DNA from: Saururus chinensis
Lineage: Eukaryota > Streptophyta > Magnoliopsida > Piperales > Saururaceae
Direction: 5' to 3'
DNA length: 64,000 nt
Assembly (NCBI GenBank): GCA_035235625.1
Contig: CP141140.1
Location: 58,795,152-58,859,151, forward strand
Both the position numbers and the translations under genes were made by a program. Positions within the stretch are counted from its first letter, which is position 1, and each line of letters begins with the position of its first letter. Below the pieces are notes generated by a model that was not told the origin of the DNA, searched no databases, and saw only the letters and a list, made by a program, of their open reading frames with translations. Shown in pieces: positions 1-64,000 of the stretch.

Positions 1-1590
1 AAAGGATTGAACAAATTATTAAAATATAGGGTAGTGCAATGCAAGTTGGAAATTCATGGGCCAAACAAGTTGCAAGTGCCCATGGTATACATATGGAAAT
101 GGCAAACTCTAGAGCACATTAGAAGCCAGACATAAATAGCTAAGATGAATGGCAGATTTAGGTCCTCTATGACTCTGGCACACACTAGAGGCCAGAACCT
201 TATGCACTAAGATGTAGGGCAAATCTATATTATTGCTGTCTTGGGAGCACATTAGAGGCTGGTCCCCTACTCCTTAAGGTCAAAGGAAGATCTATAGCCT
301 CTGCACTGTCTGTGGGGGTGGCCAGGCTAATTCTGCCCCCAGGGAGTCTGCCACTGACCTGGTATATCTGGCAATGTCATGCCTTGTCTCAAAGCGTGCC
401 TCCACCTAGGTTCTGCAGATAATACCCGACAATGTCTTTGGTCTTCTGGATCCTACTATGTGATTGGTCCTTGCCCAAGAGAGAGGCACAACACACCCCT
501 TGATCTGTGGGTATCATGGAAGACCCATTTACCACCAACCACCAGTATCCATGAGGAAGGTGGTGTCCACGTTTCTAAAACCCATGACTGATCTTGATGC
601 ATTGCGATCTCCAGGGTGACGGGATTGTTATAGCGGCACACTCCCAAATGGGAGATGGTGTTCAATGTGTTAGCTTGTGGTTGTTCTCAAGACTTCTGAT
701 TTACTTCTGTTTTATTCTTATTTAGAGTGTAATTTGGGCTTCTCAAATGTTAACAGAACAAAGGAAAAACAGAGCATCAATTTGAGAGAAATATAAGCAT
801 AGGATTGTAAACTCAGATGCTTTGTGGGGGATTTCCTGACTCTTCAAAATAGGATTTTAATGTTTACACTGACGGAAATGTGTACATTATTACCATATTG
901 CAAATGAACTTTCCGAAGAAAAATAAAAGATGAACTTGTGATGCTGTGATCATGACCATAAGAGGAAAGTGTAAGGTGTGATCTTTTCAAGTCAAATCAA
1001 ATTCAGAGAAGACTGCAGGCTACAATGAATTGTGCTTATAGTACCATGTTGACTTACAAATCATGCATAAACTGAATCTGCATATGCTACCCCAAATTCC
1101 TAGTGGTGGTCGCTGAGAAGAGGATGAATCATTGTACAAAGGAATAAAGTGAGTATTGCTTAATAAGGAGAAGAGCTTTTGAAAAAGACAGAGCAGTCCC
1201 ATCAGTTGAGTGGATGAGGAGAGGACGTGTACAATAAATCAATCATCATTTACTGGATTTCCCTGTTAGCGTACACTCAGATGATACTACTGTTGGATAA
1301 ATCTGTTGTTTGTCTCTACATCTGTCTATTTGGGCCGGTCTGGTTGAAATGCATTGTTGAGTCATTCCTTCAGCTTGAGTTTTTGAGGCAACTTTGTTTT
1401 GAACATGGTATCAAAGCTTAGAGATCCTAGGTTTTATTCCCACCCCTACTCTATATATTCTATGCACATGCAAGCACATGCATCTGTTAAATTGTGCTTG
1501 GCCCATGCAGGGGGTTGTTGGATATATTTGTTTGCTTGTCTCTTTTGTTTGGGCTGGTCTGGGCTTCGCATACAAGGTTAGGCTTCGTAT
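1..1590. other. No gene seen; retrotransposon scraps
   Basis: I see no convincing coding exon here. From 112 to 262 a short phrase of the form 'cacattagaggcca' recurs three times about 66 bp apart, which looks like a decayed tandem repeat. At 1405-1416 the string TGGTATCAAAGC differs at one base from the primer-binding site of plant Ty1/copia elements (complementary to initiator tRNA-Met). It follows 'TTGAACA', so an LTR may end near 1404. This stretch may also be intron or upstream sequence of the gene at 2496-3490. Confidence 0.4.
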
Positions 1591-2017
1591 AGATGGAATT
1601 TCAGGCTGAGACCAATGAGGTTAGAAGGTGTAAATGGAAAGAGCTCTGAAACACAACCAAGATTGCGTGAATTGGAGTTTGGATGAAGGATATATGATCA
1701 TTTAAAGTTGAACATCGTGCATAGGGCCCATTTACCCAAATTAAATGCACAAATAAGTTACATTATGCAGCCTAATTGGGTCTCCTAAACCTATTTCCTG
1801 CAACCTAATTGTGTCTCCTAAACCTATTTCTTGCAACCTAATTGGGTCTCCTAAACCTATCTATCACTTTAGTTGATCGGTCCTATGCACAATGTTCAAC
1901 TTTGAATAGTCATATCTCCCTCATCCGAACTCCGATTCACGCAATCTTTGTAGCATTTTGAAGCTCTTTCCGTTTACTTTCTAACCTCATTAGTCTCGGC
2001 CTTAAATTCTATTTATT
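1591..2017. repeat. Inverted repeat enclosing a 3 x 33-bp tandem repeat
   Basis: The left arm (about 1591-1726) and right arm (about 1874-2017) are diverged reverse complements. Both carry the words GGAAAGAGCT, GAGTTTGGATGA or GAGTTCGGATGA, and AGTTGAACAT. The loop holds three direct copies of a 33-bp unit beginning CCTAATTGGGTCTCC, at 1771, 1804 and 1837 (the last shortened). A third, direct-orientation copy of the arm sequence lies at about 16725-16870, inside the probable solo LTR, so the arms are probably LTR pieces in head-to-head orientation. Confidence 0.7.
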
Positions 2018-2495
2018 TAGGAAGTTATTCAAATGATAAGGTTAAGGTGTCAATACAGGTTTTCCACGTGTTTGTTTAAAAACCTAGGAAAATCTTGGAT
2101 ATTATACTTTCCAAGGTGGATGGGCATTTTTATTTGGTGATATGCCTAGTAAGTGAGCTACAGTATTCTTCCTGTTTTTTGTGTGTTTTATATTTGCAAC
2201 TGTACCACATCCAAATCATAAGTTTAAATTTTAGTCTGTCTACGGCATAACATATTCACTTCTTTCATAATCATAAGCATGATGAAAAATCCCCTTTTTC
2301 CAACAATTTGAGGTAGGCAACATGGATCTTATGCCTCCACTCTAGCCTCTCTTGTGCTAACTCCAACGTGTTCACTTATTTATGTCTCAAATTTGATGCA
2401 AAGGATTTAACAACAAATTTTCCTCTGCCTTTTATGCTAGACAATAAAAGTGCATTTTTTAATAGGACAGACATTAGGAGACTTCTGTCTTGCAG

Positions 2496-3490
2496 ATTCT
2501 TCATTACCTTGAAACTCTCCGTCCAGATCAGCTTCTGAGGCAGATGATTTGCACTGCATTCCGAGCATCTGCTGATACCTTAAATCTGACCACATTTGGT
2601 AATTTGAAAGAGATGGAAACAAAAATGAGCCAGTTGTATCTAACAATGGCGTCTACTTTGAAACCTTTGAGAGGTACAATTTTCATATCCCGATTCATTG
2701 TAAATTGAAAGTCTTATTATAACCCATGTTGCCCACATGTTGCAGCAAACCATTTGCCTGATAAGGTTGAGTTCATTAATGACCTAAATAGACTTTGTCT
2801 TCTTTTCGAGCACATTGAGGTGCTTCTGACTGTGGCGGCTTCAATCCATCGGAAGTTGGAGCATGCACCACGCTTATGTAAATCTATTTTTACTGATATC
2901 TTCAATTTTTATATTCCAAGAATGGGTACAAGTCTTGAAGAAAGCAATGACGAGAAGGTACTATGTTTTTCTTCTTTAGCAAAGTTTTATTCTAGACTGA
3001 CAATTATTTAAGGAAAATATTTTTTTTTTGCGACTTATATTACATATCAAGCATGTGACTTGTCAGTGTCGCTTTGTTGATGCAGTACCTGAAAAACCTT
3101 AATGATCTTTCATGTCTTATTCATATTAAATGTATTACAGAAGTGCATTTAATTAATTTTTAATTGTAAATAAACTTTATCAATTTTCTGTAGGAGTTTG
3201 CAGCCAAACAATTAGTAAGTATGTCAGAGAGAGATGTAATTACGAGTTTGTTTCCTCCGCCAACTGCAAATCAATCATGGAGGAAAGTTTTGAGCATGGG
3301 TAATCTTCTGAACGGTCATGAACCAATCATGAGAGAGATCATTTTTTCAGTCTACAATAGCATGAGAAGCAGTCACTATGAGACTAGCAGCCCTTGGGGC
3401 TCTTTATCAGAAGTTGAGACACATCGAATGTACATTTGTGGCACATCTAACGATTTGCAGGTTGCACTCTCTGTGACTTCTTGTGATTAA
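2496..3490 (+). CDS. Unrecognised protein, 3'-terminal exons (partial gene)
   Basis: Three exons join in frame at GT-AG introns: 2496-2673 (178 nt), 2746-2957 (212 nt) and 3194-3490, with the stop at 3488-3490. The first intron follows 'TTGAGAG' and ends in TTGCAG; the second ends in CTGTAG. The joined product is about 229 residues with no stop or frameshift. It opens with ILHYLETLRPDQLL and looks mostly alpha-helical and soluble, with leucine-rich stretches such as LNRLCLLFEHIEVLL. The exon sequence at 2496 is preceded by a TTGCAG acceptor and has no plausible start codon, so earlier exons should lie further left, perhaps outside the window. A weak CAG/GTTGCA donor at 3460 could instead end the last exon. 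I do not recognise the family. It could also be a captured gene fragment, but the preserved splice sites and frame argue for a real gene end. Confidence 0.6.
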
Positions 3491-6400
3491 ACTTTGGGGC
3501 TACATGGTATGTCAGCTTGCTCTTTCTATTAATTTTAATTGCTCTGATTGATCTTAAACTTGGCTGTTTCAATGATGGATCTTTGCTTGTATTGCGTTAA
3601 TATAGATATGGATGAAGTCTCATGATACACTAAACTTTTGATGTTCAAGATGCGTGAATGTGGTGCCTGATATATTGAGATGTTTCCACAAGGACGAAAG
3701 ATTCTTTCAGCTAGACCAGTCGGTTAACTGGTCAGGATTCTAACTTGTTTCCTTGTGTCAGCTTTGGGTGGTCAATGACTAATAAATCATTCAAGCGCAA
3801 GGTGACTCCATTGAAATTTCATTAAGCTTGACATGACTCACTGAGTGTCGAGATTGGATATCATATGCAGGATACTTCCTATGTTCTAGGCCATCGGATT
3901 GGCTATAATGCCTAGGAGTGATATGTCTCTGCATAACTTCAGCGTAATAATTTTTTTCTCATTCTTACAAGCTTTCAGTTGCTTATTTTCCCTGTATATT
4001 GGTCTTATTAATGTAAATGAATTTAACATTCTATGTAATTGAATATGTCTATGTAAAGTAATAATTTTTTTTGCTCATTCTTTCAAGCTCAGTTGCTTAT
4101 TTTCCTTGTATATTGGTCTTATTAATGTAAATGAATTTAACATTCTATGTAATTGAATATGTTGTATAAGCAATAATGATCATTCATCATATTAGCGAAC
4201 TTTCTTGTATTGTTGTATAACCCTTGATTATTTGACAAGTATATGGGCTCTTATCTCTTTTTATTAGATATAGTATCTTTAAAATTTGATACGCAAGATA
4301 ATTTTATTCTAATGTTTGTGGTTTAAAAATTGAGATATTGTTCCCTTACAAGGCTCATCAAAGTGGTGGCAAGAGGTGTCTAGTACCTCGCACAGGAACC
4401 ACTGAAACATTCATATAGATTGGCGTTTGGCCTTTAGTGTTATTGCTGATAGGTGAAAAAATATATATCGAGTTGTAGGGGTGGAAGTCTTAAACAATCT
4501 TCACAGCCCAAACAAAAACAAGAAACGAAAATGTTGGGTCTATTAAGTCATTCAATAATATAGCGCATTTGCTGTTCCAAGTATACATTGCGATATCTAA
4601 TAGATGGGGAGATGTGACGGAATATGATATAATAGTAAGCATGAAATTTCTAAAAGTTGGTCTTAAGCAGTTTTTTCTTTAGTGGTGAATATGTTATTCA
4701 TAAACAAATAAAACACTCTTCTGCGTCTGACATTGTTCATCAATGATCTCTACACTTCAATAGAACTTGTTCACATTTTCCAATAATCCAAGTCCTAGCA
4801 AAGTTTTTATCGATCGAAATGTCAGGCTTGGATGCTCAGACAACCATGTTTCCAAATCTTATACCCCAAACACTCAATGAATTCGAGATAGAAAAGAGAT
4901 CAAATTGGCTGATCTTGTTTCTGACCATGAGAATTAATCCATATCTTCCCCTGCTCACATTAAATTCCTGTCTAGACTCTAGAGCCCTCCAACTTATCTC
5001 TGGAAAGTTCTTCCAATTTATTGGCCATCTTGTAGGTGTCAGGCTGTACTGGTTGATATAGGTGTGTCTCGACAGATACAAACCCGTATTGGTGCTCACT
5101 GGTACCAGCCCCCCCAAAAAAATTGAAAATGTTTCCATAGGATCAGCCATATTGCAACCCCATGTTATTAATTATTTTTCACTAGAAGAAGGCTTGGCTC
5201 TGATTTAAATCCGACTTTTTTGTAGTTTTAAAGTTGACCTAATTAATTAGACTACATTATATTAACATTGACAAGGTGTAAACAATTTTTTTTTTTGGCA
5301 ATTACATAAGATCAATAAGGTGGGGTTCATACGATTTAAGATAAAATTCTTTTGCTTGAAATATAGTGCTTCATGCCTATACATTTACTTACACAACTTC
5401 TACATAATATTAAGTATCTTATTTGGTTTCAAATTGAATTAATTTTAGAACACTTAATACTCGATGAAAAATTTGTAGTGCCCACATTTTCAATATATAA
5501 TTATGATGAGCTTAGTGCAATACCCAAAGGGTTGGGTCACATTTGAAATTATTTGTAATAGTAGCTTCTCTCATCTAAGAATCTTATGAAGGGGTCATCA
5601 TTTAAGAATTTTATACCCCTTCCCCCAAAGCAATGTGTGTTAGTTACTAATATTAGTATTTTATGTCAATTTTTTTATCTAGTGTGCCTTTAAGAGAATT
5701 ATTATGAAAATATATTATAAAATTTAATAATTTTTAATATAAATTAGAGGTTTATGCCTATTTGGATTATTACACACATATCTATAATCATCAATTTTGT
5801 TATGATTCTAGGCACCCCATAGACTTAGCCAGGAAATGATTCAAATCGGAACCCTGACCAATGAATAGACTCTCTTTCTTTCTTTACATCCATACAACAT
5901 CCCTCATCTCCTCTACAGTGAGTTATGATTGCCAGTCTCCCCACGCTTCATTGGGTCCTCTTGCATGTCCTCATAGGCGACGAAGTGCACTCTACTCCTT
6001 CCCTTCCAACATCCCAGCGCATTATCACAGAAGTGCCCACACATGATGACCATATTGGAGAGAGACGAGTGGGTCCATTTGTTGACATCAACCTTGTGTG
6101 ACTGGTAGATGATAGCTTTGAGCCATATAGAGCCTATGTTAGGTAGTAGGGAAGACAATATAAGGTGGGTTTCTTGTGCACCCATTGCATCTTTTATTTA
6201 AGCTTTGATTATTCACCAACATGGTGTTGGTGGGATGGCCACTACAAGTCTAGGATGTCTTGGGTTTAAACACATATTGTGTTAGCCACCCACAGGGATT
6301 ATACTGTGACTTATTCGGTACAAGTTGTGTGAATGTGTTTGAGGAGATTGGTAACAGGATACAGTACTCAAAGAAGTTGATTGCCTTGCCCTTCTTGTCG

Positions 6401-7325
6401 GGTCTTAAGCAGACACCCCCCCAATTTTTTTCTAAAAACTAAACTTTGCTCAGCCATCGGCCCTTCCAAATGTGCAGAACCATTCCATGCCACTTTGCCA
6501 CGTGAAGTTGCCTGGCATCATGTCCTGTCATTGTTGGTTTGATATGGATCCTATGTCGTCCTCATAATTATTCAAGAAGTTAATTCATTCATTTCAGGAC
6601 AAGGTGGCGAGTTGGAACGCAAAGCTTCTATTGACGGTGGTAAGCGAGTCTTGCTTCGCCATTTTCTCTTTTATTTGTCTTATCGCTGCGCATGTTCCTT
6701 TCATTGTTCTATTGGAGTGAGGCTGGTGGTAAAAATATATATAAAAAAAGGGGTTTTGCCTGAAGGCGCATTTGTAGTCCCAACTGGAGACGGTGGCTGC
6801 GGAGTTGGATCCTTGTGATCATGAAAACTTTAAGACTGAAACAAGTTTGACAAGTGCTTCTCACCTTCGATTCTCTATAGGCCCATTATGTTGTTGGAAA
6901 ATCTTCCTTTTTTTATTCTTTTATAATTCTGAAATTTACATTAAACTTTAGTGACGAAAATGATTAAGGCTAATGCAGTGTGTCTTTAAGACAAATTAAT
7001 TTTTGTTCTTTTAGAGTTTGGGATATATTAGACCTTTGTCTCTTAGAATACAATAATCGTATATATACATAGTAGAAAATTAATTGCAAATTATATGACT
7101 GACAACAAAAATAATATGTATTTACTCTTGTAAATAGAGAGAAAAACCTATTGGAATATGTATAGTATACATAGATGAGTTTACACAAAAGGGTACGAAG
7201 ACAATACACACGGGTGTAACAACGATATGGACAAGAGAAGATCACACCAAAAAAATGGGTTTCATTTTTCAAATGAACCTTATTTGATTGGCTGCACATA
7301 TGAACCAGACCAATCTGGCAACACA
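3491..7325. other. No gene seen; includes a 114-bp tandem duplication
   Basis: AT-rich sequence. The short open frames here have no recognisable motif or plausible splicing. The only structure I can support is a direct tandem duplication of about 114 bp, at 3944-4057 and 4058-4162. Both copies run from 'GTAATAATTTTTTT' to 'GAATATGT' with a few differences. Confidence 0.5.
3944..4162. repeat. Tandem duplication, period about 114 bp
   Basis: Two adjacent copies share the words GTTGCTTATTTTCC, TATATTGGTCTTATTAATG and AACATTCTATGTAATTG in the same order. They differ by small indels near the start and by a C/T change, so the duplication is fairly recent. Confidence 0.85.
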
Positions 7326-8513
7326 GTGTGTGGTAGGGCTGGGAAAATCCAACCCGACCCATTTACCCGACCCGCTTAACCCTGTACCCGACCCGACCTG
7401 ACTACAGGTAGGATCAGGGTTTAGGCTCTTGATCCGTTTTGAATTTCGGGTCGGGTCGAACCCGACCCACACAACCCAACTTTTACTCGACTACAAATAA
7501 TAAAAAACCCTATTATTATAATGTTGGTTTATTGGACTTATTTATACTAATATTATAGTGTTTGGTTTAGTGCATACTATGTTAAATTAGATGTGCTTAA
7601 ACTTAAATTTCGGCATGAATAAAATGTTTGAAGTATAGGTGTGATCACATATATTTTACTTTGTAGTAGACATCCATTTTGGGATAACAGAAGACAATAT
7701 CTTCAAAGTGTGGTTAATTTATATATAGTTTAATTTCTTTTCTTTTATTCTTTTAGGTGTGGTGAATTAAATGAAAATATGTTATATTTTTTTGTATTCA
7801 TTACTCATCCCCTCTCCTTCAAAAGTACACATCACACACTAGATTTAGCTCTGTGTTAAAGGCCTGACAATTATAATAAGGAGCAGGTTAGGAACATGTA
7901 ACCAGATAGGCAAATAATAAAGCTCGATGAGGGATAATTTTTGGATGAGGAAAATTTTAATTAAGTATCACTTGTTACAAAAGAGGGTAAGGTTATGAGC
8001 AGCCATAAAGAAGTAGTTATTGGAATTTTGAAAATAAGACATGCTAAAACGCATGATCCTCTCGGGCCATCAAAGAAATAATGTTTAATCTGTTTTACGT
8101 TGGTATGTGAGTTATTTAAAGCCAAGTGGGTTGATCATGAGTAAACAAATGTTGAAGGTCCGTTTTGTTATCATTATCTTAGAATGGTGGAAATGCAACA
8201 TTATACCTCTAAGGTCTTCATTGATGGCTACTATAAAAAAAGTATCCGCCACAAATTAGCCAAATAACCAAACATTAAAAATTAATATTTTAATATATTT
8301 AATTTCATTTGTGTTTTCCCTTTGCAAAGAGAATGTATATAATACGAGTATAACAAAAAAATTGAGGAAAAAAAGTAGGGTTACCCGCATAACCGACCCG
8401 ACCTGACTAAAGTAGGGTTAGGGTTTGAATTTTTGACCCAATTTCAGTTAGGGTCAAGGATAACCCAACCCGATTTGACCCAACCCGACCCGATTCCCAG
8501 CCCTAGTGTGTGG
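7326..8513. mobile_element. Non-autonomous hAT transposon with 8-bp target duplication
   Basis: The element occupies 7334-8505 (1,172 bp). It begins TAGGGCTGGGAA and ends with the reverse complement TTCCCAGCCCTA, the form of terminal inverted repeat typical of plant hAT elements. It is flanked on both sides by the exact 8-bp direct repeat GTGTGTGG (7326-7333 and 8506-8513), the hAT target-site duplication. Just inside each end are runs of degenerate CGACCC/GGGTCG subterminal repeats (about 7350-7475 and 8385-8490). The middle is AT-rich and has no transposase, so the element relied on an enzyme supplied elsewhere. Confidence 0.93.
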
Positions 8514-11500
8514 TTAGACCAAGCTATGGGTTGGGTAAAGCCCAAACCTTCCTTAAGTCCAAGATTTCTTTCTCCTCATGAAAGCAGGTGTGTCCTGGGG
8601 CTTAAATATAAGGCCAAACAAAGTCTTTATATACTAGCTCAAGACTCTTTTTAATAGATATGAGATAGTTCTCCTTCCATTTCTTCACAAGTTGACTATT
8701 CTCTTTCATCCTCACAATGGGCTTTGGGTCAAATCCAACAAACCCATCAAGACCCTAACTCAGGGCCCGTTTGGGAGGCGATTTCCTGAGCTTAAAGACA
8801 ATTTGTTTACACTAGAAAGTGCTTTTCTAGCTCAAAACTATTTGGAAGGGTCATTTTAATTTAAAATGTCTTTCCTAGCTGAAATTACCTTTTGGGTCAA
8901 TTCAAACCAAATTGACCAAAAATCTGATTTCTTCAAAAACTCTTCTCAGGAAGAGAATTTTTGAAGAAAGTCATTTCTTTTTTGAAATAATGTGAAAAAA
9001 CATTCCACCAATTATTTTTGTGTGTGATAGTTATGTTGGATGATATTTGTGCCATTTTACACACAAAAATCAAAAGTGAGCTAAAATTGATTTCTCTTTA
9101 AAATTATCGAAATAAACTCTAACAAAACATCTTTCATTTTTACTTTTCTTGTCAAAAATTGATTCTAATAAGAATCCATTTTCTTTATACTTAAAATTTA
9201 TAAAAATAAGCAAGTCCTACAAAAGGAGAGTGAGGTTGAAAAGACTTTGTAGAACTTGATGGAGGCAATTCAACTTTTCAAGTTCACAATGAAGAAACTG
9301 AAGAAGCTAATATAGGTTGTTCAAATTTTCATGTTCACAATGATAAAACTCAGGTTTTTAATGAGGATTTATCACAAGATGGAACTCATGTTATAGCTAA
9401 AAAGAATCAGGTTTCTACCTCCTCTATACCTCTCAAACTTTCATATACTCCTTGGATAGACATCTACTAGACAACATAAGTAGAAAACACCTTGGTCTCT
9501 TAGCATAAACTATTTGTTATTGACAGATAATGATGAATCTAAAAGTTTTAAGGAGAAACCTCGGATGAGCACTCATCTTGAGTAGGATCATGCCATGGAT
9601 GATGAGATGAGGTCGATATCTTGAGCGAGTATTCATCTTGAGCAAGAGCATGTCATGGATGTCAAGATGAAGACATCGAACTCAAACAAGATTTGAGAAT
9701 AGGTTGAGTTTCCCAAAAGATAGAAGACTCTACACAACAAGTAGATCAACATGCAAAGGAAGAAGTTGGGGACATACCCATTTTGATTTGTCTTCACTAA
9801 ATGAAGACTAATTTTTGCCCCACAAAGTTGATCTATTTTGCAAGGGAATGACTTGAAGATGTCTGACTTCAAGTGGGAGATCAATCTCCCAAATGGGAGA
9901 TTGTGAAAGAGATGGAAGACTTCCAAACTTAAGCGATTAATCAATGATGTTACTGGATGTTGAGTCGGACGCAATGATAGATCGCTAGACCTGGGTGATT
10001 GATCGATAGAGTTACTAGAAGCTGCATCCAAAGGAACCAATTAATCATTGGGCCAAACGATCGATCATTCGGGTTACTAGAGGCATACAAAACTAGAAGC
10101 GATTGATAGCTAGGCATATGCGATCTATTAGTCAATGACTAGAAATGTGGTTTACTCCGATTTGAACTCTTTCTGATTTACTGCTCCACACATATGGGTT
10201 TGTATGTATCTTGAGGTATTTAAGGGCACTTATAACTTAGGGGGTGGAGTTGAAACATTGTAGAAGCTTAAGCTTTTAGGAGGTAAAAGCTTAAGCTTTT
10301 ATGAGTTGAAATGGTTTGACAACTTGAAGATTGTAATTTTCACTTTTGTATTTTCTTCTGATTAATAGTGGTCTTGCGTGATAAGTAGAGGTTAACACAT
10401 TACTAAACCACCTTAAATCATGCATTGTTCCTTTGTTACATTCATTTATCATTAAAACTTTTATGTTATTTACCTAACACAAGTTGATCTCATTTAAACT
10501 AAATTCCCTTATCCAACCGTGTAAAAGCTTTGGCACCCTCTTGTTAGATTAAAATGGGTCGATGGTGAACACATGGGAAGTTAATGGTGTATATACAAGT
10601 GCACGCACTATATGATAATTGTATTATCATATACGGCAATGTGCATGTGTCATCGGTTTTATTTGATGTAAGCGTAAAGCTTTACCAGGGAATTTAAATT
10701 CGAACGTGTGTGATGATGAGCAGGCCCCATGCCAACACATAAATCATAGCAAACTGGTGAGGACAAAGTATAGCGGGCCCTGTACACGTGCAGGCCCTCT
10801 GTCTTGACATCAGTAGGTAGCAGATCCTACGTAGCCTCTCACATACATCCAGTTTGGCTTTTAAATCAACGGCTGAGAATGGGCTGCCTTGCTCAGTTGC
10901 GCCAAAAATGAGAGCGAATTTGGTGGACCCATTATGTGAGCACCCTCCTATGGGCCCACAGGAGTATCCGTATGCTCCAACAATTTTCTGTCGGCAGGCA
11001 ATGCCAGAATCGATATTAAAGGCTGGTCATCTATCATTTCTTTTGTTAATAAGTTGTACATGACATTAAATAGTTTTTTCTTGCTTATGTAATTGAAACT
11101 CTTTTTTTTTCTTTTAAATTTTAATCGAAAGATAATATCGTAAATTATTAGATTTTACTTGAAAGTTTTATTTAATTTAAAATTTTATTTTTAAATATAT
11201 AAAGAACGCGGCTATTTCCCCTTACAATTTACTCAAGGTCCCCTAAATAAGAAATATTTGGGTCATTTTTTTTATTTCTTTGTGCCCCCCAATTCCTACC
11301 CACACTACTGGTATGAGGCACCCCAGGGAATAAAGAAAACAACATTTCTTCTCCCCTTCCACGGTTTTTAATGTGCATGAAGATTTTGCCGGTGGCAAGT
11401 GGGCTATGAGCGCCTGCGTTCTACAAGGTGTTGTCCCTCTCATCTTCCTCCCTCCCTTATTATGTTTGTCCCTCCATCTTCTTCTCTATGCATGGTTATC

Positions 11501-12370
11501 ATCGGCTTCGTCTCTCTCCCACTTCGCTGATTACAGAAGTTTCTGCATGCACAAGAAATTTCGTTGCTTCCCATCCTGTTTTAGTGTTTTAAAAAGATCT
11601 ATCGTTTGGCTGCTGAGACAGTCATCTCTATTAGTATTTTGGGGCTTCAATGATCAGAATTGGTGTTTTTCAATTTGTTTGAAAACCTTTTAGAAGTTGC
11701 ATGGCAGGGGGTACCCCCACCACATGAAACAGATTCATACGGGGACTAAAAGTCCTTGATAATTTATTTCTACTTTGGTAATGGCGTTGGGGGTTTTAAG
11801 TAAAAAATAATTTAAAGGTTAGGCTGGGTGTAGATGAGTAACTTAACTGTTTCTTTTAGGGTGTGTAAAGTTTGGGGGGCCTTAGGGTTTAAGTAAATTT
11901 GGGGGGGGGCGGGCTAATTTGGTTAGATAGAAGAAAAAAAAAGGAAAATATAATGGACAATAGAAATATAAAAAAAGAAAAGGATACCCAAGGAAGAAAG
12001 AATTATTTTCCTTCATATGTTTGGATTGGTAGAAAGAAAAACTTAAAGGAAACTAATCATCCATCCATTCCCCCGACCCCTGCCATCTCCCACAACTCTT
12101 ATATAGCTTCTCCTTCTCCACCTACCCCTGTCCATTTCTACGTTTTCATACTCTTGAAGAACACACATCATCGGCACTCAAGCAAGCATGTTTCGGTTTA
12201 TCGAACACAAACTAAGTATTTAATATTTCTGTAGCTTTTCCTTCCAAAACAGTATTATACATGACATCAACTAGTTATCTCCTGCATATGTAAATAGCCT
12301 TTCTTTTTAATCTATCTTTTAATAGAAGAGTTGCAATTAAACAAGTAAAATTTTACTTTCTTTTATATAA
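8514..12370. other. No gene seen; possible old retroelement remnants
   Basis: At 9239-9469 there is an open frame of about 75 codons with no ATG. It contains two similar phrases, FQVHN and FHVHN, and looks like a decayed coding scrap. From 9560 to 9680 a phrase with 'TCATCTTGAG..GGATCATG' occurs twice, about 60 bp apart. From 9930 to 10140 there are repeated GATCGAT-type words of the kind also seen near 15.8 kb and 29.4 kb, possibly old retrotransposon leaders. The open frame at 11373-11693 has no recognisable domain. Confidence 0.35.
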
Positions 12371-12519
12371 TACTCTCTCCGTCTCATATTAAGTGTCTAT
12401 TTTTTTAAAAATGTGATAATTAAGGAAATAATTTTATTAACTATTTTATTCCATCTACTAATTATTAGTGAATGATAAAATAAAATAAAACATTTAATAT
12501 ATATGAAACAAAGGAAATA
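12371..12519. mobile_element. Stowaway-like MITE (diverged)
   Basis: The left end reads TACTCTCTCCGTCTCATATT, the typical start of plant Stowaway (Tc1/mariner-type) miniature elements after a TA target. The right end (about 12500-12519) carries a diverged reverse complement, with ATATGAAACAAAGGAAATA. The interior is AT-rich and non-coding. Confidence 0.7.
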
Positions 12520-12970
12520 TTGTGTTTGTGATGTACACGCATATTTCCGTTTACCATCAAACATTTTTCTGTGCCATGATTTTTCACATATTTTTTCTAA
12601 CTTTTAAATTTATCACAGAAAGTAAGGTAGGTTGCTTGTCTACAATAGCACTTTATTTGGAAATTCAAATGTTGATAAAAGCATGAGCAAAGAAAAACAT
12701 GTCGACATCTTCAAGATTTAAATCTTGTGCCACTACCATGAGACAAATCCAACTCAACTAGAATTAGGTAAAAAAAAATATGTATCTTTCATAATTAATG
12801 AGCAAGTCAAATTGACCAAAAATACGAACAAAAACCTGCTGCTTCCATGCGTCATGAATCACAGGTTGTTTGCTCATAGGAATGAGGAAATGACTACCCA
12901 CATCATCCAATGCATGTTTAGAGTCTTATCAACGTAATAAAAGCAAAGCTGGCAAAGTAAATAATTTATG

Positions 12971-13079
12971 TACTTCTTCCGTTTCATAATAAGTGTCCTA
13001 TTTAATTTTTATAATAAATTTAACATATAATATTTTAAAAATAAATAAATAAAATACTTATTATGGGACAGGGAATATA
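12971..13079. mobile_element. Stowaway-like MITE
   Basis: A 109-bp foldback element. The left end reads TACTTCTTCCGTTTCATAAT and the right end contains ATTATGGGACAGGGAATATA, its diverged reverse complement. TA lies at both borders, as expected for Tc1/mariner-type insertion. There is no coding capacity. Confidence 0.75.
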
Positions 13080-14525
13080 CAATAAAGCCTTTAGCCCTAT
13101 CTTTAGGCTACTTTGTAAGTCTTACGTTAATAGTTTTATTTAATTTTTTAAATAGATTAAAATTAGTTTAAAAAACCAAATAAAGAGACAGAGAGAGTGT
13201 AAAATATACAAATGATAATCATGGCTTAATGAATTAATTCTTTGGGTATTCTGTCATCTAGAGTAAATAGTCGAACTGATCTCCAAGATGGACAGAATTT
13301 GGGTTCAACCTGGTGATCATGTTCTTTTGGATGAACAAGGAACCCCCAAAGCCTCAGTCATGTTGATGGAGACAGTTGCCTTGTCTAAATTAAACGAGTC
13401 AAACTCATGAAACTTCATGGATTGTTGGCCAATAGGATCCCATGGACATATAGTCAGGCAGATCTTACTTCATGCGGAAAACAACAAGCCAACACTCGCA
13501 GTTGTTCTCACCTGAACTAGCCTTTAGTCCCCACTGCACGGCAACGGATGGTTTCCACTTCAGAAACAGTAACCCATGAATGCGTTTTCTTTTTATACAC
13601 GGTGAATGTATCTATTGTCAACTTAGCCGACACCAATATCGAACGTTGGTTGGGTTTTCTTTTTCTTCTTCATGTTTTTTTTTTGTAAAAGTATGGGCAT
13701 GACATCAACTATGATGTTTGCATATTTTGACATTACATTTTCAAGCTATTTATTGTATACAATAATGGTAACGTAAAGAACTGAATTTTTACTGCATTGA
13801 ATTGTATGACACCGGTGCTCAAGCATGATTCCATTCTCTCAGCACATAAGCCAGCATGCGTGCAGGTTAGCGTTGTTTTTATCTTCTGAGTCAAGCTTTT
13901 TTTATCTCTGAAATTCCTAACTACCATATTTCCTCTTTTTTTTTCCCTGAAAATGGAGATTTGGAACTTCCAAGGTTAACCGAAGTAGAAGATATTTGCT
14001 TTGATAGTTTAAACTTTTAACTATTTTGAATGTATTAGCGTCAAGGTTAAGTATTCAATTTATCAATTTGAAATATACAAAATATTTTGTTTAACCTTTT
14101 GTGATCTTGATATTTCATTAAGCTATGCAATCAGCCTTTGTAATGGCTTTTTTTTTTTTGGTAAATCGGGGATAAACTTGAGAAAATATTTTCCAAACTA
14201 AGCTCCATGACCAAAGTTTATGAACATGGTACATGAAGCCTAACATGTGACGCAGCTACCTGGTGACCATGCTATGGTGGTATGTACCATATTAGGTCTC
14301 TTTGTACCATTCTAAGACCCCTATGTATTGTGGTCATAAACTCCAGTCATGGAGCCCAGATAGGCTAGACACTTCCTTACATTAAGTGCACTTAAGGGAG
14401 AGTGCAAGAGTATTCAAAAGGTACATTAGAGAAAAGCAAAATAAGAATTACAAATTCCATCACTCTTGGATGAATAGAAATTTTTTAAAGCTATATTTAT
14501 GGTGACACTTACCTTGGCCTCACCT
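13080..14525. other. No gene seen
   Basis: AT-rich spacer. A short diverged foldback, with words like TAGTTTTATTTAATTT and its complement, sits at about 13128-13190. Nothing else can be assigned. Confidence 0.4.
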
Positions 14526-14754
14526 TTTTTCCAAGGAAAGAGTTTATAGTTTATATGAGCCCAGGCTCATATATGCCTACGTGAGCCCGGGCTCTATAGG
14601 CCGTCGGATTCACATTCGACGACTCATAATACTTATGAGCATTTAAACCTATGAGTATTATGGGCCGCCAGATGTGAATTCGACGGCCCATAGAGTCTGG
14701 GCTCACGTAGGCGTATATGAGCTCGGGCTCATATAAACATGACTCTTTTTCCAA
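14526..14754. mobile_element. Foldback MITE, family 1, copy 1
   Basis: A near-perfect inverted repeat of about 210 bp. The left arm contains GTTTATATGAGCCC, CCTACGTGAGCCCGGG and GGCCGTCGGATTCACA; the right arm carries their complements. The word TTTTTCCAA flanks it exactly on both sides (14526-14534 and 14746-14754), giving an element of 14535-14745 that begins GGAAAGAGT. Because the flank is itself T/C-rich, the exact border is ambiguous by a few bases. A second copy lies at 41261-41417. A 9-bp duplication would suit a Mutator- or hAT-like parent. Confidence 0.82.
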
Positions 14755-14830
14755 ATTCCCCCATCTAACTTGTGGCAACAACCGTCAATATATTATGATG
14801 ACGAATTAGCCTCGTCTCTACTTTTAGAAA

Positions 14831-15009
14831 GGAAAATGATATTTTCACATAAAAAACTACTACAGAGCAAAAACTTCCATATTAGTTTTGATTCGACTTG
14901 GATGAGTGAGCCCATATGAATTTTATGTGGGGCCCATTTATTAAATCCAAGCAAAACAGCAAAACTCATATAGGAATTGTGAGTTTTTTATGTGGGAATA
15001 TCATTATCC
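14831..15009. mobile_element. MITE, family 2, copy 1
   Basis: The element starts GGAAAATGATATTTTCACAT and ends with a matching inverted terminus (ATGTGGGAATATCATTATCC). It shares ends and layout with copies at 25368-25539 and 44104-44273. The flanking 9-mers (TTTTAGAAA and TTTGAAAAA) agree at 7 of 9 positions. It is non-coding. Confidence 0.78.
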
Positions 15010-15501
15010 TTTGAAAAATCATTAAGCACGCAAAAGGATATGGATGTTTTGTGTAGAACACTAATCCCTACGCGACAAACTCCACACGTTGCCAACATGG
15101 ACCCATGAGTTCAGGAGCAGTATGTTGAGCAATCATTGTTGTTCTGTACCATACATCTATGTGCTCATGTACACCTAATAATTTCTCCTCTACCTTACCC
15201 ATGCCTTGTTTCCTTGTTATATTTCTATTTTGATATTCCACCATATCGTCCTTAGACACCAATCACTATATCTCCACGAGTAATCATATGTCAATCACTT
15301 AGGAATCCATTCAAGAATTCAAACATACCACTTTGGAGTCCACTAAAGTCATCAATTTCACATGTTTACAAAGAAGTGTTTTGTTAGTGTGAATTATATT
15401 CTCATGCTCAAGGACAAATTTTGCAATTAAATACTCAAACGCATGAGACTCTACATTGTGCTAATTGATTGATAATAAAACAAAAACCTATTGTAGAAGA
15501 A

Positions 15502-15546
<45 letters not shown>

Positions 15547-16626
15547 CAAAAGGTGTGCAATTTTGAGTCAAAGTAGTCTCTGGTTATTGCTGAAGATCAC
15601 ATGAAAAGATGAATTAGAACTATAAACTCAAAAAATATTTAGAAGGTAAAAATGTGCACATACATTATAACACATTTGGGAATAATGAGATTATCATATA
15701 AGAGTGTGAGAGAGTGAAAGAGATAGAATGATGAAAATCTGTAAAAGAATGTGATTTTACTCATTAGCTATCAATAGCTCATGAAACTAGATCGATCAAT
15801 CTTGAATGTGTTTCATAAGGTTCTCGAGTACATCAAACTATCGATAGCCAAGTGGATAGATATTCAATCAAAACTAGTCTCAACTAATTCTAGTATAGTG
15901 AATGATTGAATATTGTTGTATGGAACGATTGATTGTATGTAAACCAAATTTTAAATGGTATAGGGAACTATCAATTTTCTAGTGAAATGATCAATTGGTA
16001 TGTATCGTAGTTGCCTAATATAGGACATTCCATGTGGATATTATTTCCTATTGAAAGTCCAATACCTAAACCAACTTGGAGTTATATAAAAAGACGGTTT
16101 GGACGTGGCAATGAGTACAAGAAGCCTAGTAAACTTAGAGAGAATATTGAAAGACTTCTCTAATGAATTGAAAGAGGAGAGAGTTTTCATGACTATTGGA
16201 TTTTGAGAGAAATATAAAATAATTATATTAATCTTCGATAATTCATGTCTATGTCGTTAGCTACATGAATTTAGGATGTGTTGTACAAAAACACTTGAAT
16301 GACAAAGTGTTGAAGAAAGGAGAAGTTGAGATTGAAACTTTCTTTCAAGTTTCATATTTGAAGAGTTGCTTAGAAGATCAAAAGGGAGATCATTCAAGCT
16401 AACGGACTTACATTGAAGATCAAGATCAATTGAAGCAAGCTCGTGTGAACTCGGCAACTTGAGACATTAAAACCCTAACCGCGGGTCTGGGAAGGGTGAA
16501 ACACATCATTTTGATTTAAGGGTCTATTTTTGGTAAGTTAGCGGACCCATCTAAACTACTTGACCCAAGTGACCCGTGTACAAGAGTGCACCCATGGACA
16601 AATGAGATTCACCTAGAAGTTGGGGG
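15010..16626. other. No gene seen; CT microsatellite and possible retroelement remnant
   Basis: There is a clean (CT)n tract at 15505-15544. From 15780 to 16060 the words ATCGATC, CTATCGATAG and similar recur, as in the 9.9-10.1 kb stretch. No coding frame is convincing. Confidence 0.4.
15505..15544. repeat. (CT)20 microsatellite
   Basis: An uninterrupted CT dinucleotide run of about 40 bp. Confidence 0.97.
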
Positions 16627-21211
<4,585 letters not shown>

Positions 21212-24200
21212 TATTTAAGGAAACTTCGATGGAACGTCAACTTTATTTGGAAAGGAAAGAATTAGACGTATGAATAAGTAAATTGGCCTTAGATGGGGTT
21301 AGGCATGTGCCTTATTGGACGCCTAGCCAACCCATACTCCTTGCTTTAATGCCAAGTTACCCAAGAGTCCATGATCTTTCAAACTGGAAAATCCTAGCCT
21401 AAGTGGGAACTTTCCCAATAAGGGCTCCTCTCTTTTCCCTCTCTCTCTCTCCCCACCCACCACCCTCTCTCTTGGTTTGGCCACCCTATCCCCTCTCTCC
21501 TTCCCCTCTTCGTTTGCCCTAATCGTATCTCTCTCCCTCTCTTCTTGGAGCTCCTTTGAAGTTTGAAGCCATTAGGATCCCCTTGAAGCTTGGAGAAGGA
21601 GGACCATCTACCTAGGCTAAACAATGATCGAAATCCATTGGAGAGGAGTTTTCTTCATAAAAATGTAGGGACTACCTATGATTCTCTGGTTTCACGATGA
21701 ATATAAGATTTTGAGCACATTTGGTATGTGATTCATATATGTTTGAATGGGAATGCATATTTATTGTTTTTCCTTTATTAAAGTTAGAATTTTGATGAAT
21801 ATCATGTATTTTAGATCCTATGCAAGTGTTCAAACTCATGTATGATCTCTAATGATGGATGCGAGTTTTTATTTCATGTTTGTAATCATGATTTTCAAGG
21901 GCTTGTTAATGGAGAAGGTCATTATGTCTAGCATTAAATCATTTTGAAGATAATGTTTTGCTCTCGGTTTTCACTGTGCAACTAGAAAGGCCAGATTGTT
22001 TCATGACCTTCTGGTGTTCATATCAATCTGAAATAATTATGGGGGTTGAAGGAACTTCATCTGGTTAAAATTTTGAGTGTTTTCACTAGGTTTTTATGTG
22101 TCAACCATTTGTATCTGGTTGAACCCAGTTTTTTGTTGATTGTCAGTACCTCAATTTTGGTTTATGTTTCGGGACCATTACCCCATACCCTAAGAAAATT
22201 TTTTGGGACTCATGAATGAGTGTATTTTCGTTTCTAATTTTTTGGCATTTTTCATGTATTTAATATTAGATTTTTTTAATCATAATAGGTACAAAATTCT
22301 AGTCTTTAAATGTTGGTTTTTGCGGACTAAAAGATTTGAGACCACCATCAAATTTTCTTGATACCTTGCACTATGAGTCTTTATTATAATGCGAAAACCC
22401 TTGGTGAGTTTAGATTCATTTCAATCTAGTTATAACCTTTGGAGTTTTGACTGTCCAAGAAATTTTAAAGTGTGCGAAAATTTCCAAAATTTTGGGAAAA
22501 TTATTTTTAATGATTAGACCACTAGAATTAATCTTAGGCCATGGACATATGAAATTTATTGTGGTCAAAATTTCATGTCAATCGGATGTCTTTAAGCATT
22601 TTTCCTAAAAAATAGAATTAAAAAAAGTAAGAAATTAGGGTTTTGCCGTGTAAGACTAAGATGGGTGATTTGCCAATGTTGATTACCCGGTTTACTTGAA
22701 ATATAAAAGTCTCCATATCAATGTTTCTTGGAAGTGCATATTCATAGAAGGAGAAGATGATCATTTATAATTAAACCCTTTGTAAGTGTGCAAGGTAATT
22801 ATATTATGAAAAGTATTTAATGGTTGTCAAACCTCAAGGATAAATGAATTAATTACTAAATCTAATAGAGAATTCATTGATTGAAACTTAAAAGAACTTA
22901 AACTTAAATTAAACAAAGGAAGTAAACAACTATACTAAATGAAAGATAGCAATATGATGACAATAACTTAGAAAATTTAATCAACTAAGGAATCATAATA
23001 ATTCCTTAACCGTTAATTTGAAGCTTGTGTTAATATGAATGATTAGTCTCAGCTACTACTTTAGAATGAATTATTAATTAAATATGTCGCATAAACTATC
23101 TTCAACAATAGCACAAATCAACTACATTAAACTATAAATATGACTCAATTAATCTTAGCATAATTCATCTAATTCATTAATCATATAAACATTAAAACTA
23201 TTGTATGACTATCTCATCTAAATCACATAAATTAGAATCGATGTAAATCTTAAAACCACATCAATTTGTCATCTACAAGGCAATAAATCAACATAGAATT
23301 GTATAAACATGTAAAGTCTTCTATTAAAAAGGAAATCATTGTCATATACCTCTTAAAAATATTTAAATATTTAAAGAAAACAACCATGAATACTTGACAT
23401 AAGCAAATAATTTCGATTTGATCACTTTCAAGTAAGGAACCATCCATTCTATTACTTCATCTTGAAAATAATTGTGCAAGATGAAGTGTAGAAACCAATA
23501 GTAAGACAATTTCAATCTATATTAACAAGCATATCTTAACATGAGGAGAAGGAGGAGGAGAAGAGGAAAAGGAAGAGTTGGAGGTAGAGGAGGAGGAGGA
23601 GAGAAGGAAAAAAAAGATAAGGAGGTAGCAGAAGAGGGGAGGAAGAGAAGGTGATGGTGGCAGAGAAGGTGAATACGAAATAAGGTGAATACGAAATTGG
23701 GTGAAATGGAGCCGGTGGTGAAGACGACGAAGTTGGTGGTGGAGGCGGCAGAGCCGGTGGCGGAGATGGTAGAGCTGAAGTCGGAGGCGGTGAAAAAGTG
23801 CATTTTAGACAATTCATGCTACATATGTAGATATTTACATGTGCATAGAGCCATTTTGTATATTACTTAAAAGTAGGTGATATTTTATGCAATACATCGT
23901 ATTTAAGGATCATTTTGGCGCATTCCTCATTTTTATAAGTAGAGGAGTAGAAAATTTGGCAGTTTTGAAGATTTATTATCATATCAAAATCAATAAAAAT
24001 TCAAAACTTTATAAATTTAATAGGTAGATACAACAAAAAAACTCATTCATAACTTTTTTGATTGATACTCACTAAGCTAAATAAAGGAATGACAAAAACA
24101 ATACTATGAGTCCTTTAAGAAAGAAAAGTGCCTATTTATTTATATGAGACATAACTTTTTTCTCTTTAGAAGCCCTATTCAATTTTTTATTAAGAATATA

Positions 24201-25358
24201 TATGAAAATTAATAATAGATATAATTCTCATTAGAAATTTCATTGATCTACATATGACAAATGTAAAATATTATCTAATAGAATTTGTCTAACATGACTA
24301 ATTTTCATGATTAAAGCTTGGTAACTAACAATGAGAAGGTACCACATCACCAAGGAAATGGTGAGAGAGAAATTTGGGACCAAATCTTAACGGTTCCCAT
24401 GTTCCCCCCCTCCACATGTCCATTAAACATGCAATCTGGTCATAGTAATTAGCTAAGAAAATATTTTTAAATCTGATATCATATTTTTTTAATTACCCTC
24501 TAATTTGTATTGGACAAAATTTTATAGCAATATTTGCCTCACCTAGGTAGAAATTCTGTCTCTACCCCTACTCATTTGTATCCTCCGTATGCTTAATATG
24601 CTTTGGCTGCTGATTGGGAGCAGACTTTTTCCATGTACGGTAGTGTACATTGTATGTGGGATGATGAGCTTTGTATTTGTTATGATTTCTCATAGCTATC
24701 ATGTTTGTAGGGAACTCTATTATATGATTATAGATATTCTTGGATATTTTCCTTGCATCATGGTGATAAAAATATATATACCGACCTATACATATGATTC
24801 TAATGTAACAAAAATCGTTTCGTATTCAAATCGATATAAAACAACAAACGAGCCATGCCAAGTCGAGCTCAAGCACAGTATCATTTGCATTTGCCAAAAA
24901 AAAAAACACAAACACAGTTCCACTATGCTGAATTCAATACCTCATTTTATTGAAGGTTGGGCCAGCGCCTACGCACAAGTTGGTACGGCTCCTTAGCACC
25001 CTCACAAGCACCCGTCGTATTCAAGAATTATGAAATAATTTCAGCTAATTTGAACCTGACATCAGTCTAAAAAAAGTAGAACCAGACCACAACAAACATA
25101 TTTGAGGCCCGGTAACATGAGCACGGGCTTATGAACGATCGTGTGAGCCAGGCCATATGGGCAGTAGAATTTTAATCCGGGGAAGCGTTTTACTCAAGGG
25201 CAGGCAGCCTTAGTAATACACACCATTAGATTTTGATCTAACGGTTTATAATGCCTTAGACTCACAGTCGAGGGTGAGCTTGGTGGTCATGTCTACATAT
25301 TTTGCACGAAACTGTATAATTCTCACAATTTTGAGTCTCAATTTAGGACACCTTTACT
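21212..25358. other. No gene seen; LTR-like and purine-rich stretches
   Basis: The 21400-21550 stretch is CT-rich and flanked by sequence resembling plant LTR transcript leaders, but I cannot delimit an element. At 23540-23790 the + strand is almost purely GAG/GGA/GAA-type purine sequence, producing artefactual Glu- or Pro/Leu-rich frames. The remainder is AT-rich spacer. A diverged dispersed repeat at about 24310-24440 resembles stretches near 25745-25880 and 42775-42930. Confidence 0.35.
23536..23790. repeat. Purine-rich low-complexity tract
   Basis: An irregular GAGGAG/GGAGGA/GAAGAG run on the + strand. No codon structure is conserved across it, so it is treated as low-complexity DNA and not as a gene. 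Confidence 0.7.
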
Positions 25359-25548
25359 CGCTAAATAGGAAAATGATAATTACCTAATAAATTTATCCAA
25401 CAAATTCTCTCAATTGGAATTTGATTGGATAACACATGTGAACCCAAGTGAGTTTTGTGTCAAGCCCATATTTGTTATCTAATTAAATGCTAGTTAAGAG
25501 GATTTATTCGGTAAATTAGTTAATTCTGTATCACTATCCCGCTAAATA
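25359..25548. mobile_element. MITE, family 2, copy 2, with exact 9-bp target duplication
   Basis: The 172-bp element (25368-25539) starts GGAAAATGATA and ends TATCACTATCC. It is flanked by the exact direct repeat CGCTAAATA (25359-25367 and 25540-25548). A 9-bp duplication with G-rich ends points to a Mutator-like parent. The interior phrase 'CCCAAGTGAGTTTTGTGTCA' is shared, slightly changed, with the 44.1-kb copy. Confidence 0.9.
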
Positions 25549-25949
25549 CCACCTAAAAGCCCTCCTTTAATTTTGTACCACCTAAGAAAGTAGTGTTTGT
25601 TTTTATTTTACCTTGAAGTAAATATGTGGGAGTGGCTCAGAATACAAAAAGGAAAGAAAAAAACTAACCAGAGCCAGGCATGATCCAACAGCTAGAGAGT
25701 TGCAGCTCTCTTGCCAAACATCCTCATACAATAAGGCCTTCAATGGACTTAATTATTTAGTGTGACCCATTATCATGACCAAAGCTAAGTGAGCAACAAT
25801 GGAGACTAGCAGTGAGAAAAAAACTTAAGAATTAGATCGAATAGTTCCCCATGTTCTTCCCCTCCACATGTCCAAAAAATATTTTTCGCCTCAGGGGGTA
25901 GTGGAGTGTAAATATGGAAAGCAATTTTCCTGCTGCGCAGACCATGCAA

Positions 25950-26317
25950 AGTCGCCAATATATACCAATACAATACGTCCATACCGGAGGGGCAGAGACA
26001 GAGGGAGGGACGGACGGACGGACGTAGGACGGTAGGAGGGGTCGTCTTATGAGGGTCACGTCCCGCCGGGGGCCACCACGTGAGTCTCGCAAGCCTTCAC
26101 TCCCCTTCTCCCATTCCACCCTTTTTACGTCCCATCCCCACTTTCTCCCCGCTCTCTCTCTCTTTTGGTCTCTTTGCTGCCGCCTCTTCATTTACCGGAC
26201 AGCAAACAGTGGCACTCCTCTTGAGCTCGCCTGCCAAGGGCAGTTGCATTCGCCTTAATTATGCTCTTCAGTCTTGATCAGCACAAGGAAAGAGGGCTGT
26301 CCGGGAATTAATCGTTT
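25950..26317 (+). promoter_or_regulatory. Candidate promoter and 5' UTR of the ALOG gene
   Basis: A TATA-like CAATATATACC lies near 25955. It is followed by a GC-rich stretch with repeated GGAC (about 26008-26030) and a pyrimidine-rich leader (CTCTCTCTCTCTTTT near 26153). The ATG of the ALOG gene follows at 26318. The transcript start is not defined by the sequence alone. Confidence 0.4.
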
Positions 26318-27124
26318 ATGGAGTCGGATTCTCCCTCTAGCAGCGGCGGCGCTCCGGAGGCAGTACCAGTAGCGTCGACTTCGCCGCCCGCTGCCGAACC
26401 TGCCTCTGCAACCGGAGTGACAGTGGCTGTAGCGCCACCGCAGCCTTCTCCGTCGCCGCCGGGGACAAGTGATCAAGTGTTGTTGAGTCCGAAGACCGCC
26501 GCCGCCACAGCTTCTACGAGAGCCGAGCCGTCGGCGTCGGCGTCGGCGGGGCCACCTAGCCGTTACGAGTCGCAGAAGAGGAGGGACTGGAATACGTTCC
26601 TGCAGTATCTGAAGAACCACAAGCCGCCGCTGGCGCTGGGGAGGTGCAGCGGCGCCCACGTGATCGAGTTCCTCAAGTACCTGGACCAGTTCGGCAAGAC
26701 CAAGGTCCACATCTCCGGCTGTGACTTCTTCGGCCACCCCTCCCCCCCGGCGCCATGCGCCTGCCCCCTCCGCCAGGCATGGGGCTCCCTGGACGCCCTC
26801 ATCGGCCGCCTCCGTGCCGCCTTCGAGGAGAACGGCGGCCGCCCCGAGTCCAACCCCTTCGGTGCCCGCGCCGTCCGCATCTACCTACGCGAGGTCCGCG
26901 AGTCCCAGGCCAAGGCCCGCGGCATCCCCTACGAGAAAAAGAAGCGCAAGCGCCAGCCTCCACCGCCTACAGCGCCCGCCGCCGGCACGGCCCAGGGGTC
27001 GTCCTCTTCAGCAACTGTGGCAGGGACGAGTAGTAGCGGCGGAGGTGGTCAAGTGGGCGGGCAGTCTTCGTCTTCGCCGGCGGGGGCTGGTTCAGCCACA
27101 GCTGCTGCCAGTTCTTCGGCGTAG
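26318..27124 (+). CDS. ALOG-domain (LSH/G1-like) transcription factor, 268 aa
   Basis: A single-exon gene. Residues about 81-206 form a complete ALOG domain (Arabidopsis LSH1, rice G1): it opens [18 protein letters not shown], carries the zinc-ribbon insert [20 protein letters not shown] (C135, H140, C147, C149), and ends [26 protein letters not shown] at 207-212 is the expected nuclear localisation signal. Family members bind DNA in the nucleus and restrain differentiation at meristem boundaries, in floral organs and in light-dependent growth. The N-terminal 80 residues are rich in Ala, Ser and Pro; the C-terminal 55 are Ser/Gly/Ala-rich; both are low-complexity and poorly conserved in this family. 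The ATG at 26318 is the first in frame and gives a full-length protein. The coding region is a sharp GC-rich island in AT-rich surroundings. The lack of introns is normal for the family. Which paralogue it is cannot be told from here. Confidence 0.96.
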
Positions 27125-30100
27125 CAGCTAGTCCGGTTTCTTTTTTCATTTTTTACACCAATAATTTTATTTCTTTCGTTAACACTATCATTAATTCATG
27201 TTAATCATTTTGGGTATATAATTAGATAGAGTAATAAACTATACTCAATTGGAAGATATTGGCGGGCCTTTTTGTTTTTTAAATGAAACGAGGCAAAGTT
27301 GCATTGATCTGTACTCTCCCCTTTTGCCTTCATTTACTCTTCTCTCTCTTTTTCTTTAAATTCCCTTTTTGAACACTAAGAGGGATCAAATTTGAGAGAA
27401 AAAACAAAATGCTAATCAAGGTTTATATTTGTTCTTCATTTCTTGCAGACCCATTATTTGATTCTTACAAGACATGCCAAGTGATTTTCCTTTTGATATC
27501 TTTGTTTGATCCATTAAGATCTTTTAATCAAATATAAACCCATCAATGTTTTTAGTTCCCTTTACCATCTTTTCTTATTTTCAGTCCTTTCACCATAATC
27601 TTCAAAGATTGGAGCACTTGTTCAGTTGATGAACATGAAAGTGAACTCTTATAATTTCACCACACCAGTTTAATTAAAAGTTGTAAATTTTGACTACTAT
27701 GGAATGCTGTTTTTGTAGATTCACCAGATCACTTTGTATCTTCTACTCTTATTACTGAGAGAATATGAAAGACTATCCCTTCTGATGCGATTTGAACAGA
27801 AGCATCACGAACTTCTTTTCTTCTTAATTTCCTAATATTGAAAGGTTGCTAATATGAAAAAAAATCATGAAATTGTAAGTCCAATGTTTGGACGTTGGAA
27901 TATCACTCTTGTCTTCATTTTCAAAGCAAGATTGGATGCACCTAAGCACCCAGTAACAAAAATGTTCACTAACTTCAAAATAATGCTAATATCCTTCAGT
28001 CCCTATTAATAGGGTCCATCTGAAAAAATAGTGATTTTTATTAAAATGGTGAGCTCACACTAAAAGAATGAAAAATAAGATTTAAAGATGTTTTTTAAGT
28101 GCCCAACCCCTTAAATTGATAAAAATGAAACTATTAGTATGAAACTATTAATATGGTGGAAATTATTTGGGTAATAATCTTTTGAAGAGCTACATTCTTT
28201 CTCCCATATTAATAGTTTCATTTAGTTTTTCAAAATCTCCTAATTTTAATTAGTTCATTTAATTCAAAAGCCAAATAGAGTTATTAATGTTGTTTATCAG
28301 ATTTCTATTTCTCTTAGTCTCATGACGAAATTTCCATAATGAATCTAGCATTTCAGATTATTTTATTTGACTAACAACCCCTCCAAGCTATGAAAGCAAC
28401 AGGCAGCCGACTGCAATTTTCTTCTGTTTCATGTTCCAATTTTTAATTGTTTGTGTGGATTCCACCAAATCCCTCGCAATCACTCAAGGTCTAAAAAACA
28501 CCGTGATTAGACTGCAATTTATTTTACTAACACTTAAAAAGCCTCAAACGCCCCAGGTAATTACTTGTTTCTACCCCCAATCTCCTTAGGCCATTCATGG
28601 TTATTTGAGACAATGAAGGAATATATATCTCTTTCATCTCTATGACTATATAATTATAAATGTTGCGTAAAGAGATAAAATTTGAGATGCATATGTAGGA
28701 TAAAGTTAAGATGTGCTGGGCCTATTAGTGGGTGTCTCGTGTTGCTTATGGAGAAGAGTATTGGGATGTCTAGAAAATTCTACACACAACCAACATCCAC
28801 ACTTGTGCCTGTGCCCCTTTGAAGGGTGGAAACCCTTGACTAAGGGCTGTCCGATCATTTAAAGATAATATAGAAAACTTATTTAGGGTGTCCACTACTA
28901 ATTCCAAACCAATCCAATTATGAGTAGATTTTTTACCCTTACCCATCCCATACCAAAACTAAGTAGAGCCTTTATACTCAACTCCACGTGTAGACCATCT
29001 ATTAGGTCAACATTTTGTATGGGAGTACTATGTATGGTGCTATTGGATAATTTCACGATAAAAATACTTGTTATATATATTTAGGTAAATCTACTTTATA
29101 ACTTAAAAAAGTAAGCAATAGATCTTTAAGATTGAAGATTTAGAGAGCTTATTAATCTTCTTGTGAAGGTTCTTCGAAAGTGCACAAAATCGTGGGTATA
29201 TTCTTGGATAGTTAAAACAAGTCATTTTTATTTATTCTAGTTTTTTTATATCATATTGAAGCTATCCATAAAGTCATAAAGAGACAATTATATTTGAAAC
29301 ACAACTTAAATTTCTACAGGTCTATCATCGCCTAGGGCATAAGTCAGATTCAAGTAAGTTGTTCTCAATCAATCTCTTATTCTCGGGATCAATCTACTCA
29401 AGTAGATCAATTGCCTGATCGATTGCCCTATAAGAAAATTTCGTAGTAAATCCGACTGGATTTCTAATTGGGCAAATATTTTCAGAACCTCTATATACTA
29501 CAAATATGAGTGTGGAATACAAAGTTAAGATCCTTTAAATAAGAAACCCGAATTCTATGATAACCTAAGTGTAAGAAGCACTTTCCATTGTCAAGGGTAC
29601 CCTAGCCTTTAACCTATTATGTTCTTTCTCTTTGCTTCTATTTGGATGATGCATTCTTGTCTCTAAGACCTTGTTCTCATTTATTATTCCATACTTTGAG
29701 CCACAATCTTTCTAAGTCATTGTTGATGATTTGAAGTTTGTGAAAAGTGTTCCAAAAAAGCTATGTCAAACTTGAAAATTTTCTTTATTGTAATTAATTG
29801 AATCACATGAAAGTGATTTGTTAGTCATCTTTGGTAAATATCCAAAGGTGATTGTGCACAGGTGAAAAAATAGAATTCAAAGGAGGTGCCATAAATATTA
29901 GATTCGCGGGAAGTATTGTTGATTCATTAGGTAAATTGCTAAAAAGTAATTGTTCTTGAAAATGTAATTTTTTGTTGCTCAATCTACTCTATAGTGCATC
30001 TACTTTAAGTGGCCTGATAGGTCATGTGGTGTTTTACTCTAATTTGGGTTTTCTATACTAAAATTGTATATTTAGTATGCTTGTGCTTATGTATTTATTT

Positions 30101-31724
30101 AATCTAAATATCATGATTAAGGTTTCAGTTATATTTATGAATGCTTGTCATTAAATAAATTCAACAAAGAAAGGGTTCATTAGATTAGTTCCTTGAGTAT
30201 TTGCAATCTAATGAAGTTGGTTTTGTGACTAAGTATGTTTGATATGATGTTTAGTGTACATGCACAAACCCTCACAATTCCCGTGAAGAGAATTTCTAGC
30301 CATCACCGTACATGTAAACTACTTTTTAGGTTTTTACCCATTTCAATCATTCCTCTCTAATTATTATTACCACTCATTTTAATGAAAATAATATATATAT
30401 ATATCTTTGTTGTATGTCTGCATATGGATGTTTCCTAATATTATAGTGCTAATTATATGACTACTTTTCATGACACTAACTTTTGTTGTTGTCATCCATA
30501 GAGTATAGTAATCGTTTTTCATGGAATAATATGTTGATCTTTGACGTTTCTGATGAGTGATTGGGCTGGCTCAAATTTAACGAATTTCCAAATTGTCTGT
30601 AATCTTTTGTTTATCTTTCTCACCTTTTTTTGTATAATATTTGTAAATCTATCCACATGTACCTAGTACTCATCCTCGATCTTGACCATATCCTTAGGTT
30701 CCTTTATGCCCATTAAAAACAAAGCATCACTAGCCTCTGAAAAAAAAATTATATTTCAAATTTGGAGTCTCACGCCTACTGCATCAAGAACCGATAAGTT
30801 TTTATTATGATCGTTGATAATTTTAGAATTAAAAATTTATGCATCATCAGTTACGCAAAAATCCTGTATTTCTAATGGACATAAAGCTGTACACAGAAGT
30901 TTATATCACCCCTAGGAAAACAATGAATGTTCATCACGATATAATAATACTACAGTTTCTTCCATTCAAAATACAAGTATAGGTTTTCCTTTCATCATTC
31001 CAGTTACAGAAAATTCCTCTTGTAGAAGGCTAGGCTGTGCATGCCAAATTTTTAGGAGGGGTTAGCAGCCTTTCAAATGCAAGCTATTTCCATTTCTTTA
31101 AGAAACCAGAACTACTTGTTCTCAGTTCAATTTTTGTGGATGCCAAAGTAAATTTTGCGACTCTTGTGATAGCAGTTTCAGCGGCTAAAGTCTTACCAAG
31201 AGTACACTATGTGGGAAGCGTTTTTATTGCTCCCTACTGACAGTGAACTAGTGTAAGAAATATATGTAAGCTGTTTATTTAGAAAATCGACGACACAAAT
31301 GTTTTGACCCTAACATGTATTAGTGTGTGCTTGGTTGATTTTAATTATCAATAGTTCTTATGTATTTCTTACATGAGGTTCATTTAGTAGTAAAGAACAT
31401 AAAAAATACTTCCCCAGTACGTGGGAATGGGATTCCACTAGCCCACAAAAGACTGTCGGTCATATGAACTGCGCCAGCTAACCCTCAAGGTACTGTGATC
31501 TGTTCACGCCCGCTTCCACACTCCTCTATCCAGATGCCACAAGTTCATCATCTTTTTGCAAATTTGCACCAAATAAGATTGAATTCTGACTCTCGAAACT
31601 AGCATTGTTCTTGGGGCTGACCTTTAAGGCATACGCGCAAGGTACTGTAAAAAAAAAACAGAGTTTCAAGTGTAATTCTTCCACGGAAAGTAGATTTTTA
31701 CTATTGCAAGATTCTAAAATATGC
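27125..31724. other. No gene seen
   Basis: AT-rich downstream spacer of the ALOG gene. The first few hundred bases should hold its 3' UTR, but I cannot pick a polyadenylation signal with confidence. Around 28200-28290 is a sequence (CCCATATTAATAGTTTC and a partial complement) resembling the MITE at 31725. Around 29370-29460 GATC-rich words resemble those near 9.9 and 15.8 kb. Confidence 0.4.
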
Positions 31725-31803
31725 ACCCTCGGTCCCACATTAATAGCTTTATTTACTTTTTTAAAATTAATTAAATAGAGCTACTAATGTGGGACGTGGG
31801 AGG
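31725..31803. mobile_element. Short foldback MITE (Stowaway-like)
   Basis: A 79-bp hairpin. The left arm contains GGTCCCACATTAATAGC and the right arm GCTACTAATGTGGGAC, followed by GTGGGAGG, the complement of the left terminus. A related half-copy occurs near 28200. It is non-coding. Confidence 0.65.
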
Positions 31804-34800
31804 TATATAAAGAAGGCGTGCCTTTCTAAGAAAAGGTAAAATCTTGAGCTACATGATTAACAAACTAGGCCATGATCGAATTGGCTGCATCTGTTCCATC
31901 GTCGTTTTTACAAGATCTACACGGGTAGTTCAGGAGCTTGAATTAGTTTAACCATGTAGAGAAATGTCTCGAACATACAAATAAAGTGTGATTCTAGCCA
32001 AAAGTGTGAACATATGATGTGACAAGGAAAGATGAGTGAATCGCGTCTTTTGTCTCTGCCTGCCTTTCCCAGCCAATGGTAGAGAGAGAGAGGAATTATA
32101 AAGTAGGGGAGGAGACAACGTCTAGTCTAATCCACACTAGCTTTGTTTATATCTCGCCAAATTGATAAGAATATATACCTAAAGAAACCCATCCATTTCC
32201 TACCATGGAAGACACACTATCTGCACTAAACTACATCAAACAATGGAGGATGAAGAATAGAATCATGAAGCTATTTCATTTGTACAGCCTCTTGTTTTGC
32301 CCAAAATAAAAAACCACCCTCATTTACCAAGATCCTGATCTATATAGATGTTTCCTTGTCGAGGCTTTGTGGCAAAAAGATCTGCCTGCCTCTTAGAAAA
32401 ATTATGACAATGCCCTTCTCTTCAACCTTATCACCTTAAAACTAAACATGTCAAAAAAAATAGCCCACCTCACCTCTGCCTCCCAGCCCCGCCCTATCCT
32501 ACCTCCAGCTCCTCCTCCTTCCCTTCCTCCTACTTGTTGACATCTTCCTTTGGTGCCTGTGTGGGCATTCGCATGTGAATAAATCTAGTCTTGATATTAC
32601 CCAAAACATGTACACATTTTTGGCATTACATAAACCCCATGTCAATTGCAGTCAATTAGCCCTCTTATTTAGCTATTTTCTCTCCCATAGTGCATTGCCT
32701 TTTGACCTTTTCTGGGTATCTAATGCTAGTATGCTCTTCGTTGGATTCTCCATTCATTTCATTGTTCAATCCTCTCTGCTCCCCACATTATTATTATGAT
32801 AATTACATGTCTCCAGATTGGCCCACCACAACGAATTGACGAAACAGTCCGGCTACCTGCAAGTCAAGGTGCATGTCATAGCCTGTATCATGTACCTTTC
32901 ATTGGGGCTTAGCCACTAATATATAGTAGTTGTTTTCTAATAAGGGATGCAGACATCTAGTATGGTGGTATATTATATTTCAGGAAGCAAATCAAGGCTA
33001 TTCGACAGGTTTAATAGTCTTCTTCTTTTATTTTCTTTTTTAAATAAATAAAACTAAGCGTGGGGAATGATTCATCTTCTAGAACCTGCATCTGAAATAT
33101 GATTGGTGTTTGCTTTTAAATCATGTTTGACGTTTAGTACTCTGTTTTTCAGTCTAAGTTTTTTTTTTTTTTTTTGTGTGAGCACACTTTCAGACACACA
33201 AATTAAATATGGTCATGAACTTTTGTCCTGTTTCTTGTGGAGGGCATCCCGCCCGCTACTCCACTCCATCAGATTGATCAGGTGAAAATTGATTAGGTGC
33301 TTGGTTGCGGTAGTTCAGATGTTCCTGTAGAGACTCGCTGAGTTCCAATATATCCATCAAACATACTAAAATAAATCTAAGGTAGTTTTTTGCTATAGAT
33401 TAAATCATAGATTTAAAATAAATAGCACTCATAGATGAGCCACTAGGTGGGTCCAGGGATAATGAAATATTTGTTTACAACAAAGTTGGGTAGTGCCAAT
33501 CAATCAATCATTCACAGGATTCCATTTTAAATTCATGACATAAGCGCCTTGTTTCAAGGCTTTGGACAAAAATAATGGTTGTGCCATTATCTAGTAGTGC
33601 TTACTTTTTTTTTTCCGAAGAAATCTACTGATGCTAACCATATAACAAGGAGAAAATTTTTCAAAGTTTCGTTGATGTTGACGAAATGGGTCCGAAATTT
33701 ATTTCGAAATTTGGCCCATTTTGCTGAATTTCCATAGTTTTAAAAATTTTATCAAAATTTTCCGAAATCTACATTGTAAGTGGATTGTTTAAAAGTATTT
33801 CACGTTTTAAGCTGGCTATTTTTTAATTTTATATTCTAGGCATAATTAATTTTTGTATTTTACAGTTTGAGCAAGGTATTTTTGGATTTTTCCATTTCGA
33901 ACAGATTATTCTAGGCTCTCCTTTTCCTATACTTCTTCTCCCCTCCTCATTCTTACTTTCGAAAATTTTCCGAAATGAACCAAATCAAAGCAAAATAACC
34001 CACGACCGAAGTGATTTGAAGTATGACTTTGTTACTTTGTTATTAACTTGGTCAAGTAAAATCTGGAGTATTTTGGTATCTATGTGACTCTGTCTTCATC
34101 TACGAGAAACCCACCGTCTTTAGCATAATCGCTGATATAAGGTTAGTTTTTCTAAAACTTTTCGGGGGGGAGAAAAGAGAAAGAAGACCTAGAAAGCAAA
34201 ATGGACAGGTAAGTGAAACTTTTATTAAAAACTTTTTATTTTTACCATTTTTCGCCAATCATAGTATTACAATATTAGTTTTTCTTTCTTGTCATGTGTG
34301 CTGAGAGCGTTCCCAAGCAAGCATTTTCATTTCACAAACGTTTTTTGGCATGTGACCTCCACGCAGCGAGGTGAGCAGCTAAGGAGCATTTGAGGAGGAA
34401 TATGTGTAGCATTTTCCTAATTTTTAATGGGATTAGAGACCAAATGTACTTCCCCAGTAGAATTACTTTCATGTGTTTTTTGTCAAATATGTGGCCAGGT
34501 GAAAGTTGGGTAGATTACAAAAGAAACCCTGCTATACATCTACTATTGGAGTATTTATCATGTGTTTTTTTAATTTCAAGTACTCCTTCCGCTTCGTATT
34601 AATTGTCTTATTTAAAAAATACACTTGTCTAATGGTAAATAACACAATCCGGATTTTTGAAATACTTTAAAAAAGGGGGCAATAAATCATGAAGAATTTT
34701 TTAAAATAAAAATCAAATTATTTGATTAAATACCATTCATGATAACTAAGGTTTATCAATACATATAACAAAGGTACCAAAATCTATAAATAAACAAGTT

Positions 34801-35877
34801 ATCTATCTAAGTACAAGTGTTATATTTTATCTCAAAATAAACAACTAAATAAAGTTGACTCTCATATCATAATTACAATCATTTCTAAAGATATTGAAAT
34901 AATAAAATTGAATCCTACTACAGCTACATCGTCCTCAATCCAATGCCCGGTCCCTGATCATGCTAGGCCTCACCAGAAGAACCTTTAAAACCATATCACT
35001 TAAGGTTTCAATTGCCCAGGAGGATAGCATAATAACCAATAATCTTAAAATGTGGTTATATTTTATGCAAGTCCACTTAAGGTTTTACTTGTACCAATTC
35101 ACCACAAATAATGTCGCTATTAATCTCATTAATTTCCCTTTAGGAAAGCTCTCAACCGGCCTAATCTTATATACAAATAGAGTAATCAATTATCAACCTA
35201 AGTGACAAGAGATACAACTCACCATGTACTATTCTCTAAGCGGTACACCCATGATGAAGCCATGGAATCCACTAGAAAGTGTCATCGTCGCTGGGCAGCG
35301 GTCGGAGTGACGGAAAAAAATAGCTGGGCGGTAGAAATAAGAGAGCTCTTGATCGGACCAATAGCGGAGCCTGGAAGACGACCCCAGATCCGTGTAGAGG
35401 CACTGGCAAGGGCAGAAGAGGTCGTAGGTGGCAAAAATCACGGTGCAGCATACGGGCCGACAGAAAATATGAGAGGAAGGTGGCGGCTTGGGCGGAGCTA
35501 GGCAGCAACGTCTGTGAGATGGTTGGATCCAAGATGAAAGGGGCGGATCTGGCTGGGAATAGTAGTATGGTCGCCGAATTTGGAGCACATGAGGCGGATC
35601 TGGCCGGGATCAAGGGACCGAATCTGGACTAGCCAAAGAGGAACGAGCAGCGACAGGGGCTGGGAGCGACACTGGCAAAAGAGAAGATGGCGGAAAGGCA
35701 ATGACTTGGCCGGCCACAAAGTTCCAGTGAGGGATGCAAAATCGACCGGCAACAACATGGAGGCAACTAGCGGCGGCGAAGATGCAGGTAGGGTGATGAG
35801 TGCTGAAAAGTAAACGCGTATGAAGCGCACAAAGGACATCCGCGAGTAAAGAAAGTGAACTTAGAAATCATCGAAGC
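31804..35877. other. No gene seen; one Stowaway-like end
   Basis: A lone Stowaway-type terminus (TACTCCTTCCGCTTCGTATT) lies near 34580 with no partner end that I can find. Around 33660-33990 TTTCGAAA/TTTTCCGAAA words recur in a diverged inverted arrangement. The 35200-35840 stretch is GC-richer and opens frames on both strands, but none has a recognisable domain. It resembles retrotransposon leader sequence more than a gene. Confidence 0.35.
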
Positions 35878-38329
35878 ATTGAGCGTAAGGGTGCTAACAA
35901 GCCGAATCGAACCGAGTTTTCAGGTTTTTTGACTCGAGCTCGATTTCTGAAAGCTCGGCTTGAGCTCGATCGAATAGCTCGATGCCTGGCTCGAGCTCAG
36001 TTCGGCTAAGAAACTCAAAACTCGACTTCAGCTTGAGCTCAAAAACATACTATAACAACTCGAACCTATGTTCGAATTGAGCTCAAATCCCATTTACAAC
36101 CCAAACTATTTTTTTCTATAAAAATCTATATTAATTTAGAGAATCGCACCAACATTACAAAAAAAAAATATAACAAACAAAATTCTATTCTATTGAAGTT
36201 ATAAATATTATTTCAAAATCTATGGTTAAAATAAGAGTCAATAAATACCCCACAAAAAAAATTCATTTGTCACCAAAAATTTAACTAATGTTATTCTAAT
36301 ATCTCATATAATAAATATAATTATATAAATAATATTAAAAAAATAATAGTTACCAAAATAACATAGAGAGAAAAATATTTACCAATATGATGTTCCTTTT
36401 CGCCAGCGTCTGCGTGATTTTTTTTAATTTTTTTATAATTTCATTCTTATAGAGGAAAAATTCAATATAATGTACTGATTTTGTCATTTAAAAGACAAAA
36501 TCAATATAATGTACTGATTTCATCCTTTTAAAAGATGAAATCAGTGCAATGTATTGATTTCATCATTTAGAATGATGAAATCAATAATGAAATAATTTTG
36601 TCATCTCTTCTCTTTTTCTTCTCTCCTCTCTACTTTTTTTTCATTCACTCTCTCTCTCTCCTCTTTCTCTTCACTCTCTCCTCTCTCTCTCTCTCTCTTC
36701 ACTCTCTCTCTATTCACTCTCTCCTCTCTCTCTTCACACACTCTCTCTCTATTCGCTCTCTCTTCTCTCTTTATTCACTCTCTCTTTCTTTTGGCTATCT
36801 CTCTTCACACACACTCTCTTTTTTTCAGTTATCTCTATTCACATACTCTCTTTCTTTCGGCTATCTCTCTCCTCTCTTTTTTGGCTATCTCTCTTATCTC
36901 TCTCTTCACTCTCTCTGTACACTTTCTCTTCTCTCTGTCCTCTCTTCTTTATTGTTCTCTCTCCCTATCTCTCTCTCATGTGTGTGACGTGAGCCCTAGC
37001 TCTGAGAAGTGGGGAAAAAGTAGAAAGTTTTAATTTTAATTTTTCTTATTTATATATTGTATATTAAAATAAGAAATTTAAAATAAAATATAATGTATTT
37101 GTGAATGACGAGAGGAGAGAGAGAAGAGAAAGAGAATAGAAAGAAAGAAAGAGGAGAGAGAGAGAGAGAGAGAGAGAAAAGAGATAACCAAAAAAGAGAG
37201 GAGAGAGAGAGAATAGAGAAAGTGAATAGAGAGGGGAGAGAGAAGAGAGAGAGGAGAGAGAAGAGAGGATAGAGGAGAGAGAAAAGAGAAAAAATAATTC
37301 ATTATTGATTTTGTCATTTAGAAGGACAAAGTTAGTACATTGTATTAATTTAAGTATACTCATTTTGTCCTTCTAAAGGATAAAATTATGAAAAAAAATA
37401 TAAAAAAAACCACACAGGTGTCAGCGCTTAGTCAGCGAAAAGGAACACCATATTTGTAAATATTTTTTTTTCTCTGTTATTTTGATAGTTATATAAAATT
37501 CCCCATATAATAAGCTACAAAAAACTGAACTAGTCATCAAAGTTATGACAACTCTTATTCACATATTTCATATCTAATTATTCTAGTGACTACAAAAAAG
37601 TTCATGATAAGAGAATTATTTGGACCTCAGCAATAACATATTTCATGGTGTATGGATTGCGTGTAAAAAGAAAAATCAATATAATTGAAATTCAATAGTA
37701 AAATATAGACTTAGTTCACTGGATATATTTATAGGAAAAATTTAGATATAGTTCACTAAATCTCTAATTCTAAACTAATATGATTGTTGAATTAAGAATG
37801 TTTATTTGCAAGTAGAATTCTATATTTATATTTGTTAGGATTAGAATGATTAAAGGTAGTATTTAAATTTTAAATAATATTATATAGATAAATAAGGTAG
37901 AATAGAAATAAAATAATTTATCATACCTACATTCTCAATTTTATTAGTAGTTGAATTTATATTTTTTTGAAATATAATAGTATAATATAGGTATTATATA
38001 TCATATTATATTGTATATCATATACCATATGTTAATGTATATATAGTATATAATTTATAAAATAATATAAAATATTATGGGTACATGAAAGGTAAAAGTT
38101 AAAAAATTTATATAATATGGGTATAATATATAAAAAGTGATATATAACAAATCGAGCCGAGCTTCGAGTCGATTCGAGTTGGCCCATGTTCGAGATCGGA
38201 TCGTTTACTTTTGAGTTCGAACCGAGCTCGAGTCGAGCTCACTTCGAGCCGAACCAATTTGAGTCGAACCGAGCCGAGCCTGTTTAGCTCAACAAGCTAG
38301 CTTGGCTCGTTATCAGCCTTAATTGGGCA
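35878..38329. mobile_element. hAT-like transposon relic, interrupted by a nested element
   Basis: The borders are about 35886 (TAAGGGTGCTAACAAGCC) and 38321 (GGCTCGTTATCAGCCTTA), which are imperfect inverted repeats. The flanking 8-mers ATTGAGCG (35878-35885) and ATTGGGCA (38322-38329) match at 6 of 8 positions, consistent with an old hAT target duplication. Both subterminal regions (35890-36110 and 38150-38310) are dense in GAGCTCG, CGAGCC and CTCGAG words in opposite orientation, the typical layout of transposase-binding repeats. No transposase frame remains. A Mutator-type element is inserted at 36314-37503. Confidence 0.75.
36305..37512. mobile_element. Non-autonomous Mutator-like element nested in the hAT relic
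   Basis: The element (36314-37503, 1,190 bp) is flanked by the exact 9-bp repeat CATATAATA (36305-36313 and 37504-37512). Its terminal inverted repeats (about 36314-36430 and 37395-37503) share GTTCCTTTTCGC and the AAATATTTAC stretch with the large elements at 52-63 kb. Subterminal palindromes of the GATTT(C/T)(G/A)TC... type lie at 36477-36502, 36516-36542, 36556-36582, 37317-37331 (half) and 37361-37387. The core is a long CT-rich arm (about 36600-36985) facing a GA-rich arm (about 37095-37290). It is non-coding; the apparent Ser/Leu-rich frames are repeat artefacts. Confidence 0.88.
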
Positions 38330-40287
38330 GTGTCTGCACTATGCACATAAAAACAACGGTTGTGCTCGTCTCTAGAAGTTTTAAATGTCTGTCATCACAT
38401 CGGTAAGCTTCGTAACTACTAATTTTACTTGAGTTTCCAATTGTTGTGTGTGAGCGTGAAGGCTAGTGGGGGAAGAGTCCGCAATTGGCACATCACGAAG
38501 GATAGAAGACTCTGCGGTAGTGAGAGGTGGTGCGATGACCGGCGTCAGGCTTTGCCGATGCAACAGACTCTTTCGGCGTGACTGACTCATGGCAGAAGAA
38601 GGGTGGGAAGGTGGGTAATAGGGAGCAGAATGTCCCTGAGCTACCAATGGTGCAAACCAAGGGGGTCTATATAGGGATAATAAGGAAAAAAATGGAGAAA
38701 AGAGAAGGATTAGAACATAAAATTAAATAAAAAGCAAATTGATTTCCATTGTCTGTATTAGAATAAGCTCAATAATACAATTTATTGAACAATAAAGTAC
38801 TATTCCTACTAAAATAAGTTAACCAAGACTAATCTTAACCAAATTGGGAAATAGACTAATCTAGAAAGTAAAACAAATATTCTTATTAAGATCCTAGTCT
38901 AATTAGGAATATAACAATCAAATCAAAAAAACTTAAATTTTTGACTAGGGACAAGTAATCTTATAATCACATAGTTTTAAGGTTAGCAATTTGGTATTTC
39001 TTCTTAGTAAGCAAGCAGTGCTTTAATTCTTCCTTGTTTAGTCATTTTTTCCATTATTTTCATATCTTTAACATGCACTAGGTCTCTCCTCTTGACCAAA
39101 AGTTAGTTCTCAAATAGATTCAGCTTGTAGGCCATCAAATTAGTATTTATAATGAAGAAAAGCAACCAAATATGGTGTGTGACAATGCTTGTAACTGTTT
39201 ATTTCATACGATTTTTAATCACATGGGTAAAACTACTTTAATTATCAACGTATTTATGGTTCTACCAATGAAAAAGAAGAACTGTTGATGGCTTCACTAA
39301 TGTGTCGTTATTTGTCTACCAATGAAAGTTTTATATTTAATCAATTTCAACAATTTTAAGATATAAAAATGTCATCTAAAGTTAAGAGTCACATCAACCG
39401 ACCCCCATGTTATAGCATGGATCCGTCCTTGGTTGTGGGGCGTTCGATATGTAGAGTGAGCTTGTCCCAATAAGCACCAATGGGGGCCGATACCCAATGT
39501 GTGTGATATGGGCCAATTACAAATAGAATGAAAGCCCGTGTGGTGCAACATTGGATGGTGCCATGGTGGAGGAAGATTGAGGAGTTAATTTGGGATATTA
39601 CTATAAATAGAAAATATGACCTCTCTCCCCACCTTTTTCTGTAGACGTAAATTTAGGAAAATCAGACGAACTGGGACGTAAGGATTCAATGAAAGGGGGG
39701 TGGACAAGCCGAGTAGGATGAGGAGAGAAATGAGAAAACTAGGAGATCAAGAGGACAAAATGGGAGAAATTGGGACATATTTAGGAAAAGAGGGAGTTGA
39801 AGGAGGAGATGCCAATCTCACAAATCTGATCAATTTACTCATTAATTCCCTGAAAATGAACTTACAGGAGCTTTAATAAGCCTAAATTAACCATAGTAAC
39901 TAATGTCACGCCCTAGAACCTAGCCTGAGCTTGTGGCGAAATGATTGATCAATACAAGAGAACAGACCATCGAAGTATGTTAAGGAATGTTTATCAGAGG
40001 CAATTAATACATTATGAAATATTATTAACTAAGCTTCAACTTAATCGATAAATAATTTTTATTACATCTCCCAAATAACTTAAGTTAACTGCATTCATAA
40101 CGTCTGCAACTAAGCAAGAGATAAGTATCTCCAGACTCCAAAAGATTATCCAAAAAAACTTGTTCCATGCTCACTCAACGCTCCCGTCCATTTAAGCTCC
40201 TTTGTCATTTGAAAACCACATTTTCCTCACTCTAGCTCCAAGGAGTGTTAATGCTATGAGCACTGAGGAATTTAACTCCATCTCACT
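38330..40287. other. No gene seen; LTR-like fragments
   Basis: The minus-strand frame at 38381-38647 has no recognised domain and no supporting structure. At 39905 the string TGTCACGCCCTAGAACC resembles the 5' end of gypsy-type LTRs, but no matching end was found. The rest is AT-rich. Confidence 0.35.
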
Positions 40288-41246
40288 TTGCAATTTTTTG
40301 TATTAATTAATCTCCAAATTATCTGTAATTGTCTTGCCATATCTCTTTACTCTCTTGTGCACCACAATCAATCAATCAGCCTTCATAAAGGGTCATATGA
40401 TAGAAGAGAATATCTATTGGTCCATGAAATGGCAAGGAACATCCATCTTAAAGGAGGGCCAAAGAGATATTCTATTAAGGTTGATCTTAGAAAAGCATAT
40501 GACAAAGTTAGATGGAACTTTGTGGTCCATGTTCTCAAGGAGCTGGGCGCACCGATTAATGGTTCAAACTATGGCTACTTCAAAAATAGTTGTGAGTTGA
40601 AACAGGGATGCCCTTTATTGCCGCTTGTTTTTATTTTGTGCATGGAGGAGTTTTCTTCTCTTATTGATTCTAAATGCGTCGTCTCATCCAACCCCCTGAA
40701 TTTCCAAGTGCCCCATGCATGTCACATCTTCTTTTTGTAGATGAGATGCTACTTCTCTCCCGGGAGTTTAAGGCTGTATTGGTCAACTGTGCTTCTTTTT
40801 TGGGGTTGGAAGCGAATAGTTACAAGAGTTCTATCTTCTTCTCAGGCAGGTCAACCCTTTCGAAGGATATTGGTGCAATTTTTAATTTTCAAGTACTGGG
40901 CTCCATTCCTATCAAGGATCTGAGACTTCCTCTTTCCTCCAAACGTCTATCTAATATGTCGTGCAAGCCTCTTCTTGAATGTACATTACACCATATTGCC
41001 GAGTGGAAGGAAGGCTGGCATTCCATCATATGCGGGTAGGTTTGACCTCATCAAAACTGTGTTCAATGGTCACCAGCCTTTCGACTTGTAGTGAACTGCT
41101 TGATTTTAAACTCCCGAAGAAAGTCTACCAACGTACTGAGTCTTCTTTTCTATGGAAAGCGATTTGTTCCTCTTTTAGTTTCTATATCATTGCATGGAGA
41201 AAGCCATTGAATGTGGATGATTTGGGCATTCGAAGAATTAGTGTTT

Positions 41247-41430
41247 CTAATAAGAGTCCCGTTTATACCTACCTATGTGAGCCAGGGCTCTATGGTTGAC
41301 CCATAATATTCACGGGGCATTTAAACCCGTAAATATTATGGGCCATCAGATTTACATCTGACGGCCCATAGAACCCGGGCTTACATAGGCGCGCATAAGC
41401 CCGGGCTCATATAAATTTTTTCCTTCCAAT
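41247..41430. mobile_element. Foldback MITE, family 1, copy 2, inside the LINE
   Basis: It shares GGCCCATA/ATTATGGGCC, GAGCC..GGGCTC and a terminal GGGCTCATATAAA with the 14.5-kb copy. It lacks about 16 bp of the left arm compared with that copy. The LINE sequence TTCTAATAA before it and TTCCAATAA after it (8 of 9 identical) look like a target duplication. The core spans about 41256-41417. Confidence 0.8.
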
Positions 41431-41650
41431 AAAATAGGCTTGGCTAAACATTTTTGCATATATGGTAATAAAAAACAAAGAATCTCTTTTGTGCATGTGG
41501 GTGCGTGGTGATTACTTACACAAAGAATCAATTTGGGTTTCTAATTCAACATCATGCTCTTTTTGCTTGGAGATCTATATTGTCTATGCAAGATATACGG
41601 GCTCGAGTGTGCAAAATAAATGTTGGAAATTGGAAAAGCATATTCACTTG

Positions 41651-42348
41651 GTTGGACCTTAGGGGTGTTCACGAACATAAATTGACATGGATAGAGGGAT
41701 GTCCATATTCGTCTGCCATTTAAATATCTCTTATCCATGTCTGCCCTAGTTCATAACATATTTTGTCTAAGTCTGTCCGCTATGGACACAGACGGTCCTG
41801 AACAAATATTTTAACACCTAAATTTTTTATTTTAATTCAAAAATTTTAATACTTTTGTAGCATGTTATAATTGTCCTAACATGCTACATAGGTACTAGAT
41901 TTATATTTTCAAGCTATCTAATACCTATGTAGCATGTTAAGATTGTCGTAACGTGTTACATAAGTTTTGGATTCATATTTTCAATCTGTCCAGTACCTAT
42001 CTACATAAGTACTGGATTCATGTTTTTAAGTTGTCAAGTGTCTATGTAGCATATTAGGACTGTCCTAAGATGCTACATAGGAATTAAATTTTTTTCTTCT
42101 TTTAATAGTTAGTAATAATTACTATTATATTTAAAGAAGTGTTAGGTAAGGGTGGCGGATGACATCCATGGACAGGGTATGTCTGCGTACGTAGCTCCTT
42201 GTTAGTGCAAACAAAAAAATTGGTCCGTGTCTGCGTCCGTGTTTGCCCCTGACCAAAAAAATTGTTCATTCTATATAAAAACGGACACAGACAAAAACAC
42301 AGACACATATGGACATATGGACAACGGACATCAATGAATTATTGGACC
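41651..42348. mobile_element. hAT-like insertion inside the LINE, with internal hairpin repeats
   Basis: The element (41659-42340) begins TTAGGGGTGTTCACG, a common hAT-type start. It is flanked by GTTGGACC and ATTGGACC (7 of 8 identical). LINE-like protein continues directly after 42348. The 3' terminus does not pair well with the 5' end and may be truncated. Both arms carry GTCCAT/GGACAC-type words in opposite orientation. Within it, three hairpins of the form GTAGCATGTTA..loop..TAACATGCTAC recur at about 41858-41892, 41930-41965 and 42045-42080. Confidence 0.7.
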
Positions 42349-42530
42349 CTCGGCTAGTCTCATTCCTCTTCTTCAGGGTTTTTCTAGGAAAGTAATTCTT
42401 CAACTAGGGGTGAGGTTGAGGAAAGACTGTCCCAATCTCTCCTCTCACGAAATTGGAACTTGGAAGAGCCTACAATCATTCGTACTCAACAGTTCATAGT
42501 CTTTCCCAATTGTCACAAACCTTCCCTATA

Positions 42531-44103
42531 TTATACTGAGAACACTTATGGTTGGAAGTCTTATACATGTAAATATTATTGCCTTAGATAATCAAAGTGG
42601 ATGACTACAATTTGAAATATGGGAATAAACGTGTTCTAAGAAAACATGCCTAGAACATGTCTAAGATGGTAACTGTGGGTCTCATATAATCGTACGGTTC
42701 TCTGCCCTGCATGAAATATCTGCATGTACATTGGTTGTTTAGATTTTTTAAGGACTTGTCTAGCATGATTAGGCTTCCTTACCTATGCCTTGGTAACCAA
42801 CAATGGGAGGCTGCCACAACAACATTGGAGTGGTGTGAGAGAAACTTTGGAATCGGCTCTAATAGGTTCTTAGGTTTTCCCCTCATCGTATCAACTGGTC
42901 ATGGTGGGTGGTCACAAAAATATTTTCCATTTTTTGCAGGTCCAATATTCCACAAGAATGTTAAGTTTCCTTAAATTTGCAATGTTAATGTTGGAAGCCG
43001 CATCATGTTAGAATTGTTTGAGATTAGTGTCATTTGATCTCATAATCATATGATTTGTTCTTGCCATTATGAAGTGAGTCATCTTATTGTTAGGAGTGAT
43101 TTATCTTCTCTGTCCAATCAAAGAGACTCGTGTAGGCTTTTAGTGACTCCCAATTAAAAACACATGTAGTAGGTTCAAAATTAAAGCACCTCTTATGTAG
43201 GTTTGAAATGGGGTTTTTCTTCATTAATTAATTATTGGGGGGGTGGGGAAGAAGAGGGAGAGAGAGTTGTTGACTTCGTCCGAGAATAACACTTGAAGAA
43301 GAGATAAAGAGAAAGGGACCACGCTTGCTGTGGGTCCTCTTAAGCACTGCAGCAAACCACAAAGATCATGATCCTAAGCAAAGAGAAAGATGCCAGAAAA
43401 GGGAAGGTTGGAGTGTGAGAACACAAAGATAATTAAAGTTGCTCATATGTGGATAATGTTTAATATCGTATTGGCATCTTTCTTTACGAAAATTATGGTA
43501 CCAATATTCGCCTATAAATCGTGGGACAGGAATATGGAATGCTTGTAGTTTTTCTTCATATAACTTGAGATAGATACTACATGTTTTTAACCTTTGGAAA
43601 CTTTTATTATTACTTTTTATTGAAATAATTAAACAATATGATTATGTTAGTGTTGCTCACTGCACCTAGAACAAAGGTACGTAGCTCAAATGCTCATGGA
43701 CTTCTTAAGCATCTGATTGTAAAAGACACCTTTTCTTTTTTGTAAAATACTTGTCGGAATGGGAGAATGAATGCTATTTCTCAAACAACATGAATCGTCC
43801 ACCATGTTAAAGCTATAACGACTTAGTGAGCTGATTTTTTTAGCTTATTATTGTAGTATGAAAGTGTGTGAGCTGCTTAGTTTTGACAGTAGCTTCTTTT
43901 CATGTTTGCACTCTGTTTACACCAGCTAAAAAGCTAAAAAATGCTGCATCGGCATCAGATTTGCGGTAGAACTTGCTTCATTAAATATGATGTAGCACAA
44001 CTAGACTGCGCCATATGGGATGTAGCTATATTAATTTTTCATGCGCCAGCTTACCCTTCTTGGGAGGTGTGGAATTGAGGGTGTTTTAAGGAACTATGTA
44101 CTA
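42531..44103. other. No gene seen
   Basis: AT-rich spacer. At about 42775-42930 there is a diverged copy of a dispersed repeat also seen near 24310-24440 and 25745-25880 (shared words TGGTAACCAACAATG and GTGAGAGAAA). The open frame at 42711-42974 falls in this repeat and is not taken as a gene. Confidence 0.35.
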
Positions 44104-44273
44104 GGAAAATGATATTTTCACATCAAAATACACAACAAAAACTCACACACGTGTCTTGATTGGATTAGATACATGGGCCCAAGTGAACTTTGTGTAAGAC
44201 CCACTTATCCAATCCAATTAAAATACATGTGTGAGTTTTTGTGTGTGCTATTGTTGTGGGAATATCACTATCT
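44104..44273. mobile_element. MITE, family 2, copy 3
   Basis: It starts GGAAAATGATATTTTCACAT and ends TGTGGGAATATCACTATCT. The inner arms AAAACTCACACA and TGTGTGAGTTTTTGTG also pair. The target duplication is not evident (flanks TATGTACTA and AAGAAATGA). It abuts a tandem duplication that starts at 44274. Confidence 0.8.
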
Positions 44274-44790
44274 AAGAAATGACCCTTCCCACACATGTGA
44301 ACCTTCATAAATGTGATAGAAAATCTAAAATGTCCTACCCTGTTTTCTTACTTTTCACTTTGCCAACCTACTGAAGTAGGTGTCTTTCTTGTGTCACCTA
44401 CTCCAGGTATAGGCTTTGCCTCCTCTGCTACCATCTCTATCTCCACCTCTAATTCCTTGGCTCCACCCCCGCCCTCCGACACCTCTTCCTCATCAACCGT
44501 ATAGTATTTCTTAAAATCTTACAAACTTTTGATATTTTAAGAAATGACCCTTCCCAAACATGAACCCGGCTAAATGTGATAGAAAATATAAAACCCCTCC
44601 CATTTTTTCTTACTTTATACTTCACCAACCTACTAAACAAAGTAGGTGCCATTCTTGTGCCATCTACTCGAGTTCTAACTCCAACTCCATGCTTTGTCTC
44701 CTCTACTACCCTACCTCCGACACCTCCTCCTCCATTGTCTCTTCTTCCTCCCCTTCCCCTCTCCTCTACTTCTAGCTCCTCCTCTGGCAC
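44274..44790. repeat. Tandem duplication, period about 264 bp
   Basis: The first copy begins at about 44274 (TAAGAAATGACCCTTCCC) and the second at about 44538 with the same words. Shared landmarks in order are AATGTGATAGAAAAT, TTTCTTACTTT, CCAACCTACT, AAGTAGGTG, TGCCTCCTCT-like and CCTCCGACACCTC. The copies have diverged by substitutions and small indels. Open frames across it on both strands are Ser/Pro/Thr-rich or Gly/Glu-rich, with no domain. Confidence 0.8.
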
Positions 44791-45000
44791 CTTATCTCCT
44801 CCTCCTCCTCGGAGTCCAAAGGGAGCAGCCATGACAATATTCTTGCCATCAAATATGTGCTACTTTCATTCCAAACGAAAGCAATGAAACAATAAATAAA
44901 ATTTGAAAAGTATGGCCGCAAAGTTTTTATCCTTGGTAAAATGAATAAGTTGCATCTCTTTTTCAAAATCAAGAATAATTCTCAAGATGAAGAAATTCAT

Positions 45001-45300
45001 TTAGAAGGATCTTCCATTTACTTTTGAAAACTTGCAACTGAAGAAAAGATCTTGTTTGTAAATAAGAGAGCACATGTTGTCTAAATGAAAAACTCTAGAG
45101 GACAAGTTCTCCAAAGGCGAGAGACCATTATTTAGAGCAAGCCAGGAGTTAAAAGAATGCCGATCTACCCTATGTTTGTGCCATACCAAGTGTTTAAACA
45201 AATCGATACAAGAGAAATGAGGTCTAATGAAGTTCCAACCAGATTTGAATGAGAACTTGCTTCTTATGAGTAATCCACCCAAAAGTATCATATCGTTGAG
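45001..45300 (-). pseudogene. L1-type LINE zf-RVT relic
   Basis: The minus-strand frame (about 96 codons) contains WHKHRVDRHSFNSWLALNNG followed by LSPLENLSSRVFHLDNMCSL. This is the conserved core of the zf-RVT domain found just after the reverse transcriptase of plant L1 elements (H-SF..WLAL...L...L). The second metal-binding cysteine region is degraded. No reverse transcriptase could be traced upstream on this strand, so this is a short isolated scrap, opposite in strand to the 40-kb LINE. Confidence 0.75.
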
Positions 45301-47601
<2,301 letters not shown>

Positions 47602-47768
47602 GAAAAAAATTATATAAATAATATTAAAAAAGTAATAATTACTAAATTAGCAGAGAGATGAAAATATTCACTGAAATGATGTTATTTTTTATCATGTAGG
47701 CATCAGCCAAGCGCTGGTACCTATGTGACTTTTTAAAAATTTTTGTAATTTCATGCTTTAAAAGGACG
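47602..47768. mobile_element. Isolated Mutator-like terminus (relic)
   Basis: Starting GAAAAAAATTATATAAATAA, this stretch follows the left terminus of the 36-kb element almost word for word. It includes AGAGAGATGAAAATATT, CATCAGCCAAGCGCTGG and a final AAAAGGACGATC, which is half of the subterminal palindrome. The sequence then breaks off and no opposite end is found, so only one terminus survives. Confidence 0.75.
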
Positions 47769-48000
47769 ATCACCATTAAAATTGTTTAGGACTAATTGGT
47801 GGATAAGTGACAGTTGAGTATTCGGATTGGCTAGGTGGACTGCTGCACTTTCTCAATGCGGTTGGCTCTAATTGATCACTCTCACCAATTGTGGTGGGAG
47901 TGCCCACCGAACTATCTGAACCTGAGTTGGGACCAAGTGGGAAGTTTCTGTTTTTTATTTCTTTATATCTGAGGCAACTTCTTAGTTGTAAAAGGCTTTT

Positions 48001-49130
48001 TGTTGGGCTTATTTTGTAATAAAACATCAAGTGGCCCAACTGTCTCAATTGATCACACTATTTTGGACTTTTAAAATTGTCTAGGTAATAAGCCTGAGTC
48101 TGAATACCCATTAAGTTGTGGTTTTAAGTGACAAATCTGGACCATTGGATGACTTATGAATGGACGGTCAGGATTCTAGGGTTTTTAACAATGGTGTCCT
48201 AGTTTAGTTATAAATATACCGTTAGCTATCCTAATACGGTGCCTAAAGCGAGATTACTCTCAGTCAATTTCTAAACCAAATACTCATTATGTTATTCTGA
48301 AGAAGATTAGCATTGACAAGGCTTCATCAAAGGAATTAAGCTTCATTGAAGGTTTTAATGGCTACAGGTATGCCTAAATCTATGTATTAAGTTTCTATCA
48401 ATTGGTATCGAGGTAGGCTTAATTTTGACAACAACCGGCGAACCGTCGGCCGGAGTATATTCCGTCGTCGGCGGGTTGTGGGTTCTAGCCGGAATCACTA
48501 CTAACAGTTGGCAGACAGCTGGCCAGAGACTTGGACTCAGACTGTTACCATTTTTTTTCTGGTCTTGTAAACAGTTCGTCTGGCTGTAAAGTTCTTTTTT
48601 TTCGGCCGTTGTGGGCCTCCAGTCGTCGCCATACAATCTGTCAAGTGCCGGCCAAGACCGTTGTCTTACTGCGACTTGGATCTGGCCGGCCACCGCTGTG
48701 TTCGGACTCGTTTTTCCGGTAGTCTTTTTACCGTCTCAAATTAGATCCATCGCCGCTAGACGTTGATGCTTGAAATTGGGGCCGGATCTCGAACCTATGT
48801 TGTCGGGCAAAATAATTTCCGGCCTCCTGGGCTGCTGGCGGGCGCACGTGCAGTCACTGGGTTTTTCCTCGCACTGTGCGATTTCTGAAATGTCCCTACA
48901 TGCCACTTCCCACCGTGAAAGATCGCCGGATATGAGATCTCCGCCGTCAGGCGGTGTGTTTTCCGGTTTTTCAGCTTCCAACGGGCTTCGACTGTCGACG
49001 GCGGGAGGGGGATTTTGTGCTAGGTCTGAGACCTCTCACCGTGCGGGTTGGCCCAGATCCACCTTGTGCGGGTCACTGTTGACCCGCATGTGCAAACCGG
49101 GTCGATTGACCCAATTCCGGGTAAAAAAAT
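48001..49130 (+). mobile_element. 5' end of a Ty1/copia retrotransposon (LTR, primer site, leader)
   Basis: A candidate LTR (48001-48400) starts TGTTGGGC and ends TTTCTATCA, with a TATA-like TTATAAATATA at about 48209. Directly after it, TTGGTATCGAGG (48402-48413) matches the primer-binding site complementary to initiator tRNA-Met (TGGTATCAGAG in canonical form) with a small change. The following GC-rich leader (48420-49130) has no gag frame, and no protease, integrase or reverse transcriptase follows. The element is therefore truncated. The left LTR border is inferred from the TGTTGG start only. Confidence 0.5.
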
Positions 49131-49781
49131 TTTTTTTATAAAATCTTCCCTTCTTGAAATAATTTTTTTATATACAATTATGATTGCATGTGTGTTATAG
49201 ATATATTTTAATTATCATGTCAAGGCTTTATTAATGTTATGGGGCGACCAAGAGATTATATTGTAATTTTATGTTTTATTAATTTTTTTTAAATTGTTAA
49301 GCACACTACTTATGTAATTTTGAGAGAAAGTGTATATTATATTTATTGTAAACGACACCAAAATTGAAGGACGTGAGGAGGCGGATCCATATTCCAAAGA
49401 AGCAAAGCAAAGAATTCTCCTCCTTTGACACAACTACGGATGTGGACCACGTAAAGTATTCTTATCTCATTATCGAAGCCAGTAAGAAAGAAAGAAATCC
49501 GAACATCCTTTCTAGTGTTTTAGCCTTCTAGCAAATTGAAAGTGTCTTTACTTCCGTGCCAAAATGTACATTGAAACTTTGTGAGAGATAATGCCGCTCC
49601 TCAATTGGATTAGACGAATATTTTTTCTTTTTGATCAATTGTGTTATAACAATATTGTAGTATAACTATATAATAACAAGAGCTACACAAATTAAGAGGA
49701 TGCATCTTCATACAGTGAAAAAGATGGCTTGGTCGTCTCTGTCCTTTTAAAGATAGACTGGGTGACAGCATTTAATTACCT

Positions 49782-50654
49782 TTACTCTGAAAAGCTGGTG
49801 TGTTGCTGGTCATTATTGGTTGATCTGACCCAACTCTTTCCGTCTGCTTGTCCATTACTCGTAGGGATGAAGAAGGTGGCTGCTAAAATGCATGAAGCGG
49901 TTGCGACGGCCATGACGGCCGCGGCAGCGTAGACCCCGTCTTTCACCACATAGCAATCGCCACCAACCCACCCATCTCCGTATTTCTGTCCATGGTTCAT
50001 GCTCGTCCCTGCTGCCAGTATAACGACTGCAAGTCCGGCAATCATCCTGCACGCAACAAATTAACATATGACAAATACCTTGTTCCTCTTGAGCATGGCT
50101 GATAATTTCCTGCAGTGTTTGCATGCTGCCCCAACATGACAATATCAAGAGAAAGAGGCATTGAAGAGTATCGAACAATATTGAGAACACGCATTGAGAG
50201 ACACCTACCATGACATGACCAGAAGGCTGGTAATTTTGGTTTTTGACCACGCATTGATGTTCGGATTCTTGGTGCTGAGTCTGCTGACACACAACTTCCA
50301 TCCCACCCAAGACGTTCCAATGGTTTCTGCGGCTATGAAACAGACTGAGGCAACAATTCCCATCACAAACGCTGGGCTGGCCGGTAGAGAGCACAGACGG
50401 CCGTCCAATCTAATGTCTTGTACCTTCATCGCAAACACGAACTCCGTCAATCATGTGAACTGTCATCTTATACGTATTCGGTGAAAATAATGAACAAAGT
50501 TGCGAATTTGTGAACATAATACAACTCGAGTCTCAAGCGCACATGCATCTTGCACCTTCGTTTTCGTTATCTCCGCCGAGGCACATGTCAGAGCCGCTAC
50601 CAATCCCATGCACAGGATGGCGAAGCGAATCGCTACCGTTTCAGTTTGCACCAT
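49782..50654 (-). CDS. DUF1218 (modifying-wall-lignin-like) membrane protein, 192 aa
   Basis: Three exons on the minus strand: 50556-50654 (99 nt, ATG at 50654), 50209-50423 (215 nt) and 49782-50046 (265 nt, TAA at 49782-49784). Introns of 132 and 162 bp have GT-AG borders, and the joined frame is 579 nt with no stop. Residues 6-27, about 49-66, about 98-119 and about 142-166 are hydrophobic, giving four membrane segments. The order matches DUF1218 proteins: first segment ending in CASAE, then C44 in a CSLPASPAF motif, a second segment, and C136 in GGDCYVVKDGVYAAA before the last segment. In Arabidopsis, family members affect secondary-wall lignin (MWL) and leaf symmetry (DESIGUAL), acting in endomembranes or plasma membrane. 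The first intron's acceptor (GATGAAG) is weakly pyrimidine-rich, so that junction is the least certain. It stands alone among repeats, with GC content higher than its flanks. Confidence 0.85.
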
Positions 50655-52235
50655 GTGGACTTCGCAACGCACAGCAATTTGATCACAATTGAGAGGACTT
50701 CTTCCTCATTAAGATGAGAGGTCTTCATTTGGAGGAGGGAGGAGGCGTGCAGTGTGTATGAAGGTTGTTGCTTTGGAATTAGGTATGATGAGATACTGTG
50801 ATAAACTGTCCATGTTATCATTTTTTAAGCTTAGTTCTTAAGTTTATTCCATTCCTTGCAAGGATTTCCTTTTGAAATGGTAATTAAAATCTATAAAGAA
50901 AGCACCATCATGTATTACATCCTAACCGCAACCGAAGAAGGAAAGCACCAGTCGATTTGGTTGTCCATGATTTGTCATGGCAACTAAAATTGAAAGAAAG
51001 AAACATCACAACTGTGTTACGTTCTGAGGACTCCATGTCATGGAAAGATGGGCACCTCCCAACTGCAACCTGGCAAGGGAAGCATAGTCCTTAATTTGGA
51101 GAGAGAAGAATAGTAGAATTTTTAATGGGGTTCAACTCCATAAGACTCATCTTTTAGCCTATCCTGACACCCGCGCAACATGTAAGGGCCCCCAACTTCT
51201 CACTCTGTTTTGGTAAGTTTCAAAAAATTAAACTATTTTTTGTTTTTCTTGGGGCACCTATGCTATGCAACCCTGTTTTGACAATAATTTATATTTGGAA
51301 TCTTAACTCTAACACAGGATTAAAAAGGAAGAAGAATAAAAAGTGAATATTTCTGTTGGTTGAGTCCATCCCCAACCTGTCTTCTTCGTTTTCCTGGTCT
51401 CTGCGTATACCAATGCATATCAGACGCTTTGTTCTCTAGTTGGATGGAGAATAATACAATCATGTCTTATATTCTCCAACACCAACTTTTCTTCTTTAAA
51501 TTCAAATCAATAAAGGCTTCCTCAACCTTGCACCGTGATACGATTGCTTGAAATCCTTCCACCACTTTAAGTTGCAAACCCCACCAAAATCATGAACATG
51601 AGCAATTTGGAAGCTCTTTCTCAAGATATCTAATCTTTTCAGGAAGTCGAAACTGTGGAACCTCGGGCTGTTGTCAAGGTAATTTGGTTTGCAGCCTCAT
51701 TGGGTTGTGATCGTATGTCCTTTTAGGGATGTGAAGAGGGGATATCCAAGTTTAGAGACAGTGATAAAGCACGCATAGTTGGCCTTCAATATGCAATAGG
51801 TTTTGGTTTTTTGAATAGGTTACATCAACTTTCTTTGAGTCATGTCTGTTGCCAATATGATTTGTTAATCGATGCACCGTGAACATAGGGAAGAGGGTGT
51901 TTTCCAAGAGATGCTCCATTGCGGAGACAGTCTCCTTTTATGCCAATGACACAATCAAGCCTTTTATATTTCGCAATGTATTTAATAGCTTACATGCGAG
52001 GTTTCTATCTGTGTTTCCCATGTGTTATTTGAAAACCTTATTTCTATATGACTTCTTGTATCTGGTTTGATGTACTAGGCGAGCACTGTGTGCTTTTATT
52101 TCGATTAATGAAAAATCAATCCATTTGAGTCTCACCCCTCCCTTTTGGAGGCCCGGTGGCATGAAAGATAGGCCTAGCATGGCCCATAGGCCCTCTAGAA
52201 CTGCTCGCCAGCCTCGTTTATTTAATATTAATTTA
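50655..52235. other. No gene seen; upstream region of the DUF1218 gene
   Basis: The first several hundred bases should hold the minus-strand promoter of the DUF1218 gene, but no element stands out. The frame at 51879-52070 looks like a decayed coding scrap. I assign nothing further here. Confidence 0.35.
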
Positions 52236-52402
52236 ATTAAAATAGAAAAAAATATTTAAATAGTAATTTTAAAAATAATTTAAAAAATAATTACCAAAAT
52301 AACCCATTTTGGGAAATATTTCCTAAAATGGTGTTGAATTTTGCCACGTAGGCACCAGCTAAGCACGGGCGCCTGCGTAGCTTTTTTTAAAATTTTTAAT
52401 TT

Positions 52403-52609
52403 ATTTCATCTTTTGGAAGGACGAAATCATATTTAAGTTAATTTTGTTATTCCAAAGGACGAAATCCTTGTTTCAAACGATTTCGTTATTTGGAAGGACG
52501 AAATCAGCATAAGGTTATTTCGTCATTCGAAATAACAAAAACGTCACATTTCTGTTTTCGGGAGTTGGATGCTTACTAAGTTGATTTTGTCCTTCTAAAG
52601 GACGAAATC
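52403..52609. repeat. Subterminal palindrome array, element A left
   Basis: Five units of a ~27-bp palindrome (GATTTCGTCCTTT then its reverse complement) lie at 52403-52428, 52441-52466, 52479-52505, 52515-52536 (diverged) and 52583-52609. Several are separated by TTTAAGTT or similar spacers. Confidence 0.9.
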
Positions 52610-53452
52610 CACTTCTTTATACCCTGAACGGGAATTCTAGTTCATCTTGCCATTTTGACGTGCTTTCGTCCAATGCCGCTGCCATGCCCTTTCGCCCAAA
52701 TCTGCCGCTGCCATGTTCCGCTCAGAACCGTCTGTCGCAATCCCCTTCACTGAAACGCTCAAATCCACCGTGTTCCCTCACAAGGTGAGAATTTTTATTT
52801 TTTTTGTAACTGTAGGGCTTTGATTCTAACATTTAGGAGGAAATTTGGATGTTTATAGTAGATTTTAATTAAATTATTTGATTATAACATTTAGGAGCTT
52901 TGATTCTAACGTTTAGGAGGAAATTTTGACCGTTAGGTAGATATCCAGGCAATCAGCTAGCTCTTAGGTATGCTGTGATTTTTTCCTGTAATTTGCATGA
53001 CATTCATGGAGTGTCTCCCTCTTGGCGTGATAACCCACTTGAATTTCATTGTTGACTTTTGATCGATCGATAATCAGAGTGAAATGTGTAGTTTAGTATT
53101 TTATTGTTTGGTGTTGCAGCTACTTTTTGGCTGATATTTATAATTGGTGAGTTCTTTTTCTATTGCGCTGCCACCCTTTTGAAAAAGATTATGAATTTTT
53201 CTGTGTCACTTGTAGAATAGAACATTTATGTGCTGACTTTGATGCTTCTTAATCAGTTGTAGTGATTATAGATGTGATATCGTTTTTATTTAAAACTAGA
53301 AAGGATAAAGAAAAATGTTTTGTGGATGTTCTCTTTATTTATTTGCAGCTCGATTAATTTCATGTTTCGTTAAGTAAAGTAGTTATTTTGAGGCAATTGA
53401 TGAATACATTATTTATGTAATTTATTATTTATGAATTAAGTGAATATAGATG

Positions 53453-53791
53453 GTAGAAGCAATGGTTACTTTTGTACTTCACTATGAATGACGCACAGAT
53501 GGATTATTAATTCAGAAACCGTCTACTTATGATGAATTTGAGATGCAAGTGGCTGGCAAAGTTGGGTGGGATCGAAGAAGATGGAAAATTACTATCAAAT
53601 GTTATATTCCGACATATGGATCGAGATCGGCACTAATATGTATAAATGATGATGCATCAATGAGTTTTATGTTTTACCATTCGCCTCACATAGTATGTTT
53701 CGAGTTATTTCTCGAAAAAGAGGCCCGAGTACCTAGTGAAAGGCAAAGTAGTTCACACAGGAGCTCTAACAGGAACCCTCCTATTGATTGG
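53453..53791 (+). pseudogene. MULE transposase N-terminal relic (element A)
   Basis: This matches the first coding exon of the transposase in element B: KPSTYDEFEMQV, KVGWDRRRWKITIKC, ICINDDASMSFMF, FELFLEKEARVPSER. The ATG region survives near 53450, but a TGA near 53489 replaces a Gly codon (GGA in element B), so the frame is broken. The exon then jumps from the HRSS repeat directly to NRNPPIDW. In element B that phrase corresponds to the end of the zinc-knuckle tail about 2.5 kb downstream, so this exon records the deletion junction. Confidence 0.85.
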
Positions 53792-53876
53792 TAAATATAC
53801 AATTAGTCTTTTTTATTTATTCTCTATTTTAGATATCACTATATGTTCTTAACGATCTTTATTCTTTGCAGATCAT

Positions 53877-56130
53877 ATGGATAATATGGAGCCTTCTTAC
53901 GGGCTAGGCCCTATTGATGAGACAGTACTTGTGCAGCAAGAGTCGCATAGGTTGACTTCTATTTGGTAAGGAGAGATGTTATAATTGTTCATGAAATTTG
54001 TTTCATTTTGTTGGTCTAAATATTACGTTGGGTTATAATTTTTAGATTTATTATAGGGCCCCAAGTGCCTTGAGTGCACCGAACATTTTAAATATATATC
54101 TCCGCCATTGGCCCGCAGATGATCATATTCTACCCTATATCGAGCGAACGAGATTTGAACATTTTATTTATCTACAATATGTTCATCTAGATCGACCATT
54201 ATTGACAGCTCTCGTCGAGAGATGGAGGAGGGAAACACAGACGTTTCACTTACCCTATGGGGAGATGTCCATCACTCTCATGGATGTGGCAGTTCTTTTA
54301 GGACTTCGCATCGATGGACAGGCTGTGATGGGCACGACAGGAGGAGGTCATTTGGACTTATTAGTCAAACTCCTTGGCAGAGCTCCTCCTACTATAGTGA
54401 TGTGTGGTAGCCGAGTGAGCCTTCGATGGCTATTATGTGAGTTTCATGATCTCCCAGCTGATTCCATGAAGATAGTTATCGAGCAGCATGCACTGTCGTA
54501 TTTATTACATTTACTTGGGGCTACGATATTTGTGGATAACACTAGTAACCATGTACATGTTGCATATCTCTCCCTCCTCGCGGACTTCAACATGGCGGGC
54601 ACATATGCATGGGGCAGTGCCACTCTTGCATTTTTATACCGAGAGTTAGGGAAAGCATGTCAGGCTATGACCTAAAGGATTACAAGATGTTTAACCCTTC
54701 TTCAGGTAAATGAATTCGTTAAAGTTAATATTTTTTACACAAATAATTACTTCATATATTTTAATAATTTCTATCATATTTTGTGACAACTATGGTCGTG
54801 GGAGCATTTACACGTCGGTCGACCAAGTATTGAGATGAGTCACTTAGTCGAGGGTGCTCCATTAGGAGTGAGGTAAGGTATTTTTATTTTTAACACTTAA
54901 TTATTTTACCATGGTTTTATTTAGAAATGTTGAACTCATGTTTTAAATTCGACTCCTTAAGGTGGAATGTTCGGAAGATAAAAACCGAAAATCCACAAGG
55001 AGTCCTCCGGTTGTATAGAGGAGAGTTAGACCACCAACGGCCTTATCAGGTAATTTTATTTTATTATCAAATTTTATACAATGATTATAAGATATGTAAG
55101 GTAATTTAAATTTAATTATCTTTATCAAATGTGTAGGTTATTTGGAAGTCGTACTTGCCGGAGGTTTTGGTTGTGTTACGTGCTCTCTTTGCCGAGGGTC
55201 AAGATCTGTGGTTCTCACAAACACCACTCATATGTTTTGAGATTATCGAGATGTATGTGCCAGATCATGTAATGCTCCAATTTAACTTGGAACAAGAGGT
55301 CCCACCTCGTACCGTCGAGTTTGTCCATCGCATCACTCGAAAAGGCCGCCATATTACCGACTGGGCTATACATCATGAAACATATATCGCTCGATGGGAT
55401 GATAGGAGAGCCACTATTATAGGAGGGGAGATGGCTACAACATCGCAAGATGTTCGCAACACATATTTGCAATGGTATTTATCGATTATGTGGCGATATA
55501 TTTTACTGCGTGATGATGTAGAGGAGATGACATATCAACCTAGGGGTGCATCTGAGGTAGCTTTGGTAAGTATATCTTTGTTAATTATATCATAATATTT
55601 TCTTATTTCTCATTTATTATTTATCTAATTTTAGTTTATTTTTTATAGTTTCGTTTAGTGCAACATAGGCATGCACATTTGATTGACGCAATTAAGACCT
55701 ATACTTCGGGTGAGGTCTTATTAGCATCATGTCAGTCGATGTTCAGGCAACATGATGATGTCCTTCATAGCTTGCCACTACTTCAGTTGGTGATTACGGA
55801 TGTTCATGGACATTATCCTACCGACGAGGCCGCTCAGACACAGCCAAGGCACGATTCATTCTCTGATATTCCATCTTCATCAGCAACACCTAGCTCTCGT
55901 CCCCGTTCATAATTTTCTGTCACTCCACATGTAGCTTATCCTCAGCCATATCCGATATTATGTTATAGACGACAGTGGCCAGCTCGTGTTGAGTCATCTA
56001 TTACTTATGTAGAGCTAGAGCCAGAGCCGGAGCCGGAGCCGGAGCAGGTGGACCATGAGGAGCAGGAGGAGCTAGTACAACATCGTTGAGGTCGAGGACG
56101 AGGTCTAGGACGTAGGAGTAGAATAGATTA
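53877..56130 (+). pseudogene. Plant mobile domain (PMD) gene, decayed (element A)
   Basis: The start at 53877 gives MDNMEPSYGLGPIDETVL, the usual opening of transposon-borne PMD proteins. Exons: 53877-53965, 54057 to about 54705, pieces near 54785-54873 and 54959-55048, 55137-55565, and from 55649. The PMD core is clear in the second exon: ALVERWRRETQTFHLPYGEM, then ITLMDVAVLLGL, then AWGSATLAFLYRELGKAC. The third exon has PLICFEIIEMYVPDHVMLQF. PMD proteins include Arabidopsis MAIN and MAIL1, which act with a PP7-like phosphatase in silencing and genome stability. The tail has Glu-Pro repeats (near 56018-56045) and an Arg-Gly-rich end. Breaks include TAA at 54673-54675, a lost splice acceptor before 54790, a TAA just after the PRS codons (near 55910; a Ser codon in element B) and TGA near 56087. 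It is not translatable as is. Confidence 0.87.
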
Positions 56131-56499
56131 AGTGTATTAGATTTGTCATATGTTTCATTTGAACTAAACATTTTATTAACATATGATGTTAGATTTATAT
56201 ATTTTATAAACATTTATATCTTATGCTTATTCGTATATTGTGTAGATGATAATTGATGTCGATAAATTTAATGTTATGTGAATAATAGTTAATGTGGATA
56301 AGTTTGATGTTTTGTGGATGTTAATTGAAAATTGATGCGTGGAATGTGTGTGGAATGAATGAACAGGGACAAGTGTGGATAAATTTGATGTTTTGTAGAT
56401 GTTAATTGAAAATGATGCGTGGAATGTGTGTAGAATTAATGAACAGGGTCAGGTGTTAATGTCAGTTGCAAGCTAACTTAAAAAAAAAACATTGAATCA

Positions 56500-56677
56500 G
56501 ATTTTGTCCTTTGGAAGGACGAAATTATAGTTTAAATACTTGAGGCTGAAATGAAGAAACTGGAAGTTCAAGTGCACTCATACTTCTAAAGGACAAAATC
56601 ATATTATCTATAGATTTCATCCTTTGGAAGGATGAAATCAACTTAAAGATGATTTCGCCCTTCCAAAGGACGAAATC
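56500..56677. repeat. Subterminal palindrome array, element A right
   Basis: Full palindrome units lie at 56500-56526, 56613-56639 and 56651-56677, with a half unit at about 56581-56600. The consensus is the same as in the left array and in element B. Confidence 0.9.
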
Positions 56678-57085
56678 AATTAATTTTTTTTTAAAAAAAG
56701 CCACGCAGAGAAAAGTAACACCACTTCGGGAAATATTTCCCAAAGTGGGTTATTTTGGTAATTATTTCTTTTTTAATTATTATTTAAATAATTTTCTCAT
56801 AAAAATACTTGGCCAAAAAAATTATTTTATATTTAGAAATTATAAAGTAAATAGTAAAATTACATTAATATAGAATAAGTACATCCTAACTATGTTGGAT
56901 CCTGTTTACATATCTATCATTTACAAAATAATCTAGAACTTCAAATACAAAAATAATTAAAAATTATGGAAAATTATTTAAATAATAATTAAAAAACTTA
57001 TTTACCACTTTGGGAAGTGGTGTTCCTTTTTGCTACGCAGGCGCCAGCCAAGCAGTTGACACCTGCGTGCCTTTTTTCTATTTAT

Positions 57086-57400
57086 GATTTTGTCCTTTAG
57101 AAGGACGAAATCAGGTTTAAGTTGATTTCATCCTTCTAAAGGACGAAACCGGTTTAACGTCTTAAAAATACTTGACCCGATTTCGTCCTTTAAAAGGACG
57201 AAATCAACTTAAGGCGATTTCGTCCTTTAAATCGCCCTTCTAAAGGACTAAATCGCCATACTGGGCCAATTCAGCCTTCGACTTCTGATTGCCAAAGAAG
57301 ATTTCGTCCTTTTAAAAGACGAAATCAACTTAAGCTGATTTCGTCCTTTAAACGAACAAAATCAACATAAGTTGATTTCGTCCTTTCAAAGGACAAAATC
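57086..57400. repeat. Subterminal palindrome array, element B left (7 units)
   Basis: Units lie at 57086-57112, 57124-57150, 57179-57205, 57216-57254 (one and a half fused units), 57300-57326, 57337-57363 and 57374-57400. Each is GATTTCGTCCTTT plus its near-perfect complement. Close units are separated by about 10 bp such as AACTTAAGGC, itself nearly palindromic (CTTAAG). Confidence 0.95.
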
Positions 57401-58333
57401 ATGATAATTTATCCTTGCCTCCAATCATTTTCTGTCTGCGCTCGATCGCTCCTTCCATACGTTCTCCGGTTCTCGTCATTCGCCCCGCCGCCGTATCCGC
57501 CGGTCGTCTGGTTTGAGCGCCGCCTCACCGCCGTGTCCGCCGATCCCGTACTCTGCCTTAGATTCCGGGTATTTCCCTTGCCCTAATTTTAGTTTAGGAT
57601 TTAGTACATTGGGGTTTTAGTACTTAGGAGAGAAAACCTATAATATTGCTTAGGCTACTTTGCTCTCCTTCTAAAATAGAGAGAAAGAGATAATTGAGAC
57701 AGATCATTAAACATTTTCATTACATACGTCTAATGGGGCTATTTTTTTTTGGTTCAGATGTGGAATGACAGCATTTTAGGCATTAAAAATATGAGCCCTT
57801 AGCTTAATCATTAATGAAGGTAATTTTGGCACAAGAGAGAAGTATTACATAATTCATCAAAAGAACTGTGAGGTCCTACTAATTTTAGAGAACGTAGAGG
57901 TTGGTTTGATGAGCTTTTTGAAAGTTGTCCCATTTGAGAATTATAGCACTTTGAAGTTGCTTAGGAATATTTTCCACTATTAAAATGTTGAAAAAGAAGA
58001 AGAAGAAAATCCCTTTTAAAAACTCATAAAACTATTAATCCCTCCTTGAGAAATATGGAAGTAGATATGACATACAAGTTTCCAACTTCTCACATATGAG
58101 CTTCTGACATATGAGATTGTTAATAATAGTTTAATATTTTTTTTAATAGGGTAGATGTATGAGAATATTTGTTGTCTTCTTTGGATAAGAGTAGAAATAT
58201 GTGAAGAAGTGTATGATTATTGCTCGTTGACAAATGAGGCAATTGCTTAATCTAATTATAGCCTTTTAGTTTTGAGACAATTGCTTAATCTAATATTAAT
58301 TTAATTTATTGTTTATGAATTAAGTGAATAGAG

Positions 58334-61214
58334 ATGGCAGAAGAAATGGTTAGATTTTTACTTAACTATGACGGACGCACAAAAGGATTATTAATTAAGA
58401 AACCGTCTACATATGATGAATTTGAGATGCAAGTAGCAAACAAGGTTGGGTGGGATCAAAGAAGATGGAAAATTACTATAAAATGTAATATTCCATCATA
58501 TAGATTGAGAATGACACTAATATGCATAAATGATGATGCATCAATGGGTTTTATGTTTCACCACTCGCGTGAAGTAATTTTTTTCGAGTTATTTCTCGAA
58601 AAAGAGGCCCAAGTGCCTAGTGAAAGACGAAGTAGTTCACATAGGAGCTCGTATAGGAGCTCTCACAGGAGCTCACACTGGAGCTTGGATAGAAATGTGA
58701 ACAATGAAAGGCATATGCAAATGTCGGTGGATGACGAAGAAGAATGAAATTTATCTATGACAGTAGCTTCAAATGAACGTCATAGGTCGTCTGCCCCTAT
58801 TTACGATGGAAGTGGACCTAATTAGAGGTAAGGTTTATTAAGTTGCAAATACATTTTGAATCTTATAATTATCAATGAAGTATGTTTAGCTAAATTTTGA
58901 ATTTTGTGTGTAATATGGAAGGTCTATAACGCATGCACACGAGCCATTTAGCTTTCAAATGTCTCAAGGTGGTGCATGGTATGAAACTCAAAGTTTGATG
59001 TGCATTCATTACCCCTACACGTATGTTGGTCATACCGATGCTGGACCATACAATCAAAGGTGAAATATATATTCATAAATAAATATAACATTTTTAGGCA
59101 TATGAAATTTAATACATATGCGATGTTTATATGTAGGGGGGCATATGTCCATGACGAAGATATTGATGAAAATGAGGCTAATGAAGGTGAAGATAATATT
59201 GGTGAAGCAAGTGGAGAAGATTCTGACATGAATGAAGAAGGGGTCAAAGGTGAAGAAAGCGCTCAACAGATGGTTGACGGCGAGGGGGATGATGCGGTAG
59301 ACAATGCTATTGCCGCAAATGATATGAATGTGGATGATGAAGAGCCGTCATACTATGAAGTGGAGCCACTCTATGCACACATCACATATGAGGAGATAGA
59401 TGTGGTAGTTAGTTCTGCCATGGATATGGACCAACCAAACGAAGATGATTTATATATTGGTTGCATCTTTGAGAATAAAGAAGCATTTGTTACAGCCTTG
59501 CAGGAGTTTTTCATTCAAAATCATGTCGAATACAAGGTTGTACGAACAAATTTGTCATAGTATACATTGAAGTGCATTGATAGTACTTGCCCTTGGAGAG
59601 TTCATGGCTCAATAAAAAGGAGTGGAGGGTACTTTAAATTGAAGATGTACAAAGGTGACCACACATGTCGAAATGCCCAACTTAGCACATATCATAGGCA
59701 GTGCAGTGCCTCCTTTATTTTGAAGGTCATAATGCCCACTATCCAAGCCGAATTAACTCTCACACTAGGGGATATTATTCAAAGAATGAAGGAGAAGTAT
59801 CATGTTGACATATCTTATAAGAAAGCATTGGCAGCAAGGAATATGACAATCAAGGGTATTTATGGGGATTGGGTGGAATCATATAAATTGTTGCCAATGT
59901 ACTTAAGGGCGATGCAATAAGAGAATCCTAACACCTACTACCGCTTTGAGGATGATGAAGTACATCGTGCAGATGGTGACATTTGTAGGAGATTTACGCA
60001 GTTATTTTGGGCATTTGGGCAGTCTATAGTGGGTTTTCGACATTACATTCCTGTGATTGGTGTTGATGCCACTCACTTGTATGGCAGATATCATGATGTT
60101 CTTATGGCTGCAATAGCTATAGATGGAAACAATGAGTTATTTCCTCTAGCATTTGGGCTTGTCGGGAAGGAAGATGGAGACAATAGGAAATTGTTCTTAA
60201 TGGAACTAAGGGATCGTGTACTGATGGGCATGACGAACATCGTCATTATTTTAGATCGACATAAGGGGCTTCAAAAGGTTGTGCCTGAGGTTCTTCTTGA
60301 GCCTTTGTACCACCATCGTTATTGCATCTGTCACATAAAAGCAAATGCTAAGAAGGAGTTCAAAAATGATACACTGACGGACTTGATTGGGGTAGCAACA
60401 TGTGCACTTACAGTCAAAAAGTTTGATGCTAAAATGGACTTGATTGGAAAAGTTTGATGCTAAAATGGATTTGATTGGTCACGAGAGTCCAAGGGCAAAA
60501 CATCTCCTCTTAGGAGGAGAATTGCATCTTGTACAGTGGTCTCTTGCCCATGGAGGTTTTAGGACATTTGGCATGACGACTATAAATATAGCTGAAAGTT
60601 TAAATAGCGTCTTGAAGGGGGCAGGAGGATTACCCATGCATGCTTTAGTATCAGCTATTTTTTATCAGGTCATAAAATTTTTCGTTAAACAATCTTCTGC
60701 CGCATCTGCCATGGCCACCCCGTATACTCTCAGAGTGGAAGCAATAATGAGAGAACAAACAAGAAAAATTGGGGAGTATATAGTTGATTGGTCAGTACAA
60801 AGTGACGTCAATTCGTGGCCGAAAGGTTATGGTAAATGTGGCGATGCATACTTGTACATGTAACATCTCTCAGGTTTATGGTTATCCTTGCTTGCACCTT
60901 ATCGTCGTGTGGGCAAAGCGGCGGGAGCCGATACAGGCATCACTATTTTACACATCTTCCACTTATAAAAATGTGTACTCGGTAGAATTTTATTCTCCTC
61001 ATGGTCGGGAGTATTGGGAGAGGGATATACCTTTTGTGTTATACCCTCCGATAGCACATAGGCAACCCGGTCGCCCACGGTCTGTTTGCATTAGGAATAC
61101 AATGGACCGTAGAACTGTGGAGAGAGATGGTAGAGAGGATATAAATGCAGGAGGTGTAAACAAAATGGGCACAATAATAGAGTATGTAGAAACCCTCCTG
61201 CTGATTGGTAAACA
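58334..61214 (+). pseudogene. MULE (MuDR-type) transposase, decayed (element B)
   Basis: From the ATG at 58334 come an N-terminal domain (KPSTYDEFEMQV...FELFLEKEAQ) and a serine/arginine repeat. An exon at about 58920-59059 and an acidic stretch (59140-59350) follow. Next are the MuDR DNA-binding-type region (YTLKCIDSTCPWRVHGS, near 59560-59610) and the catalytic domain with GVDATHLYGRY (D at 60065) and ILDRHKGL (D at 60254). The block NIAESLNSVLKGA (near 60590), a SWIM zinc finger CTCNISQVYGYPCLHL (60852-60900) and a frameshifted CCHC knuckle (61150-61200) come last. Breaks: TGA 58745, TAG near 58825, TAG 59558, TAA 59918, a 31-bp tandem duplication (60417-60478) that shifts the frame, and another shift at about 60785-60850. 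The third catalytic acid was not assigned with confidence. The transposase would have cut and pasted elements with these ends. Confidence 0.93.
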
Positions 61215-61305
61215 TATAATCAATCTCTTTATTTATTTTCTATTTTAGGTATGAGCATATGTTCCTAACGATTGATGATATTCTCTTAATTCTCCGCAGA
61301 TCATA

Positions 61306-62712
61306 TGGATCATGCAGAGCCTTCTTACGGGCCAGGCCCGATTGATGATTCTGTACTCGTACAGTAGGAGTCACATAGGTCGACTGCTATTTGGAGAGGA
61401 GGGGTATGATAACTCTTTTTAAAATTTGTTTCATTTTTTTTGGACGATATAGTACGCTGGGTTATAATTTCTAAATTTATTATAGGACCCCAGATGCCTT
61501 GAGTGCACCGAACATTTTACTTATCTCCGCCATTGGCTAGTGGATGATCGTATGCTCCCCTATATTGAGCGAGCGGGATTTGGGCATTTCATTCATGTAC
61601 AGTTCATCCGTATCGATCGGTCTCTATTGATAGCTCTTGTTGAGAGATGGAGGAGGGAGACACAAACATTTCATTTGCCCTATGGAGAGATGTCCATCAC
61701 TCTCACAATAGTACTCATCGGAAGTATTGGTTGCGTTACCTCCTCTATGCACCAACAGTCGAGAGGTGTGACTATCTTGAACTCCACTAATATGTTACAA
61801 GATAGTAGAGATGTATGTGCCGGATTGTGTAATGCTCCAATTTAACATGGAGCAAGGGATCCCACCTTCTACCGTCGAGTTTTTCCATCGCATCACTCGA
61901 CAAGTCCACCATAATACCGACTGGACTTTACATCATGCGTCATATATCGCTTGCTGGGAGGATAAGAGAGCAACTATTATTAGAGGGGAGATGGCTACGA
62001 CATCGTGAGATGTGCGTAGCGCATATATGCAGTGGTATTTATCGATTACATGATGATATATTTTACTGCGCGATAATATAGAGGACATGACATATTAGCC
62101 TAGGGGAGCGCCTGAGGCAGCTTTGGTAAGTATAACTTTGTTCATTAAGGCACATCTTATTTTCTTATTTCTTATTAATTATTTATCTAATTTTTAATTT
62201 ATTTTTTTATAGCTTCGTGTAGTTCGACGTACACATGCACATTTGACAGACGCAATTAACACATACACTTCGGGCGAGGACTTCTTAGCAGCATGTCAGT
62301 TGGTAATTAGGGAGCATGATGATGTCATTCGTAGCTTGCCACTGCTTCAGTCGGTGATTACAGATGTTCATAGAGATTATCCTGTCAACGAGGCTGCTCA
62401 GACACAACCGATGCACTCTTCATTCCCTGATATTCCATCTTCATCAGCAGCACATAGTTCTCCTCCCCGTTCATCATTTCGGTCACTGCACATGTAGTTC
62501 AACCATATCCGATTTTATATTATAGATGACATCGGCCAGCTCGTGTTGAACCATCTAATACTTATGCTAAGCCAGAGCCAGAGCTAGAGATAGAGCTAGA
62601 GCCGGAGCCACAACCAGAGCTAGAACCGGAACATGCAGATCATAAGGAGGAGCTCGTACAACACCATCGAGGCCGAGGTCGAGGCCGAAGTCGAGGACGT
62701 AGGAGATTGTGA
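61306..62712 (+). pseudogene. PMD gene, internally deleted (element B)
   Basis: It opens at about 61306 with MDHAEPSYGPGPIDDSVL, followed at once by a TAG. The next exon resumes with the PMD start (LPYIERAGFGHFIHVQF; ALVERWRRETQTFHLPYGEM) and then, after about 61710, jumps to the equivalent of 55150 in element A. The middle of the domain, about 850 bp in element A, is deleted. Later parts match element A: PDCVMLQFNMEQGIPPSTVE, DAINTYTSGEDFLAACQL, a Glu-Pro-rich stretch (62570-62630), and an Arg-Gly/Arg-Ser tail ending near 62710. Several further stops are present. It lies about 90 bp after the transposase tail, on the same strand. Confidence 0.88.
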
Positions 62713-62942
62713 CATTAGCTTTGTTATATGTTTCTTTTAAACTAAACGTTTTTTCAACTTGTGATGTAATATATTTAATAAACATTTCTATTTTATGTTT
62801 GTTTTTATTCAATGATAATAACTTTAATGTTATCTTTGTTATGCATTGCGTGGAATGAATGAAATTGTGTACGTCTTTAATGAATAAACAGGGACATGTG
62901 TGAAAATTAGTTTAAAATAATTTTTAAAAAATAAAATAATTT

Positions 62943-63150
62943 GATTTCGTCCTTTAGAAGGACAAAATCAGTACATAAGCCACTAATTGGGGATGTAGAT
63001 TCCTAAGTCACATGATTTCGTCCTTTGAAAGGATGAAATCTTCTTTGACACTCAGAAGCTGACGACCGAGTTGGCCAAGTGCGGCAATTTCGTCCTTTAG
63101 AAGGACGAAATCAACTTAAACCTGTTTTTATCCATTTAAAGGACGAAATC
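62943..63150. repeat. Subterminal palindrome array, element B right
   Basis: Units lie at 62943-62969, 63014-63040, about 63086-63112 and a diverged one ending at 63150. They have the same consensus as the left array and sit just inside the right terminal inverted repeat. Confidence 0.92.
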
Positions 63151-63310
63151 ATAAAACAAATTAAATAAAAAAAGCCACACCAGCACCAGCTGCTTGGCTG
63201 GTACCTACGTGGCAAAAATTAACACCACTTTAGGAAATATTTCCCAAAGTAGTCGAAAATGGTAAATAAGTTTTTTTAATTATTATTTAAATAATTTTCC
63301 CTAAAAATTA

Positions 63311-64000
63311 TATTGCGGATTTTATTGAATTTAGTCATAGCTGTTGGGGGATTGCAGTTCATTCCCTATGCACAAGACAAGAGAAGAGATAGGATAATCC
63401 CTTCTTTACAAGAGATAGAGAATAAACCTTTTTTTTTTAGTATGACCCTCTCTTAGCTAATTGCTACTACTCTTTAAATTTTAGGATAGTGTAGTAGTAA
63501 TTAACTAATTTTCAAACCCTTCGATTAAATGGCAAAAAATAAAGACAAATTAGAAGTAGAGAAAGGATGAGAATATTGAAGTTATCAAAAGATGATTACA
63601 AGTATTAAAAAAGAAAGAACACAACAAAAATGAAGAAGATCACATGTAAGAACACATCATTTCTATGTCTTATTATCTTTAAGCTTGAGAATCTTCTTTC
63701 CTTTGTTTTGTACAACTTCTCCTACTTCAAACTCCTTAGGGTTGAATCCTTTAAATTGAAAGGATGCTTTGAAAAAAGAGACCTTTGAAGAACTTGGTGG
63801 ATGAACTTTCTTTTTGAAGTTTTCTTCTCTTTTTGGTGGAATATTTTCCTTTGGGATAAAGACTTTTAGAGTTTATAAAGGCTTCTTAGACTTTACTGTC
63901 AAAAGCCTATCTCTATGAAAAAAATGGGGTATTTATAGTGTTGGAGTTGTGTCATGGGGTAATGTAGTGGGAAAAGTTGGTGAGTTAGTAGGGTACTTTG
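63311..64000. other. No gene seen
   Basis: AT-rich flank of element B up to the window edge. I see no coding frame, repeat or RNA gene. Confidence 0.5.

Follow-up and report, generated by a model that had tools for sequence, protein, structure and literature searches.

Two neighbouring Mutator-like elements (MULEs) in the genome of Saururus chinensis, each with a plant mobile domain (PMD) gene downstream of transposase sequence, raise the question of what such a gene does for the transposon that carries it. According to the relevant passages of PMC8616336 and PMC9899485, it is unknown or largely unclear what PMDs do, whether in transposons or in proteins of the host. The elements, here called A and B, lie in a window of 64,000 nucleotides, the whole stretch of DNA that was analysed. 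Element A (52245..56798, + strand) is a deletion derivative of a MULE with terminal inverted repeats (TIRs), flanked by an imperfect TSD matching at 8/9 positions (52236-52244 / 56799-56807). Element B (56968..63301, + strand) is likewise a TIR MULE and has a perfect 10-bp TSD, TAAAAATTAT, at 56958-56967 / 63302-63311. Comparison of the element ends places the terminal inverted repeats of A and B in one family. Repeat analysis, which lists ungapped matches of 40 nt or more, revealed a 300-nt block including the N-terminal coding exon with 86% identity between A and B, and common blocks in the PMD part with 80-86% identity, all on the + strand; no direct repeat of this kind was found between ~52610 and 53386. 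The preliminary description had the two elements sharing termini, a first exon, the transposase N-terminus and a downstream PMD gene on the same strand. The TIRs and the common blocks bear this out, except for an exon upstream of the N-terminal coding exon, where the direct repeat is missing.

The coding sequences of both elements are recognizable and broken. Two Pfam matches to PMD (PF10536) in A score 149 and 67 bits and the one in B scores 55 bits, against a curated cut-off of 34.9; B additionally matches MULE (PF10551, 56 bits) and SWIM above the cut-off and DBD_Tnp_Mut below it. All exons lie on the + strand. In A, the N-terminal exon of the transposase (53450..53790) contains a TGA at 53489-53491, and a deletion joins it to the 3'-most bases of that gene. 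The PMD gene of A begins with exon P1 (53872..53966; ATG at 53877), the borders of which were drawn from alignment rather than from a transcript, the 3' border being approximate. Exon P2 (54057..54705) encodes the N-terminal half of PF10536 and carries a 4-nt insertion near 54092 and a TAA at 54673-54675. Exons P3 (~54792-54874) and P4 (54962-55049), together spanning 54792..55049, were placed by eye after the layout of two full copies, L040 and L042. They are followed by exon P5 (55137..55565), with the C-terminal half of PF10536, and by the last exon P6 (55649..56089), in which Pro/Glu repeats give way to an Arg-Gly tail and stops occur at 55910-55912 (TAA) and 56087-56089 (TGA).

In B, the frame of the transposase N-terminal exon (58334..58747) is lost near 58742. 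The main transposase exon (59137..61207, 5' border set by eye), which encodes the MULE PF10551 and SWIM domains and ends in GATTG before the donor GTAAAC, is interrupted by TAG 59558-59560, TAA 59918-59920, a frameshift near 60450 and TAA 60861-60863. PMD exon P1 (61300..61396) has its ATG at 61305-61307 and a TAG at 61365-61367; remains of exons P2 and P5 (61486..62131) flank a deletion of ~865 bp at 61705-61711, relative to A 54280-55151; and the last exon P6 (62214..62700) retains the Glu/Pro repeats and the Arg-Gly tail. Both elements are dead, and neither is able to make full proteins. The picture of adjacent Mutator-like elements with a PMD gene behind the transposase holds insofar as the PMD lies on the transposase strand in both; an intact pairing is found in neither, A being without the transposase body. 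A fusion of transposase and PMD was considered for B and rejected: the in-frame splice belongs to B's own shifted frame, and in other copies the frame of the transposase, recognizable by its zinc knuckle and NPPVD, ends where the two genes meet.

A and B belong to a large family of Mutator-like transposons that have TIRs and two genes. We surveyed 11 contigs totalling 516 Mb, which also encode a RuBisCO small subunit of chloroplast type, taking as loci the best matches to A and B rather than a random sample. With PMD exon 2 of A as the query, at least 150 matches were scored out of 2030 candidates; those listed, A itself excluded, show 76-83% protein identity, and many of their frames are open. 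Among the 29 loci selected by PMD (L010-L038), 22 match the transposase across the whole 1.5 kb upstream and 7 are deleted or cut there. Exon-2 matches free of stops were found in 6/7 of the transposase-deleted and 12/22 of the transposase-matching loci, a difference that is not significant (p = 0.20). Loss of the transposase that leaves the PMD is recurrent (7/29 PMD-selected loci). The retention of PMD in A after such a loss had been taken as a sign that the gene was more than a passenger, which does not hold for a pseudogene with a 4-nt insertion and three stops; because its own PMD is frameshifted and stop-bearing, A is uninformative on PMD retention.

Four stretches of 9.9 kb (L039-L042) each contain a full element of ~7 kb that has TIRs, carries the two genes and bears palindromes at either end; the longest inverted end matches of these elements are 69-88% identical. 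Each of the four has at least one damaged exon. The main transposase exon of L042 is open over 684 codons, matches DBD_Tnp_Mut, MULE (PF10551, 70 bits) and SWIM above the cut-off and a zinc knuckle below it, and contains VDATH, SDRHKG and AESLNS, which we take to hold the DDE motif residues. TSDs were sought in seven elements: besides the 10 bp of B and the 8/9 of A, L042 has 9 bp and L064 has 8 bp of low complexity, and none was found for L040, L041 and L063; L039 lies outside this set. With the 5' end of B as the query, 40 matches were scored of 2723 candidates, among them two 1.7-kb copies (L063 and L064) that have inverted end pairs and in which neither A nor B coding sequence finds a match. 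The preliminary description would have counted it against its reading if copies sharing these termini generally lacked a PMD; such copies do exist, as short ones without a match to either gene. At all 20 of the best loci selected by the transposase C-terminus, B included, a PMD lies downstream on the same strand. A PDB search with PMD exon 2 returned nothing meaningful (best E 0.41), and one scan each of genome contigs and of viral contigs confirmed no relative.

The arrangement of the two genes is conserved at their junction. Across 46 distinct junctions, the donor GT is kept in 44, the acceptor AG in 42 and the ATG of the PMD in 45. A TGG TAA is kept in 40/46, and splicing gives a TGA in 41/46; donor, acceptor, splice-formed TGA and PMD ATG are all present in 39/46, and in these 39 junctions the predicted splice would place the stop of the transposase 4 nt upstream of the PMD ATG. 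The PMD start exon P1 is open in 35/46. By these counts, and with splicing inferred, transposase and PMD do not form one continuous frame, the transposase frame stopping at the junction whether the intron is spliced or retained. The PMD therefore looks like a separate open reading frame, the two genes resembling cistrons 4 nt apart rather than a fusion. Since the stop and the ATG would lie 4 nt apart after the predicted splicing, the PMD may be made by reinitiation or from a transcript of its own.

Substitution patterns suggest that the PMD is maintained by selection. The alignment comprised 54 entries (52 loci, A and B; 10 same-place loci were left out), from which we kept rows that reached 80% identity, exceeded 75% coverage and had no more than 4 gaps that shift the frame, giving 51 copies for P2, 44 for a transposase segment and 35 for P5. 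Sorting pairs by dS inflates dN/dS where dS is low (for P2, to as much as 1.45), and we relied instead on pairs between subfamilies, with P2 coverage above 85% and one representative per P2 cluster (8 for P2, 6 of these for the transposase, 4 for P5). Exon P2 yields dN/dS of 0.13-0.52 over 28 between-subfamily pairs, with all upper bootstrap limits below 0.9, and the transposase yields 0.17-0.54 over 15 pairs; exon P5 is less constrained, at 0.29-1.07 over 6 pairs. The separate estimates for PMD and transposase, which the preliminary description had named as part of its check, point to purifying selection on PMD exon 2 and on the transposase. Copies free of stops make up 26/51 for P2, 12/44 for the transposase segment and 13/35 for P5, and stops interrupt 25/51 P2 copies and 32/44 transposase segments; among 19 transposase-selected loci (B not counted), P2 is stop-free in 9 and the longer transposase segment in 3. 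Stops in 6/8 of the P2 representatives used for pairwise dN/dS mean that some of the measured change accumulated neutrally once the copies had inserted; elements that are still active are probably under tighter constraint than these values indicate. The presence of the PMD at 20/20 of the best transposase-selected loci, and purifying selection on exon 2 comparable with that on the transposase, support the proposal that the gene belongs to the transposon's equipment. To judge from these sequences, the PMD very probably serves a selected function of the element.

The non-coding ends of the elements display a second conserved feature. Arrays of a 27-bp palindrome, which occurs in two dyad-symmetric versions, C and G, lie at both of them. 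In A, the 5' array (52402..52609) holds 5 palindromes at up to 4 substitutions and the 3' array (56500..56677) holds 4; in B, the 5' array (57086..57400) holds 6 of the GATTTCGTCCTTNNNAAGGACGAAATC type and the 3' array (62943..63150) holds 4. Between the PMD gene and the 3' palindromes lie a few hundred bases. In A and B there are 33 half sites TTTCGTCCTT with at most 1 mismatch, against 5 in the remaining 53 kb of the window and a mean of 0.8 (maximum 2) in 20 simulated sequences of element composition. Genome-wide, the exact palindrome is found at 829 places, which as near-copies are not independent, and the reversed pattern at none. The symmetric versions account for 448 (C/C) and 264 (G/G) of the places, and mixed palindromes for 117, against 394 expected if the halves were independent. 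Palindromes occur in 28/31 elements examined, none being found in the stretches examined of L045, L046 and L047. When only C and G are scored and A and T are ignored, 10 elements are of C type, 17 of G type and 1 (L056) is mixed, and by the same count the type is the same at both ends in 18/19 two-ended elements, L056 being the exception. At each end the palindromes fall within the TIR or next to it, and they persist in the 1.7-kb copies without a match to either gene (L063 and L064), a pattern that is also compatible with sites used in transposition. The DOWN sequence CATGCAGTTT of the MORC1 promoter, as given in the part of PMC9899485 that describes it, is absent from the 64-kb window.

Of the two gene trees, that of the PMD is divided cleanly by palindrome version, and that of the transposase is not. 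Trees were built from 23 of the 28 palindrome elements, leaving out A, L025, L026 and L033, in which the transposase is absent or partly deleted, and the mixed L056. Palindrome type changes once on the PMD tree, with support of 100/99.7, and twice on both transposase trees, where 0/200 bootstrap trees have a single change. The strongly supported transposase branches alone force only one change, and a single C clade is rejected by the AU test when the N exon is included (p = 0.030) and is not rejected over the transposase core alone (p = 0.24). The discordance of the transposase is modest. Similarity along the elements displays the same shift: over the transposase, a group of seven C elements (C1) is 0.89-0.93 similar to the main G group, a second G group 0.90-0.94 and the other C elements (A, B and L039) 0.88-0.93, and from the last transposase part through the PMD the similarity of C1 to the main G group drops to 0.79-0.87, against 0.87-0.94 for the second G group. 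In the N exon and transposase, 5/7 C1 elements are nearer to the main G group than to other C elements, L001 and L002 being the exceptions, and two elements with G palindromes and a G-group PMD (L006 and L008) are yet nearer to C1 than to the main G group. In exon P2, the C1 elements and L006/L008 are back with their own type, with small margins for C1 (0.013-0.028). The disagreement between type and transposase may stem from one old exchange. A coupling of PMD and palindrome is suggested by these data, and we hold it with moderate to low confidence, since L001 and L002 depart from the pattern and only a single change is forced.

How a selected PMD might act on its own element is suggested by the VANDAL transposons. 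In the part of their study that concerns us, Hosaka et al. 2017 (PMC5735166) describe the protein VANC as binding its motif and causing demethylation, and report arrays of this motif in VANDAL elements. In the A/B family, gene 1 encodes a MULE transposase, with an N-terminal exon and a main exon carrying DBD_Tnp_Mut, the MULE core, SWIM and a below-cut-off zinc-knuckle match, and gene 2, on the same strand and with its own start codon, encodes the PMD protein. In the mechanism that we propose as the most likely, this protein, or a complex containing it, would bind, probably in dimeric form, to the 27-bp palindromes near the element ends, and once bound would keep the element ends and the promoter accessible or expressed, much as VANC does for VANDAL elements. 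Taken whole, this account of a two-gene MULE with a selected PMD acting in a VANC-like manner on its own palindromes is the likeliest of those weighed here and still a tentative one, at less than even odds. Action of the PMD through the palindromes is possible, though we would sooner bet against it, and action specifically against silencing is a proposal only, rather unlikely on present grounds. Doubtful still is the strongest form, in which the family represents a second, independently evolved VANC-like system whose PMD reads palindromes at both ends, factor and motif changing together between subfamilies while the transposase is exchanged.

The same observations can be accommodated by a PMD that is selected as an accessory transposition protein, with the palindromes as binding sites of the transposase or transpososome and with no silencing being countered. 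An accessory role in MuDR insertion is attributed to MURB, and this reading is favoured by the similar constraint on PMD exon 2 and transposase and by the palindromes, which are located within the TIRs or next to them at either end and are retained in copies that match neither gene. Sites of the transposase would, however, be predicted to follow the transposase tree, and the palindrome version tracks that of the PMD instead; the evidence for this is modest, and the accessory role is only slightly less probable than the VANC-like account. Nor need the tracking itself reflect function. As the PMD adjoins the 3' palindromes, linkage at this end combined with homogenisation of the two TIRs could yield the same pattern, the selected role of the PMD having nothing to do with palindromes. 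The 69-88% identity of the longest inverted end matches in the four full copies, and a discordance that may be a single event, agree with this explanation. It sits less easily with the 5' palindromes, which lie beside the transposase and also track the distant PMD in the 18 unmixed two-ended elements, and neutral homogenisation could equally run the opposite way; we consider it a serious rival, about as probable as the accessory role.

Finally, the PMD could be a captured passenger, acquired by transduplication as in Pack-MULEs and unused by the element. MULEs are known to capture pieces of genes, as PMC5418596 notes in its treatment of these elements, and both PMD copies in the window are broken. 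This reading is largely contradicted by the constant presence of the PMD at the 20 best transposase-selected loci, by between-subfamily dN/dS of exon 2 well below 1 and by open frames in many copies, and we regard it as very improbable. The A/B family is suited to asking whether such PMD proteins read DNA, since its copies are numerous and close to one another, its PMD appears to be under selection, and it includes natural mosaics and both versions of the palindrome. If the VANC-like reading is true, the PMD gains a concrete DNA target, and the role of host MAIN/MAIL1 may derive from, or compete with, such a factor.

PMD-carrying MULEs as a kind are already known, and the A/B family is a new, large member of them. 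That MULEs can contain PMDs goes back to Babu et al. 2006, as cited in PMC5418596; Ikeda et al. 2017 (PMC5418596), in the section on MULEs, have PMD-C captured by them twice, and their suggestion of an anti-silencing role for these PMDs, a speculation, has been in print since 2017. In Table 1 of Dupeyron et al. 2019 (PMC6446971), PMDs are listed in most members of several plant MULE groups (42, 45-50). By element features rather than by tree placement, our family resembles the groups presented in the corresponding parts of these two papers: a transposase with SWIM and/or CCHC and a PMD in the same element, a TSD of 9-10 bp and TIR lengths within the reported range. It differs from the fusions of PMD-C to transposase that Ikeda et al. 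2017 (PMC5418596) note in grasses and Amborella in having a conserved stop-start junction between two frames, and from many entries in the Dupeyron et al. 2019 table (PMC6446971), where the PMD is often antisense, in carrying it in sense. The sections on PMD-carrying MULEs in PMC6446971 and PMC5418596 make no mention of palindrome arrays or of selection on the PMD, and among titles and abstract openings, a range outside which most subscription journals fall, we found no description of selection on a MULE PMD, of such a stop-start junction or of such palindrome arrays. The PMDs of Ty3/Gypsy elements and of the host proteins MAIN/MAIL1 have the same domain PF10536, according to the domain descriptions in PMC5418596 and PMC9289625; Ty3/Gypsy is a different class of elements, and MAIN/MAIL1 are host genes, unlike the MULE-borne PMD considered here.

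The closest functional parallel remains VANDAL/VANC, as portrayed in the pertinent parts of PMC5735166: a MULE with an extra gene and with non-coding arrays of a short motif that differ between related families or subfamilies, the motif being held to co-evolve with the extra gene. Binding and demethylation by VANC have been shown there (PMC5735166), whereas the system considered here is a sequence-based candidate. The two are set apart by the extra protein, VANC in one and a PMD by Pfam match in the other, and by the ends of the elements, since VANDALs lack or nearly lack TIRs according to the passage on them in PMC6446971 and the A/B family has them. The motif, too, is of another build, nine bases in the VANC system as reported and a 27-bp dyad-symmetric palindrome near the ends here. 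While PMD-carrying MULEs and the anti-silencing idea are thus already in print, what the A/B family would add to them, with moderate to low confidence, is a new and testable part, the coupling between PMD and palindrome.

A third derivative of the terminal and palindrome family to which the Mutator-like elements A and B belong occupies positions 36321-37465 of the window. It is short, at about 1.15 kb, and has degenerate palindromes at 36477, 36516 and 36556; its interior includes a CT-rich stretch.

Elsewhere in the window, a GC-rich open frame at 26312-27124 encodes a putative ALOG/LSH-type regulator, judging by eye from its translation, and an open frame at 40276-40740 resembles, likewise by eye, a possible remnant of a LINE reverse transcriptase. 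The long AT-rich microsatellite at 18813-19556 yields translated frames consisting almost entirely of Ile, Tyr, Leu and Asn.

In L056, the mixed-type genomic relative of A and B, exon 2 of the plant mobile domain gene is about equally distant from the C and G types; its palindromes are also mixed, none of the eight being symmetric at the type position. Three 5' ends like that of B lie at G000:C5:47317993, 47332407 and 47346807 in the same genome, and their equal spacing of 14.4 kb perhaps reflects a tandem duplication that carries the element.
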